64,000 nucleotides of DNA from Mytilus galloprovincialis. Its lineage: Eukaryota; Mollusca; Bivalvia; Mytilida; Mytilidae. Location of the stretch: assembly GCF_965363235.1 (NCBI RefSeq), contig NC_134838.1, forward strand, positions 5,585,001 to 5,649,000, written 5' to 3'. Shown here piece after piece: positions 1-64,000 of the stretch. Below the pieces are notes generated by a model that saw only the letters and a program-made list of their open reading frames with translations, was not told the origin of the DNA and searched no databases. The position numbers and the translations under genes are program-made. Position 1 is the stretch's first letter, and each line of letters opens with the position of its first letter.

Positions 1-351
1 TAGCAGCACATGACATACAAATCTATGGGAGTGTGGATTAATCAGTACAGAGATTAATTCAATTACACAAATAAAATTATAGATTGCCTAACAATGTAAT
101 TTTAACACACTATTTAGTATGTAAATATAAGAATGTTTAAAATATTTACAAAATGATGAAAATAAACGCAATATTTCGCTAGACCAACTAGCTTTATCAA
201 GCGTGCATCTATCCAGGTGAAATCGGATGTAGATGATAAGAAACTTTTGCAGCTCAACGTCTATGTTGCACTGAACTGCCTTTAAAATAAGAAAATTGTG
301 CAGCTCAATGTCTATGAGCTCTTGCTAAAATGCTAAAATGCAAGAGTTCAC

Positions 352-467
352 TGCTGACCCCCTTACGGATCAATAGAGGGTTAATAACATATAGGAGATT
401 CGGCTTTTCGGCCTCATCCTTTAGGGATTTTACTAACTGACTATTGATGCGTAATGGGTCAGTAGCA
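352..467. repeat. foldback (MITE-like) element
   Basis: The arms at 352-376 and 441-467 are inverted copies of each other (left tgctgacc..atcaatag, right ctattgat..gtcagtagca) with few mismatches. The spacer holds a small GGC/GCC hairpin around 400-412. There is no coding capacity. It is probably a short non-autonomous DNA element; the target duplication is not clear. Confidence 0.5.
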
Positions 468-476
468 AATCAAATA

Positions 477-1540
477 AACTATATTATTTTCAATTCGCTC
501 AGTTGTAGGTACTTCGGGACTGACATAATTTATAAAAAACCCTTTTTTTTATATATATAAACTGTCCGTTTATAAATGTTTAAATTATCGAGAATTTAAG
601 GTTTAAACTATGTGTGGCAAATTTGACCTTAGATTGAATATTTTAGGTCCTTTTTGGTAATATTGCACTTCAGTTCAATTGTTTCGATTCATATAAATCC
701 ACACATTGTGTTTTGTTTCTTTCATTTTTCAGTGTTTTGTTGTTAGCGTTTGTCTTATCATCGTATAACTAATTGTTGACGGTTTTCGATGGACTTATTA
801 TTTTTGAGTTCTCCCTTTGAGGCTTCTCTCTTTTTGTCGGTGTGTGATGCTTGATTTTGTTGCCACTGCGTTTCATAAATTAAATTATATACATCATTTT
901 ATTTACTTTTACTAATTTTGAAGCTTTGAAATAAGTGTTGTCTCTTAACTTTAAAAAGAGAAGACTTTTTGTCCCTTAACAAACGATAAAGACATTCTTT
1001 ATTTGAAATTTTAAATATATTGAATAATAAGACCTATGTTTATAGTATGTTTAGGATGGAGATTTTTTTCTAAAAAATAATTATTTACTGAAATTTATCG
1101 AACTATGTAAACGCTTTCTTTCTTTAAACTATACCAAGGTACAAACATGTCATCATCATCCAATTAAACAGTGTTCATTAGAGGCTATTTTGTAATTGTC
1201 GGATAATTGAGCATAGTTTTCATTGATCTCTAAAATATTCCACTTTTAAAACAAAATCGGTTTCAGAATAATATTTATAATGTCCAATTATTGAACTATA
1301 TTGCTGGTTATCTTCATTTCAAACTGTTTGCCAAATTTAAGAAATTATTCTTTCATTTCATGATCTATGATAATTTTAACATGGGAAGAACTTATATTTT
1401 CGATATTTTATACTAAGCGTTTAATAGCCACATGAGATGCAAAATATTTCAAACAAAGATTTATTCATCCAACACTTTCCCCCGCTTACACAATTTACAC
1501 ATTTTTCTCATGTAATATATGTACCGGTATAAAAGTAATA
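477..1540. other. AT-rich stretch, nothing recognised
   Basis: No ORF of note, no clear repeat structure and no RNA gene seen. Positions 1-351 are likewise featureless apart from two near-copies of 'gcagctcaa.gtctatg' around 251 and 301. Confidence 0.4.
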
Positions 1541-2365
1541 TGTGATATGATTGCAAACGGGAGAATGTTCCACCAGAGACCAAAAAGCGTTGAAGTCAGC
1601 AAATTAAAGTCTCAAGATCCGCATAGCAATCTGAAAAGGCCCCTAAATGACAAACATAAAAATTCTAACGAGAAAATTAAAAAGATAGACGACATACAGT
1701 AACAATCGAAAACCACTGAACTACTGTTTTCTGACATGGATCAGGCACACGCAGAATGTAGCAGAATTAAATATTGGAGGGAGCCTACCCCTCTCTATAG
1801 TGGTTCATCAGCATTACACCAGAACAAACTATTTGAAGACGAACCATCAAAATAAAATCGGCATATGTAAACAGGTAAGAATATTTATATGTATAGGACA
1901 GTAAGTTAAATATAAAATATACACATTAACTTTTAGGCCAATCCATGATTCCTCGTAATAATATAACTCGGTATTATAAGATGTTATAAGAGGATATTTT
2001 TATTTATTTTATCAAGAGTTCTGAAAATAAAATTATTACAAACAAATGAGTTGTTGATAAAATTTATTTACATTTTACTTGTATAGCAAATACAACAATG
2101 GCGTATAAAATAAAATACAACATTGCACACATGTTCATTTAGCTCTCGCACTATGTTTAGCGCAAACGGGAAATGAAAGTACATATACCTTATGATCTGT
2201 AATGTAAATATAAATCATCTGACACGTGATTACAAAAAGACAAGCCAGAGAATTGCAAACTGTGACTTTCACCGGCCTATTCATGGTGTACAATTTAGTC
2301 TATTTCAAAAACATGAATGAAACTGACACAATCTTCTTGAACATCCATCGCATTTTTTTTTTAAT

Positions 2366-2371
2366 TTTATT
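2366..2371 (-). terminator. candidate polyadenylation signal (AATAAA) for the 2495-2812 gene
   Basis: AATAAA on the - strand about 125 bp past the stop codon of the small gene. It is a common hexamer in AT-rich DNA, so support is weak. Confidence 0.35.
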
Positions 2372-2494
2372 TAATTCGTTACCTCCAGCGGTCGCATTTT
2401 ACAAATCTCATTTAATTGTCTCATTTTTTTAAGTTGAGCGACACAGCTTTTCTGGATTTGGTTCTTCGCCAATTGATTTAGAGACTGTAATCAT

Positions 2495-2812
2495 TCAATT
2501 TGGTCTTCGTTTAAAGATCGACTTAGGTTTTTCTTTAGATTTCATTTTACTCTGTCTATTGTCATAAACTAATGGCAATATTTCACACTCGTCGATCCAT
2601 TGCACACGATAGCTCCCGCCTTTTATGTATTCTATTCGGTGTAAACATCTTCCTTCGACTCCAGAGCAATTTCTGTTTATTGGAAAAGCAGTCATGCTAG
2701 AACCATCACACTTCCCGGTTTTGTCTGTCAATGAATTATAATTAACATATTTGCAATCTATTTCACACGTAACCGTTTTGAAAATATCCGAACAATTTGG
2801 TAAATAAGCCAT
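2495..2812 (-). CDS. small uncharacterised protein, paralogue A (105 aa), intronless
   Basis: I do not recognise this protein as a named family. Its reality is supported by a diverged paralogue at 40612-40953 on the same strand. Both begin MAYLPN.SD.F.TV..EID.KY and share the C-terminal block RVQW.DECE..PL..DNRQ followed by a basic KS.....KSI.K segment, while the middle differs in sequence and length. Residues are conserved in two separate blocks and the start codons coincide, which argues for selection on the protein. No signal peptide or membrane segment is seen; it is likely cytosolic or nuclear. RVQW fits the broad RVxF/W docking pattern for protein phosphatase 1. KSIF.K here corresponds to a canonical SILK motif in paralogue B. 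A TATA box lies 74 bp upstream of the ATG. Function is unknown. Confidence 0.68.
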   Translation of the reverse strand: MAYLPNCSDIFKTVTCEIDCKYVNYNSLTDKTGKCDGSSMTAFPINRNCSGVEGRCLHRIEYIKGGSYRVQWIDECEILPLVYDNRQSKMKSKEKPKSIFKRRPN

Positions 2813-2885
2813 TTGCTAGCAAACTCCTGTTTAATTTTCTGTTGAGAAATTAAAATTTGTAAATCAACTCTAAGAGTGTATAATG

Positions 2886-2896
2886 CCTTTATATAT
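2886..2896 (-). promoter_or_regulatory. TATA box of paralogue A
   Basis: Reads ATATATAAAGG on the - strand, 74 bp before the ATG. The paralogue at 40953 has TATATAAAGG 76 bp before its ATG. Matching motif, orientation and distance in two diverged copies make this the best-supported promoter element in the window. Confidence 0.7.
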
Positions 2897-2925
2897 GTTA
2901 AAACATTGTTTGCTTTCATTCTACC

Positions 2926-2963
2926 TTTTGGAAACGTGCCAGATTAAATTCTCCAATCACCAC
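2926..2963 (-). promoter_or_regulatory. conserved upstream block of paralogue A promoter
   Basis: On the - strand this reads GGTGATTGgAGA..., then TGGCA.., then TTTCCAA. The same three words in the same order lie upstream of the other paralogue at 41073-41116. GATTGG is an inverted CCAAT box here. The block starts about 30 bp upstream of the TATA box. Confidence 0.5.
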
Positions 2964-2968
2964 CGATT

Positions 2969-3340
2969 ATAACAAACAAAAAAAAAAACAAAAAAAAAAA
3001 ACGCCTTTCTGTAAATAAAAAATGTGAAGTTGACTTCTACAGAAACGATTTAAATTGACCTAAAAATGCAAATGCCCAAAAGTTATTAACGAAGATCAAA
3101 TAAATGAATATATAGAAAATAGTCTTCCAGTGTGATTAGATTTATTCCCTTTCAAAAATATACTGTTCAACAAATCATGTAACAAGTTTTCAAAGAAGCC
3201 TGACTTTTCAATGATGTTACTAACTTTTCGTTCTTTATGATGTCTTGACGATGTTTTTTTTATTATTAAATTCCCCGTAATACTCCAGCATATACATTAC
3301 TTTATCGATGCTCAAACGTTGTATACAGGGTCGAGTTAAC
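2969..3340. other. intergenic, A-rich runs, no gene seen
   Basis: Contains A-tracts around 2975-3001 and otherwise unremarkable AT-rich DNA. At 3340-3500 the sequence resembles a common mussel repeat ('ggcatcagtagtttaccgac'). Confidence 0.35.
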
Positions 3341-3894
3341 AAATATCAGACCTCAACTATCCAAAACAATTATTAGTTATCTATAAAGGCATCAGTAGTT
3401 TACCGACATTCAAATCATAAATCTATTAAGAAGAGACAAAATAAATCAAGGTAACAAACAAAATTTGAGAATAGAATGAGCTCCAAAGGGACCGAGACCT
3501 GGTATGTGTCGACTGGGTAAGCGTCGACTGCATTGGATGCATCAACCATCATGTATATTTGTGAGACACACACTTATTCAATCAATATGATTCAATATAC
3601 CTAATGTTATTCTCCAACACTAAATTATTACTTTTGTCTTGGTTTGAAAATATCAAAATATGCATCTTCAGTAGTATGCTGACTTGAGGTACATCATCAG
3701 TATATGTTTCCCGGGATAGAATTTACTTATACATTGCCAAAATTAATTTAAATAAATTCAAAAGTTGGGGTAACCGTGCTACTGTTTAAGCTATGAGTCG
3801 TTGAAAATTGCCTAAATCTGCTTAGAATGATCATGAAAAAACACATTTTTGTGCATATAAAGAAATCTATTAGATAAAATTTTGAAATAAATAG

Positions 3895-4055
3895 TGAAAA
3901 GATCGGTTTCATTTCGGGGCCTTTTATAGCTGACGATGCTGTATGGGCTTGCTCATTGTTGAATGCCGTACGGTTACACATAGTTCTTTATTTCTGTGTC
4001 ATTTGGTCTCTTGTATAGAGTTGTCTCATTGTCAATCATACCACATCTTCTTATA
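3895..4055 (-). repeat. interspersed retroelement tail (family with 'tataaaaggcccc')
   Basis: The - strand matches 62415-62580 on the + strand, including the words for 'caacaatgagcaa..ccata' and 'agctataaaaggcccc'. A third, more decayed copy is around 1540-1700. It interrupts a local duplication: 'agataaaattttgaaat' occurs on both sides, at about 3870 and 4219. Confidence 0.55.
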
Positions 4056-4558
4056 TCTATACTTTGTTTTTTTCTAAGAAAATAAAAAGAAAATATGATG
4101 TCAACGAACTTATTTTTTTGCTACAAGTAAATATGTAAAATTTTCTTGCTACAAATAAAAAATATGTAAATTTACCCTATCAGTCCAGTATAATTTTGTG
4201 CACAAAAAGAAGTTATGAGATAAAATTTTGAAATTAATTGTGAGAAGATAGGTTTTATATTATGTTTTATTTAAGATATAAAAAGAAAAATTGTGTCACC
4301 TAACTTGTTTTCATGCTACAAGAATAAAATAAAAAATCCCTATCAGTCCAGTATAACATTTTTACTATAAGAGTTATCTCCCCTTGAATGGTTTAGTTAG
4401 AAAAAAACTGATTTTAAAACAAAAATGTTAGGTATTAGTCTAAATATTTTAAATAATGCAATACAGTAGAAAGTTATCTTCATAAAAGTTAAAAGTCTAA
4501 CCAAAAACATTGCACATCTGTCTACAAATTAGAAGATTTTAGCAACTGATTGTGTGAA

Positions 4559-4779
4559 GGACGACATCAAAAGTTCAATGTAGGATAAAAAACATCATAT
4601 AATTTTTTTTCACTGACCCCCCTACCCCCTCTAAATTTAATTTGGTAAAAATTGATTGACTTATAAGGATATATAAAAAATCGATGTCAATTAAACAAAA
4701 CTTGCATCACTTTTGACCCCCACCCCTAAACTATTTGAATTAAGTTTTTTTATCCTTCATTGATTTTTTTATGTCGTCC
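4559..4779. repeat. inverted-repeat element, about 220 bp
   Basis: The left arm starts 'ggacgacat' and continues to a 'ggataaaaaac' word; the right arm ends 'atgtcgtcc' preceded by its complement 'ttttttatcctt'. The centre carries two C-rich words (gacccccc) as a diverged direct pair. Non-coding and MITE-like. Confidence 0.5.
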
Positions 4780-4879
4780 CTACGTAATAGTACAATCCAA
4801 GATGGCGGTATGCCATGAGTCTAAGTATATGATATGCTTTTTCTTGTTTTAGATACATAGTGTATGTAGTGTGTGTCAT

Positions 4880-5316
4880 AATCATATTCTAAGCCTTCCG
4901 TTTTCAAAAGTTTACAACACTATCGGAAATACATCTAGAATAATCATATTCTAAGCCTTCCGTTTTCAAAAGTTTACAACACTATCGGAAATACATCTAG
5001 AATAATCATATTCTAAGCCTTTCGTTTTCAAAAGTTTACAACACTATCGGGAGTACATCTAGAATAATCATATTCTAAGCCTTCCGTTTTCAAAAGTTTA
5101 CAACACTATCGGGAATACATCTAGAATAATCATATTCTAAGCCTTCCGTTTTCAAAAGTTTACAACACTATCGGGAATACATCTAGAATAATCATATTCT
5201 AAGCCTTCCGTTTTCAAAAGTTTACAACACTATCGGGAATACATCTAGAATAATCATATTCTAAGCCTTCCGTTTTCAAAAGTTTACAACACTATCGGGA
5301 ATACATCTAGAATAAT
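4880..5316. repeat. 62-bp minisatellite, seven copies
   Basis: Seven head-to-tail copies with a constant 62-bp period, each starting 'aatcatattctaagcc' and ending 'acatctag'. Copies are nearly identical: the third has ctttcg for cttccg, and 'cggaaat' changes to 'cggga/gt' in later copies. Such homogeneity suggests recent expansion or gene conversion. No coding capacity. Confidence 0.95.
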
Positions 5317-6277
5317 GTCGATATTAAATTTATGTTATCAATAGTTTGATTTAAAACATAACATGAAAGTCACATATATATATTTGTACTAATTGTATAC
5401 ACATGGTATATTTTATTTTACATTTACATTACAATGGTTATTGATGAAGTATTACAATCAATGGGTCGATTCCTCTGTGGTGACTATTTCGTCGCTGATC
5501 GTCATCATAGTAGACTTTAGACACGGTGGGTATGGTTGTCCTGCGAGAGAACGTTCTGTGCTGGTGATTTGGTCCTGTCAGGTGCTGGTGGGTCCTGATT
5601 CTGTGCTGGTGGGTTTGTTTACATTGTATCAGAACGGCAATAAAACGACTCTTTTGTTGCTTAATTTTTCTCTGATGCGTCATAAGTACCATGCAAAGTA
5701 TATTACAACAATATTATATTGCAAAAGTCGTGCAAGTTCGTTAAACGGAATTGTCCTGACGCTGTGCTGGTGATAAGAAAAACGGTCCTGGTTCTGTGCT
5801 CCTATGTCCTGGTTCTGTGCCTTTATATTTTAGTTAAAAGTGGCATATATTCAAGATCATTGATGCTGTACTGTTATTGACTAATTAACTGTTGTCTGCT
5901 TTCTTGAAATTGACATTGTTGTGAATAAGTTTACTGTTATTATGAGAGAAAAAAATACCCCTATTTTTTTATTTTTTTTTTCAAATTAACTGTAATCTTG
6001 TTTATTGGCCTGTTAATGGAACCCTTCTTGCCTCCTTTTAAGATAAGAAAATATGTTTACGACTTTCGGGATTACGATCATTTTGCAAGATCATATATAA
6101 GCTCACCTGTGTCGAGGGGTCATGTATTGTCTTGGCGTCCGCAATTACAAAAAGATCTTTTCTGAAATTACTTGACCAAATGTTACCAAATGATTTTTCA
6201 AGAGTGAATCTAGGTAAAACAATATTCATCAACAAACATGACCACTGTCTGTTAAAATGTATTTGAGTTTTTAGTGA

Positions 6278-6541
6278 CAGCCGATTCCATTGAGTATGTA
6301 GGCAAAGGTAATATCTTTGGTTAGCTTGCTTGTTAGCTAAACCGTGAAGTCATTGTTAGGTAAGGTGTACTACCCTCCTTTCGAAGTAGCCTGGTCCTAC
6401 AGACAGAAAGATGTGTCATTTGTCGGACTAGTCTACTCTTAAAGTAGGGTAGTTTACATAACCTAACAATGACTTTTCTGTTCAGCAAGCAAGATAACCA
6501 AAGATATTCCCTTTGTCTACACACTCATTGAAATCGGCTTT
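6278..6541. repeat. long-armed foldback element nested in the 3.26-kb transposon
   Basis: The arms are about 110 bp long and strongly complementary. The left starts 'agccgatt' and includes 'aatatctttggtta' and 'agtcattgttagg'; the right mirrors all three words. The central loop is short, so the DNA could extrude as a hairpin. Non-coding MITE. Confidence 0.7.
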
Positions 6542-7250
6542 AATATTGCAAAAGTTCAAGCAATTAGGGCAAAACTTACCGAGTAAAAAAAAATCAAAAG
6601 GCCAATGTCTATCTACCTTGCACATTTCAGAAAATTCAGATCAGATAACGAAACTGGGTCCAGCAACATTTATAAGCAATTTAAGATTTTGACCCTCACA
6701 GTTTCCATTCACCACAAATATTCTCGTTACAACGAATCATTTTAAATACAAAAATACCAGTTGCAGCCTTTTGTTTATCTATTAATATATGTATACGGAT
6801 AAAGTTACTAAAGGCAGCAGGGTCACCAGGGTGAGGAGTCTATGTCATCTGAAATAAATGCTAAGCATAGATCTAGAAAGCGACAGATAATCATGACATT
6901 AAAAAAACTCTCTTCTTTTCGACTTTTTTCGAACAAATTGACACATAAAATGAATTATATAGTATTGTGGAATTTTTAACTTGTGTTCAATTCATTGGTT
7001 ACACCTTTTACTAGGATAACAATCCTGTCAAGTATGAGCTGGGTAAAATATTTCAGAAAAGAAGATGGAAATGTGAAAGTTTCCGTGCGTCAGGTGCAAC
7101 AGCATACGAACAGCTAACATGCCTCGTCAGGGTGGAAGCTAAAAAGTCCACGGAAATTTGATTTAAAACCTTTATTTGTTCCAACAAAGTTATTCAGATT
7201 TTGTTGAGGATTTAACCATCTACGACAACAAGAATTTTCTTTTTAGAATT

Positions 7251-7524
7251 TACAGCTCTTCTATAAATATATGCAAAGCAAACCATTGATCAAATTGCTT
7301 GCTATGATTGTTTGGATATTTGTAAACTACAGGTAAGTAGTCTGTTTACTATATACTAGAATTTGTTTGGACAATAAACATTAACTTTAATTCCTGTCAG
7401 TTTCTATTTGTCCAATCAAATCCCAGTATGTATTGAAACTCCGCCTACCTATTGTTTGAAAACATCCAAGAAAACATAGCAAGCAAGTCAATCAAAGTTT
7501 CTATGCTTTTATAGAAGAGCTGTA
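7251..7524. repeat. TA-flanked MITE (Tc1/mariner-like)
   Basis: Inverted ends CAGCTCTTCTATAAA are flanked by TA on each side (tt-TA-CAGCTC and GAGCTG-TA-ct). The arms also share 'cttgctatg'. The TA duplication suggests mobilisation by a Tc1/mariner-type transposase. No coding capacity. Confidence 0.65.
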
Positions 7525-8781
7525 CTATATAATGCAAAGAAGCGTTTAAGTCTTTGGCCAAAAAATACTATCAATTTCTTTTTGTCCTATGTAAACTTCC
7601 GTACCATTTCCTTCCATTCATGATCATTAAATTGAACTGTAAAATATTTCTTGGTACCTTCTTAATTCCTTTATAAGTCTTATGTAAACATAATTATGAC
7701 AATAACTGTTGTGAGCACAAGATTCACTGCACACTTTTAAAGTTCTGTTTCATCAAACATTAAAAAGTGAACTTAAGTTTTGAGACTTTTTTAATCGACA
7801 CGATTGGGATTTTTGTATATGAGAACATGGTTTATTTATTAGTTGAAAATGCGGCTTTGAACTAGCTTTCAGTACCTGCGAGCATTCGTTGTTCAATTAT
7901 GTGTGTCTTTGTGTTATTATTTTATATGATAAGTTGTTGTGTTGGTACACCACTGTAACAATGAAGGAGGAAATGAGGAGGGTTGGTTGGTAGGAAGTGG
8001 GGAGGGGTATGCGGAGCGCTAACAAACAGTTATATGCGGCATAGGCTTTGGTCATTGTTGAAGCATCAATGTAAGGGGCATTTAATATCTTAATAAAACT
8101 ATTCTTATTTTAGATACTATATATTGTTATCTGATATTGGACGAAAGATGTTGCCCTTTTATGTAATTATGTAATACAAGTTACGATCATTTGAAAACAC
8201 ACATTAAACAGCCAAATGGATGCACAAGAGCTAAAATAGGAGTCATAGATCCTATTGACAACAATCATCTGCTCAATTTTATTGATTTTATAACATTTGT
8301 TTCAAATATGACCAACTTCTTATCCAAAATCACCAGCACCGTATCAGGACCCACCAGCACAATGACAGGACCCACCAGCACAGTATCAGGACATGAATAA
8401 ATTGAGAAAATGCTAAATTTTAATAAATTGCAATGTTTTTTCACAAAATAGTTTTGTCGTGTGGATTGCGGTATAGAAAGCGGACTCTATGAGCATTTTT
8501 GTTTTATTTTTTCAGTTCTAGATTTTCTGAAAATGAGCATTTTTGTGTTACGCTTACTGAAACAGTTTAGAGGGTCAACTTTTTAATGGTTTACATATGA
8601 ACCCATAAGAAACAAAATTGAAAAATCTCAACTGTTTTCTTCCATTTTTTATGAGTGAAAACGTCAAAAATCATCATTTTCGTCTTTGTTTACATTTTTT
8701 CATTGATCACCAGCACCCGTCAGGACCGAATCACCAGCACAGAACGTTCTCTCGCAGGACAACCATACCCACCGTGTTAGA

Positions 8782-9998
8782 TGTGTATATAGTATAGCTT
8801 TTTATGTGATTATGGAAGTAAACTTAGCACTCCTGATGTGTTTTACATTTAATGGGTGATTCGACTGCTGATGAACGTTTAATCTCAAGGGAATTATCAC
8901 GATTGTGTCGACATGAAATATCATTGGTAGTATATAAAAAAGAAGATGTGGTGTGATTGCCATAAGACAACTATTCTGTTTATTTTTGTAATTTAATTGT
9001 TTATAAAATGTGACTTATATTCTAATCGCCAAGGTTTTTCAATCCCGACAAATAACCAATATTTGGCACAAATTTTCGGAATTTTCTATTAGGTATTTTT
9101 AAATGAAACATAATTAAATAATACATTTTAACAATATTTTTGAAGTTTCCCCAATACAAGTGCCAATTGAAACATTAAATATTGTTTTTCATCTTCTTTT
9201 TTAATGTCTTTTTTGTTCAATCTTTTAGTATGTTTACTAAATATTATAATACATTTTTGTTTATTATAATATAGGTTAAATACAGCAAAGCTTTTAATTT
9301 GCAATAAATGGATTTAAAGTCCAAAATGGTGGGTAATTGGGGAGTAGCGATTCGTTTTTCCCAAATCTTCGTATTTAAAATGAACACTACTGGATGAATA
9401 CAAAATACCATCATTTTATTGATAACATAATATATTTTCTCGTTTCTACAATTTATATTTTGATGAATTTGTTTATAATCAATTATGTTATTTTTTTTAT
9501 AAGATTTGTAAACAAAATAACTTCAAAACAATTAAAAACAACAAAAAATGGAATGAAGATATCGCAGATCAGTATCCATCCCGGCGGAAGTTACCAAAGT
9601 ACGTTTCTTTTCATTTAGATCAAACTCTTTTGTCTAATTAAATCATCAAGTAAATATACATTATTACAAAGGTGCGTTTATTGGACAAAATACCGTTCAC
9701 TATCATTTCCACCGTCTAGTTGTCTCAAAAAGCCACTTATTATATGTTAAGTGATGTGATACTGATTGTAGATAGTGTTTATTTGTTAATATTGACTTTC
9801 TCCTTAAGTTAAAAGCAAGCAGTATAGGATAACACCTTGTATTTGGTTTCACATGTACTTCAAACGTAACATTGACTTATTATACAAGAACTATATGGGC
9901 TAATAAGTAAAAAGTAGAGGCTTCCAAAAAACAGAAAAACAACGTTAACCAAAGATATAACAAATAATATCATAATTGCTTTAAATAAACTTTTTTTT
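8782..9998. other. intergenic; older copy of a duplicated module at 9661-9900
   Basis: The stretch is AT-rich without a supported gene. Positions 9661-9900 match 15930-16180 and 24730-24985 ('tccaccgtctagttgtctc', 'gatactgattgtagata'), but more loosely than those two match each other. It may be a remnant of an older unit of the 13.8-31.4 kb duplication. The short fragment at about 8938 ('gatgtggtgtgattgcc') belongs to a mussel repeat tail. Confidence 0.45.
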
Positions 9999-11517
9999 AG
10001 CTTACCTGGCCTAAAAGGCCATGTGAGCTTTTCTCATCACTTGGCGTCCGTCGTCGTCGTCGTCTGTCGTCGTTAACAATTTTTCAAACATCTTCTCCTC
10101 TGAAACTACTGAATGGATTTGAATGAAACTTAAAATGATTGTTCCTTAGATTATCCTGCACAAAGTGTGTGCTTCGATTTTTGATCCGTCAAAAAACATG
10201 GCCGCCGTTACTTAAAATAGAACATAGGGGTCAAATGCAGTTTTTGGCTTATATCTCAAAAAAGGAAGCATTTAGAGCAAATCTGACATGGGGTAAAAAT
10301 GTTCATTAGGTCAAGATCTATCAGCCCAGAAATTTTCAGATGAATCAAACAAACCATTGTTGGGTTGCTGCCACTTAATTGGTAATTTTAAGGAAATTTT
10401 GCAGTTTTTGGTCATTATCTTGAATATTATTATAGATGAAGATAAACTGTAAACAGCAAAAATGATCAGCAAAGTAAGATCTACAAATAGGTTAATATGA
10501 CCAAAATTGTCAATTGACCCCTTAAGGGGTAAATGTCCTTTAATGACAATTTTTCACAATTTGTTCATCATATTTGCTAACTTTAAAAAATCTTCTCCTC
10601 TGAAACTACTGAATGGATTTGGATGAAACTTAGCATGATAGTTCCTTAGATTATCCTGCACAAAGTGTGTGCTTCGATTTTTGATCCGTCAAAAAACATG
10701 GCCGCCCTTACTTTAAATAGAACATAGGGGTCAAATGCAGTTTTTGGCTTATATCTCAAAAACGAAAGCATTTAGAGCAAATCTGACATGGGGTAAAAAT
10801 GTTCATTAGGTCAAGATCTATCAGCCCTGAAATTTTCAGACGAATCAAACAAACCATTGTTGGGTTGCTGCCACTTAATTGGTAATTTTAAGGAAATTTT
10901 GCAGTTTTTGGTCATTATCTTGAATATCATTATAGATAAAGATAAACTGTAAACAGCAAAAATGATCAGCAAAGTAAGATCTACAAATAGGTTAATATGA
11001 CCAAAATTTGTCATCTCACCTTGACCTCATTTTCATGGTTCAGTGGTTATAGTTAAGTTTTTGTGTTTTGGTCTGTTTTTCTTATACTATATGCAATAGG
11101 TCTACTAAAATTGGTGTATAGAATGATTGTAAGGTGTACATGTCTAGCTGACAGGTGTCATCTAACCTTGACCTCATTTTCATAATTCAGTGGTCAAAGT
11201 TAACTTTTTTAGTTTTGGTCTATTTTTTTAATACTTTATGCATTAGGTCAACTATATTTGGTGTATGAAAATATTTTATGATCTATATGTCGGTTACGCA
11301 GGTTTTATTTGAACTTGACCTCATTTTCACAGTCCATTGCTAAGTTTTAAGTGTTTGTGTTTTGGTCTCATTTTCTTTATTTATAAACAGTAAGTCATAT
11401 ATATTTGTAATATTGAAGAATTGTTAGCTGTACATGTTTGCCTGGCATGGTTCAATATGTTCAATAAGGCGTTGTTTACCAGGTGAGCGATTCAGGCTCT
11501 TGAGAGCCTCTTGTTTT
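9999..11517. repeat. bivalve-type 1.5-kb repeat with internal 500-bp duplication
   Basis: Starts 'agcttacctggcc' with a GGCCT/AGGCC hairpin, then 'tggcgtccgtcgtcgtcgtc'. Ends with 'accaggtgagcg' and a hairpin GGCTCTTGAGAGCC. The outermost 'gcttacctgg' and 'ccaggtgagc' are inverted. From 10091 a segment is repeated exactly 500 bp later at 10591 with high identity. A third region holds three copies of 'ttgacctcattttca' near 11030, 11170 and 11318. I recall this family as abundant in bivalve genomes; its class is unknown to me. It has no useful ORF. Confidence 0.7.
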
Positions 11518-11649
11518 AATCTACTTTTAATATCGATAATTACATGATAGTAAATTAATGAATGAATGCTTGATTAATTCTTGATTGCAAAAACAAACCA
11601 CGAAAAGCGAGGAGACCTATTTGCTAATAGTTACACAAATGTCACAAAC

Positions 11650-11820
11650 ACACAATGTAACAGTAATTGGTTGATGGGGTTCGTGTTGCTCAGTCTTTAA
11701 ATCTATATGTAATGTGTTGTGTACAGTTGTTTTTCCTTTTTTCTTCCATTTTTTACCATTACAAGAGTCATTGTCTGTTTTATTTCGACTTAGGAGTTTG
11801 AATATCTGTTGTCCCATATA
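11650..11820 (+). repeat. retroelement 3'-tail fragment (same family as 25588-25775)
   Basis: Carries 'ggggttcgtgttgctcagtc', the consensus tail seen after the reverse-transcriptase fragment at 25125. Strongly decayed. Confidence 0.5.
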
Positions 11821-11829
11821 TTTGCAAAC

Positions 11830-12640
11830 CTAACAGCCTGAATGAAACAGTTTTAAGGTCTGAGGTCACTTGTCTTAGGGGAAGTTGATCATTAGCTTTG
11901 TTAAATGACGGAAGTCCAACGTAAAATATCAAAGAACGTATTTAAAGATTGATTAATATTAAATTAATTTCATTTTCATGAATACACTAACAAAAGTTAT
12001 ATGACTAGTGTCGTGAAAACCGATATTGTTATCAAGCATTCGTTTCATTGAAGGGTGACACGACGTTTAAACACTTATTAATAATGATCTTTGGAACTGA
12101 AATAATTGTCAAATTTTCATCCATAGTGTCTCGGTAGTATAATATATAAACATTGCTGTAACCATAGAAATGTTCATGCTAATAATTAAACGTACATAGC
12201 GTTCACTAGAAATGCGCTAAATTTAACCCCTGCACATAAAGGTTGACACGAAGTTTAAACACTTATTAAAAATATTCTTTGGAAGTGAGATAATTGTCAA
12301 ATTATTATCCATAATGTGTTGGTTGTACCTAGTAATAAATTAGATAAACATTGCTGTAAACGTAGAAATGGTCACGCGAGTAATTAAACGTATATCGCAT
12401 TCTCTAGAAATGCGCTAAAGCAACCTCTGCACATACAGTTGCAATCGGGGACCTACAAAACGCACAAGGGATTGCAAACATGAAGGTTATTGAATCATGT
12501 CTTAATTCTACCTCACCATGCTGTTACAAATTTAAAGTATTTCTTTTAAAATTCTAATATAAATTTGGTTGCTCGCATTAACTACTTTTTTTCTCGTGGA
12601 AATAATGTTGATTAAAATAATAATCTAATCTAATTTTTCA
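11830..12640. other. diverged direct duplication, no gene
   Basis: Positions 12050-12210 and 12235-12430 are diverged direct copies: 'gacacgacgtttaaacactta' against 'gacacgaagtttaaacactta', then 'acattgctgtaa', then 'gaaatgcgctaaa'. Period about 185 bp. No coding signal. Confidence 0.55.
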
Positions 12641-12900
12641 CAATATTCAAATTGACATTGGCATGCAACAAATTGTACAACACATCTTAATATGTAAATA
12701 AACTCATTGGCCCATTGCCATCGCGGATTGCGATTTTTAACCTGAGTTTTACATTCCCCCGAAAATTGATGAAAAAAAGAAAAAAAAAACAACAGTATAT
12801 AAAAAACAACATAGAAAACTAAAGATTGAGCAACACGAAACTCCACCAGAACAGCGGGGGTGATATGAGGTGCTCCGGAAGGCAGATCCTGATACACATG
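12640..12900 (-). repeat. retroelement 3'-tail fragment (same family as 25588-25775)
   Basis: The - strand reads 'ccttccggagcacctcatatc', then 'ttgctcaatctttagttttc'. It matches the tail that follows the RT fragment at 25125-25391. The apparent 90-codon reading frame here is incidental. Confidence 0.6.
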
Positions 12901-12966
12901 TGGTACCCACGTTGTTGATTATGTTATTCCAAGCCCATATTGGGAGAAATGCAAATTGACTTTATC

Positions 12967-13780
12967 GCTATGTTCCAGACCGTATGAGTATTTGGACCAT
13001 ACGCGTACAGTATTTGGACCATACGCGTACGGTCTGGACCGTATGCGTACTTTTTCAAAATACTCATACGGTCCGACCGTACGCGTACGGTCTGACTAAT
13101 ATTAAGAAGTTGTCAAAGTTAGTTAGATCCATATAACAGATCAATATAACTTAACTCTCAAATAGATATAAAAAAGTTTAATTGTAATTGAAAAAAACCA
13201 ACTAGTTATTTTAATGATTTAAAAATTCACGCTAATTGAATCTGTTAATCTCTTGTATTTAACATGTCGATCACTCAGTAAAATAATTGAATTATGATCA
13301 CTAAAATTGAAAATATCGGAAGGAAATTTAATGTGGGAGGACAATTGTTTTAGAATATTTAGCATCTTTACCAAAAAATATTTCAGTTGCTAAGGAACAT
13401 ACACGAACTGCAAAAATATAAATGTAAAAAACATTAGTACGTTACTTGTGGTAGCAAGTGTAACATTGGTTGATACCAAAATTAGGATCAAGATATACAA
13501 TTAAACAAATATTTAATTTCAATTGTTCATTTGTTCATTTTATCCGTGTAATTGTAATAATATTAAATGAGTAAATCTGAAAATAAAGATTGTGATTAAT
13601 GTTATTTTTTTTTAAATTTAACCCATATGATCTAATAACATGTATGGTAAGCTCGTACTGGACCATACGCGTATACTCATACGGTCCGACCGTACGCGTA
13701 TGGTCGGACCGTACGAGTATACGTATACGGTCCGGACCGTACGCGTACGGTCCAAATACTCATATGGTCTGGAACAGCTA
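12967..13780. mobile_element. 806-bp palindrome-rich inverted-repeat element with 4-bp TSD
   Basis: Element 12971-13776 has inverted ends beginning TGTTCCAGACC and 4-bp flanking repeats GCTA (12967-12970 and 13777-13780). Inside each end sits an array of 20-bp self-complementary words built on 'ggaccgtacgcgtacggtcc', about three per end, with MluI-like ACGCGT centres. The 0.55-kb core is AT-rich and non-coding. TGT..ACA ends with a 4-bp duplication are described for Ginger-type DNA transposons, so a non-autonomous Ginger-like element is possible; this is inference. Confidence 0.7.
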
Positions 13781-13829
13781 CATACATAAATTAACATCAT
13801 AGTTCAACAAAAAGCTTATATTACTATCC

Positions 13830-16800
13830 AGTTATATAATTTCATGGTGTTTCGTTGCACGAATGCTTTTAGCTGATGACGTCTTTAAAAGTGTTTATGG
13901 GAGGTGTACTGATTAATATTGTGGTCTACAAAAACATGGTAGACTTGTTTGTTGAATATTGGCTGTGAACTAGTTTTCATTAACTGTCGTTATTCTTAGA
14001 TTGGTAGCTTGCGTATGTTGTCTTTTAATTATAGATTAGTTCTAATAGATGGGTCACAAACTGATAGAACTCCGCCACATTAGAATGAATAAACCACGAG
14101 TCTGCAGTTCCGTGTTTGTTTTTTTGTTTGAATCTATTAGCTTAAAACGGGTCATTAGTTTTCTACTTTGATTCATATCACACGTTTGTTTTCCTCGGAC
14201 TAATTGAAGCGTAAAACATGATTAGGATTTTGCTTAATGATGGAGGTAGGACGGGGACAAAACAAATACAGTAAGTTAACGACTCAGTTACACAAACCCT
14301 ACCTAAAAAAACGTCGGGCTATCTGATGTGCTCCCTAAGGGTAGGCAACTAGAGTTCAACTAGTATCACCTGTTATGTTACTCTGTTACTCATGTTGAGT
14401 ACAATTCGGTGGTGAGTTTCATTTATTGATTTCACAATCAATGCACAGAGGTCGTTTTCTGTTGTTTTTTTTTTGTCACTAAGTTGACAGATTATCTTGA
14501 ATGTTGAAGCATTCAGAACAGGAAATATATGTACCATGTCACGACTCGATTATGGCAGTGGTGTCAAATTGTTCGTTTCTATGTATGTTTATTTGTTCCG
14601 TTGTTTTCCTCTCATAGTTGATGTGTTTCCCTAGGTTTTAGTTGTGACCCGAATTTGTTTTTTTCTCAATTGATTTATGACTTGTGTACAGCTGTATACT
14701 ACTGTTGCCAATCGACGAACAAGGTTTCACCTTAGAGGTCATACATTTTACGTTTCCTATCACTCCCACGTACATAGGTTTTATTAACAAAAAGAATGTT
14801 TTATGGCACATCTTTGTTTAAAGTGTATAGTTAACATTAGTCATTAAACCCAAACAAATTCAGCCTTGACAGATATTTCTACTTTGAGTGTCAATGTTTA
14901 ACCTACTTATGTCGGTTATCATATTCAAATACTTATCAATTGAAATTGCAATATATTCGGATGTAATAAATCAAGATAACGCTTTTAAGTGGTAACTTAT
15001 TACAGTAGCTAAAACACTTAATCAAAAATTCACAATTAAAATATAACAAGAGATAGTCGAAATCATAAGTCGAAGTAGAACAGACATTTTAACAATATGG
15101 CAATCATGTCATGCAAATAAAAATTCAATGATAGCCGATATTTTTAACTAGTCGTCTCAATAAATATATATATGGCAAGAAGAGAAATTCCGTTTTCGAT
15201 TAAGATTATACTAATCAGGGTAACACACAAATGGGGCATTGCATGAGGTCTCAAAGGTCTAATATCATACGCTTCGACAGGGTAAGTATCTCTCATTAAA
15301 CCAGGTTCAACCCATTACATGTTCTTCAAATGTCCTGTAGCAAGTCAGGTATATGGCAGTTGTTATCAAATAGATAGTTTCTATATGTGTTGGCGTTTGT
15401 TTTTGTTGCACTTCGATGTTCGATTTTATGACTTATTTCGCTCTCATCTAAAGAATAGTATCATCATTACTTGATGATATAAACTTTCAAGAAGTTTATA
15501 TATCCCGGGTCGGTACACGCGTCTGGTACATCAGGTATGAAATATATCGAATGATGACTATTAGTGTTCAATTATTATAGTATATTGGTAGTATAAATAA
15601 AATTTTATCTATGATCTTGAGACTGGCTTGATGTAGATACAAACTTTTTGTTATAGTAGAATGATGTCTAGCATAATGATTTTGTTGATGGCCAATTAGT
15701 TTGATTCCCTCCTTTTTTTTTACTTCAAGTCAATAAAAACCCGTGGCAAGAAACCAAAGAATATAGGGGAACGCAGATAAATGGCAAACCCAACGATAGA
15801 AATCTAGTGATGATAGCAACCCTTTTCAGTACTGTTCCATGTAGTATTTAGATACGTTCCGGTCAAAAATGTGAAAGTTGTTTTCAATGAAGTCATGGTA
15901 ATCAAAACTCTTGTGATTAATAGTGTTACAGCTATGACCAAGGTGTGCTTATTTGACACACCACCATTCACTGCTATTTCCACCGTCTAGTTGTCTCAAA
16001 CGAACACTTCTAATTGTGTAAGTGATGTGATACTGATTGTAGATAGTGTTTACCTGTTAATATTGACTTATAATAATCGGTAAGCAGTATTTGGTAACAC
16101 CTTATATTTGGTTAAACATGTAAATCAATCACAGTGTTTACTTTATGATACTAGAACTATGTAGGATAATCAATAATAAAAAAGATCTGCAGCAGGAAAA
16201 TTAATAACGTTAAAAAGGATATTACAACCAGAAGCGCGACTCAAGTTTTCCAATTTTATTCATTAAAATACATAACAGTTATTATAACCGGTTAACGTGT
16301 AATACTCGGGTCCCAGGTTCAATATTTAATAGTTATACAATGTCATTTATGTCTTTTTTGGAACGAAGTCACGGGGACGACTTTCGGTTGTTGGTCGTCG
16401 ATGTCGACAATTTTTATTTAAACTTTAAGGTCCGATTTGGCATCTGATATCACTACCAGTTTTGGATGAGGTTCCTGCTGCTCGGTCTATATTTTTGCCT
16501 GAAGTGTTGGAGGACCTGTTTGTTTTTGTTGTCTCTATTTTTGCCAAGTTGTTAGTTTCTTTTCGGTTTTGAATGTCTATAAGTAATCGTTCGACCACCG
16601 TCTCTTTTCTATAAACCTAAATTCATAGTTTAAATAGCAAATCTCATTCAAATAGATAACTCGGACACATCTCATCATTTATCATCAGTTATATTTTAAT
16701 TGTAGTAGTACTAGCACTGCTTATGTCCATGGATACTTTTTTGCATCGCCCCTACAGCTGGATATAGGCTCCTTCGATAGTTTTACTTTGGTATAGTTTA

Positions 16801-18900
16801 TAATTCAAATTGTATGAGTAGGCTAATGTATCTGTTAAATATGCTATGGTGTACCTGCACTGCTCAAAAACTCGCTGTTTTAAAAGGAGAAGTAGTGTTG
16901 TCTCAACTGCTTTTACTCGTGTTAATAATGGTTCAAATCCGATAAGTTATAATCAGTGATCAAGCCTCAAAGAGTGACGCCTTCTCTTCCTACACGAGCA
17001 GTCACATGGTCGGGGTTTATTACCAAATACCGCAAGAAAAAAGATTGTTGCTCATAAATTATGTGAAGTGATAGCTATTGTTTGTGGATACTAAAACGAG
17101 ATTGTAGCAAGCTACGATAAATACAAGCTTGGTATATGATAGCTTCTTTGTAGTAGCCAAAAAATTAAAACATGTTATTGTGAGATTTCAAAAATAGGCA
17201 TGTGTTGATTTTAGTTTCTGGTGCATGATTTTTAATTATTAGTTGTTTTCGCTTTTAACTAGCTTTCAGTAACTGCGAGTACTCTCAAATCGTACTTTTG
17301 TGCTAATTTGGCCATTTAATCATATAGCCCCTTATTTTGTTGATTTTGTATTTACATTGTGTCATGGATCAAATGTTTCGTTCAGTGTATGTTCACTTGT
17401 TTTTTTTTAATTTTTTTTTTATTTCTTTTGAATGAGTTAAGCAATTTCAATTGATACTTTATAGTATGTCTTTCTATGTGGTCATGTTACACTATTGTTT
17501 CAGGTAAGGGTGAAGGTTGGTACCTAGTAAAATGTCTAAACCCACTGAATTTCTTTGCACCTGTCCAAAGTCAAGAATCTGATGTTCAGTGGTTGTCGGT
17601 TTTTTTATGTGGTTCATAAATGATTCTCGTTTCCCGTTGTTTTTTTTTTTTAGATTAGACAGTTGGTTTTCCCGTTTTTACACTAGTAATTTTTATGGGG
17701 CCCTTTGAAACTTGCTGTTCGGTGCGAGCAAATGCTACGTGTGAAAGACTATATTTTGACCTATAATGATTTACTTTTACAAATTGTGACTTGGATGAAT
17801 TGGTATCTCATTGGTACCTATTATGAGTTTATTTAACACATCTTCTTATATCTACAAACAAAACAACAGGTTAAAACCTATTAAAAACTTAGGTTTAAGT
17901 TTAATTTTCATGTTGCTCACATGTACTATTGTACATGGCATTATGTTTACCAAGTCTATGTGTTGTTCGTTCGTTTATTGGATGGAAGTTTGTCTTTATG
18001 GTAGTTAAAAAAGAGGCGAAAGATACCAGAAGATCATTCAAAGAGAGGCGAAAGATCCCAAAAGAACATTCAAACTCATAAGTCTAAAATAGAAACCTAA
18101 ACTGACAACGACATGGCTTAATAAGGAAAAGACAAATAGACAAACAGTAGAACACTAAATACAACATAGAATACTGCGGACTGAGAAACATGAACCTGAT
18201 CAAAATCTGTGATCGAAGTGCTGTAAAGTTGTTATCAAATAACTTAAGACTTGGTAAACAAGCTCATTCTGATGCGAAATTGATTTAAATATATGACTAT
18301 TTTGAAAATAGATCCAAGTTTACGCTGAACTTGGAAATGTTAGATGGCGTGAGTGGGACAACTATCACTATGTGTTCCAAAGATGATGATTTGTCAAACA
18401 AAGTTCTTAAAGGGAAGTAACAAAAGTCGTGATGCTATAACCTGCTATTCAAAGCCAATGACATCGGTGAAATTGAATTTTATCAATAGATAGAGTTAGA
18501 TATCGTATGTTCGGTCGTATGTTGCTTAATTAAAAACGAAAAAGTTAATAATTAAATTTTATACATTAATATGATGCTTCTGTGTGTCATCTTTGTTGAA
18601 GGTTTATTGTTAAAACTAGTTATAAAACCAAAAATACTATTAGCCTTTAATGTGTATTAAGTGTCAATATTTACTTATTTTAGTCGGTTATCATATTCAA
18701 ATACGTATCAAGTGATATTGAAAATATACCATTAAATAATAAATCAAGATGACGCATTAGACTAATGACGTCACGTAGTAATTCATGTTTTGAAAGTAAG
18801 TAAGAAGTGGCAATATAATTCATATGTCGTAAAAAATATACAGCATCATTGTCTACAGAAAATACAGAGACAAACAATAACAAACAAGACGTTACGCCAC
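13830..18900. repeat. segmental duplication, unit 1 (about 5.1 kb)
   Basis: Collinear with 20530-31340. Matching words in order: 'gcacgaatgcttttagct' (13858/20539), 'aggacggggacaaaac' (14247/23044), 'cattaaacccaaacaaattc' (14843/23174), 'ccgtctagttgtctcaaa' region (15980/24770), 'aaggtccgatttggcat' (16428/25799), 'aaaaggagaagta' (16886/26425), and 'aatgacgtcacgtagtaa' (18765/31217). No ORF is shared, so the unit is probably non-coding or a decayed locus. Unit 1 carries its own tail insertion near 17995-18200 (- strand). Confidence 0.75.
18766..18773. promoter_or_regulatory. CRE-like palindrome TGACGTCA (unit 1)
   Basis: Perfect 8-bp CRE/ATF palindrome inside an 18-bp stretch also present at 31217. 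Whether it drives transcription is unknown; no gene is seen downstream. Confidence 0.3.
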
Positions 18901-19690
18901 AAGAATCTCACATGACAACAAGGGTTAAACTGGAGTTTTGAAAATATAAATCGAAGCTGATAAACTATGCATACAGATTAATCACAAGTCAGAAGTATAT
19001 TGTATAAAGAAAAATTAACGCTTGAAGGTAGATATGAGAGCAAACATTTAGATGATACCTATTATAATTTTATTAAAGTTTGACTAATATATAAAATAAA
19101 TAATCGTGTTGATAACTATTTTGCTTAATGTTTAGCCTTCGTCAATGTAAATATTGTTTTTACATATTGCCATTGTATTAAGTAACGTTGCGCAAATCTT
19201 TACATTTTTATTTATTTTGAAAAGTCATTTCCGTTTTAAAGTAAGTAATGTAATGCAATTTGTCATACTAGAACAAATGCAGTCGATGATGTAGACGGAA
19301 CTGCCACTGGTTTTGGACCAGCTACGGTATTTGTATACTTCTTTTAGGGGACATATTCTACTTTCATAGCAGTGCTTAGCACGTCAAAACAATTTGACAT
19401 TTTCTTCTCGCTCAGTCTATGACTGTACAAAGCAAAAGCCGTCTTTGACTTATGCCCGCTTAGACCGTTATATGTCTAGTGTAAATGTCCCCATTCCCAA
19501 GGGCCGTGATGCAGGTACTACGTATGCAGTAGTTTTAATAGCATTTAGAAAGTTTGCAATCGGTACTTATTTTGGGCGCAACAGGTTACCGAGTGAGTTT
19601 TTATCCCACAGGAACATTACGGATCATCGGTAGACGAAACACTGGACGCAAGCTTTGATCTTTGCCAAAAATTGTTATTTATCGGGTTGA
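18901..19690. other. inter-unit spacer, no supported gene
   Basis: The 79-codon frame at 19394-19633 has no recognisable motif and no paralogue in the window. The rest is AT-rich with no repeat structure that I can see. Confidence 0.35.
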
Positions 19691-20100
19691 GTTTGCTCTT
19701 TTACATTGTAAAAGAGGGACGAAAGATACCAGAGGGAGAGTCAAACTCACAAATCGAAAATAAACTGACAACGCCATGGCTAAAAATGAAAAGGCCAAAC
19801 AGACAAACAATAGTACGCATGACACAACATAGAAAACTAATAATAAGCAACAGGAACCCCACCAAAAACTACGGGATGATCTCAGCTAACATTGTAAACA
19901 TAGAACCATTGTCCTCACGGAATGTGATTTTCAACCTGGTAAATACCCCTTCCCTAAAACTGACAATTACATGTAAAACAAAAAGAAAGAAAAAGACCTA
20001 ATAACAAACAATAGTCTACAAAACACAACATAGAAAACTAAAGATTGAGCAACACGTACCCCAGTGAAGGTTGATATGAAGTGCTCTGAAAGAGAAAGAG
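19690..20100 (-). repeat. two adjacent retroelement 3'-tail fragments
   Basis: On the - strand both copies contain 'ttagttttctatgttgtg', with 'gtttgactctccctctggtat' in the longer one. They are the tail family of the RT fragment at 25125. The 109-codon frame on the + strand is an artefact of this repeat. Confidence 0.65.
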
Positions 20101-20280
20101 ATCCTGATCTTATCATTGATATGGTCATATTAATGAATTAACTGTTTCAATAACTAAGGCTTTTCTACCCCAGGAATAGATTACCTTAGCTGTATTTTGG
20201 CAAAAATTTTAGGAACTTTTGTCCTAAATGCTCTTCAACTTCGTATTTTATTTGGCCTTTTTTTTAACTTTTTTGGATTC

Positions 20281-20330
20281 GAGCGTCTCTGATGAGTCTT
20301 TTGTAGACAAAACGCGCGTCTAGTGTGAAT
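20281..20330 (+). ncRNA. degenerate hammerhead-ribozyme motif
   Basis: Has CTGATGA, stem II GTCT/AGAC and the ACGCGCGTC tail of the intact motifs at 31.4 kb. The conserved GAAA after stem II reads AAAA. G12 is the catalytic general base, so this copy should be inactive. It sits in the repeat 'ttggattcgagcgtc' upstream of duplication unit 2. Confidence 0.7.
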
Positions 20331-20926
20331 ACAAAATTTAATCCTGGTACCGGTATCTACATTTAACACCGTCGTGTTGATCATGCTATTCTATAGCTCA
20401 CAGTGGGGGCAATGTAATTAAAAATTGTAGTACGTACTCTGAAAACAGATTTTTATCGCCACTTACATTGATTATAATATCCATACTAGTACATGTAGTT
20501 GAATTACAAGTCTATATTACTATTACTATTATTATCCAGCACGAATGCTTTTAGCTTAATTCGTCCTTAACATTGTCCATTGGAGATGTGCTGATTTATA
20601 TTGTCGTCTTTGAACATATGTTAGACTTGTTAGTTGAATATTGGATTTGAACTAGCTTCAGTTACTGTGGTTATTCTTAGATTGGTACCTTGTGTATTTT
20701 GTCTGTTATTTTGAGATAAGATCTAATCAGAAGGGACAAGAGTCATTTTCAACTGATTTGATATTTCGTTCGAATGACACAGGTGGTTTTGTGAACTGAG
20801 GAGCTGTCACAAACATATTTTACAACAATAAACTGAATAAATCCACGAGCCTGCAGTCAAGTGGTTGTGTTTTCGTTTTAATCTATTAGCTTAAATCAGA
20901 TCATTTGTTTTATACTTTCAATGATT

Positions 20927-22980
20927 TTACATAAAATTGAGAATGGAAATGGGGAATGTGCCAAAGAGACAACAACCCAACCATAGAGCAGACAACAGCA
21001 GAAGGTCACAAACAGGTCTTCAATGCAACGAGAAATTCTCGCACCCGGCGGCGTCCTTCAGCTGGCCCCTAAACAAATATATACTGGTTCAGTGATAATA
21101 AACATCATACTAAACTCCAAATTGTACACAAGAAACTAAAAGTTAAAATAATACAAGACTAACAAAGGCCAGAGGCTCCTGACTTGGGACAGGCGCAAAA
21201 ATGCGGCGGGGTTAAACATGTTTTTGAGATCTCAACCCTCCCCCTATACCTCTAGCCAATGCAGAAAAGTAAACGCATAACAATACGCACATTAAAATTC
21301 AGTTCAAGAGAAGTCCGAGTCTGATGTCAGAAGATGTAACCAAAGAAAATAAACAAAATGACAATAATATATAAATAACATCAGACTACTAGCAGTTAAC
21401 TGACATGCCAGCTCCGAACTTCAATTAAACTGATTGAAAAATTATGTCTTCATCATATGAATATGAGGCACAATCCTCCCCGTGAGGGGTTTAGTATCAT
21501 ACCATCATAACATATATGAGAAGAACATAACCCGTGTCATGCCAACAACTGGTTTATTAATAATAAATGTGTTTAGTTCCGATGCAAAGACCCTATAAGT
21601 GAATCAATATTAACGCCAAAATATGCAATCTTTAATGACCTGACAACAGTATCGTAACTATATCCCTTCTTAATAAGTCTATTTAAAGGTTTTGTTAGCT
21701 TCTGAGGTGAATACTGACATTTTTGTGCTTTATAAAGAATATTTCCATAAAATATTGGATGTGAAATACCTGAACGTATAAGAAGTCTGCATGTTGAGCT
21801 ATATTTACGAATGATGTCCTTATACCGATGATAAAATTTAGTAAATGTTTTGACTAGTTTGTGATATCGAAAACCCTGGTGTTATAATTTTTCAGTAATA
21901 CATAAATTTCTCTCGTTAAAATCTAAAACATTGTTACATACACGAGCGAATCGTACAAGTTGAGATATATAAACACCGTAAGATGGTGACAAGGGAACGT
22001 CACCATCTAAAAATGGATAATTAACGATAGGAAATGAGAAATCATCTCTTTTATCATAAATCTTAGTATTAAGCTTTCCGTTAATGATATATATATATCA
22101 AGATCGAGGAAAGGGCAGTGGTCATTGTTAGTATTAGCTTTATTTAAAGTAAGTTCAACAGGATAAATTTCTTTAGTATACATACTGAAGTCGTCATTAT
22201 TGAGAGCTAAAATATCATCCAAATATCTAAAAGTATTATTAAATTTGTGTATCATATGTTGTTTCGATGGGTCTTTGCTGATTTTTGTCATAAATTGTAA
22301 CTCATAGCAATACAAAAACAGGTCCGCAATAAGTGGTGCACAGTTAGTCCCCATTGGAATTCCGATATCCTGACGATATACGGAATCACCAAAGCAACAA
22401 AAATGTTATCTAGTAAAAATTCAAGGGCAGATATAGTATCAAAGCATGTCCAATTGACATAGTTGTTTTGTTTACTGCTACTAAAAAATGACCTAAAAGA
22501 GTTTGAACATATATATTCACATTCTGACTTTTTAAATGCCCATTTAATTAGGTGTGTGCATTTTTTCTTAATGATAATGTGAGCCAATGTGGTATATAGG
22601 GTAGAAAAATCAAAACTTTGAACAGATTCAAAATCACCAATATAAGCATGCAATTTATCAAGTACTTCCAACGAGTTTTTGACACTCCAAAAGTAATTAA
22701 TTCCACTATTTTCGAAGGCCTTATTTGAACAATTTATTATCAAGTTTTTAATTGTACCAAGTGTACTGGTAAGAAGAATAGATAATTTAGTAGTGGAACA
22801 ATGGCTTGAAGACGAAATAAATCTATATTTGTAAGGTGTTTTGTGTAGTTTCGGAAGCCAATACATAGTTGGTACTTTCATTGTTTTTGGTTCTGCTTGT
22901 AAAGCGGTAGCTAAAAGTTTATGTTTGTTACAGATGTCGTTTTCTGAAAATGGAGTCAGTTGGAATGTTGGTGATTACAT
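20927..22980 (-). mobile_element. Penelope-like retroelement copy 1, 5'-truncated, with TSD
   Basis: Element 20933-22974 is flanked by 6-bp direct repeats TTACAT (20927-20932 and 22975-22980). Unit 1 of the duplication retains the unfilled site around 14190, so the boundaries rest on an empty-site comparison. The 3' end is at low coordinates and begins 'ccatttccattctcaatttt' when read on the - strand; the same 3' end is shared with copies at 27078 and 39146. Positions 20933-21580 are the non-coding tail. It is very similar to 27078-29115 but lacks the 5' third present there. Confidence 0.85.
21590..22881 (-). pseudogene. reverse transcriptase, Penelope-like type, broken
   Basis: Contains the hallmarks PTMYWLPKLHKTP, FDFSTLYTTL, GIPMGTNCAPL, FRYLDDILALNN (YLDD active site) and, toward the C terminus, PSYGVYISQLVRFAR. 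This RT type is common in invertebrates; I place it with Penelope-like elements by recall. Two breaks are visible: a one-base deletion near 22400, just before GIPMGTNCAP, relative to copy 2, and a TAA at about 21882-21884 where copy 2 has TTA. The N-terminal domain is missing because of 5' truncation. Confidence 0.75.
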
Positions 22981-24667
22981 GTTTGTTTCCCTCGGGCCAA
23001 TTATACCGTAATTTATGGTAAGGATTTTGCTCATTATTGAAGGCAGGACGGGGACAAAACCTTTGAATTTCATGCCTTTTCCGTTTATTGACATTCCCAA
23101 GTACGTAGGGTTTTATTAACAAAAGGAATGTTTTATGTGTCTTCTTTGTTTAAAGTGTATCGTTAACATTAGTCATTAAACCCAAACAAATTCAGCCTTG
23201 ACAGACATTTCTACTTTGAGTGTCAATGTTAAACCTTACTTATGTCGGTTATCATATTCAAATACTTATCAACTGATATCGCAAATAAGTTCGGATATAA
23301 TAAATCAAGATGAAGCTCTTATGTGGTGACTTATTACAGTAGCTAAAACACTTAATAAAAAAAATCACAATAAAAAGATAATAAGAGATAGTCAAAATCA
23401 TAAGTCGAAGTAGAACAAACATAATAACATAGAAGCAAACATTTCACGCAAATAAAAATTCAATGACTCGTTATTTTTAACTAGTCTTCTTTAAATATAT
23501 ATATATAGCAAGAAGAGACATTTCGATAAATATTACACAAATCAAGGTAACACTACCAAATTGCATGAGATCCTAAAGGTGAGATACCGTATGCTATCAG
23601 ATTATTTCATGGCATGGCTCGAGGACTGATCATACATGCGATATGAAAAATGATATGTTATGATCTTTTTATCATATGCTTCAACACTGGAGAAAAATAA
23701 CAGATTCATATATTGATCCATTTACGTGGTTTCCAAATAGAAGTTCAAAGAGTGAAAAGTACACGGACGTCGGACCCCAATTTAGTACTTTCGAAATGAA
23801 ATCTTTTTATCATATGCCTCAACAGAGAAGAAAATAATTTTAATGTGGACGAATCAACAACAACAAAAAATCAGCAATATGCATAATGAACACTGTTTGG
23901 TAAAGTCAACTTTTTTAAAGTAACTTTCTAAATTATGTTTGAAACTTTTTAAAAATGCATTTATTTAATAATTTGTTTGTCTTTTTTGTTTTTGTTTTTT
24001 TTTTTTTTTATTATTATTTTACACAATATACTTTCCAGTACCCTAATAATTGTTTTGTACACTACTTTGTTATGTTTTTCACTGAAAATGTAGCATTGAG
24101 GTGTATTTTCCGGAATTTGCCGAGTGTCACCGGAATGCCATGCGATAACGTAACGGAAAGGCATGTGATAACAGTCGAAGCATGTGATAAACTTTTCATA
24201 TCAGCCCGCTAAGCACCAATTCGAAAAATATGGAATTTACGTTAATCTAATGCTATTATCATACAGTAAAAATCATGTTATTTAGTCTTAATATATGATA
24301 ATAATTTTTATTGGAAATTGAAAGGAAAAAAAAGTTATCCACGTTCCTTTCATTGTCTTGATTTAAATACAAATATTTTGTTAAAGTAGAATGATTTCTA
24401 AGCATAATGATTATTGTGTCGTCGGGCCAATTATACCGTAATATATGGTAAGGATTTTACTCATTAGTTCAATTACCCTTCTTTTTTTTTTATCAAGACT
24501 TTAAACAAAAAGCCTGCACGTCAAACTGAAACCAAAAAAAAAAGACAGAACACGAATATAGGGGAACGAAGATTATTGTCAAAACATGATAGGGATGATG
24601 GCAGCGCTTTTCATGTCTATGTAACAGTTTAGTAATCAATAGTTAGCAAAGGTTCCAGGCTTATAAT

Positions 24668-24712
24668 TTGATACGCCAGACGCGCGTTTCCTCTACACAA
24701 AACTCATCACGT
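24668..24712 (-). ncRNA. degenerate hammerhead-ribozyme motif
   Basis: The - strand has GTGATGAG in place of CTGATGAG (C3 lost), an eroded stem II, then GGAAACGCGCGTCTGGCGTAT. Loss of C3 and of stem II pairing predicts no activity. It lies inside duplication unit 2; unit 1 has no copy at the equivalent place. Confidence 0.6.
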
Positions 24713-25105
24713 TTAGAAGTGTTACATCTTTATGACCAAGGTGTGTTTATTTGACATGCCACCATTCCATCGTCTAGCTGTCTCGAACATACACTTCTAA
24801 TTGTGTAAGTGATGGGATATTGATTGTAGATTGAGTGTTTACTTGTTAATATTGACTTTTAAAAATCGGTAAGCAGTATTTGGTAACACCTTATATTTGG
24901 TTTAACATGTAAATCAATCCCAGTGTTTACTTATGAAACTAGAATTATTTAGGATAATAAGTAATAAATAAGATTCGTAGCAGGAAATCAATAACGTATA
25001 AAAGAATATTACAACCAGAAGCGCTACTTTAGTTTTCCAATTTTATTCATTAAAATACATAACAGTTAATATTTAATATTTATACAATGTCATTTATGTC
25101 TTTTC

Positions 25106-25775
25106 TGTTAATTGCTGTATCATTTTGGTCTCAAACCACATCTTCTTTGTATATTTACGATATCTTAACTTACATCTAGAAATTGACAATGAGGGTTGGT
25201 TGGAAACAAAACTTTACGACAAAAAAGATGATTTCAGCTTTCCACTTGTGAACTTTCAATTTCTAAGTAGCAATATTCCAGCAACACCTGCATATGGGGT
25301 ATATGCATCCCAACTTATACGATATTCCCGTGCTTTTATTTCCTATCATGATTTCATGAAAGAGGGTTACTGCTCACAAGGAAGCTATTAAACCAAGAGT
25401 TCCAAATGGTGAAGTTGAAATCATCCCTTCGTAAATTTTACGGACGCCATCACGAGTTGGTTGACCGTTATGGAATAACCGTTTAACAGATGATATCGGA
25501 TATGTTTCTTACGTCGTAACTACAATCCACCTTCCCTTTTATGAATGTGACCTACCGAATTAGACTATTTACCGGATTTGTTATAACATGAACAAGACGA
25601 CGGCTGCCACATGTGGAGCAGGATCTGCTTACCCTTCCGGAGCACCTGAGATCACCCCCAGTTTTTGGTGGAGTTCGTTTGTTTATTCTTTAGTTTTCTA
25701 TGTTGTGTTTTCGATTTATGAGTTTGACTGTCCCTCTGATATCTTTTGTCCCTCTTTTACGATTGAATGGCTTCG
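25106..25775 (+). mobile_element. 5'-truncated reverse-transcriptase element with its 3' tail
   Basis: An insertion in duplication unit 2: unit 1 lacks it between about 16350 and 16400. The coding remnant 25125-25391 has YLNLHLEIDN.GWL.TKLYDK, VNFQFLSSNIP and AYGVYASQLIRYSRA, the C-terminal portion of the same broad RT class as the Penelope-like copies but a different family. After stops and a shift it continues with 'KFYGRHHELVDRYG'. The tail (25588-25775) holds 'ccttccggagcacc' and 'tttagttttctatgttgtg', which recur as isolated tails at 11650, 12640, 17995 and 19690-20100. This links those tails to an RT-encoding parent. Confidence 0.7.
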
Positions 25776-26061
25776 TCGATATCACCATTGTTCAACTTAA
25801 GGTCCGATTTGGCATTTGGTATCACTACCAGTAATCATGACCCTGTTGCTCAGTCTTTAGGTTTTGTATGAAGTGTTAGAGGCATTGTTTGTCTTTTCGT
25901 CGTCTTTCGTGATTTGCCATTAAGTGGTAGTTTCTCCTCGGGTTTTGAATGTGTAGTGGTATTCGTTCGACCTCTGTCTCTTTTTTATAAACCAAAAATG
26001 AGAATTCGAATTGCATTATTTTGCAAATCTCATTTAAATGTACATCTTGAACACATCTCAT

Positions 26062-26217
26062 CACTTATAGTTAATTGACTAACACAGTTTACCGGTTAAC
26101 ATTTATGGATAAGTATTAGTTCATTGACTTACACAGTTTACCGGTTAACATTCATTGACTTACACAAATTACCGGTTAACATTCATTGACTTACACAGTT
26201 TACCGGTTAACATTTAA
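26062..26217. repeat. tandem repeat of about 31 bp containing ACCGGTTAAC
   Basis: Four copies of 'gacttacacagtttaccggttaac' with small changes, two with an exact 31-bp step. Unit 1 of the duplication has no array here but has one 'aaccggttaacgtg' near 16289. ACCGGTT resembles Grainyhead-type binding sites (AACCGGTT). Regulatory meaning is speculative. Confidence 0.75.
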
Positions 26218-27077
26218 GTATCAGGTCAGTTTAAGGATCCATAATATTTTAATTGTTGTTGTACTTGCACTTCTAAAGTATATGGATTCGTTTTGGCTTC
26301 ACCCCTACAGTTAGGGTCCGTTGATATTATTAGTTAGGTGTAGTTTATAATCTATATTGTTTGAGTAGCTAATGTATATTTTAAACATTCAGTGTTGTAC
26401 TTGCACTGTTCAGAAGCCCACTTTTGTAAAAGGAGAAGTATCGTTGTCTCTTTTCACTCGTCGTGTTAATTCTGGATTAAATATGATGACTTATAACTTC
26501 CTACGTTTACCTAAGTTCGTTATGAACGCAGGATCTGTTGCTCCTCCATGTTCATCTCTATCGTGTCTTCTACCGTAATGTCTTCTTTTCGGCTACTCTA
26601 TTTGTGTGTTGTTTATACTCAATTGTATAGTCTAATTTTATACGACGGACCAGTTACTGCAAGAAAACCCACAAGACTAACAAATTCCACTTAAATTAAA
26701 TGTACTCGGGTAAGCTATTTGTTTCTGCATTAGTTGAACTCGTATTGTTGCTCCTAAGTTAAATCAAGTGATTTATATTGATTGAGGAAAGGAAAGCGAG
26801 ATTATAGCTACAAAAAATAGAATGCATACGTCGTCTATGACTGTTTTTATAAACAAATAATTTGAACAAGCTATTTAAGGAATGACTGTAATATTTTTCT
26901 GTCTGTGAAGAAATAACATGATAAATGTGGCGCATACTGAATAACCGCGTAGCGGGTTATTTTAAAGTATGCATCACAATTTTTATGTTATTTTCTTAAA
27001 ATTTTAAATCTAAATTCAATTTTCAACCGGAGAAAACCCATGAAAAATCGTTGATGCCGTAACGGTCACATGACTAT

Positions 27078-29830
27078 AAAAATGAGAATGGAAATGAGGA
27101 ATGTGCCAAAGAGACAACGACCCGACCATAGAACAGACAACAGCAGAAGGTCACAAACAGGTCTTCAATGTAATGAGAAATTCTCGCACCCGGAGGCGTC
27201 CTTCAGCTGGCCCCCAAACAAATATATACTGGTTCAGTGATAATGAACACCATACTAAACTCCAAATTATACACAAGAAACTAAAAGTTAAAATAATACA
27301 AGACTAACAAAGGCCAGAGGCTCCTGACTTGGGACAGGCTCAAAAATGCGGCGGGGTTAAACATGTTTGTGAGATCTCAACCCTCCCCCTATACCTCTAG
27401 CCAATGCAGAAAAGTAAACGCATAACAATACGCACATTAAAATTCAGTTCAAGAGAAGTCCGAGTTTGATGTCAGAAGATGTAACCAAAGATAATAAACA
27501 GAATGACAATAATACATAAATAACATCAGACTACTAGCAGTTAACTGACATGCCAGCTCCGAACTTCAATTAAACTGATTGAAAAATTATGTCTTCATCA
27601 TATGAATATCAGGCACAATCCTCCTCGTGAGGGGTTTAGTATCATACCATCATAACATATATGAGAAGAACATAACCCGTGTCATGCCAACAACTGGTTT
27701 ATTAATAATAAATGTGTTTAGTTCCGATGCAAAGACCCTATAAGTGAATCAATATTAACGCCAAAATATGCAATCTTTAATGACCTGACAACAGTATCGT
27801 AACTATATCCCTTCTTAATAAGTCTATTTAAAGGTTTTGTTAGCTTCTGAGGTGAATACTGACATTTTTGTGCTTTATAAAGAATATTTCCATAAAATAT
27901 TGGATGTGAAATACCTGAACGTATAAGAAGTCTGCATGTTGAGCTATATTTACGAATGATGTCCTTATACCGATGATAAAATTTAGTAAATGTTTTGACT
28001 AGTTTGTGATATCGAAAACCCTGGTGTAATAATTTTTCAGTAATACATAAATTTCTCTCGTTAAAATCTAAAACATTGTTACATACACGAGCGAATCGTA
28101 CAAGTTGAGATATATAAACACCGTAAGATGGTGACAAGGGAACATCACCATCTAAAAATGGATAATTAACGATAGGAAATGAGAAATCATCTCTTTTATC
28201 ATAAATTTTAGTATTTTAATTTTAAGCCTTTCGTTAATGATATATATATCAAGATCGAGGAAAGGGCAGTGGTCATTGTTAGTATTAGCTTTATTTAAAG
28301 TAAGTTCAACAGGATAAATTTCTTTAGAATACATTCTGAAGTCGTCATTATTGAGAGCTAAAATATCATCCAAATATCTAAAAGTATTATTAAATTTATG
28401 TATCATATGTTGTTTCGATGGGTCTTTGCTGATTTTTGTCATAAATTGTAACTCATAACAATACAAAAACAGGTCCACAATAAGTGGTGCACAGTTAGTC
28501 CCCATTGGAATTCCGATAACCTGACGATAAATGGAATCTCCAAAGCAAACAAAAATGTTATCTAGTAAAAATTCAAGAGCAGATATAGTATCAAAGCATG
28601 TCCAATTGACATAGTTTTTTGTTTATTGCTACTGAAAATGACCTAAAAGAGTTTGAACATATGTATTCACATTCTGACTTTTTAAATGCCCATTTAATTA
28701 TGTGTGTGAATTTTTTCTTAATGAGAATGTGAGGCAATGTGGTATATAGGGTAGAAAAATCAAAACTTTGAACAGATTCAAAATCACCAATATAAGCATG
28801 CAATTTATCAAGTTCTTCCAACGAGTTTTTGACACTCCAAAAGTAATTAATTACACTATTTTCGAAGGCCTTATTTGAACAATTTATTATCAGGTTTTTG
28901 ATTGTACCAAGTGTACTGGTAAGAAGAATAGATAATTTAGTAATGGAACAATGGCTTGAAAACGAAATAAATCTATAGTTGTAAGGTGTTTTGTGTAGTT
29001 TCGGAAGCCAATACATAGTTGGGACTTTCATTGTTTTTGGTTCTGCTTGTAAAGCGGTAGCTAAAAGTTTATGTTTGTTACAGATGTCGTTTTCTGAAAA
29101 TGGAGTCAGTTGGAATGTTGGTGAATTGGTGATTTCTTTTTGTAGAACCTCAATGTAAAATTTACGTCAAACAATAATAATATTATTAGCAGCTTTATCG
29201 GCCGGGACAAAAACAAATTCCTTGGCTAGTTCTTTTAGTTGATGTTTGATACGAGAAATAGGTTTATTGTGGTTATTGTTTAGAGTAAAATGTTCTTTAA
29301 AATGTTGAATACGTATATCAACAATGTTTATTACTGAATTAAAAAAAGGGTCCAAAGATTTTTGTCAGCTTGTTCCCGTTTTATCCATTTCAAACAGTAA
29401 GTACGGAGTGAGTCGTGGATGATATCACGACACTCATTCCAATTAATAGTTGAAAGGGGGGGGGGGGCGATATTTAGGTCCTTTACTGAGGAATGATTTC
29501 AACTCTCGGTCTTGAACGATGTTAAGATCTCATGTTATAACATGGGAAATGGGTCCATAAATGTATTTGGAATTACTGCAATTACATGAAGTAGGTGTAT
29601 TTTCACTGATATTAACATCTTTACACAATTGGCTATAATTAAACACAAATTTCCGGGTAGATTTCTTGTAAATATAACAAATAAGAGGGAACTCAGTATT
29701 ATCAAAATATCCAGGAATTTGTTCTTTAACAGAATGGTAGTTAAAAATACCAGCAATATTAACAAAATCAAAACCTTTATTGACATACTTTATTTTAATC
29801 AAATGTTTTTTAAGATCTAAATATATGAGA
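27078..29830 (-). mobile_element. Penelope-like retroelement copy 2, longer
   Basis: The 3' terminus is at 27078-27090, with the same tail as copies at 20933 and 39146. The 5' side extends about 0.75 kb beyond copy 1. It was inserted in duplication unit 2 between modules homologous to about 17.1 and 18.2 kb. The 5' boundary is approximate. A run of ten or more C residues on the - strand (29458-29468) shifts the reading frame. Confidence 0.75.
27718..29802 (-). pseudogene. Penelope-like ORF copy 2: N-terminal domain, RT and C-terminal domain, broken
   Basis: Reading 5' to 3' on the - strand. 29802-29530: N-terminal part with ICYIYKKS and TPTSCNCSNS..Y...SHVIT, then a TGA. Next comes a frame-disrupting C-run. 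29355-29167: LAKEFVFVPADKAANNIIIV, then a stop. 29031-28591: WLPKLHKTP and FDFSTLYTTL, then a shift. 28505-28152: MGTNCAPL and FRYLDDILALNN. 28137-27718: SPSYGVYISQLVRFAR to GISHPIFYGN. At least two nonsense codons and two frameshifts are visible. No GIY-YIG nuclease is recognised in what remains. It is not functional. Confidence 0.75.
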
Positions 29831-30184
29831 TGATAAACAAAACGTAAATGGCATAATGTTTCCAGTCTCTGTGTTGCTCGTCCATTCGTCTCGTGTCGGG
29901 CGGATATTTTCGCTTATGATTGTTTAGATTATGAATTTGTTACCAAATAACCTGAAACTTGGTACCCAACTTTATTATGATGTGAAATTAATAAAACATA
30001 TGACAAAATAGTTAAAAGTTTTTGAGTATCAATGAACTCAGACATGTTAGATTGCGTGTCCTCTGGCTACTTTCATATTGTATTGTCAAATTTACAATCC
30101 TAATTTTAAACAACTATAAATATATTTTATAAGGTTATTTTCACGTTTTACTACAAATGAAAGAGGTACATGTCTATTTGGAAA

Positions 30185-30400
30185 AATGTGAATCACAAAA
30201 ATACTAAATTCCGAGGAAAATTTAAAACGGAACGTCCCTAATCAATTGTCAAAAACAAATGGAAAACAACTGTCGTATTCCTGACTTGGTACAGGCATTT
30301 TCTTATGTTGAAAATGGCGGATTGAAGCTGGTTTTATAGCTAGCTAAACCTCTCATTTGTATGAAAGTCACACCAAATTCCGTTATACTGACAAGGATAT
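30185..30400 (+). repeat. mussel interspersed repeat ('cctgacttggtacaggc' family), copy 1
   Basis: Shares 'ttccgaggaaaattta', 'tattcctgacttggtacagg', 'aaatggcggattgaagc' and 'aaacctctcatttgtatgaa' with 32080-32300, and its first part with 35405-35545. Non-coding. Confidence 0.7.
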
Positions 30401-31217
30401 GTGAACAAAACAAACAGACATAATAGAACATTCATCTTTTCACTTAAGACACACCAATTATTTATTACTCGTGGCTTGCAAACCAAACTTGCTTTTGAAC
30501 AATTTGCAAGCTATCGGGTTTTTTTCGCTGAGCTATAATTAAATTTGCAGATCTCACAATGTTTATGGGGAGTTTATTCAAAACCACTTTATCGATGATA
30601 CTGCTAAAGGAGGTTTCCACCTCGAGGGTTCCCTCTCTCTCTCTCTATCGAAATTTTAGGGTCCTCAATCCTCAATCTTTTCAACTTTGTACTTTATTTT
30701 GACATTGAACCGGCGAATCAACATATGGCGGGATTGAAAGTAGTCATCTATATATCTTGAATAACAAACAAGTACATAAAGTAAATGAGCGTTATGGAAT
30801 ATATTAATGTTGGAGGCAATCAAGAAAACATGGAAACACAATGTCTTAAAGAAAAAGTTGTGTGTAAGAAATATTCCTATCATTCAAGTCATAATGGCAT
30901 CCGTAATGGTGACGAACAATCTATAACGAAACTAAATAAATTTGATTGCAGCTTGCATCACTTAAATACATTTTTCAGTCGCTATTTGTATTTCATACGC
31001 GAACAAAATGCTTCTGTGTGTTATCTTTGTTGAAGTTGCCTGGTTAAATTTCGTTATTAGATTTATTAAATCAAAAGTTGTAGATGTCACAAATATAAGC
31101 ACAGACAGTTTAAGTGTCAATATTTACCTATTTTGTCGGTTATCATATTCAAATACTTATCAGCTGATACTGCAAATACACAATACAATAATAAATCAAG
31201 ATGACGCATTAGACTAA

Positions 31218-31225
31218 TGACGTCA
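31218..31225. promoter_or_regulatory. CRE-like palindrome TGACGTCA (unit 2)
   Basis: Same 18-bp context as 18766. It lies about 1.35 kb upstream of the predicted start codon of the oxidoreductase gene, so it could be part of that gene's regulatory region. This is inference only. Confidence 0.3.
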
Positions 31226-31408
31226 CGTAGTAAATCATGTTTTCAAATGTAAATATGGACGAAGTGGGAATCGGAGTCATAAGTCGTAAAGGAACATACA
31301 TCGTTGGCTACAGAAAATACAGAGACAAATAACAACAAACAATATATTGTTTCATTAAAGATGCTTCGTTTCATTAAGGTACGATTTCAAAATAAAGATT
31401 TCATCAAT

Positions 31409-31456
31409 GTATGTCACTGATGAGTCTTTTGTAGACGAAACGCGCGTCTGGCGTAT
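31409..31456 (+). ncRNA. hammerhead ribozyme, type I, complete core (copy 1 of tandem pair)
   Basis: Every conserved core element is present. Stem I is GTATGTCA (31409-31416) paired with TGGCGTAT (31449-31456), 8 bp with G-U pairs. CTGATGA is at 31417-31423. Stem II is GTCT/AGAC (31424-31427, 31433-31436) with loop TTTGT. GAAA is at 31437-31440. A very short palindromic stem III CGCGCG follows, then TC with the predicted cleavage after C31448. ACGCGCGT is self-complementary, so activity may need a dimer, as known for short-stem-III hammerheads. Hammerheads have been reported in Penelope-like elements and animal retrozymes; Penelope-like copies lie within 2 kb. Confidence 0.85.
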
Positions 31457-31555
31457 ATACTAAATTTAGTCCTGGTATCTATGACGAGTTTATTTACAAC
31501 CACTGGGTCGATGCTCTTCGTACTTTATTTGACCTTTTTAACTTTTTTGATTGGA

Positions 31556-31601
31556 GCGTCACTGATGAGTCTTTTGTAGACGAAACGCGCGTCTGGCGTA
31601 T
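31556..31601 (+). ncRNA. hammerhead ribozyme, type I, complete core (copy 2 of tandem pair)
   Basis: Stem I is GCGTCA (31556-31561) with TGGCGT (31594-31599). CTGATGA is at 31562-31568, stem II GTCT/AGAC, GAAA at 31582-31585, stem III CGCGCG, and predicted cleavage after C31593. The distance to the cleavage site of copy 1 is exactly 145 nt, so co-transcription could release a 145-nt RNA with ends suited to circularisation. Unit sequence downstream of copy 2 restarts ('tggcgtatata.taaatttagtcctggtat') but stops before a third ribozyme. Confidence 0.85.
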
Positions 31602-31757
31602 ATAGTAAATTTAGTCCTGGTATATATGACGAGTTTATCTAAACAGTTTGTTATGGTACTTCATCAAGGAAACTATTACATGTAAACACATTAAAGTCGC
31701 CAGATGCAAACACCCAGGTAGTGAACTACCACTGAATTATATAAACTCTCAAACAAG

Positions 31758-32068
31758 TAAGGCAGCAACCATTTGATTTTCTGGGGGGGGGGGGGTGGGG
31801 GGGGGGGGGCTATGGTTTTTTTTTTCTGGACAAATTTTTTTTTTCTAGACAAAAACAATGTATTTTTTTCGCGACAAGTCGAAAACAATTTTTTTCTTTC
31901 AATTTTAGCATTACATATAGTGGCAGCTGAGGGTGAAACAAACATTTTTTTTTTCTCAGAATCAAAAACAAATTATTTTTTTCTCCAAAAACTGGAAACA
32001 AACTTTTTTTCCAAAAAAAACCATAGCCCCCCCCCCCCCCCCCAGAAAATCAAATGGTTGCTGCCTAA
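31758..32068. mobile_element. Harbinger-like MITE with long G and C runs
   Basis: Element 31761-32065 is flanked by 3-bp TAA repeats (31758-31760 and 32066-32068). Inverted ends begin GGCAGCAACCATTTGATTTT, then a run of G (two runs of about 13 split by T) and 'gctatggtttttt', mirrored by a C run on the right. A TWA duplication with GG-starting ends fits PIF/Harbinger. Between the ends are repeats of 'ttttttttctggac'-like words. Open frames across it (105 codons on +, 84 on -) are low-complexity artefacts. Confidence 0.75.
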
Positions 32069-32079
32069 GCAAAAAGTAA

Positions 32080-32300
32080 AATCACAATAAAACTGAACTC
32101 CGAGGAAAATTTAATCGTAAAGTCCCTAATCAAAATGGCAAAAATCAAATGACAAAACACATCAAACGAATGGACAACAACGGCCATATTCCTGACTTGG
32201 TACAGGCTTTTTCAAATGTAGAAAATGGTGGATTGAGCCTGCTTTTATAATGATAAACCTCTCATTTATATGACACCCGCATCAAATTCCGAGGGAACAT
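32080..32300 (+). repeat. mussel interspersed repeat ('cctgacttggtacaggc' family), copy 2
   Basis: Aligned with 30185-30400 over most of its length; directly follows the G-run MITE. Confidence 0.7.
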
Positions 32301-32574
32301 CCTTAATTTCATACTAATCATTCTTGCCTTGAAATATATGATTTTTCGTTTTAATTTTTTGGTTCCTTTTTTATGTAATGTTTACCCCAATCTCTAATTG
32401 TTTATCCATGTTTATGTAATTTTGTCCTCGATCTGAACTGATACATTGTCAAACGAATGTCCACTAGTATTAAACTATCCGGCCGTTTAAATAGTTTAGC
32501 TGCTGAGATAGGAAAATATCTAATAGTAGTTAAGAAATTACATAATCATGAATGGTTGAAAAGGGAAAGTCAAA

Positions 32575-35500
32575 ATGGCAAGGTAAGACATTAATAAATA
32601 TTCAAATAAGTAATATAAATATTGATGGTGATAATATTAATTTCATGTTTAAGGGTTTGCATTTAAATAGTTGAAAAGAATTGTCAAGTTTTCCTTTTAC
32701 CTAAATTTCAGTCTTGATCAGATGATCTGTTCCTTTTCTACAGAAGGACACGCTTGTGTAATAAACAAGAGCACGTTGAAAGGAAATTATTTTTAGCTGA
32801 TCTGAAATTATTCATTAAAACTAAAAGAAAATATCAGGAAAAACAACTGCAGCTCCATTGTGTGGATTTGTTATACTATAATTCAATTAGGATGAATGGT
32901 ATTCTGTAACGTATATCCAGTTTGGCTATAAAATTGTTTTTTCCCTTTCTTAGTTCGATTAAATCATTTTTCGAACGACAATTGGTTTGATCAATTTACA
33001 CTTATTTTAGTAGTTGACGCTCATTTCTTTTTCCATAATATTAAATATGCAATTGGTTATTTTTCTGAATTTTAATTTGCATGGAATCAATAACAAGATT
33101 GAAATTTTATCAGATATTTGTAGCCGTAACAAATATATTTCTACGCGTTTATTAGATGACGAAGAGCTTAAAGTGATATGGCTGCTTATAATGCCAGAGT
33201 TGAAATTGGAAACCATAGATGAATTGAACTGGGAAAAAAAGCATAATTATTAGAGTACATGCTAACTGAAAAACATGAATTTCTCACTAATGATACGATA
33301 GACTCTACCCGGATGATGAAGCACCTGTCAAGGCATGGGTGACAATTATAAATTACAGACTTGTACAGTGAATATGATCTGCACATCCAACCGCCACGAG
33401 TATACTCAATTTTTGACCATCAAATAAATCTGAAAATACATCACAGTTACAAATATACCTCCTTATTGTTCCAAACTTTTTTTTATGCAGCCAATTTCAA
33501 CTACTGATAACTGCAGGATTACTGTTTGTGTTTACTACAGCAGTACCAAAAACTTGTAACAAACGGTGTTACCCTGGCAATGATTGTTTCCCGTCCTTGA
33601 CGGAAATTTCAATGTTCCAGCATTTAATTGATGGTTACGTTGTACTCCCGTCGAACAACACATACACAGATGTTATAAGTATGCACAACAAATTATTTAC
33701 AAGGTAATGTTAAAAAACATAAATATTTAAGTTATAGTATTTTCCTGCCGTAGAAACTAGAGAAAAAACAGTATTTATTAGTAGTTTTCATTTCTCTGTC
33801 TCTATGATATCGTTTTGTGTACACTATTCAGTTGAAGGAAATCAATTTAGGAGCTCTGTGATTGGATGAACGAGTACGAAATATTTGTTTTCATTTATTG
33901 ATGAAGTATTTTAAAATGGATTAAAAACTTTGAAACTCATAAAAATGTTTTATTTGGACCTTCGAAAACGCTTTTGATTTTTCATTAATATAACCTATAA
34001 TATAATGACGGTGTGCATGGATACTATCAATGAGTTTGTAAGGAAGGTGCCCATATTGTCATTTGGATCATTTTTAAAACCGAATAATAAAATCTCTCGT
34101 TCTCACTTAACTTTCTTGGGCGGATTTTTATAACAAAAAGTAGCTAATTCAGATAATCTCAGTATTACCGCTTCTTGTGACAAAATACTACAGTTTTCCG
34201 GACGGGCTTAAAAACGTAAGGAGCTGATAACATTTATGTAGCTATAACCAGAAGAATTTCATATCAATCTATGGGACTATAGTGTAACCATTATTTGTAA
34301 GGATAAGGCATAAATCTAAATTAGTTTGACAATAAGAACAATATGGTGTAGGGATCTATATTTCAAATTGAAATGTACACTATGATAAACAGTAAATTAC
34401 TAATATATACATATATAATCATAAAATTAATAAAAGATACGTTTACAGGTTTCCAGCAATCGTTGTCATGGTTCTTTCAACGGACGACATCAAACAGTCG
34501 ATGTTGTTTGCCAGGAAATTCAACCTGCACGTGGTCGTGAAGTCGTCTGGTCACGATTATATTGGTCGATCAAGTTGGTCTGGTAGTATTCAGATAAACT
34601 TGGGATACATGAGAAAAATGAATGTACAGTTAAGTTCATCAAGATCTGTGGACGGTGAATTAACAGTCGAAGGTGGAGCAAACTGGCAAGAGATTTACCA
34701 AGAAGTATGTATGCATATATATGTCTAGTTAATGAAGACCACCATCGTGCATACAAAACTATATGCTTTGATAATACTAATTATTGTCATAAACCTGTGT
34801 GTTATTTTTCAGCCATATAAGAAACTTACATGATCCTAAGATACGATAGTCGGATAAATAGCATCACATAACAGACTAGGAAAGTTTTCAGTAGTGGCTG
34901 TGTCAAAATGTCGAAAAATATAAGACCGATTTCTTCTCTCCTCTTTATAATTATATTAATTGTAGCAATAAACAAGTTTTTAGATAATCATATTTTGCTT
35001 TGTTTTGCAGGTAGATAAATATAACAGAGTTGTTGTCGGTGGCAGCTCTCAGACAGTGTCCCCTAGTGGCTTCACACTAGGTGGAGGACATAGCATACTG
35101 TCCCGGATGTTGGGATTGGCAGTTGATCAAGTTTTGGAAATGACAGTTAGCTTGGTTTTTTTTTATCTCTTCTTTTAGAACAAAACAAAACTAAGTTGGA
35201 AAATATTACCGAATGCACATCACATCCAACTATTAACAAGAGAGCATTTGATATATTTAAGAATCGTCATAATTATATCGGTCCCGTGTCCGAAACAAAT
35301 GTTACATACGTGGTAACTGCAGTTTTCCTTGTTTGGTTAGGATTTTAACTTAAACAGATGCATGACATTTTGGATTCTAGTTACCAATCTTTTTATACTC
35401 CATAGAAAGAAGGAAATCACAAAAGTACAGAACTCTGAAGAAAATTTAAAACGGAAAGTCTTTAATTAAATGACCAGATCAAAAGCTCAAACACATCACG

Positions 35501-37407
35501 AAACGAACGGAGAAAAACTGTAGAACATAAATTCCATGCTTAACACTTTTTTGATAAATCGAGTATGCCATTAAGAATAGTTACACATTCATACATGTGA
35601 AATCACTAAATAATTTATAGTATATGTTTTAAATTGTCCTTGTAAACATACTTGTATTTTGAAACCTTGAACTAATCACAACAGGCCATATATGCTTTGC
35701 ATTTATTTTTATTTCCTCTCTATAAATACTAGTATGCAGCTTTGGGACCATGTATTTTGGCAGTGTCCACTTGTTCCAAATATGCCTACATCGGGACATG
35801 AAACTTGAAAACAATTTTCGTCTTATGAAGTATGTAGATGGAATCAACAAAATCAATTTGTGAAAAAAACATGAAACTTCCAGATAAGATTCAGTATGCT
35901 TTTTAGTTCGTATATACATATATTATTTATTTGTATCTGAACAGGTCATAACAGTGAACGGGAGTATTATTAAGTGCACCAATCATATGTCACATGTAAC
36001 TAATCCAGATGGCAGCTTTTCTACGTCTTCAGACAATTCACTCTTTTGGGCTCTTAGAGGAGGCGGTGGGGGAACATTTGGTATCGTATCATCGTTTACT
36101 TTCAAACTTTACAAGGTCAAACATCAATATGTCAAGGTTACTATGTCTTATCCGTTATCCATCAATGGAAATTCCTCAGTTGGACAAGAGGTAATGCTAT
36201 TTTATTCAAATTTTGTTAAAGGAATGCCTAACGAATGGGGAGGATATTCCTTTCTCTCAAATGCACAACAGTCCTCTAAAACTAACGACTCTGTGATCGG
36301 CACTTTAGGGTTTTTGTATTGCCACTATGGTGGATGGAATGATTCCAGTAGGAAATACATGGATTTATGGAATGATTTCCACCCCGAATGGAGATTGGAA
36401 TACACTGTTCGGAACATCTCTACCTTCTGGGAAGGCTTTGGAAGCGTTATGACTGACAGTCCATGGAGCAGAGTGTATGTCACTGGGTCGTTTATACAGG
36501 AGGCGGGAATGGACACAAATTTTCTCGACTTTATTGTTAATACTATGACACGGCCGATTAATGCCACTAACCCGCTGTATGCCTGTGTTGGAACACATTT
36601 AGGAGGTAGGTTTTATCAGTTTAATCTTTTGTGTAACTTCAGTTAGTTTTTTAGTTTGATTAATTTGATCAATTTACCATTTACGTCCTACGCATGGAGT
36701 GCAAACTTTTTCTGTCCTATTTCGCAAATATGAAAACGGGAACAAAAAACTGAGCACGGAAGGCATTCGAAACCAAAGAAAAATTATGCGCTAACTTTTA
36801 CATGCCTATTTAGGTGTAATATAATTAGAAGAAATAATGGTTATATTGCAATATTATAACATTTTTTAAAAATTATACAGCTCTGAGTAACATTCCAATG
36901 TATGTTAAATAGTGAGACGTTTTTAAAAAGGGGCAGAAGAACCAAGGAGACATTCAAAGTAATAAGTGGAAAAGAAATTGACAACGGGTATAATAAGGAA
37001 TCTTTGATACTCAAATTTAACCAGTTTTCATCAGCTCTCTGGTCTTGAATGTCTTGAATGCAATAACAATTTAACAGATATAAACTGTTTTCTTTATAGG
37101 AAAAGTATCTGATTTTAGTGATACTCCGACCCATCCAGGTTTTAGACATGCCAGATTATGCCTTGGATGTGTTGTGGCGATACCTGACATCAAACGTGAG
37201 GACTTCTATATTAAAAAAGGAAAAGAACTCAGTCAACGCCTAATATCATACGGCAATGGAACATACGTTAACGAAGCTGCAGAATACATGCCTGATTGGC
37301 AACAAAACTATTGGGGACCACATTATAGACGGTTGTTATCGATAAAGAGAGAGGTTGATCCGGATAACATTTTGACATGTCATCATTGTGTCGGTTCTGA
37401 ACTTTGA
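32575..37407 (+). CDS. secreted FAD-linked oxidoreductase, berberine-bridge-enzyme-like, six coding exons, 526 aa
   Basis: Exons: 32575-32582, 33491-33703, 34449-34704, 35011-35145, 35945-36605, 37100-37407. All introns are GT-AG and phases join exactly (1581 nt with stop). The 8-nt first coding exon (ATGGCAAG before GTAAGA) is chosen because only it supplies the phase needed by exon 2; the ATG at 32552 does not. Residues 1-20 form a signal peptide. Exon 2 has CYPGNDCFPS and a VVLPSNNTY segment. Exon 3 has SSGHDYIG, with His109 as the expected covalent FAD ligand. Exon 4 has GFTLGGGHS; the cysteine that forms the second flavin bond in plant BBE aligns with Ser172, so single attachment is predicted. 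Exon 6 ends with the BBE domain (YVNEA, DPDNILTCHHCVGS). The family oxidises small alcohols, sugars or alkaloids with O2; the substrate here is unknown. A 3' AATAAA is at 37430. Confidence 0.92.
35405..35545 (+). repeat. mussel interspersed repeat inside intron 4 of the oxidoreductase gene
   Basis: Third, truncated copy of the family at 30185 and 32080 ('gaaaatttaaaacggaaagtc', 'acacatcacgaaacgaacgg'). It lies in the 799-bp intron between exons 4 and 5. Confidence 0.6.
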
Positions 37408-37429
37408 GATCATTTTAAAATTTCCATTT

Positions 37430-37435
37430 AATAAA
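37430..37435 (+). terminator. polyadenylation signal AATAAA of the oxidoreductase gene
   Basis: Canonical hexamer 23 bp after the stop codon, giving a very short 3' UTR. Position relative to the stop makes it a good candidate. Confidence 0.65.
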
Positions 37436-39140
37436 ATATATGAAGTCCTCTTATTGGCGTCTTACTAGGTTTACATTTATTATTTAACTTTAAACATTTT
37501 GGCCTCGATCATCACTGAAGAGACTATAATTTTCACAATGCGTGTATGGTGTCATAAAATTGGTACCGTTATTGTCCAAACGTATCTCTTTTTTATTGTA
37601 AGATACAAAATCGGAGAAACAATTTTTAAAAGAATATGTAAATATTTTTTAGCACATTTGAATGCATGAATTTAATAATATTTATTACGCGGGAAATATA
37701 AAAAAAAAACTTCGCTGGTTGTAAAGTGTTCATGTTTACATTTGAAATTGGCTGTCTTGAATTTAAATTTCAAGTACTTTGAATATGGATATATCATGAC
37801 CACGTCGAATAAATTCTTTTCTATTATTTTATGCGAATTGCATAGTGAAATTAAAATAAAACCAAACAAGCATAGTTTTCAAAATTAAACATGTTAAATA
37901 AAAAACAAAAAAATACTTGCTCTTGTACTATTTCCAATTTTTTATTGCAAGAAAAATTACCGAAAGATAAATTGATAGAAATGTTTAACATTTATATTAA
38001 TAAAATATCTTAATCGAATACATACGGTAAAGAAATCTTCAATTTGCTACATGTCGTTATTTGGTATTTAAATATCATGATCTTGAGTGGAAAAAAGTCG
38101 TTTAAATACTATAGTGCTATAGTAACTGTTTACAATTAACTACAAATATATTGAATCTGTTGACGGAAAAGTAAATGCAGTGTTTATTGTTCAAGTTTGT
38201 ACTTTTAGCTTATCGATCAACAAGAACTTTCTATACCATGTGGTCTAGTTATGTCAAAGGAGATAAACTATATAGGAAACAAGTAAATCGAATACCTTAT
38301 AATTAAATACTTCCTAGTGATATATACCAAAGTCTTTTAATTTTTGTTTGAAGATCCCCGATTGAAAGATTTATCGGGTCTTAGTACCCATGGTACCGTA
38401 TTTTAATAGTTGATAGTTTTTATTGCTATTCTAAACTATTTAAATTGTATAAGACTGTTCAGACTATGGATTTATTTTTGGTTTCCGATGTGTTTTGTCT
38501 TTTTATGAAACAGAAACATATATTTTGAAACTGCGTTTACATGACGCAAATTCTGTGAGGTCAATCAATTCTCAAAATTGATATTCTTAATTTCTGGTTA
38601 GGAGCATAAAATAGTTTCTGAACCTAATATTGCAAACAGTACAATGACCAACTTAATTCAGATCAGATACAACGTGTAGACCTTTGAAACAATTACAGAC
38701 ATCACGCCTGAACTACTTGAACTTGGAGTAGACGAACAAAATTATGTTTTTCTTATATTGTGTTGTTACACCACTGTCGCTGGTTAGGAGAGGGTTGAGA
38801 GCACAGACAAGTGTTAACCCCGCCACATTCTGTATGTGCCTGTACATACCAAGTATGGAGCCTGAAGTTTAGTGGTTGACATTGGTTCATGTCTTTCTAA
38901 TATGATTTGTTATAAATTGTTTTGTTAAAAATTAGGCCGCCGGTTTTCTCAATTGAATAGTTTCATATTTCTCATGTAGGTGCCTTTTATAGTCGAATAA
39001 ACAGTATTGTTTTTTAACATTGTTTTCCTATAATTGCTTACATCCATTATATTTGCACTTTGGTAAATAATTGACTCATTAGTAATCATACCACATCTCA
39101 TTATCCTTATTCAAAACATGGTACTGAGAAATTGTAATGA
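37436..39140. other. intergenic; one decayed repeat tail at about 38760-39110
   Basis: No supported gene. Positions 38790-38870 ('gagagggttgagagcac', 'taaccccgccacattctg') resemble the mussel tail seen at 21210 in the opposite orientation. Positions 39065-39115 resemble the 'aatcataccacatct' tail end. Confidence 0.45.
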
Positions 39141-39700
39141 TTAATAAAATTGAGAATGGAAATGGGGAATGTGCCAAAGAGACAACAACCCGACCATAGG
39201 AAAAAAAACCAGCAGAAGGTCACCAACAGGTCTTCAATGTAGCGAGAAATTCCCGCACCCGGAGGCGTCCTTCAACTGGCCCCTAAACAAATATATACTA
39301 GTTCAGTGATAATGAACGCCATACTAATTTCCAAATTGTACACAAAAAACTAAAATTAAAATAATACAAGACTAACAAAGGCCAGAGGCTCCTGACTTGG
39401 GACAGGCGCAAAAATGCGGCGGGGTTAAACATGTTTGTGAGATCTCCCCCTATACCTCTAGCCAATGTAGAAAAGTAAACGCATAACAATACGCACATTA
39501 AAATTCAGTTCAAGAGAAGTCCGAGTCTGATGTCAGAAGATGTAACCAAAGAAAATAAACAAAATGACAATAATACATAAATAACAACAGACTACTAGCA
39601 GTTAACTGACATGCCAGCTCAAGACTTCAATTAAACTGACTGAAAGATTATGATTTCATCATATGAACATCAGGCACAATCCTTACCGTTAGGGGTTAAT
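39141..39700 (-). mobile_element. Penelope-like element, 3' tail only, with TSD
   Basis: Element 39146-39695 matches the 3' tails of copies 1 and 2 and shares their exact 3' terminus (39146-39159). It is flanked by TTAAT on both sides (39141-39145 and 39696-39700). Severe 5' truncation with a conserved 3' end is the signature of target-primed reverse transcription. No coding sequence remains. Confidence 0.8.
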
Positions 39701-40275
39701 GTTTTTTTTTTTAGTAATCTATATAAGCAGTTCACTTACTTAAGTTGGTTATCATTCTTAAAACTAATCAATCAGTGATGTTTTTGATCAACTGGAATTT
39801 AAGTATTTGTGTAATATTACAATTCAATAAACCTGTAGATAAAGATGCCTACAGTAAAACTATACATGCGTCACAACAGGAAGCAAACATGGGGATAAAA
39901 TGTGAAGAAAAACTTGTTAAACAATGTTTAAATCAATGTTAAAAACAAAACAAACACGATAGGAAAGTCAATAAGGTCTTTCTTCTCGTAGTTGGAAGAC
40001 ATTTATTAGGCATAGAAATAGACAGAATTGTGAGAACACCCATTAGAATAGATTTCGGTGTTGTAGATGGGATAAACAGCTCCTCATTTGTATACACCAC
40101 AAAGTCAGGACCATGAAAACCCCGTAACAATAGCACAAACAAAAACAAGCAATCGATGGCACTCCATAAAAAAAACAAGCAATTAAAAGATATGTTGCAC
40201 AAAGTTACCATTTAAAGGCTTGGACAACATAAGCAAGTACTCTTTTCTACCATGAATCTGATTCAATTAGATAAA

Positions 40276-40281
40276 TTTATT
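40276..40281 (-). terminator. candidate polyadenylation signal for the 40612-40953 gene
   Basis: AATAAA on the - strand about 330 bp past the stop. Weak support, since the region is AT-rich. Confidence 0.3.
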
Positions 40282-40611
40282 TCAAATATCTTATAGACAT
40301 AAAATGTATTGCAAAATCCATCTTAATATTGCACAAATGCATGTATAAATATAAATAAACACGATTGCATGATTAACATAAACAACTGTATATGATACCT
40401 GAGATCATAAAACAATGAATAAGGTCAGTTTAACAAACATAACAGAGACTTTCGTATGATAATTCCCATCCATTTGCATGTAAACATTCTATAAAATGTC
40501 GTCAAATGTCTTATCAACCTCAAACTCAATACCTATGGTGGTCCTCCTTGTTCGATCTGCTTGTTTGTATAAGTAACACTGTCTGAGAAGTGATCCTCCC
40601 TCAGTTCCGTA

Positions 40612-40953
40612 TTAACTTTTTTCGGAAACAATTATCAAACAGTTTATCTTTTGTTTCAGGATTGATTTGAGTTTTCCTTCGGACTTCTTAATGCCTTCTT
40701 GTCTATTGTCACAAAATAATGGCATCACTTCACATTCATCGACCCATTGTACACGATTGTTCTCTCTTTTATCATTTTCATGTCTGTGTGAGCATTTGCG
40801 ATTCCTGTTTAAAATTATGTCTGCCGAACTGTCTTTCAATCTGTCGTCACTGTTGTCTGAGACGGTTTTCCATGGCATACTGTCAATATATTTAGAATCA
40901 ATTTCATTCATAACAGTTCTGAACAAGTCCGATCCATTCGGCAAATAAGCCAT
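40612..40953 (-). CDS. small uncharacterised protein, paralogue B (113 aa), intronless
   Basis: Paralogue of 2495-2812. The N-terminal block is MAYLPNGSDLFRTVMNEIDSKY; residues 67-83 are RVQWVDECEVMPLFCDN, followed by RQ; then KSEGKLKSILKQ. The middle (about 25-64) is acidic then basic and poorly conserved. RVQW matches the loose RVxF-type docking motif, and SILK at about residues 96-99 matches the second docking motif of protein phosphatase 1 partners. The order is reversed compared with inhibitor-2, where SILK precedes RVxF. The C-terminal tail after SILK is longer than in paralogue A. No signal peptide or membrane segment. The gene appears to be a single exon with its own TATA box. Function is unknown; a phosphatase-binding role is a hypothesis. 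Confidence 0.7.
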   Translation of the reverse strand: MAYLPNGSDLFRTVMNEIDSKYIDSMPWKTVSDNSDDRLKDSSADIILNRNRKCSHRHENDKRENNRVQWVDECEVMPLFCDNRQEGIKKSEGKLKSILKQKINCLIIVSEKS

Positions 40954-41028
40954 CTTTAAATTGTTTTTATCGAATGTCCTTCTTTAACGACCTGGTTTGC
41001 AAACTATCCCTTCCTGTTATCAACACTA

Positions 41029-41038
41029 CCTTTATATA
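41029..41038 (-). promoter_or_regulatory. TATA box of paralogue B
   Basis: TATATAAAGG on the - strand, 76 bp before the ATG, equivalent to 2886-2896. Confidence 0.7.
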
Positions 41039-41072
41039 CCAGTAAGCATATGAGGACTGTTGGTTTTTATGT

Positions 41073-41116
41073 TACCAATTGGAAAGTTGCCATATTTTAT
41101 CTGTCAATCACCAGAA
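41073..41116 (-). promoter_or_regulatory. conserved upstream block of paralogue B promoter
   Basis: On the - strand reads CTGGTGATTGACAGA, TATGGCA, then TTTCCAATTGG in the same order as the block at 2926-2963. Preservation beyond the TATA box suggests shared regulation of the two copies. Confidence 0.5.
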
Positions 41117-41639
41117 CCAATAGTAGCAGACCTTTCTTCTAATGTCTATAATGATTAATCAGGTAACAGTTTTTAAAAATATTGATTGTTTTCTCGCTTC
41201 ATCAATATTCAATACTTTAAATGTAAAACAGTAAAAATTTTAAGACAAGATCTTTTTTCTAATTTTCTGTGAATACTTTATTTTTCTTATTTTTGCTCTT
41301 TTAATCATATCCGAGAAGTAAATAGGGCTTCCTTTATCGTTTATATCATACTAGAACACACCCGGGAAATCGCGGGCATATACAGCTTGTGAACAGTTGT
41401 AGGATGAATTTTTGTAAAAGATATTATGTATGGAGAATTTCATAAAAGGTATCAAAAGCCCTCTCCCTTTTTTCAAAGTCCGATATTTGTTTCCTTTCTT
41501 TTAAATTCAATTATTTGCGTGTTTCTGGCCTCAGACCACAATTATTCTTCTCCTTTGCTACAATGCTTCTTTTGGTAAAAGTCAAATTAAATTAAATATT
41601 TGCACCGTTTCAAACATCAAATAAATGTAACTGCTTATA

Positions 41640-43155
41640 TACTGAGTGCCAATGAAAACGCAACACTTGTAAATTTCAAATATTTTAAAATATATAATTA
41701 TTTTTTTAAAAATGATTACCTATATCGGATAGAAATTGAATCGTTAGACTTCTTTCGAAATCTTTACGCTTGAATGATTTTAGAAAAAAAGTTACGTGCT
41801 TGGTTATAAAAAAGGGGGATGAGTCGAGTGCACCGCTATTTAACGCACGAGTGATTTTATCATTGTGTGTTTTGGAAAGCCTCGCTTAAGAATTGAACTT
41901 TCCCATCCTTTTTTGTTAGCCGCTGCAATAAACTAAGCCGTAGATGCCAAGACTTTTAGACAACCAGAGACATGAAGTTTGGGGCATGGTGCAAGGAGGC
42001 ATTTCAAGTCGTGAAATTGCACGCAGAATGCATTGTTCAGCCTCAACAATTACGAGACTTATCCAAAGATTCAACCAAACTGGGTCTTTGAATGATAGAC
42101 CACGTCCCGGAAGACAGAGAGCAACTACTGCCCAGCAGGACCGATTCATTCGTCTTCAGCATCTGCGAGATCGGTTCCGTACGGCTGTCCAAACAGCACG
42201 GGAGACTGTCGGCGTCCATAGGAGACAAATTGGAGCAAACACGGTAAGACGCCGTTTGCGCAGCAGTGGATTGAGGGCACGGAGGCCTTTCCGTGGTAAC
42301 ATGCTGACAGCAGTACGACGCCAAAATCGCTTAAGATGGACACAACAGCGTCAGAGATGGTCACACAGGCAATGGACAACTGTCCTATGGACGGACGAAT
42401 CAAGATTCCATCTTCGCCGTAGTGATGGACGAACTCGTGTGTGGAGACGAAGAGGAGAACGGTATGCAGATTCGTGTATCCAAGAGACAGATCGTTGGGG
42501 TGGTGGTAGTGTCATGGTATGGGGAGGAATATCATTCAACCATAAAAATCACTATCAATGGCAATTTAAACGCTCAACGCTACATTGATGAAGTTTTACG
42601 ACCGACCGTTATACCGTTCATGGCTGGACATCAAGATGTTAATCTTTTTCAGCAAGACAACGCTCGTGCACACTCCGCACGACTCACAACTGCGTTTATC
42701 AACAACAACCATGTTCAGACATTACCATGGCCAGCTTTTTCGCCGAATTTGAGTCCAATAGAACACCTATGGGATCAAATTGGACAAGCCGTAAGACGAC
42801 GACAGCCACCACCAGTGACGCTGCGCCAACTCGAAATTGCATTGCGAGAAGAATGGACAAACATTCCACAACACCGTATCCGACGTCTGGTCAGGTCAAT
42901 GCCACGTCGTTGTAGAGCTTGCGTTGCAGCACGCGGTGGACACATTCGTTATTGAGACTGTGAGTTAGTGAATTTTAGCGTTGTGTTGCATTAATGTATT
43001 GCATTCGAATCGTGGTAATTAAACATTTTTGGTTGAGTTTTATCTTTGGATAAACCCTTTAACTGTCTTTAACAATTACTGTAAACAAAATATTATTTTT
43101 TATAAAAAAGTTATTTCTAAAAAACTTAGTGTTGCGTTTTCATTGGCACTCAGTA
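41640..43155 (+). mobile_element. Tc1-type DNA transposon, nearly intact
   Basis: Element 41642-43153 (1512 bp) is flanked by TA on both sides. The terminal inverted repeats begin CTGAGTGCCAATGAAAACGC and are essentially identical at the two ends. A single transposase gene lies between them. Identical ends and one visible coding lesion point to a fairly recent insertion. Confidence 0.95.
41944..42955 (+). pseudogene. Tc1 transposase with one frameshift
   Basis: The first part (41944 onward, about 200 codons) has the paired helix-turn-helix DNA-binding region (GISSREIARRMHCSASTI, a GRQRATT hook) and the first catalytic Asp in WTDESRF. The frame then moves by +1 near the A5 run at 42544-42548. 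The second frame carries NGNLNAQRYI, QQDNARAH (second Asp) and SPIEHLWD (Glu) and ends at 42955. There are 34 residues between the second Asp and Glu, i.e. DD34E as in the Tc1 family. Everything else looks complete, so the copy is dead by a single small indel. Confidence 0.92.
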
Positions 43156-43259
43156 TATATAGACCATTATAAGTCTAATAAAATATGCTTTAAGGACAAT
43201 CCATCAGTGCTTTTTCTTTTGAGAGCCTTACTAACATGCCAATGGTAGGATATGAATCT

Positions 43260-43470
43260 TGTATAAATGACTAAGACCGACTAAGGCTAATTTGAGGGGT
43301 GGTCGGAGGGGTCCTGATTCCGATATCCCGAGATGCATAATTTAAAGAAATTCATATCCCGAAATCCCGAAATCGAAAAATATATCCCCGGATCCCGTAA
43401 GGATCAATCCCCAATTCCGAGCTTCACAACACCCGATCCCGACGCCCCGAAAAGGTCCTGCATCCCTATA
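43260..43470. repeat. short 'atcccgaaatcccga' repeat block
   Basis: Degenerate 7-11 bp reiterations of 'atcccga/atcccgg' between 43320 and 43450. The 62-codon frame here is an artefact of the repeat. Confidence 0.55.
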
Positions 43471-43629
43471 ATCTCTACTTTACTTTCATTTTTGCCAAAT
43501 CACTATTTTCACTTTCAATAATAAATAGTTATGCCCCATCTAGTCTGTGCATCCTCGCGTTCGTTCGTTCGGTCGTCCGTCTGTGCCGCTTCAGGTAAAA
43601 GTTTTTGGTCGAGGTAGTTTTAGATGAAG

Positions 43630-44330
43630 TTGAGCATGCTTAACTTATTTTAATATATATGCAAGTGATATGACCCCTTAAATAGTAAACATTTCAAAGA
43701 AACCAGTAGACAGAATCAGGGACTTTCTATACTAACACAGAAAGTCCTTGACAGAATACAGAGAGTCTCTATATATTAAAGTAGTATAATCGCAGTTTAC
43801 ATGTAGATAAACGCGAACAATAGTTGTTCTCTCTAAGGAGGTATAAAAGTTGTGGTTCTTCCGATCTTTACACCATGAAATGAAACGCGAAAAACAATTG
43901 TCCTATCTAAGGAGGTATAATAATTGTTATTTTTGATATCTAAACACCACGACATGGAGAACACTCTGAATGGCTTATTTATTTTTCATTTTTGTTATCT
44001 ATCATACGATTGTGTTTTTTAAAATGTGTCACATGCTTTACTTATTTTAATATATATGCAACTGGTGTGACCCCTTAAATAGTAAACGATTGAAAGAAAA
44101 CAGTAGACAGAATACATAGAGTATCTATATATTAAAGTAGTATAATTGTAGTTTACATGTAGATAAACACGAAAAATAATTGTCCTCTTTAAGGAGGTAT
44201 AATAGTTGTGGTTCTTGCGATCTAAACACCATGATATGGAGAACGATTTGATTGGCTTATTTATTTTTCATTGTTTTGTTATATATCATACGATTGGTTG
44301 TGTTTGTGCATGTTTCAAACCGGGAGTCTT
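43630..44330. repeat. diverged tandem duplication with reiterated 'taaggaggtataa' word
   Basis: Positions 43630-43990 and 44036-44330 are direct copies ('acttattttaatatatatgc', 'gaccccttaaatagtaaac', 'tatattaaagtagtataat'). 'ctaaggaggtataa' occurs near 43835, 43908 and 44190. The first copy has an extra 9-bp perfect stem GGACTTTCT/AGAAAGTCC (about 43721-43752). No gene recognised. Confidence 0.65.
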
Positions 44331-44754
44331 AACTATGACTAAAAGTCAGTCTGATGACGGAATCATATCCGGACTCCTTTTTTGTCGTTTTTCTCCCAAA
44401 ATAACTCAATCTGAATGATCATAAGAATGGATGACAAATGCGACTATGCATGTTACCTATAGGACACAGAGACATGATGATTGATTTATTGTGGAAGGAA
44501 GAGAAGCGACACACAAAATGAGGTCTTCTCGTTTAATAGTATAGATAAGATATGGTCATATCATACCAGGAACCAAACTTCTTCTCGGGAGTTTTCTTTA
44601 TGATTATGATTCCTCTATTTATAAGTTTCCATTGCTTATTGAATAATGATAAAGTCTTCCACATTAAAACCTATTTTAACTTTCTTTGTCGTAAAATCAA
44701 AACTACAGACGAAAATGATTGCTCATTATTTTACCAGAAAAAAAACCGATAATA

Positions 44755-47269
44755 CAAATGTAAACAAACCAGGAAAAGTACGGGTAGTTTTTGACTGCGC
44801 AGCTAAATATCAAGGAATATCACTCAACAGTAAACTTTTACAAGGACCTGATCTCATGAACAGTTTGGTTGGTGTTTTAATTAGGTTCAGACAAGGGCAG
44901 ATAGCGTTAGCAGCCGACATCGAAGCTATGTTCCATCAAGTTCGTGTGCAAGAGGAGGACTGTGATGTCTTGCGTTTTCTATGGTGGCCTAACGGTGACT
45001 TAAACCAGAAACCCAGAAGTTATTGCATGCAAGTACATTTGTTTGGTGCTACATCGTCACCCAGTTGTGCAGGATATGCATTAAAACGGACAGCAAGAGA
45101 TAATTCCCATCTTTTTGATCTGGAAGTATCTACTACAGTAGAGAATTTTTTTTATGTTGACGATTGTCTGAAGTCTGTGTCATCCGAGCAGGAAGCTATT
45201 AAACTGGCTATTGACTTACAGTCACTTATGAAAATGGGTGGCTTCCGACTAACAAAATGGCTCAGTAATAGTAGAGATGTATTAAAAGCTATACCGGAGT
45301 CTGACTTGCTCCTGCTGTAGTAAATCTTAGCCCTGGAGATGTGCTGCCGAACGATAAGGCCCTGGGTGTAATCTGGGATGTTAATGAAGATAAAATCAGA
45401 TTTAAAGTAAAGTTAACAGATAAACCGTTAACTAGACATGGTATATTGTCCATTGTAAGTTCAATATTTGATCCTCTCGGACTTGTGTCACCAGTTACAC
45501 TGCGAGCAAAAGCAATTGTACAGAACTTATGCCGATTGAAGCTTGGATGGGATGAACAGATTCCACAACATTACTGTGACGAATGGAAAAATTGGTTAAC
45601 GAGTCTACCCTGTATTGAAAGTTTGTCTGTGAATCGCTGTTTTCGACCAAAAGAATTTCAAAACATTAAGAACGCTCAATTGCACCTTTTCAGTGATGGA
45701 TCAGAACTTGGTTATGGAGCGTGTGCCTATCTGAGACTAGTTGATGGAAATGACAAAATTACTTGCTCTTTAATCATAGGAAAGGCACGACTAGCACCAA
45801 TTAAACAGATGTCAATACCAAGACTTGAATTATCAGGAGCTGTCACTGCATGCCGCTTATACCAAATCCTGAATGATGAACTTGAAATAAAGGTTGATAA
45901 CGTTACCTTCTGGACAGAATCGACTATAGTGTTGGGCTACATTAGAAATACATCACGGCGATTCAAAACCTTTGTAGCTAATAGATTAAGCATAATTCAC
46001 AATACAACTAGTCTAGACCAATGGCGTCACGTAGATTCACCTTCGAATCCCGCGGACATAGCATCAAGAGGAATAGACGCTTGTGATAGTAAGAAACTAA
46101 ATATATGGTTAAATGGTCCGAACTTTCTCTTGGAAGATTCAAAATACTGGCCACAAGACTTACGCAATGAGCTACAAGAGGTAACAGAAAATGACACCGA
46201 ACTTAAGAAGGAGGTGGCGATCCATGCTATGACAAACAACACCACTGATTATCTAATGAACTATTTCTCCGACTGGACAAAACTACTACGAGCAACAGCG
46301 TGGTTGATTAGGTTCAAGTTTTATTGCAGACAACGATACCTTAATCATCAAGTTCAGTGCAGAACTGGTGATCTCACTTTGTCAGAACTGAAAATTGCTA
46401 GCAATGTAATATTAGTTAATGTACAATCAACTTACTTCAAAGACGAAATAATCAAATTGAAGAAGGATACGCCCGTGAAAAAAGACAGCCGTATCGCTTC
46501 TCTTAATCCTGTACTCGATAATGAGCTTATCCGAGCAAAAGGACGCTTAAGTACCTCAAACCATGATGAATACCCCATAATCCTACCAGATAATCATCAT
46601 GTTACTTCGTTAATTGTTCGTTTCTATCACAAAAATCAGGGTCACGTAGGAAGACAACAGGTGCTTGCAGCCACACGTATGAAATACTGGATTTTAAAAG
46701 GACCTAGTCTTGTTAAGAAAGTAATCGGATGCTGTATTCCATGTAAACGTCAACACCGTCCACTTTGCGTACAACAGATGGGACCTCTTCTTGATGAACA
46801 GATAATTGCTGACAAACCCCCGTTTACATTTGTCGGAATCGACTATTTTGGATCCCTTTTGGTAAAGTTAGGTCGTTCACATGTAAAAAGATATGGTTGC
46901 CTATTTACATGTCTCACAACAAGAGCAGTTCATCTATAAGTGGCCCACACCTTAACCATGGAGTCGTTTTTATCCGCTTTTCAACGCTTCATAAGCCGAC
47001 GAGGTGTACCAACAAAGATGTGCAGCGACAATGGAACTAACCTTGTAAGCGGAGACAGTGAACTACGTAAATCAATTAAAGAATGGAACCAATCAAAAAT
47101 TGGAAGACACATGTTACAACAGGAGATTGAATGGCATTTTAATCCACCTTTAGCAAGTCACATGGGTGGTTCATGGGAGCGTTTAATTCGGTCCACTCGT
47201 ACAATTTTGAAAGCGTTAGTAAAGGAACAGCTTTTAAATGATGAACAGCTTTTAACGTTGATGGCTGAG
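44755..47269 (+). pseudogene. old BEL/Pao retrotransposon, Pol fragment left of nested insertion
   Basis: Starts abruptly at the RT domain ([16 protein letters not shown]), so Gag, protease and 5' LTR are missing. The RT active site is FYVDD (about 45150-45165). A one-base frameshift lies near 45310. RNase H begins HLFSDGSELGYG, followed by the H2C2 zinc-binding domain and integrase with GIDYFG (first Asp), CSDNGTN (second Asp) and GGSWERLIRS (Glu). A TAA interrupts the frame at 46937-46939 just after CLTTRAVHL. The reading stops at 47269 where the younger element is inserted, and resumes at 54815. It is a dead, older copy. Confidence 0.92.
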
Positions 47270-47663
47270 TGTAATAGTAGTTGGGTCTCAAAGTTCAAGT
47301 CCAATAAATTCTACTGGTTTATTGTTATAAGACGCATTTGATGAATAATACACAATACAATAGACTGCATAGTGTCGCAGGTACCCTCGTACTAAGTTCA
47401 GTTTACGTGAAAAACTACAAAGAAAAAAATGAAAACAACCTTATTAAAACAGTCAAAATAAACAGAAAATATATTCGAATGACATATATGAATCAAGCAC
47501 AATATCCGCACAATACAAAAAACACAACAAATTTACCTTTTTGGGCCAATTACATACTGATCCAGTTCGTACATTCGTTCGTTCACTGACAAGGGAGATA
47601 ACTGAAAAACAATGTATAAAACCTAAAACCTAAAACCTAGGGCGCATCTCCGCGTCCGTTACA
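47270..47663 (-). repeat. 3' LTR of the nested BEL element (394 bp)
   Basis: Matches 54418-54809 except for an extra AT near 47488 and a C/T change near 47540. In transcription sense (- strand) it begins TGTAACGGACGCGG and ends CTATTACA. Contains a short 'cctaaaa' triplet reiteration near 47628. Confidence 0.95.
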
Positions 47664-47746
47664 TGGCTCCTCAAATTAGGATATCTAATTTCACTATTAA
47701 AGTCAACGAATAAATCCTTTTATTCGTATGGCTCCTCATCAGGGAA

Positions 47747-49798
47747 TTATTCGGTCTCCTGGAGTAAGACCAATTTATGGATTGGTCGTTCTAGTTCGGT
47801 GAGCTTTGACTTACGGACTCCTCTACGATCCAAATTTGTTGATCCCACTGCGAGTCTTACTTTTCGGACTAAATTATCATCATCAATGAATGTTTTGCAA
47901 ATTCGACCTAGTCTCCACATGTTTCGCACTAAATTGTCATCCTTAATCATAATAATGTCACCAACAGATAAATTTCGCTTCGGAGCGATCCATTTTTGCC
48001 TAGACTGAATATTTGAAAGAAACTCTTTCCTCCAACGACTCCAAAATTCATTTGCAAGAAACTGAACCCGTCTCAAACGCTTTCTGGAATATACGTCGTT
48101 TTTCATGAAGTTTCCAGGTGGTGGTAGAAAAACTTTACTTTTCATAGTCAATAAATGATTTGGTGTCAACGGTTCAACGGAAAGCGGATCGTTCAGGTTT
48201 TCCAACGTAAGTGGTCGACTATTCACTATAGCTGTTGCTTCAGACATTAAAGTTCTCAACGACTCATCATCAAGCTGAGTTCCTAGCTGACATAGTAAAG
48301 TTGAAAGAATGTTTCGGACAGAACGTATCTGTCTTTCCCAAACGCCACCCATGTGGCTAGCAGACGGAACGTTCATCTTAAATTGTACGAAATCACAGTT
48401 TTGTTCAAGTAGATATTGACGGATTCGGTCAAAATCCAATTCAGACATTGCCTTAGTAAATTCTCCTTCGGCTCCAACAAAGTTAGTTCCTTGATCACAC
48501 CGAAGATGCCTTACGGGTCCGCGGATAGACACAAATCTTCTCAAGGCATTAATGAAAGAGCTCGTATCTAAAGAGTTAGCAGTTTCGATATGAATTGATC
48601 TCGATGACAAACAGGTAAATAAAACTCCATACCGCTTAAGTTCCTTGCGGCCCTCCTTAATTAACCAAGGTCCAAACAGATCAACACCACAGTACGTGAA
48701 TGGAGGCACGGTCTCTAGTCGGTCTACCGGTAAATCAGCCATTTTCTGTACTTGGGTTTGGCTACGCAATTTTCGACATGTAACACATTTAAACAAAAGG
48801 TTCGAAACAGCAGAACTACATCCGATTATCCAATATCCATGTGAACGTATTGTGTTCGTAGTAATTCCACGTCCTTGGTGAAATGATTTTTCGTGAAAAT
48901 AGCGCATGATAAGCTCGGTGACGTGAGAATGTCTAGGTAATATAATAGGATGCTTCAAATCAATGCTCAGATCAGCACGTCGGATGCGGCCACCAACTCG
49001 GATGATGCCGTCCTGGTCGAGAAAGGGGTCAAGTTTATACAAAGACGATTTCTTTTTCATAGTATTGTTTCGCACTTTAACTGAGTCGTTAGCTTCAAAC
49101 GGTCCTTCAGAATCAAATGAACGCAATATGAGTAATTCTTCCTTGAAGAAAGTGTTTTGAACCCTTTTGACAATTTCAAGTTCAGCTTGTCGCATGTCTT
49201 CTACGTTAACGGATAAACAGGTTCCCTTCGGACGTTTTGCTAGCAACGCATTTCTCAGGTTCAAGCAAAGAGCTGTCGCATGTTTAGCTCTGTTCCAATC
49301 TGAAAAGTATTCTAAACGTTCAAGTATGGACGCAGGAGGAGGTAAACAAGTACTTGTAGACATCACTTTAACTTTTCTAACTTCCGGGTCATTCAATAAC
49401 GGTTTATACGTATCCGATAATTCCTTTCTGACTACATGTTCCGCATTCCATAAGAAATCTGGTCCCGTAAACCACTTTGATTCTCTTAATTTGATCGGTG
49501 TAGCTCCACGAGAAGCAATGTCGGCTGGGTTTTCGGCAGAACTGACATAATTCCACTGAAATGGTTCGGTGTTGTCGCGAATCTGTTGTACTCTGTTAGC
49601 CACAAACACATGAAAACGCCTGGAATCATTCGCAATATAACCTAGTACTACGTTACTATCGGTCCAGAAATACTCAGTGACATTTTTATCGGAATACTCA
49701 AGTTCATCTCTCAAAATTGCACTGATTTTCACGGAGATTACTGCAGCCGTAAGCTCTAACCTGGGAATCGTAATAGGCTTTAACGGAACTACTCGAGA
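47747..49798 (-). CDS. nested BEL element, RNase H-integrase part of Pol (downstream of the in-frame stop)
   Basis: Same frame as the upstream 1362-codon ORF; the two are separated only by a TAA at 49799-49801. The first Met after the stop is at 49732 (661 codons). Order: the rest of RNase H (PITIPRLELTAAV, EYFWTDSNVVLGYI), the H2C2 zinc-binding domain (HPIILPRHSHVTELI to CVTCRKLRS), and the integrase core with catalytic Asp in CGVDLFGPW (about 48664-48694), Asp in CDQGTNFVG (about 48478-48504) and Glu in GGVWERQIRS (about 48324-48353). A BEL-type C-terminal domain with NHLLTMKSKVFLPPPG follows. It would function only if the stop is bypassed. Confidence 0.9.
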   Translation of the reverse strand, partial: SRVVPLKPITIPRLELTAAVISVKISAILRDELEYSDKNVTEYFWTDSNVVLGYIANDSRRFHVFVANRVQQIRDNTEPFQWNYVSSAENPADIASRGATPIKLRESKWFTGPDFLWNAEHVVRKELSDTYKPLLNDPEVRKVKVMSTSTCLPPPASILERLEYFSDWNRAKHATALCLNLRNALLAKRPKGTCLSVNVEDMRQAELEIVKRVQNTFFKEELLILRSFDSEGPFEANDSVKVRNNTMKKKSSLYKLDPFLDQDGIIRVGGRIRRADLSIDLKHPIILPRHSHVTELIMRYFHEKSFHQGRGITTNTIRSHGYWIIGCSSAVSNLLFKCVTCRKLRSQTQVQKMADLPVDRLETVPPFTYCGVDLFGPWLIKEGRKELKRYGVLFTCLSSRSIHIETANSLDTSSFINALRRFVSIRGPVRHLRCDQGTNFVGAEGEFTKAMSELDFDRIRQYLLEQNCDFVQFKMNVPSASHMGGVWERQIRSVRNILSTLLCQLGTQLDDESLRTLMSEATAIVNSRPLTLENLNDPLSVEPLTPNHLLTMKSKVFLPPPGNFMKNDVYSRKRLRRVQFLANEFWSRWRKEFLSNIQSRQKWIAPKRNLSVGDIIMIKDDNLVRNMWRLGRICKTFIDDDNLVRKVRLAVGSTNLDRRGVRKSKLTELERPIHKLVLLQETE

Positions 49799-52700
49799 TT
49801 AACCAATAACCAGAGCACAATGTACTTGTTGTTTAAAGTTGAAAAGGCGAACGTATGAACACTGACCGTAACCATTTGAACTAGCATCTGAAAAATGATG
49901 AAATTCTATGAATTTTACTTCGCCAAAGTCGACCGGTTTGAAGCAACGATTGATTTTCAATAATTCAAGGTCTATGAAGTCTTGCTTCCACCTTTCCCAT
50001 TTGTTCTGGATATCTTCTGGTAACGGGGTATCCCAATCGGTTTGATCCTTACATAAATCTTGCAAGAGCTGTTTCCCAACAAGAATAATGGGTGAGATAA
50101 TACCTAGCGGATCATATACTGCGCTTAATGTAGACAGAATTCCACGCCTTGTAGGCGGCTTGTTGTTGAGCGTGATACGAAATTGAAACACATCTAATTC
50201 AATACACCATTCAATTCCTAATGTCTTTGTCGTAGGAAGTTCATCATGTGATAAGTTTAAATTCAACTCTTTGGCACGATCCTTTTCTGGTATGTGCGCT
50301 AAAACATCCTTAGAATTTGACAAAAATTTGTGCAACCGAAGACCACGCTTATTGCACATTTCTACACTACCATGTATAAGGTTTACTGCTTCTGTAACGT
50401 TTGACACAGATTTAAGACCATCGTCAACGTAAAAATCACGTCTAATAAAGTTCGATACTTCGGAACCAAAATCGGCTTCATAATCATTAGCAAGTTGTTT
50501 AAGTCCAAAATTGGCACATCCTGGGGATGATGCGGCCCCAAATAAATGGACGTTCATCCTGTATTCGAACGGTTCTTTCGAAAGATCTTCATAATTGTCC
50601 CACCACAAAAATCGTAAATAATCTTGGTGTTCAGTTCTCACTTTGAACTGTAAAAACATTTGTTCAATATCGCAGACTACTGCAATTGGTTCTTGACGAA
50701 ATCTACAAAGCACTCCTACCAACGAGTTCGTTAAGTCTGGGCCTTGCAGCAAGTAATCGTTTAGTGATTCACCTTTGTATCTAGAACTACAATCAAACAC
50801 AACACGGACCTTTTCGGGCTTCTGAGGATGATATACTCCGTGATGTGGTATGTACCAAACATGTCCTTCGTTATCGGATTGAGACGGTTTAACTTTCTCC
50901 GCAAATCCCTTTGTTATTAAGTCATCCATACTCTTAAAATAGTCATTTCGGTATCGAGCATCATTGCGTAAACGCGTTCGAAGATGATTGAATCTCTGAA
51001 TGGCTTGAGACTTGTTGTTCGGTAATATCGGTTCGGATCCTGTAAAGGTCAAGGGCATTTCATAATGTCCATCATTTACTCTGATTCCGCTTTCAAGAAT
51101 GTTCAAAAAACGTTTGTCATCAAATGACATAGACTGTTTGTCATGAGTTCGTTCGGAAAAATCGAGTTCCATCATTCGCGCTACTTCAACGGGACTTACT
51201 AATTTTGTACAATTTCTAATAGTAAATAATACATGGCTTTCAAACGCTATCATTCTGTGAGAATGTGTAGTTAATGCATTATCAATGCAGCTCGGATCCA
51301 CAATACCAACTATACCCCATCCGAGGTCTGTTTTCTGTGCGTAAGGTCCATCATCAGTTGTCGGAATCACCTCTCTAGGAGTCAATGCACGGGCGCAATT
51401 ATAACCTATAAGTAGTCCGAATTCGCAATCACTTACTGGCATCAACTGACTGGCAATCTTCTCTAACTGCGGCCATCTTCTCGCCATATCACCAGTAGGT
51501 ATATGTGCTCTATTTGCCGGTAAGATGTCGCGGGCAAATGTAGACGGTAACGTTATCTTCATGTCGCTATCGTAAGCCCTTACTATCAATCCATCTATCT
51601 TACAGCTATCGACTATTGAATTCTGTGAATGCATGGTTGATAATGACAGCTTCACGTCGGTACCAGAAAGTCCAAGAGTTTGACGTGTATTGTCCAAAAT
51701 GAACGTAGTATCAGACTGAGTATCTAAGAGTGCGTACACTAGTATTTCATGTTGTTGGTTATCAGTATGAGAGAGATAAACAGGAACAATCATCGAGCTT
51801 TTTCCACATGACTCGGTTATGCTCATTAAAACCGCACCAGTTTGAGACTTATAAAGTTCCTTTTCCTCATTACAAGGTGTAGGTTGTTTTGAATTGTTCG
51901 GATATTGTTTTACTACATCTCCATGAAAGGCTGTCGGATGTCGTTTTGTGCAAATGCTGCACGTTGCGCGTTTGTTACACTGTTTCGATAAATGTCCAGA
52001 GCGTAAACAAGCAAAGCACAACCCTGTTCTCTTAGCAAATTCTTTACGCTCTTGTACAGATTTTGCAAGGTAGTTTCTACATGAATCAAGTATGTGTCCA
52101 GCCTTGTGACAGAACAAACAATTCTTATTAGCACCGGAGTTACTTTCTTTGGTCCTATCATAACTAGTCGACTCTGTCTCCGTTGCAAATGCATTTCTGC
52201 GTGGTGTATCACTGTCATTTATAACACTTCGAAAGTTTGTGTCCGTATTTCGTGGTGTACTATCTGTTTTAAGAGAGTTGAGAGAAGTAACAGGATCGTT
52301 CGCAATCGTTGATTCTCGTTCAATAAACACAGAAAAAGTCTGAAATGAGGGAAATGTATGATGATCACTTTTATGTTGAGCGACAATTCGTCCCCATCGT
52401 GTAACTATCCAGTCGGGAAGTTTTGATAAAAGTTTTCGGTTCTCACGATCATCGTTAAGAACGTTCAGATTCTTGATCGTTTTCATTGCGGAAAGACACT
52501 GTTTAATATAATCTGAAAATTTTCTCAATCCTAAGCTATCACGAGACGCTATCTTAGGCCACTTTTCTAGTCGGTCACGAAAAGCATTACCAACGATAAA
52601 CGGGTCACCATACCTTTGGTCTAACAGTTTTTTAGCATCAAAATAAGAGTCATCTGTTGCAATAAGGAAAAAGTTTTCGATTACTTCACGAACGGAGTCT

Positions 52701-53887
52701 CCAACATACCTACGTAGGTAATGGATCTGCTCTAAAGGTGGTATGTTCCTTCGCTCAATAAGGGTCTCAAAAGCTACTTTCCATGACGCATATTTTAATG
52801 GATCGCCATTAAATATCGGAGGTTCAGGCGGAGGAAGTCTATTCAAGTTAACTTGGTCGGCAAAAGATTTGGCTAAGTCAGTAACCACATCTGAGCTTAT
52901 TGTTTTTGACATAATTGGCATTTCGGTTTTCGGTAAATCCACATGCACAGAATCGGTTTGTACGTGATCCATCGCTCTGAAACTACTTGTTTCTCTTTGA
53001 ATCGGAACAAATTCATTTACTTCCGGATTTAGACCTGAGGAGCTAACAAAAGGTGCAACAACTGGTTGATTTTGGTTTATCGCATAGTCAACATTTGTAT
53101 CACTAGTAAAAGGCACAGAAGACGATAAAATGTTAGGTACACTTGAGTTTTTGTTTTGATCATGTGAAGCACTTACAGTCTTTAAGAAGTTTGTCATTAT
53201 ATCGGCTTGTGGTAAATATTTTTTAGCATCATCAAGCACTGAGCCACCCTGACTTACTCCTTCGAGTATTTCTAACTTTACTTCTGCAGTTTCTAACTCA
53301 CGCCTAGTTTGAATTTTATCAAGTTCTAATTTTGCTTTCGATTCAGCTTCGATATATTTCAATTTTGTTTTAAGTTCAGCGGCTCTTGCAGCAGTTTCAG
53401 ATAATTTAGACGCATTTGATATTCGAGACGAAACATGTGACCTTTCAGACACTGAACGATTTGATCGACTAGAACGCCTAGATGACCTTTCACTTTTTAC
53501 CTCATCAATACATTGTATGCGTTTAGTAATCTCTTTTAAAATAGTAGCAGTATCCGTTTCACACTGTTCGAATTTCTGAGAAATATCAGTTCCAATTTCG
53601 CGAGCTAATTGAGAATGTTCCGAGCCTACTCCGCTTAGCAAACGCGACAAATGTCTGTAAATGTCTTCAATTTGACTCATACATTTTACTAATGAGTCTC
53701 TAGTGGCACGTATTTCTGCTAAATCATCACTGTCACTCAAGAGAATACTTAACTTATTGTGTTTCGAGTGCCAAGCTGATATAGCTTTTTTGAAATTTTG
53801 CTGAAGAGTGTCTAATTGCCAAAATAAACCCTTTTCAGTCATTTTGCGGTGTCGCGTAACGCGTGGTTCCTCACCAGGACTAGACAT
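49799..53887 (-). CDS. nested BEL element, Gag-protease-RT polyprotein part (1362 aa)
   Basis: The N-terminal third is a coiled-coil and charged region with a Ser/Arg stretch (about 130-160). A Gag domain of the DUF1759 type starts near residue 350 (PPEPPIFNGDPLKY). Zinc knuckles CLFCHKAGH and CFACLRSGHLSKQC lie near 587-640. The aspartic protease motif LLDTQSDTTFI is near 717 (the usual DTG glycine is replaced by Gln, which I recall in some other BEL elements). RT motifs include VRVVFDCSSRY and FYVDDGLKS near 1150, and the start of RNase H (HHFSDASSNGYG) is near 1330. The ORF ends in a TAA inside RNase H, at a position where the neighbouring older element keeps reading (LIIGKARL). Otherwise uninterrupted. 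Confidence 0.95.
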   Translation of the reverse strand: MSSPGEEPRVTRHRKMTEKGLFWQLDTLQQNFKKAISAWHSKHNKLSILLSDSDDLAEIRATRDSLVKCMSQIEDIYRHLSRLLSGVGSEHSQLAREIGTDISQKFEQCETDTATILKEITKRIQCIDEVKSERSSRRSSRSNRSVSERSHVSSRISNASKLSETAARAAELKTKLKYIEAESKAKLELDKIQTRRELETAEVKLEILEGVSQGGSVLDDAKKYLPQADIMTNFLKTVSASHDQNKNSSVPNILSSSVPFTSDTNVDYAINQNQPVVAPFVSSSGLNPEVNEFVPIQRETSSFRAMDHVQTDSVHVDLPKTEMPIMSKTISSDVVTDLAKSFADQVNLNRLPPPEPPIFNGDPLKYASWKVAFETLIERRNIPPLEQIHYLRRYVGDSVREVIENFFLIATDDSYFDAKKLLDQRYGDPFIVGNAFRDRLEKWPKIASRDSLGLRKFSDYIKQCLSAMKTIKNLNVLNDDRENRKLLSKLPDWIVTRWGRIVAQHKSDHHTFPSFQTFSVFIERESTIANDPVTSLNSLKTDSTPRNTDTNFRSVINDSDTPRRNAFATETESTSYDRTKESNSGANKNCLFCHKAGHILDSCRNYLAKSVQERKEFAKRTGLCFACLRSGHLSKQCNKRATCSICTKRHPTAFHGDVVKQYPNNSKQPTPCNEEKELYKSQTGAVLMSITESCGKSSMIVPVYLSHTDNQQHEILVYALLDTQSDTTFILDNTRQTLGLSGTDVKLSLSTMHSQNSIVDSCKIDGLIVRAYDSDMKITLPSTFARDILPANRAHIPTGDMARRWPQLEKIASQLMPVSDCEFGLLIGYNCARALTPREVIPTTDDGPYAQKTDLGWGIVGIVDPSCIDNALTTHSHRMIAFESHVLFTIRNCTKLVSPVEVARMMELDFSERTHDKQSMSFDDKRFLNILESGIRVNDGHYEMPLTFTGSEPILPNNKSQAIQRFNHLRTRLRNDARYRNDYFKSMDDLITKGFAEKVKPSQSDNEGHVWYIPHHGVYHPQKPEKVRVVFDCSSRYKGESLNDYLLQGPDLTNSLVGVLCRFRQEPIAVVCDIEQMFLQFKVRTEHQDYLRFLWWDNYEDLSKEPFEYRMNVHLFGAASSPGCANFGLKQLANDYEADFGSEVSNFIRRDFYVDDGLKSVSNVTEAVNLIHGSVEMCNKRGLRLHKFLSNSKDVLAHIPEKDRAKELNLNLSHDELPTTKTLGIEWCIELDVFQFRITLNNKPPTRRGILSTLSAVYDPLGIISPIILVGKQLLQDLCKDQTDWDTPLPEDIQNKWERWKQDFIDLELLKINRCFKPVDFGEVKFIEFHHFSDASSNGYGQCSYVRLFNFKQQVHCALVIG

Positions 53888-54417
53888 GAATAATTATAAT
53901 ACAATATGATATATACAGAATCAAAATGCACATAATTCAAATAAATCAACATTCAAACCTATGCATCAATATGACAAATAATAAGCAATAAAAATGACAA
54001 ATTCACTTTGGCAAAATATCAATATGACTTGCTATGACAAGTTTATAAAATATGCAATAATATTCAAAGGTATTACCAACATTCATCAAACTACACAAAT
54101 CTAAAAATGCAACAATGGCGCAATGAAATTTCAAGTTTGTCAATTATGCTAAATCAATAGTCATATTAATAATATCAATTTATTTCTGTAAATAATAGAA
54201 GGCTATGTCCCAGTCTTGACAGCTTCCACTGTTCTTCTTCTGTTGTATCCGCAATTTCTATGAAGAATAAATGTTACAAACACTTTGGATTCGTTTATGA
54301 TTGTTTTTGCACAAATGTTCACTGTTACGTAAGTTACGTGTCAATAGCCACTGCCAAATCACACGTGTTAAATTAACGCATCACATCAGGTATGAAACTG
54401 TGTAAAAAGTTTTTCAC

Positions 54418-54809
54418 TGTAATAGTAGTTGGGTCTCAAAGTTCAAGTCCAATAAATTCTACTGGTTTATTGTTATAAGACGCATTTGATGAATAATACA
54501 CAATACAATAGACTGCATAGTGTCGCAGGTACCCTCGTACTAAGTTCAGTTTACGTGAAAAACTACAAAGAAAAAAATGAAAACAACCTTATTAAAACAG
54601 TCAAAATAAACAGAAAATATATTCGAATGACATATGAATCAAGCACAATATCCGCACAATACAAAAAACACAACAAATTTACTTTTTTGGGCCAATTACA
54701 TACTGATCCAGTTCGTACATTCGTTCGTTCACTGACAAGGGAGATAACTGAAAAACAATGTATAAAACCTAAAACCTAAAACCTAGGGCGCATCTCCGCG
54801 TCCGTTACA
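54418..54809 (-). repeat. 5' LTR of the nested BEL element (392 bp)
   Basis: Upstream LTR in transcription sense. The 97-codon frame in it is incidental. Between this LTR and the Gag start (53887) lie about 530 bp of leader; I could not identify a convincing tRNA primer-binding site immediately inside the LTR. Confidence 0.95.
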
Positions 54810-54814
54810 CTGAG

Positions 54815-55257
54815 GTTGAAAAAAATTTGAATGACAGACCTATTACGCCAGTGAGCGATGATCCCAACGACCCATCTGTACTTACACCAAATATGTTACT
54901 ATTAATGAAGTCAAATTCCTGTATTCCTAGTGGTATCTTCAAAAAGACAGATATTTATGCTAGACGATGGTGGAAACAGATCCAATATCTCGCAAACGTG
55001 TTCTGGAGAAGATGGATTCGCGAGTATCTTCCAACATTGCAGATGCGCCCAAAATGGCAAAGACCGAACACTGATATACGAAAAGGCGATATCGTACTTG
55101 TAGCTGAGGTTAATGTGCAAAGAGGACAATGGCCGTTGGGCAGAGTTACCGAGTGGGTCGGGATGGGCATGTACGTAGCTGTGTTGTCAAAACTCACAAA
55201 TCAGAATTAGTAAGACCAATAACAAAACTATGTTTACTAGAAGGTTCAGATTTATAG
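54815..55257 (+). pseudogene. old BEL/Pao retrotransposon, 3' end of Pol right of the nested insertion
   Basis: Continues the integrase of 44755-47269: EVEKNLNDRPITPVSDDPND, TPNMLLLMKS, then the C-terminal domain (VFWRRWIREYLPTLQ, RKGDIVLVAE). A frameshift near 55180 is followed by the natural-looking end ELVRPITKLCLLEG and a TAG at 55255-55257. Confidence 0.92.
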
Positions 55258-55328
55258 ATTGTATATATATTTTTGTTTGTGTGTGTTAATATTTTTTTTA
55301 TGAAATTATAGAATTTCATGGTGAGGAG

Positions 55329-56433
55329 TGTAAGAATTATATCTGTTTATATTCTTATTTTTAATATTTGGTAGAAGATACATTTATATATAAGCACTAA
55401 CAGTGTATAGATCTTCACTTGGCTGTCACTTTTTAATCTATAGGTAAGCTTTTTGTAAAAGCTATTTTTTCTTTGTAATAATTGACGTTTACGGCGCTAA
55501 ATATATTTGCTGTATTTGCTGTCCGTCTTTATGACGTTATGTTTTCCTATGAATGTTATTTCAATTTGTTTACGGCAGTTTATTATTTGGATTTTATTTG
55601 GACACACAAGATGTTTTTTATAAGAGAGCATAATCGGTAAGAATATATTTAATCCGACTTTATCATTCATTTCTTTAGCAAGAATTGTAACAATGTTCCG
55701 TAAATGAAATATATTGATTTAATCATTTGTGCAAACTTTGTACTTTTATCAGGAAACATGTTTCTTTATATTTTTATGATTGAGAAGTAATTAATGCGCT
55801 GTAGATTATTTTTATGGATAACGGAATTTAGTTTCATTGTTATTTATGATTTATAATTTATGTATTTGCAGAGAATCGTATCGTATACAACGAAATTAAA
55901 GAACTGATTTGATACGCATACATGACTTTGTTTTTGATTTACTGTGTGGTCCAAACAGGAATCATCCGAACAAATTTGGATGAATGTTTGAAATACAACA
56001 TATACACAATTTCTATAGCCAATTGCTTTCTTTATGCTTTGAGTAAAAAAACAAGAGGATTTTCTCGGCAAGACTATTTTGCACTTACATATAAATCCGA
56101 CCATATATTTTTAACGATGAAGCTATTACTAAAAGAGACAACAACCCGACCAAAAAGGAAAAAAAACCCATACCAAAGCCACCAATGCAATGGGTCTTCA
56201 CCTACTTGACCCGCCGTTTGCTGTTTTCACTCACTGGAAAGCCTAACAACTTAGCAGATATACTATATTGATTTATACATATTATTCATTTATGTATACG
56301 GTTTTCACAATAGAAAAGTCGATATATCTCATAATTGTCCGGAGACTAGACATTTTGTAAACGAATCAACAGAGTAGACTTATTCAATATTATAATCAAT
56401 GAATTTGTTTGGTCAAATATATATATATATATA
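55329..56433 (+). other. probable 3' LTR of the old BEL element, then unannotated DNA
   Basis: A purine-rich 'ggtgaggag' is followed at 55329 by TGTAAGAATTATATC, a plausible LTR start (the younger element's LTR also starts TGTAA). The LTR end cannot be fixed because no 5' LTR survives. At 56130-56210 a mussel repeat word ('aaagagacaacaacccgacc') occurs, and 56416-56433 is an (AT)n run that forms the 3' tail of the adjoining LINE. Confidence 0.45.
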
Positions 56434-56749
56434 TTTTATTGTAAAACTACCCCTTTACAACGGGGGCAAGCGCCAGCGGGGTACTGACACCTGCGTCATC
56501 AAACATGCACATCATAGTATTTACAAACAACATTATATGATTGTAGTAAAAATGATATAAGATACTTGCAAAAGGCTTTATAAGTCTTATAAATACATTA
56601 ACGCTAAAATATCATAATAAATTGGCTATTTCGTAAAAGTACATTACAGTGACAATTTCATATGCATAAATACTTTAAAATCTTTCATCCATAAAAGATT
56701 TTAAAAAATCAAGCTTAAAACTAAAAACGTTCACACACAGTTCAAGATA

Positions 56750-59700
56750 TTATACATTAGAAATCTTATCAATTTGAAAAGAACGTTCATTCATTACGTC
56801 TACAAGGTATTTTTTTGCGATCTTATCTAAACTATTACCTAAGTCTGGAGAATACAAGTAGCCCAGATCACCTATCATGAACTGTATTTGTGATAAGGGT
56901 GGCAACTCTGGAAAACAGATATCCATTTTTAAATTCTCGAAACATGCTTGTATGTTAGTACTTGTTCTTTTTCTGATAGCCGAGAAAAAAGGACAATCTA
57001 ACATAACGTGAAAGATATTCTCAATCGCATTTGAGGAACATAGCTGACACTCATTATTTGTTGTCGGATTCATTCGTTGAAGCGTTGCATTTATAGGCAG
57101 ACAATTCGTTCTTGCCAAAAATTTTAGCCTTGTTGAGCGGAAGTCGTCAACATTTGACAGATACGGCTGCTTACGACTGACAACCACAAAGGATTGGTAC
57201 AAGTTTAGGCAACTCTTTCCTAAAATATTACATAGTTGAGTATTGGTCGTTTCGTTACCATAAAATTTATTAAAGGTGTTAACGTTTATGTTTCCATTTG
57301 TATAATGGTCAAGACCCGCAGTCTGTAAAATAGTTTCGATATTTTCGATATATTTCCATTCATTACATTTAACAGATATAATTTCATCCAGGATAATTTT
57401 AGACAGCCGATTATTGGGCAGATTTTTTAATCTAGCGTAGTATGCAATTCTTTGTCTATTCATAAATCTGTTTATTGACTCCCACCCAAATTCAGCTAGG
57501 AGCGCACATTTAGGAATATTCATTTTTGTGTTTAAGATTATTTTCCCCACTTTATATTGAAAACTTTCTAGTAATTCTTTACATTTCTGGGATGACGGGA
57601 ACCATACTGAACATCCATACGTCGGTGATGGTCGAATAGCCGACATCCACAGAGAATGTCCAAAATTTATACGGTTAAAATCCCCATGTTCACCTAGAAT
57701 ACGAATTGCATGATTTATTTTCCGTTGAAAATTTTCTTTCAGGTACTGTTCTATATGGTATGTAGATTTAAGGAATCTTGAAAAATATACACCTAAATAT
57801 TTGTATTCATTTACTTCTTCAATGAGATCGTTCCCCAGATACCATTTTTTATCTGAGTCTTTCTTTTTACCTGTAACCAGAACCTTCGACTTGGATGAAT
57901 TAAACTTTCCTTTTGAGACAAATTTATGCGCTATGTTTAAGAGAATTTGTAGTTCTTCTTCAGTGTTTCCTAATAGGACAATGTCATCAGCGAAAAGAAG
58001 GCAGTTTATTAATTCAGAAGCGATGTTAATACCTAAATTTGCCCCCTTCAGCATATCGCACAGGTCAGTCATTAAGACGGAAAAAAGTGTAGGAGATAGA
58101 ACGCATCCTTGTTTAAGACCAAATTCTTGATCGAACCATTCAGACTCATAATTACCAAAAAGGACTTTATTGCTAACATTCTTGTATAATGCCCGAAGGA
58201 TCTTCCAGCATTTACCCTGGATACCCTTTTTCCATAGGAGATAGAACAGTCCATCCCGCCAAACTTTATCGAAAGCCGATGAAAGATCAAGGAAGGCAAG
58301 AAAAGTCTTTTCCTTCCTTTACTTTTTCATCGAACAAATTCCGTTAAGTGTAAAAATGTGATCCTCCACCCTCCTATCTTTTCGGAAAGCACCTTGGGTT
58401 TCCCCAAGTATCCCTTTATCTTCAATATAGCCCATAAGATTACATTCAATTAGCTTACAGTATACCTTATATACATTTGATGTTAGAGTTATACCTCTGT
58501 AGTTACTCAGAGAGTGTGAAGACCCACCTTTGTGTATGGGTATAATGATTCCTTTATGCCATTCATCTGGGATTATTTTTAGATCTGTAATTTTTGTAAA
58601 AATATGCACAAGGGAGTTCAACAGGATGTCCCCACCATATTTAAGGAATTCGTTAGGAATGCCATCAGTACCACAGGCTTTTCCAGATTTGAGACTTTTC
58701 AAAGTCTGTGAAATTTTATTTTCGTCGAAAGTAACCGATAGTGGAGAATCTGATATTAATATATTTTCGTCAATATTTGTAATAAGGTTTTTAACATCTT
58801 TTTCAAGTTCATCATTTTCATTTTGAAAGGAACCTATCGAGCTAAAATGCTTGGAAAGGGCATTATTTATCTCATCCGTATCCGTTAATATTTTATCCGA
58901 ATCATGTGGATCGTTAAGCTCTATAGGACCTGTATCGGTTGTTTGCATTTATACATTTATCATTAAACTGTCGGATTTTGGCTGATCGTTCTTTCCGTTT
59001 GATAGTCTCTTGTACTTTGGATTTCCGATTAAAATAAATTTCTTTAAGTCTTTTGCCAATTTCGTCATCATGCGCATGATATTTGTTATGGGTGCGATTT
59101 AATCTATTGGCGTTGCGGCGTTGTTTTAAAAGATAATCAAGCTCTTTATCCCAAAAGTCTTTGTAATTTTTTACGGGTTTGGCTTTACTGATAGCTAACA
59201 TTGCAGATTTTTCTACCGCATTTTTCCATAAATCCCAGACTTGGTTTACATCGTTTATTTTGTCACTTTCTTTAGTAAATTTGCTCATATTTTCATTAAT
59301 TTTTTTCTGGAAGAGGGTCCAGTCTGTTTTATCGTTTATTTTCCAAACGCATTTTTCATTTTGTGTCTTTTTCTGTACAATAGGTTTACAAATTAGAGTT
59401 AATCTTATCAAAACATGGTCACTGTGCAAGTCGAACCTGCCTGAATCGTTTATTACAACACTAGAGACATTTTCTGACAAGCTCTTTGTCAGAAATACGT
59501 AATCTATTGCCGACCTCTGATTATTAAGAATGCGCGTGAAATGACCCGTACAGCAATTCATTGTATTTGCTACTATCATTTGACTTGCGTCAATGAACTG
59601 TAATAAGCGAGATCCGTTATATGACGGTAAACTACATAGTTTATTTTTACCTGTATGTTCGCAAACACCAACGCAACGCCCGTTGAAATCGCCCATGAGT

Positions 59701-60197
59701 AGTATTTCATATCCCATGGCATTTAAACGAGACGTTTCGTCTAGTAATTGGAACATTAATACATCAGTGTGAGATTTATTTGTTCCGTCGTTCGGAAAAT
59801 AAACTACACCTATTGCCGTTTTAACGTTATTTATTCGCGTTAAAGTCCAAAGCCGTTCATATAAATCTGATTTGCTATCAAGCAAGTTTTCATCAAGCAA
59901 TGGTAAATGCGACTTCAGACAAATACCTATGCCTCCTTTTTCTTTACTACCTTGTCGCGTTTTTCCGACCCAACAATAAGATGTATCTAAGTTGGGTGGT
60001 CGACTGTTATTTTTCAAAAATGTCTCAACCAAACCAAAAATACCAACATTATTATCTTTTAAATGTTTGTTCACTTCATGTATTTTTGACGTCATACCAC
60101 GAATATTGAGATAGTCGATATTAAGAATGGTCTTACCATACGAGCGACGACTAGTTTTCTTTCCGCGTTTATGTTTACGAGATTTTATTACATGCAT
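56750..60197 (-). pseudogene. LINE ORF2: APE endonuclease and reverse transcriptase, one frameshift and one stop
   Basis: The endonuclease part (60197-58914) has LNIRGM, GLVETF, LLMGDFNGR, RSAIDYVFL and HSDHVLIRL, covering the usual catalytic blocks. The frame shifts by one base near 58930-58945. RT follows (from 58948) with GKACGTDGIPNEFLK, NYRGITL, then a TAA at 58319-58321 just before FLDLSSAFDKVW, then KQGCVLSP and the active site LLFADDIVLL (about 57970-58010). The C-terminal region contains CQLCSSNAIENIFHVMLDC, a Cys/His cluster typical of this LINE group. Apart from these two breaks the reading is continuous to 56750. Confidence 0.9.
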
Positions 60198-60272
60198 TTT
60201 CTTACTTTTATCTATAGGATCTATCTTTTCAGAGTTGCCAACCTCTTCGGCACTCTCTTCTTGGCCAGTAAC

Positions 60273-61868
60273 CTAAAATCTACATACCTTGGCCTTATGG
60301 CCGGGTTCATTACAATTATGACAAACAACATAAGTACCATGCCTACAGACAGAAGTCGAATGGTTAGATTCGCCACAATACCAACAGAAAAAGTTATCAT
60401 GAGTGTCTTTTGTTTTCCTATAGTTATTAGGTGTTTGTGAGTGACCACCAGACCTATTATAATCACCATACAAAGAGAACGATCTATTGTCTAGACTTTG
60501 ATATTGTTTATCTTGCCTTCGGTCCATATGGTTACGGCTGTTTTGTCTTTCCGGGTTCCTACGACCTGGACGCTTTTTATAACTATTACTAGCGTTGATC
60601 GACTTCTTATAAGAATTCTGATTGGAATGACTGTCCGCCTGTCGTCCGTTGTAGGGTTTACGATTGTTAGACATTCGTTGAAAGTATAATTCATCTGTTA
60701 CTTCTTTCAGAGCACGATGATCAAACTTTGGTTCCAATAATTTTATGTTTAGGTTTTTGGCCAACTTAAAGGTGCCTGTAATGTCTAAGTGAACTCCATC
60801 ATGTTCATACATGTTAACATTTATGGAGCCATTCGATAGACGGAATGTGTCGTCATTGTCTACATAGTGTAAAGTTTCATCATTGGCAATTTTTTGTAGG
60901 ATGTTGTTTGCTCTACTAATGTTTCCGAATTTATCGTCTAACCGTGGGCACAGTCCTGATACCACTACATTCTCGCTTACCGATTTTGCCTTTAATGCTA
61001 GTGTCATGTAATCCTCATAAAACACATCGGGGTTGAAATTTTTATCAAGACAGTCATTGCTACCGACTAGAAGAATTACGTTTTCTAATAGTGTATCTTT
61101 CGGTAATTTCAGCAACTCGTCCGTTATATCGTTTACCTTTCCACCTCTAACACATTTTGGTTCAATGTCAAGGGCAAAACGATCTTGAGTCATGCTGCGA
61201 ATAATTGAACTTCCCATAAGCAAGGTACCACTTGGTTTCGGTTTTTGTGGAGATTGCACAGATGCACGCTTAGATCTAGTGTTGTTCGATCTTCTGCTTA
61301 TGTCACAGACGCTGTCATTGTCATCACTGTCGGAATCACCGTTACAGGTCGAGCAGTAAGAGCTAGTTGATGATGATTTTGCTTTATTGACAAGGTTACG
61401 CAGTCGACTATTTTCTGCCTGTAAGGATAGAATTTGATCGGTCTTGACAGATATATCCTTAACTAAATCAGTGTTGTTCTGTATAATGGATGACAGTTGC
61501 GATTGAATATCCTTAACTACTTTCGGCAAAGTGCGACATTGTACACAGATCCAGAAAGCTACATTATCATCTTTCTTTATCGACATACATTTATTGTGAT
61601 ACCATTCTTGACACCAATTACACTGAATCATATCACCTGCAGGCGGTTGTTGGCATATGCACATATTTTCATGGATCTCATTTTTGTGTTTTGCTGTTTT
61701 TCGTTTATGTGTAGTTGGTTTAGAATTATCGTTGGTTATTATCGTTTTTGCTTGAATCAGAACTTCTGTTTCATTGATATCTGTATCATAGATGGCATGT
61801 TGTTGCTCGCTAGTTGAATTGACCACTTGTTTCTCCATTGTTAAACTATCATCAGGTAATTCCTCCAT
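60273..61868 (-). CDS. LINE ORF1 protein: PHD finger, SGNH esterase, CCHC knuckles (531 aa)
   Basis: Residues 70-111 form a C4HC3 PHD finger (CIC..., CNWC, H..C, CVQC). Residues about 115-165 are a likely coiled coil. Residues 213-375 form an SGNH/GDSL-type hydrolase: nucleophile Ser221 in MGSSIIRS, GSND at 269-272, and the Asp357/His360 pair in DGVH. The C-terminal region is basic and Asn/Ser/Arg-rich, with two CCHC knuckles (CWYCGESNHSTSVC and CHNCNEPGHKAKVC) near 495-530. ORF1 proteins of CR1-like elements are known to carry esterases and PHD fingers. The ORF is uninterrupted. Its role is probably RNA binding in the retrotransposition particle; the esterase substrate is unknown. Confidence 0.92.
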   Translation of the reverse strand: MEELPDDSLTMEKQVVNSTSEQQHAIYDTDINETEVLIQAKTIITNDNSKPTTHKRKTAKHKNEIHENMCICQQPPAGDMIQCNWCQEWYHNKCMSIKKDDNVAFWICVQCRTLPKVVKDIQSQLSSIIQNNTDLVKDISVKTDQILSLQAENSRLRNLVNKAKSSSTSSYCSTCNGDSDSDDNDSVCDISRRSNNTRSKRASVQSPQKPKPSGTLLMGSSIIRSMTQDRFALDIEPKCVRGGKVNDITDELLKLPKDTLLENVILLVGSNDCLDKNFNPDVFYEDYMTLALKAKSVSENVVVSGLCPRLDDKFGNISRANNILQKIANDETLHYVDNDDTFRLSNGSINVNMYEHDGVHLDITGTFKLAKNLNIKLLEPKFDHRALKEVTDELYFQRMSNNRKPYNGRQADSHSNQNSYKKSINASNSYKKRPGRRNPERQNSRNHMDRRQDKQYQSLDNRSFSLYGDYNRSGGHSQTPNNYRKTKDTHDNFFCWYCGESNHSTSVCRHGTYVVCHNCNEPGHKAKVCRF

Positions 61869-62414
61869 ACTTGTGTCAGTTGATGTTTCTGGCTGCTGAT
61901 GACCGGAGATGGGCGTTTTTGGTGTGTTGAGCTGATCCAGGCTAAGCTGGTCAAAAGAATCTGAAAGCTCAAACTGAATCGTTTCCGTGATCGGACTAGG
62001 TTTTTTGTTAATGTTACGTTTTCTTTCACCTTTTAAACGTTGACTTTCATTGTTCAGAGCATTTGAAATATAGTCACAGGATGTTCTAATAATGATATCA
62101 CTTGTATCTGGTGTTAGTCAAAAACAAATAACGGAAGGAAAATAAAGTTTTATTCGATTGTTTTATTATTTTACTTGAAAAGCCTCGTTTCGTCTTATTC
62201 TTGCAAGTGCAATCAGCTTTTCGAAATAAATGAATATACTGTCATACAAAAGGTGTGACTCAAAAATGTTATCTGTATCCGTTATTGTAAAAGTTTTCGG
62301 AAATAAAAAAAATATTTCTTAAATATAAGACAATGGAACAGCAAGGAAAAGAGAATTCACATAAGGAAAAGAAAAGATTATCCGTTTGTTATAAGTTTAA
62401 GGAATTTGCATTCT

Positions 62415-62770
62415 AAAGTAAATATAAAAAAAGTTGTGGTATGATTGCCAACGAGACAACTGTCCACAAGAGACAAAAATGACACAGACATTAACAACTA
62501 TAGGTCACCGTACGGCCTTCAACAATGAGCAAAGCCCATACCGTAGTCAGCTATAAAAGGCCCCGATATGACAATGTAAAACAATTCAAACGAGATAAAC
62601 TAACGGCCTTATTTATATACAAAAAATGTACAAAAAAATGTGTAACACATAAACAAACGACAACCACTGAATTACAGGTTCCTGCCTTGGGACAGCTGGC
62701 ACATACATAAATAATGTGGCGGTGTTAAACATGTTAGCAGGATCCCAACCCTCCCCTATAAAAAATCAGT
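62415..62770 (+). repeat. interspersed retroelement tail ('tataaaaggcccc' family)
   Basis: Words 'gtggtatgattgccaacgag', 'acggccttcaacaatgagc' and 'gcggtgttaaacatgtt' are shared with 3895-4055 (opposite strand) and partly with the Penelope-like tails. The 61-codon frame is incidental. Confidence 0.65.
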
Positions 62771-63324
62771 TGAAAAACTATACATAACTTTAAGCGTTTG
62801 ATTTTAGAACTTCAAATATTAGATTCATCTATTCCGAAAACAAATGTTGATCAATTAAAAGAATATGCCTCAAAATTTATTCATGCCCAAAATGTATAGT
62901 TAATATTTTTATTAAGTGGTGTGTCGTTTCGACCATGTCAAAGTTATACCATCAACAGTTATCAACCTTTAGATATCTTTATGGTTTTTATTGTACAGTT
63001 GAATGTTTTGAATTGACTTATTTCTAGATAATATATATATTGACCTCTAAAAGATGTCTTTATGGATTTACTGTGATGTTAGATTGCATTTAATTGACGT
63101 ATTTTCAAATAAAATATCTATTGACCTTTGATAGATGGAATTATGGATTTATTGAGTAGTTAGATTGCTTTTAATTAATTTATTTTCAAAATTTACCACT
63201 TTTATTTTAGTTTTTCCCTTTCTTTATCAACACTAGGTCAACGACCCACAATAAGTTAATTTTTTTTTTTTTAGTCAGATTGGATTAAACTTTTATGTTG
63301 TGTGTTTATTTATTCTCCATTATC
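62771..63324. other. AT-rich stretch with a weak local duplication
   Basis: Positions 62985-63080 and 63055-63190 share 'tattgacctttgatagatg'-like and 'ttatggatttattg'-like words as diverged direct copies. No gene seen. The interval 62121-62414 is likewise empty. Confidence 0.4.
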
Positions 63325-63676
63325 TAGAGGTATAAGGGGAGGATCAGTGAGATATCACGAAATAATGTTTTACTCCATCGCATTTTTTGCGCCTGTCCTC
63401 TGGCCGTTTGTTAGTATTTGTGATTTAAATTAGTTCATTTATATGTTTCAGAGTTTAGCGTGACGTCATATATTATTGACTTATTACACATTTTTGTTTA
63501 TGGGCCAGCTGAAGCCCGCTTCCGGCTGCGAGATTTTCTTGCTAAGATGAAGACCTATTTGTGGTATAAGGCTGTTTTCTGTCATGTGGTCAGATTGTTT
63601 GTCTCTCTGACCTGAGACTACTATAACAGTAGTCTCAGCTCTGACACATTCCCATTTTCCATTCTCCATTTATTAT
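63325..63676 (+). repeat. Penelope-like 3' tail, diverged, with a hairpin insertion
   Basis: The + strand matches the tails at 20933, 27078 and 39146 (which are on -): 'gcgcctgtcctctggcc', 'gggccagctgaag', 'gaagacctatttgtgg', 'acattcccattttccattct'. It contains an extra perfect 10-bp stem CTGAGACTAC/GTAGTCTCAG with a 7-nt loop at 63612-63638 that the other tails lack. Confidence 0.65.
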
Positions 63677-64000
63677 CATATAGCTTTTGAACTTGGAACA
63701 GTCTAACGGAGTTACTGGAGTGTACATGTTACAAATTATCAAGAATATGTTAATTATTTTCTTGTTATTTTATCACTTAAAAGAGACACCAGTCTGTATG
63801 ATATTTACTTGGTGTCATCTCGGTTAGTGTATGGTATCACTTTGTACACGTAAAGTTAGAACTTAAACAGCCTTCTTGTGAACGTTAATCCTCAAGACAA
63901 ACTGTAGAAATAAAGTAACTTCCGGTACGTGAGTGGGAACAAATACTTATTTATTTATTCTGATTTAAAACACTGACTTTTACTTAACATTTACACGATT

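Follow-up and report, generated by a model that had tools for sequence, protein, structure and literature searches.

A shortened hammerhead retrozyme copy in the Mytilus galloprovincialis genome and a sequence motif that mussel retrozymes have in common with a Penelope-like element

The closest described relatives of the locus analyzed here are the non-LTR retrozymes of mussels. Their description reports ~5,000 type I hammerhead ribozymes in two subfamilies, repeats of 350–390 bp, abundant circular RNAs circularized by RtcB, and monomeric self-cleavage at ~0.1 per min (PMC7229834, Cervera and de la Pena 2020); its authors named Penelope elements as candidate machinery, on grounds other than those given below. 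A 2020 review records no conserved motif in metazoan retrozymes that would reveal the retrotransposon machinery (PMC7761336). Within the limits of the papers accessible to us, a literature search found neither a shared motif nor a fixed end described for animal retrozymes, and a text search of the literature for four motif strings returned no paper. Metazoan non-LTR retrozymes as a group are characterized by the absence of an LTR, a primer-binding site, and a polypurine tract, and by target-site duplications that, where they occur, exceed 4 bp. Plant LTR retrozymes, as described in the same review, likewise yield circular RNA from paired hammerheads but differ by type III ribozymes, LTRs, and 4-bp target-site duplications.

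Penelope-like elements form the second group for comparison. In the anole, reverse transcription begins internally, at two neighboring sites within an AC-rich stem-loop that lies 3' of the hammerhead cut; the enzyme requires the first 172 nt of the ORF region, and genomic copies end at the start sites as a 30–40 bp tail (PMC11167929, Frangieh 2024). In the rotifer Adineta vaga, Penelope elements occur as partial tandems that pair a full copy with a 5'-truncated one, target-site duplications may be missing, and unrelated sequence is possible between the repeats (PMC3846280). Mussel retrozymes resemble such elements in the short 3' tail past the hammerhead (anole), 5' truncation, and partial tandems, probably also in an internal start of reverse transcription, to which a 70-nt stem-loop held in common is added locally. 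Some Penelope insertions lack target-site duplications, of which the retrozyme loci gave no signal. Penelope-like elements, in contrast, code for reverse transcriptase (RT) and endonuclease, neither of which the retrozyme has, and their terminal repeats carry a minimal hammerhead without stem III.

We analyzed a 64-kb stretch of M. galloprovincialis DNA (hereafter the window), where two hammerheads follow each other head to tail (Table 1). A first-pass annotation, made from the sequence alone, had placed two complete ribozymes here on the + strand, spaced by exactly 145 nt and cleaved after 31448 and 31593, all of which was confirmed. Rfam model RF00163, applied to the whole window, matched 31411–31454 (+) with 33.7 bits (E 1.4e-4) and 31556–31599 (+) with 32.5 bits (E 3.4e-4); for the local stretch only, the E values were 9.8e-7 and 2.4e-6, respectively. 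The covariance check on both strands that the annotation had proposed thus returned both ribozymes, but just below the gathering score of 34, which is why a default Rfam search of the 64-kb window at that score lists no hammerhead. A strict structural scan (core plus paired stem II, stem III, and stem I) found exactly two hammerheads in the window, both on the + strand, with none on the – strand and none in reversed controls. A loose motif (up to 3 mismatches) matched four places against 0.06 expected, the remaining two, near 20289 (+) and 24686 (–), being decayed relatives. A chance origin of the pair is ruled out by this excess together with the clean controls of the strict scan.

Table 1. 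Retrozyme and Penelope-like features of the window
Feature	Position	Strand	Evidence
Decayed longer copy of the retrozyme family, ribozyme core mutated	20110..20351	+	
Decayed ribozyme end fragment of the retrozyme family, ending ...GCTAACTAT	24639..24707	–	
Penelope-like fragment of the motif-sharing family: RT part and 3' end, motif itself absent	25077..25759	+	
Decayed retrozyme body fragments without ribozyme, including part of the stretch absent from the 145-nt unit	30564..30699	+	
Whole retrozyme insertion, 5'-truncated, two ribozymes, usual 3' end of the family	31413..31638	+	
Hammerhead 1, 10-pair stem I, cut after 31448	31407..31458	+	RF00163, strict scan
145-nt unit between both cut sites	31449..31593	+	
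Deletion junction, CCACTGGGTCGATGC joined to TCTTC	31500..31519	+	Alignment to full-length units
Hammerhead 2, 6-pair stem I, cut after 31593	31556..31599	+	RF00163, strict scan
3' tail, 45 nt beyond the second cut, ending ...GAGTTTAT like other subfamily B copies	31594..31638	+	

The direct repeat that contains the ribozymes (31413–31496 and 31558–31641) is identical at 81 of 84 positions with an offset of 145, and the predicted cut sites, also 145 nt apart, match GTC ends. Both hammerheads are of type I with a stem II of four pairs. Six of the ten stem I pairs of hammerhead 1 use flanking DNA (31407–31412) outside the repeat. Stem III was first described as a self-complementary CGCGCG suggesting dimeric catalysis; in both copies it actually has two pairs, A-U and C-G, capped by a GCGC loop, and dimers are not implied because this two-pair type is reported to be active in monomers of invertebrate retrozymes, the published mussel data included. 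The G+C content of the 145-nt unit was 0.39, and no listed ORF of at least 70 aa spans it between the hammerheads. Folded as a circle, the unit was no more stable than shuffled sequence (117 of 200 shuffles equaled or exceeded its stability), and in its free fold the ribozyme is hidden by 9.5 kcal/mol. An 8-nt TTCATCAA repeat, starting ~21 nt past the 3' end of the copy, flanks the insertion.

From this anatomy, release of a 145-nt RNA would be expected to follow: in a transcript of the locus, cleavage by the two ribozymes would liberate it, and the host ligase (RtcB) could close it into a circle. We give roughly even chances to the reading that the anatomy stands while the locus is a silent fossil, never transcribed and yielding no 145-nt RNA in the animal. 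The three differences among 84 repeat sites, the damaged body, and the decayed state of the relatives in the window speak for such silence, whereas both ribozyme cores are intact and the published mussel retrozymes are highly expressed (PMC7229834).

The features by which metazoan non-LTR retrozymes are recognized are present in the window copy—a type I hammerhead with stem III, G+C content below 50%, and many genomic copies—and its head-to-tail repeat agrees with the range of ~150–450 bp, standing at 145 nt just under the lower edge. We searched the M. galloprovincialis genome (1.385 Gb, 331 contigs) for head-to-tail pairs with a pattern of ribozyme 3' part, gap, and 5' part. At a spacing of 337–367 nt, 4,507 pairs were found (reversed control: 0), compared with 27 places at 130–160 nt and 27 at 161–191 nt; there was no peak near 145 nt relative to the latter, the single neighboring class compared. 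RF00163 gave 37 reported matches, 29 above the cut-off, among 74 scored of 224,653 first-look candidates. Viral contigs and bacterial and archaeal genomes, scanned by pattern, yielded 0 matches.

Full-length units of this genome, to which the window unit aligns, are 341–373 nt long and fall into two subfamilies, A ending ...CCTTTGATAACTAT and B (~365–373 nt) ending ...GATGAGTTTAT; the window copy belongs to B. Type I hammerheads, head-to-tail units, low G+C content, thousands of copies, and two ribozyme subfamilies are all as in the M. galloprovincialis non-LTR retrozyme. The retrozyme arrangement proposed initially was therefore borne out, and the window pair is one shortened copy of the published family. 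What had been announced as a possible new instance is new as one further, shortened copy and not as a family; in contrast to the published units of ~350–390 bp, it measures 145 nt through a private deletion.

The ends of the insertions were compared across 37 mapped retrozyme loci, which are the best-scoring ribozymes, not a random sample, and all contain a ribozyme by selection; L064, with the same flanks as L038, was dropped. In 35 of the remaining 36 loci, the insertion ends 35–48 nt beyond the ribozyme cut, with 19 falling at 38–39; the exception is L040 at 27. Copies end ...AACTAT or ...GTTTAT, directly before TTACACCACTGGG or TTACAACCACTGGG, and the window insertion and the fragment at 24639–24707 (–) stop at one common end point. 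The 5' starts are scattered, no 14-nt interval holding more than 8 of the 36. The ends of L005, L040, L047, and L059 were read by eye, the tally of the ends comes from hand-entered numbers, and the BLAST start of L039 at position 1 is not a true end. No target-site duplication signal emerged at 38 loci, where the longest match averaged 5.03 compared with 4.91 for shuffled pairs.

Target-primed reverse transcription leaves copies of this kind, constant at the 3' end and freely truncated at the 5' end. The tail runs across the cut site, so the template was either circular or had not been cleaved at that site. Units within an array had a mean identity of 89.9% (30 pairs) versus 88.4% between arrays (831 pairs, segmental duplicates included); without the mixed array L021–L024, the 12 within-array pairs were clearly closer (88–97%). 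Copying round one circle therefore fits some arrays and not all.

A second Penelope-like family, with the same motif, was found via positions 25077–25486 (+) of the window fragment at 25077–25759, among 150 scored of 30,354 candidates. Its copy L073 has an open frame of 997 aa (183–3173) with weak Pfam matches, both below cut-offs, to GIY-YIG near the N-terminus (E 0.037) and RVT_1 (E 1.1e-4). Positions 111–180 of L073, which come after the preceding tandem copy and before the ORF, match positions 44–114 of the retrozyme unit with 80% identity over 71 nt (E 3e-13; alignment score 70 versus a maximum of 25 in 300 shuffles). Copy L084, on a different chromosome, carries the motif in the corresponding position and is 98.6% identical to L073 over 360 nt. 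These are the only two Penelope copies in which the motif was seen: among 20 further Penelope loci compared with L073:1–420, 18 had no match, L093 matched from 315 only, and L084 covered the motif. No hammerhead was found in the three copies of this family in which one was looked for.

The copies L072, L073, and L074 end ...CTCTTTTA or ...CTCTTGTA, and in the L073 tandem this end stands directly before TTACCACTGGG. Of seven window fragments that align with the 3' region of this Penelope family, four extend to its usual end (25759 +, 19709 –, 18040 –, 36925 –), and the other three stop earlier. The 3' fragments at 19709–19885 (–), 18040–18208 (–), and 36925–36986 (–) make this family a common dispersed repeat in the window.

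The motif of the Penelope copy folds as a stem-loop. Across 31 retrozyme units, 668 of 711 cells (94%) hold a standard pair of this stem, against 38–50% in slid versions. Two stem pairs are changed on both sides between Penelope and retrozyme, from T-A to C-G in 29 of 31 units and from A-T to G-C in 27 of 31; these count as two events and not 56, since the retrozymes are related to each other. The lowest-energy fold of the subfamily B unit differs from the motif stem-loop.

These comparisons supply a motif of the kind that the review found missing, carried by a Penelope-like element of this genome whose RT frame is open. Judged by sequence, mussel retrozymes are probably non-autonomous partners of this element, carrying its 70-nt recognition stem-loop. 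The stem-loop (ACCACTGGGTCGATG...CCCAGTAG) lies downstream of the hammerhead; the Penelope enzyme would start just upstream of it on retrozyme RNA that is circular or uncut, go round at least once, and stop anywhere. With such an internal start the DNA copy would therefore always end 39–45 nt past the cut, and the cut would mark neither end of the insert. The retrozyme itself would be a recognition module joined to a ribozyme that is absent from the Penelope copies seen. The first-pass annotation had also mentioned Penelope-like terminal repeats: the window copy is not one, having no ORF between its repeats and a two-pair stem III, while the link to Penelope stands for the retrozyme family through the module and the end point held in common.

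The 3' ends might instead be fixed by a LINE-type enzyme acting on an RNA that ends there, the shared motif being a relic of past exchange with no present role. An enzyme starting at the RNA end would give the same fixed 3' end and 5' truncation, and the 38 loci offer no target-site duplications by which to type the enzyme. We consider this unlikely in view of a structured motif placed identically relative to the ends of both elements, the both-sided pair changes, and the internal start of Penelope enzymes beside such a site, as shown in the anole study (PMC11167929).

A decayed RT of a different Penelope-like family lies at 27718–29913 (–) and 27599–27663 (–). This family, with its relatives L069 and L070, was rejected as the partner because a ribozyme was not found in it and its matches to the unit were weak and short. 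Many of its listed copies carry a 480-aa open RT part, which suggests recent activity. The N-terminal segment of L069 and L070 resembles GIY-YIG by eye, with no Pfam match. In the window copy (27718–29913) and L069, a TGA directly precedes RKFY, where the residue is usually Cys, and SECIS_1 candidates follow the RT with 29.9 bits in the window and 28.8 and 32.3 bits in L069 and L070 (cut-off 35). These features fit selenocysteine-coding Naiad-type elements.

Aligned with full units, the body of the window copy has one large gap of ~216–220 nt, between CCACTGGGTCGATGC and TCTTCGTAC; ATGC is present on both sides of the gap in full-length units. The deletion junction occurs at one exact place in the 1.385-Gb genome, and the two places with one mismatch read GATGCTCTGC and lack the joint. 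The window copy is therefore not part of a spreading 145-nt lineage. Of the 70-nt motif shared with Penelope, no more than roughly the first 16 nt remain, and the loss of most of that motif would explain why the 145-nt form is found once.

The 27 places at 130–160 nt, with mostly different junctions, amount to 23 distinct arrays when the segmental duplicates L022–L024 and the overlapping L026 are not counted. The script puts the joint at the 3' end in 11 of the 23 arrays, beyond it in 5 (including the window copy), and before it in 7; by eye the counts are 12, 6, and 5, as L020 and L029, placed before the 3' end by the script, run past it and stop there, respectively. At the 27 places at 161–191 nt, where the first 80 letters were read by eye, the joint falls at the 3' end 17 times, past it 4 times, and ahead of it 6 times. 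In 7 of the 23 short arrays, the strict rule is satisfied by both ribozymes. Two other arrays hold two consecutive copies of a short unit: L019 (144 nt, 139/144 identical) and L025 (154 nt, 153/154 identical). BLAST aligns no part of the unit interior (~45–95) with the full unit in L025 (1516–1823), where the ribozyme pair encloses other sequence. Units of subfamilies A and B are joined directly at the 3' end position in L018, L027, and L021.

A stretch complementary to GACGAAAC is present in 24 of 31 full units and in none of 7 short ones. A release of the ribozyme from a blocking fold through the deletion was considered and dropped, since the folding penalties overlap: 10.2 in full units (sd 3.1; 15 of 31 scorable), 9.5 in the window unit, and 2.6–10.7 in six other short units.

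The deletion could already have been present in the RNA, a 145-nt mini-circle being reverse transcribed and inserted. The doubled units of L019 and L025 indicate that short units can be multiplied, but their joints lie at the 3' end and belong to a different class. The single exact junction, the single body copy between the ribozymes, and a unit deprived of most of the Penelope-shared motif make this origin improbable. A separate, spreading 145-nt retrozyme family, which the exact spacing and two intact ribozymes might suggest, can be dismissed with near certainty given the mostly differing junctions at 130–160 nt, 27 more places at 161–191 nt against 4,507 at full length, and the single window junction.

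Among other features of the window, exons of a FAD-linked, berberine-bridge-like oxidoreductase were found at 34396–37407 (+) (FAD_binding_4, E 1.9e-10; BBE, E 1.4e-11), to which an ORF at 33417 without Pfam support may also belong. This gene had been placed about 1–1.3 kb from the ribozymes; it actually lies 1.8–2.8 kb downstream, and there is no evidence that its closeness matters. An inverted repeat beside the retrozyme (31760–32066), whose 40-nt arms contain long runs of G and C, could represent a small palindromic mobile element. Tandem repeats occupy 4878–5316 (62 bp, 7.1 copies, 98% matches) and 11009–11379 (147 bp, 2.5 copies, 77% matches).

Taken as a whole, the locus is very likely a small subfamily B retrozyme insertion with a shortened body, made by Penelope-type copying and shortened by a later local deletion. 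The insertion would have been reverse transcribed from a retrozyme RNA that was either circular or multimeric and uncut: a Penelope-type enzyme would have started just upstream of the recognition stem-loop (unit ~44–114), gone once round, and stopped early, leaving the 5' end just before ribozyme 1. The deletion most likely came later, in the DNA of the window locus, and the copy could hardly spread because most of the recognition stem-loop was removed. The window pair itself is one more copy among thousands, and the comparison across the family matters more: the motif, the common end point, and the conserved pairing make the question of how mussel retrozymes are mobilized directly testable.
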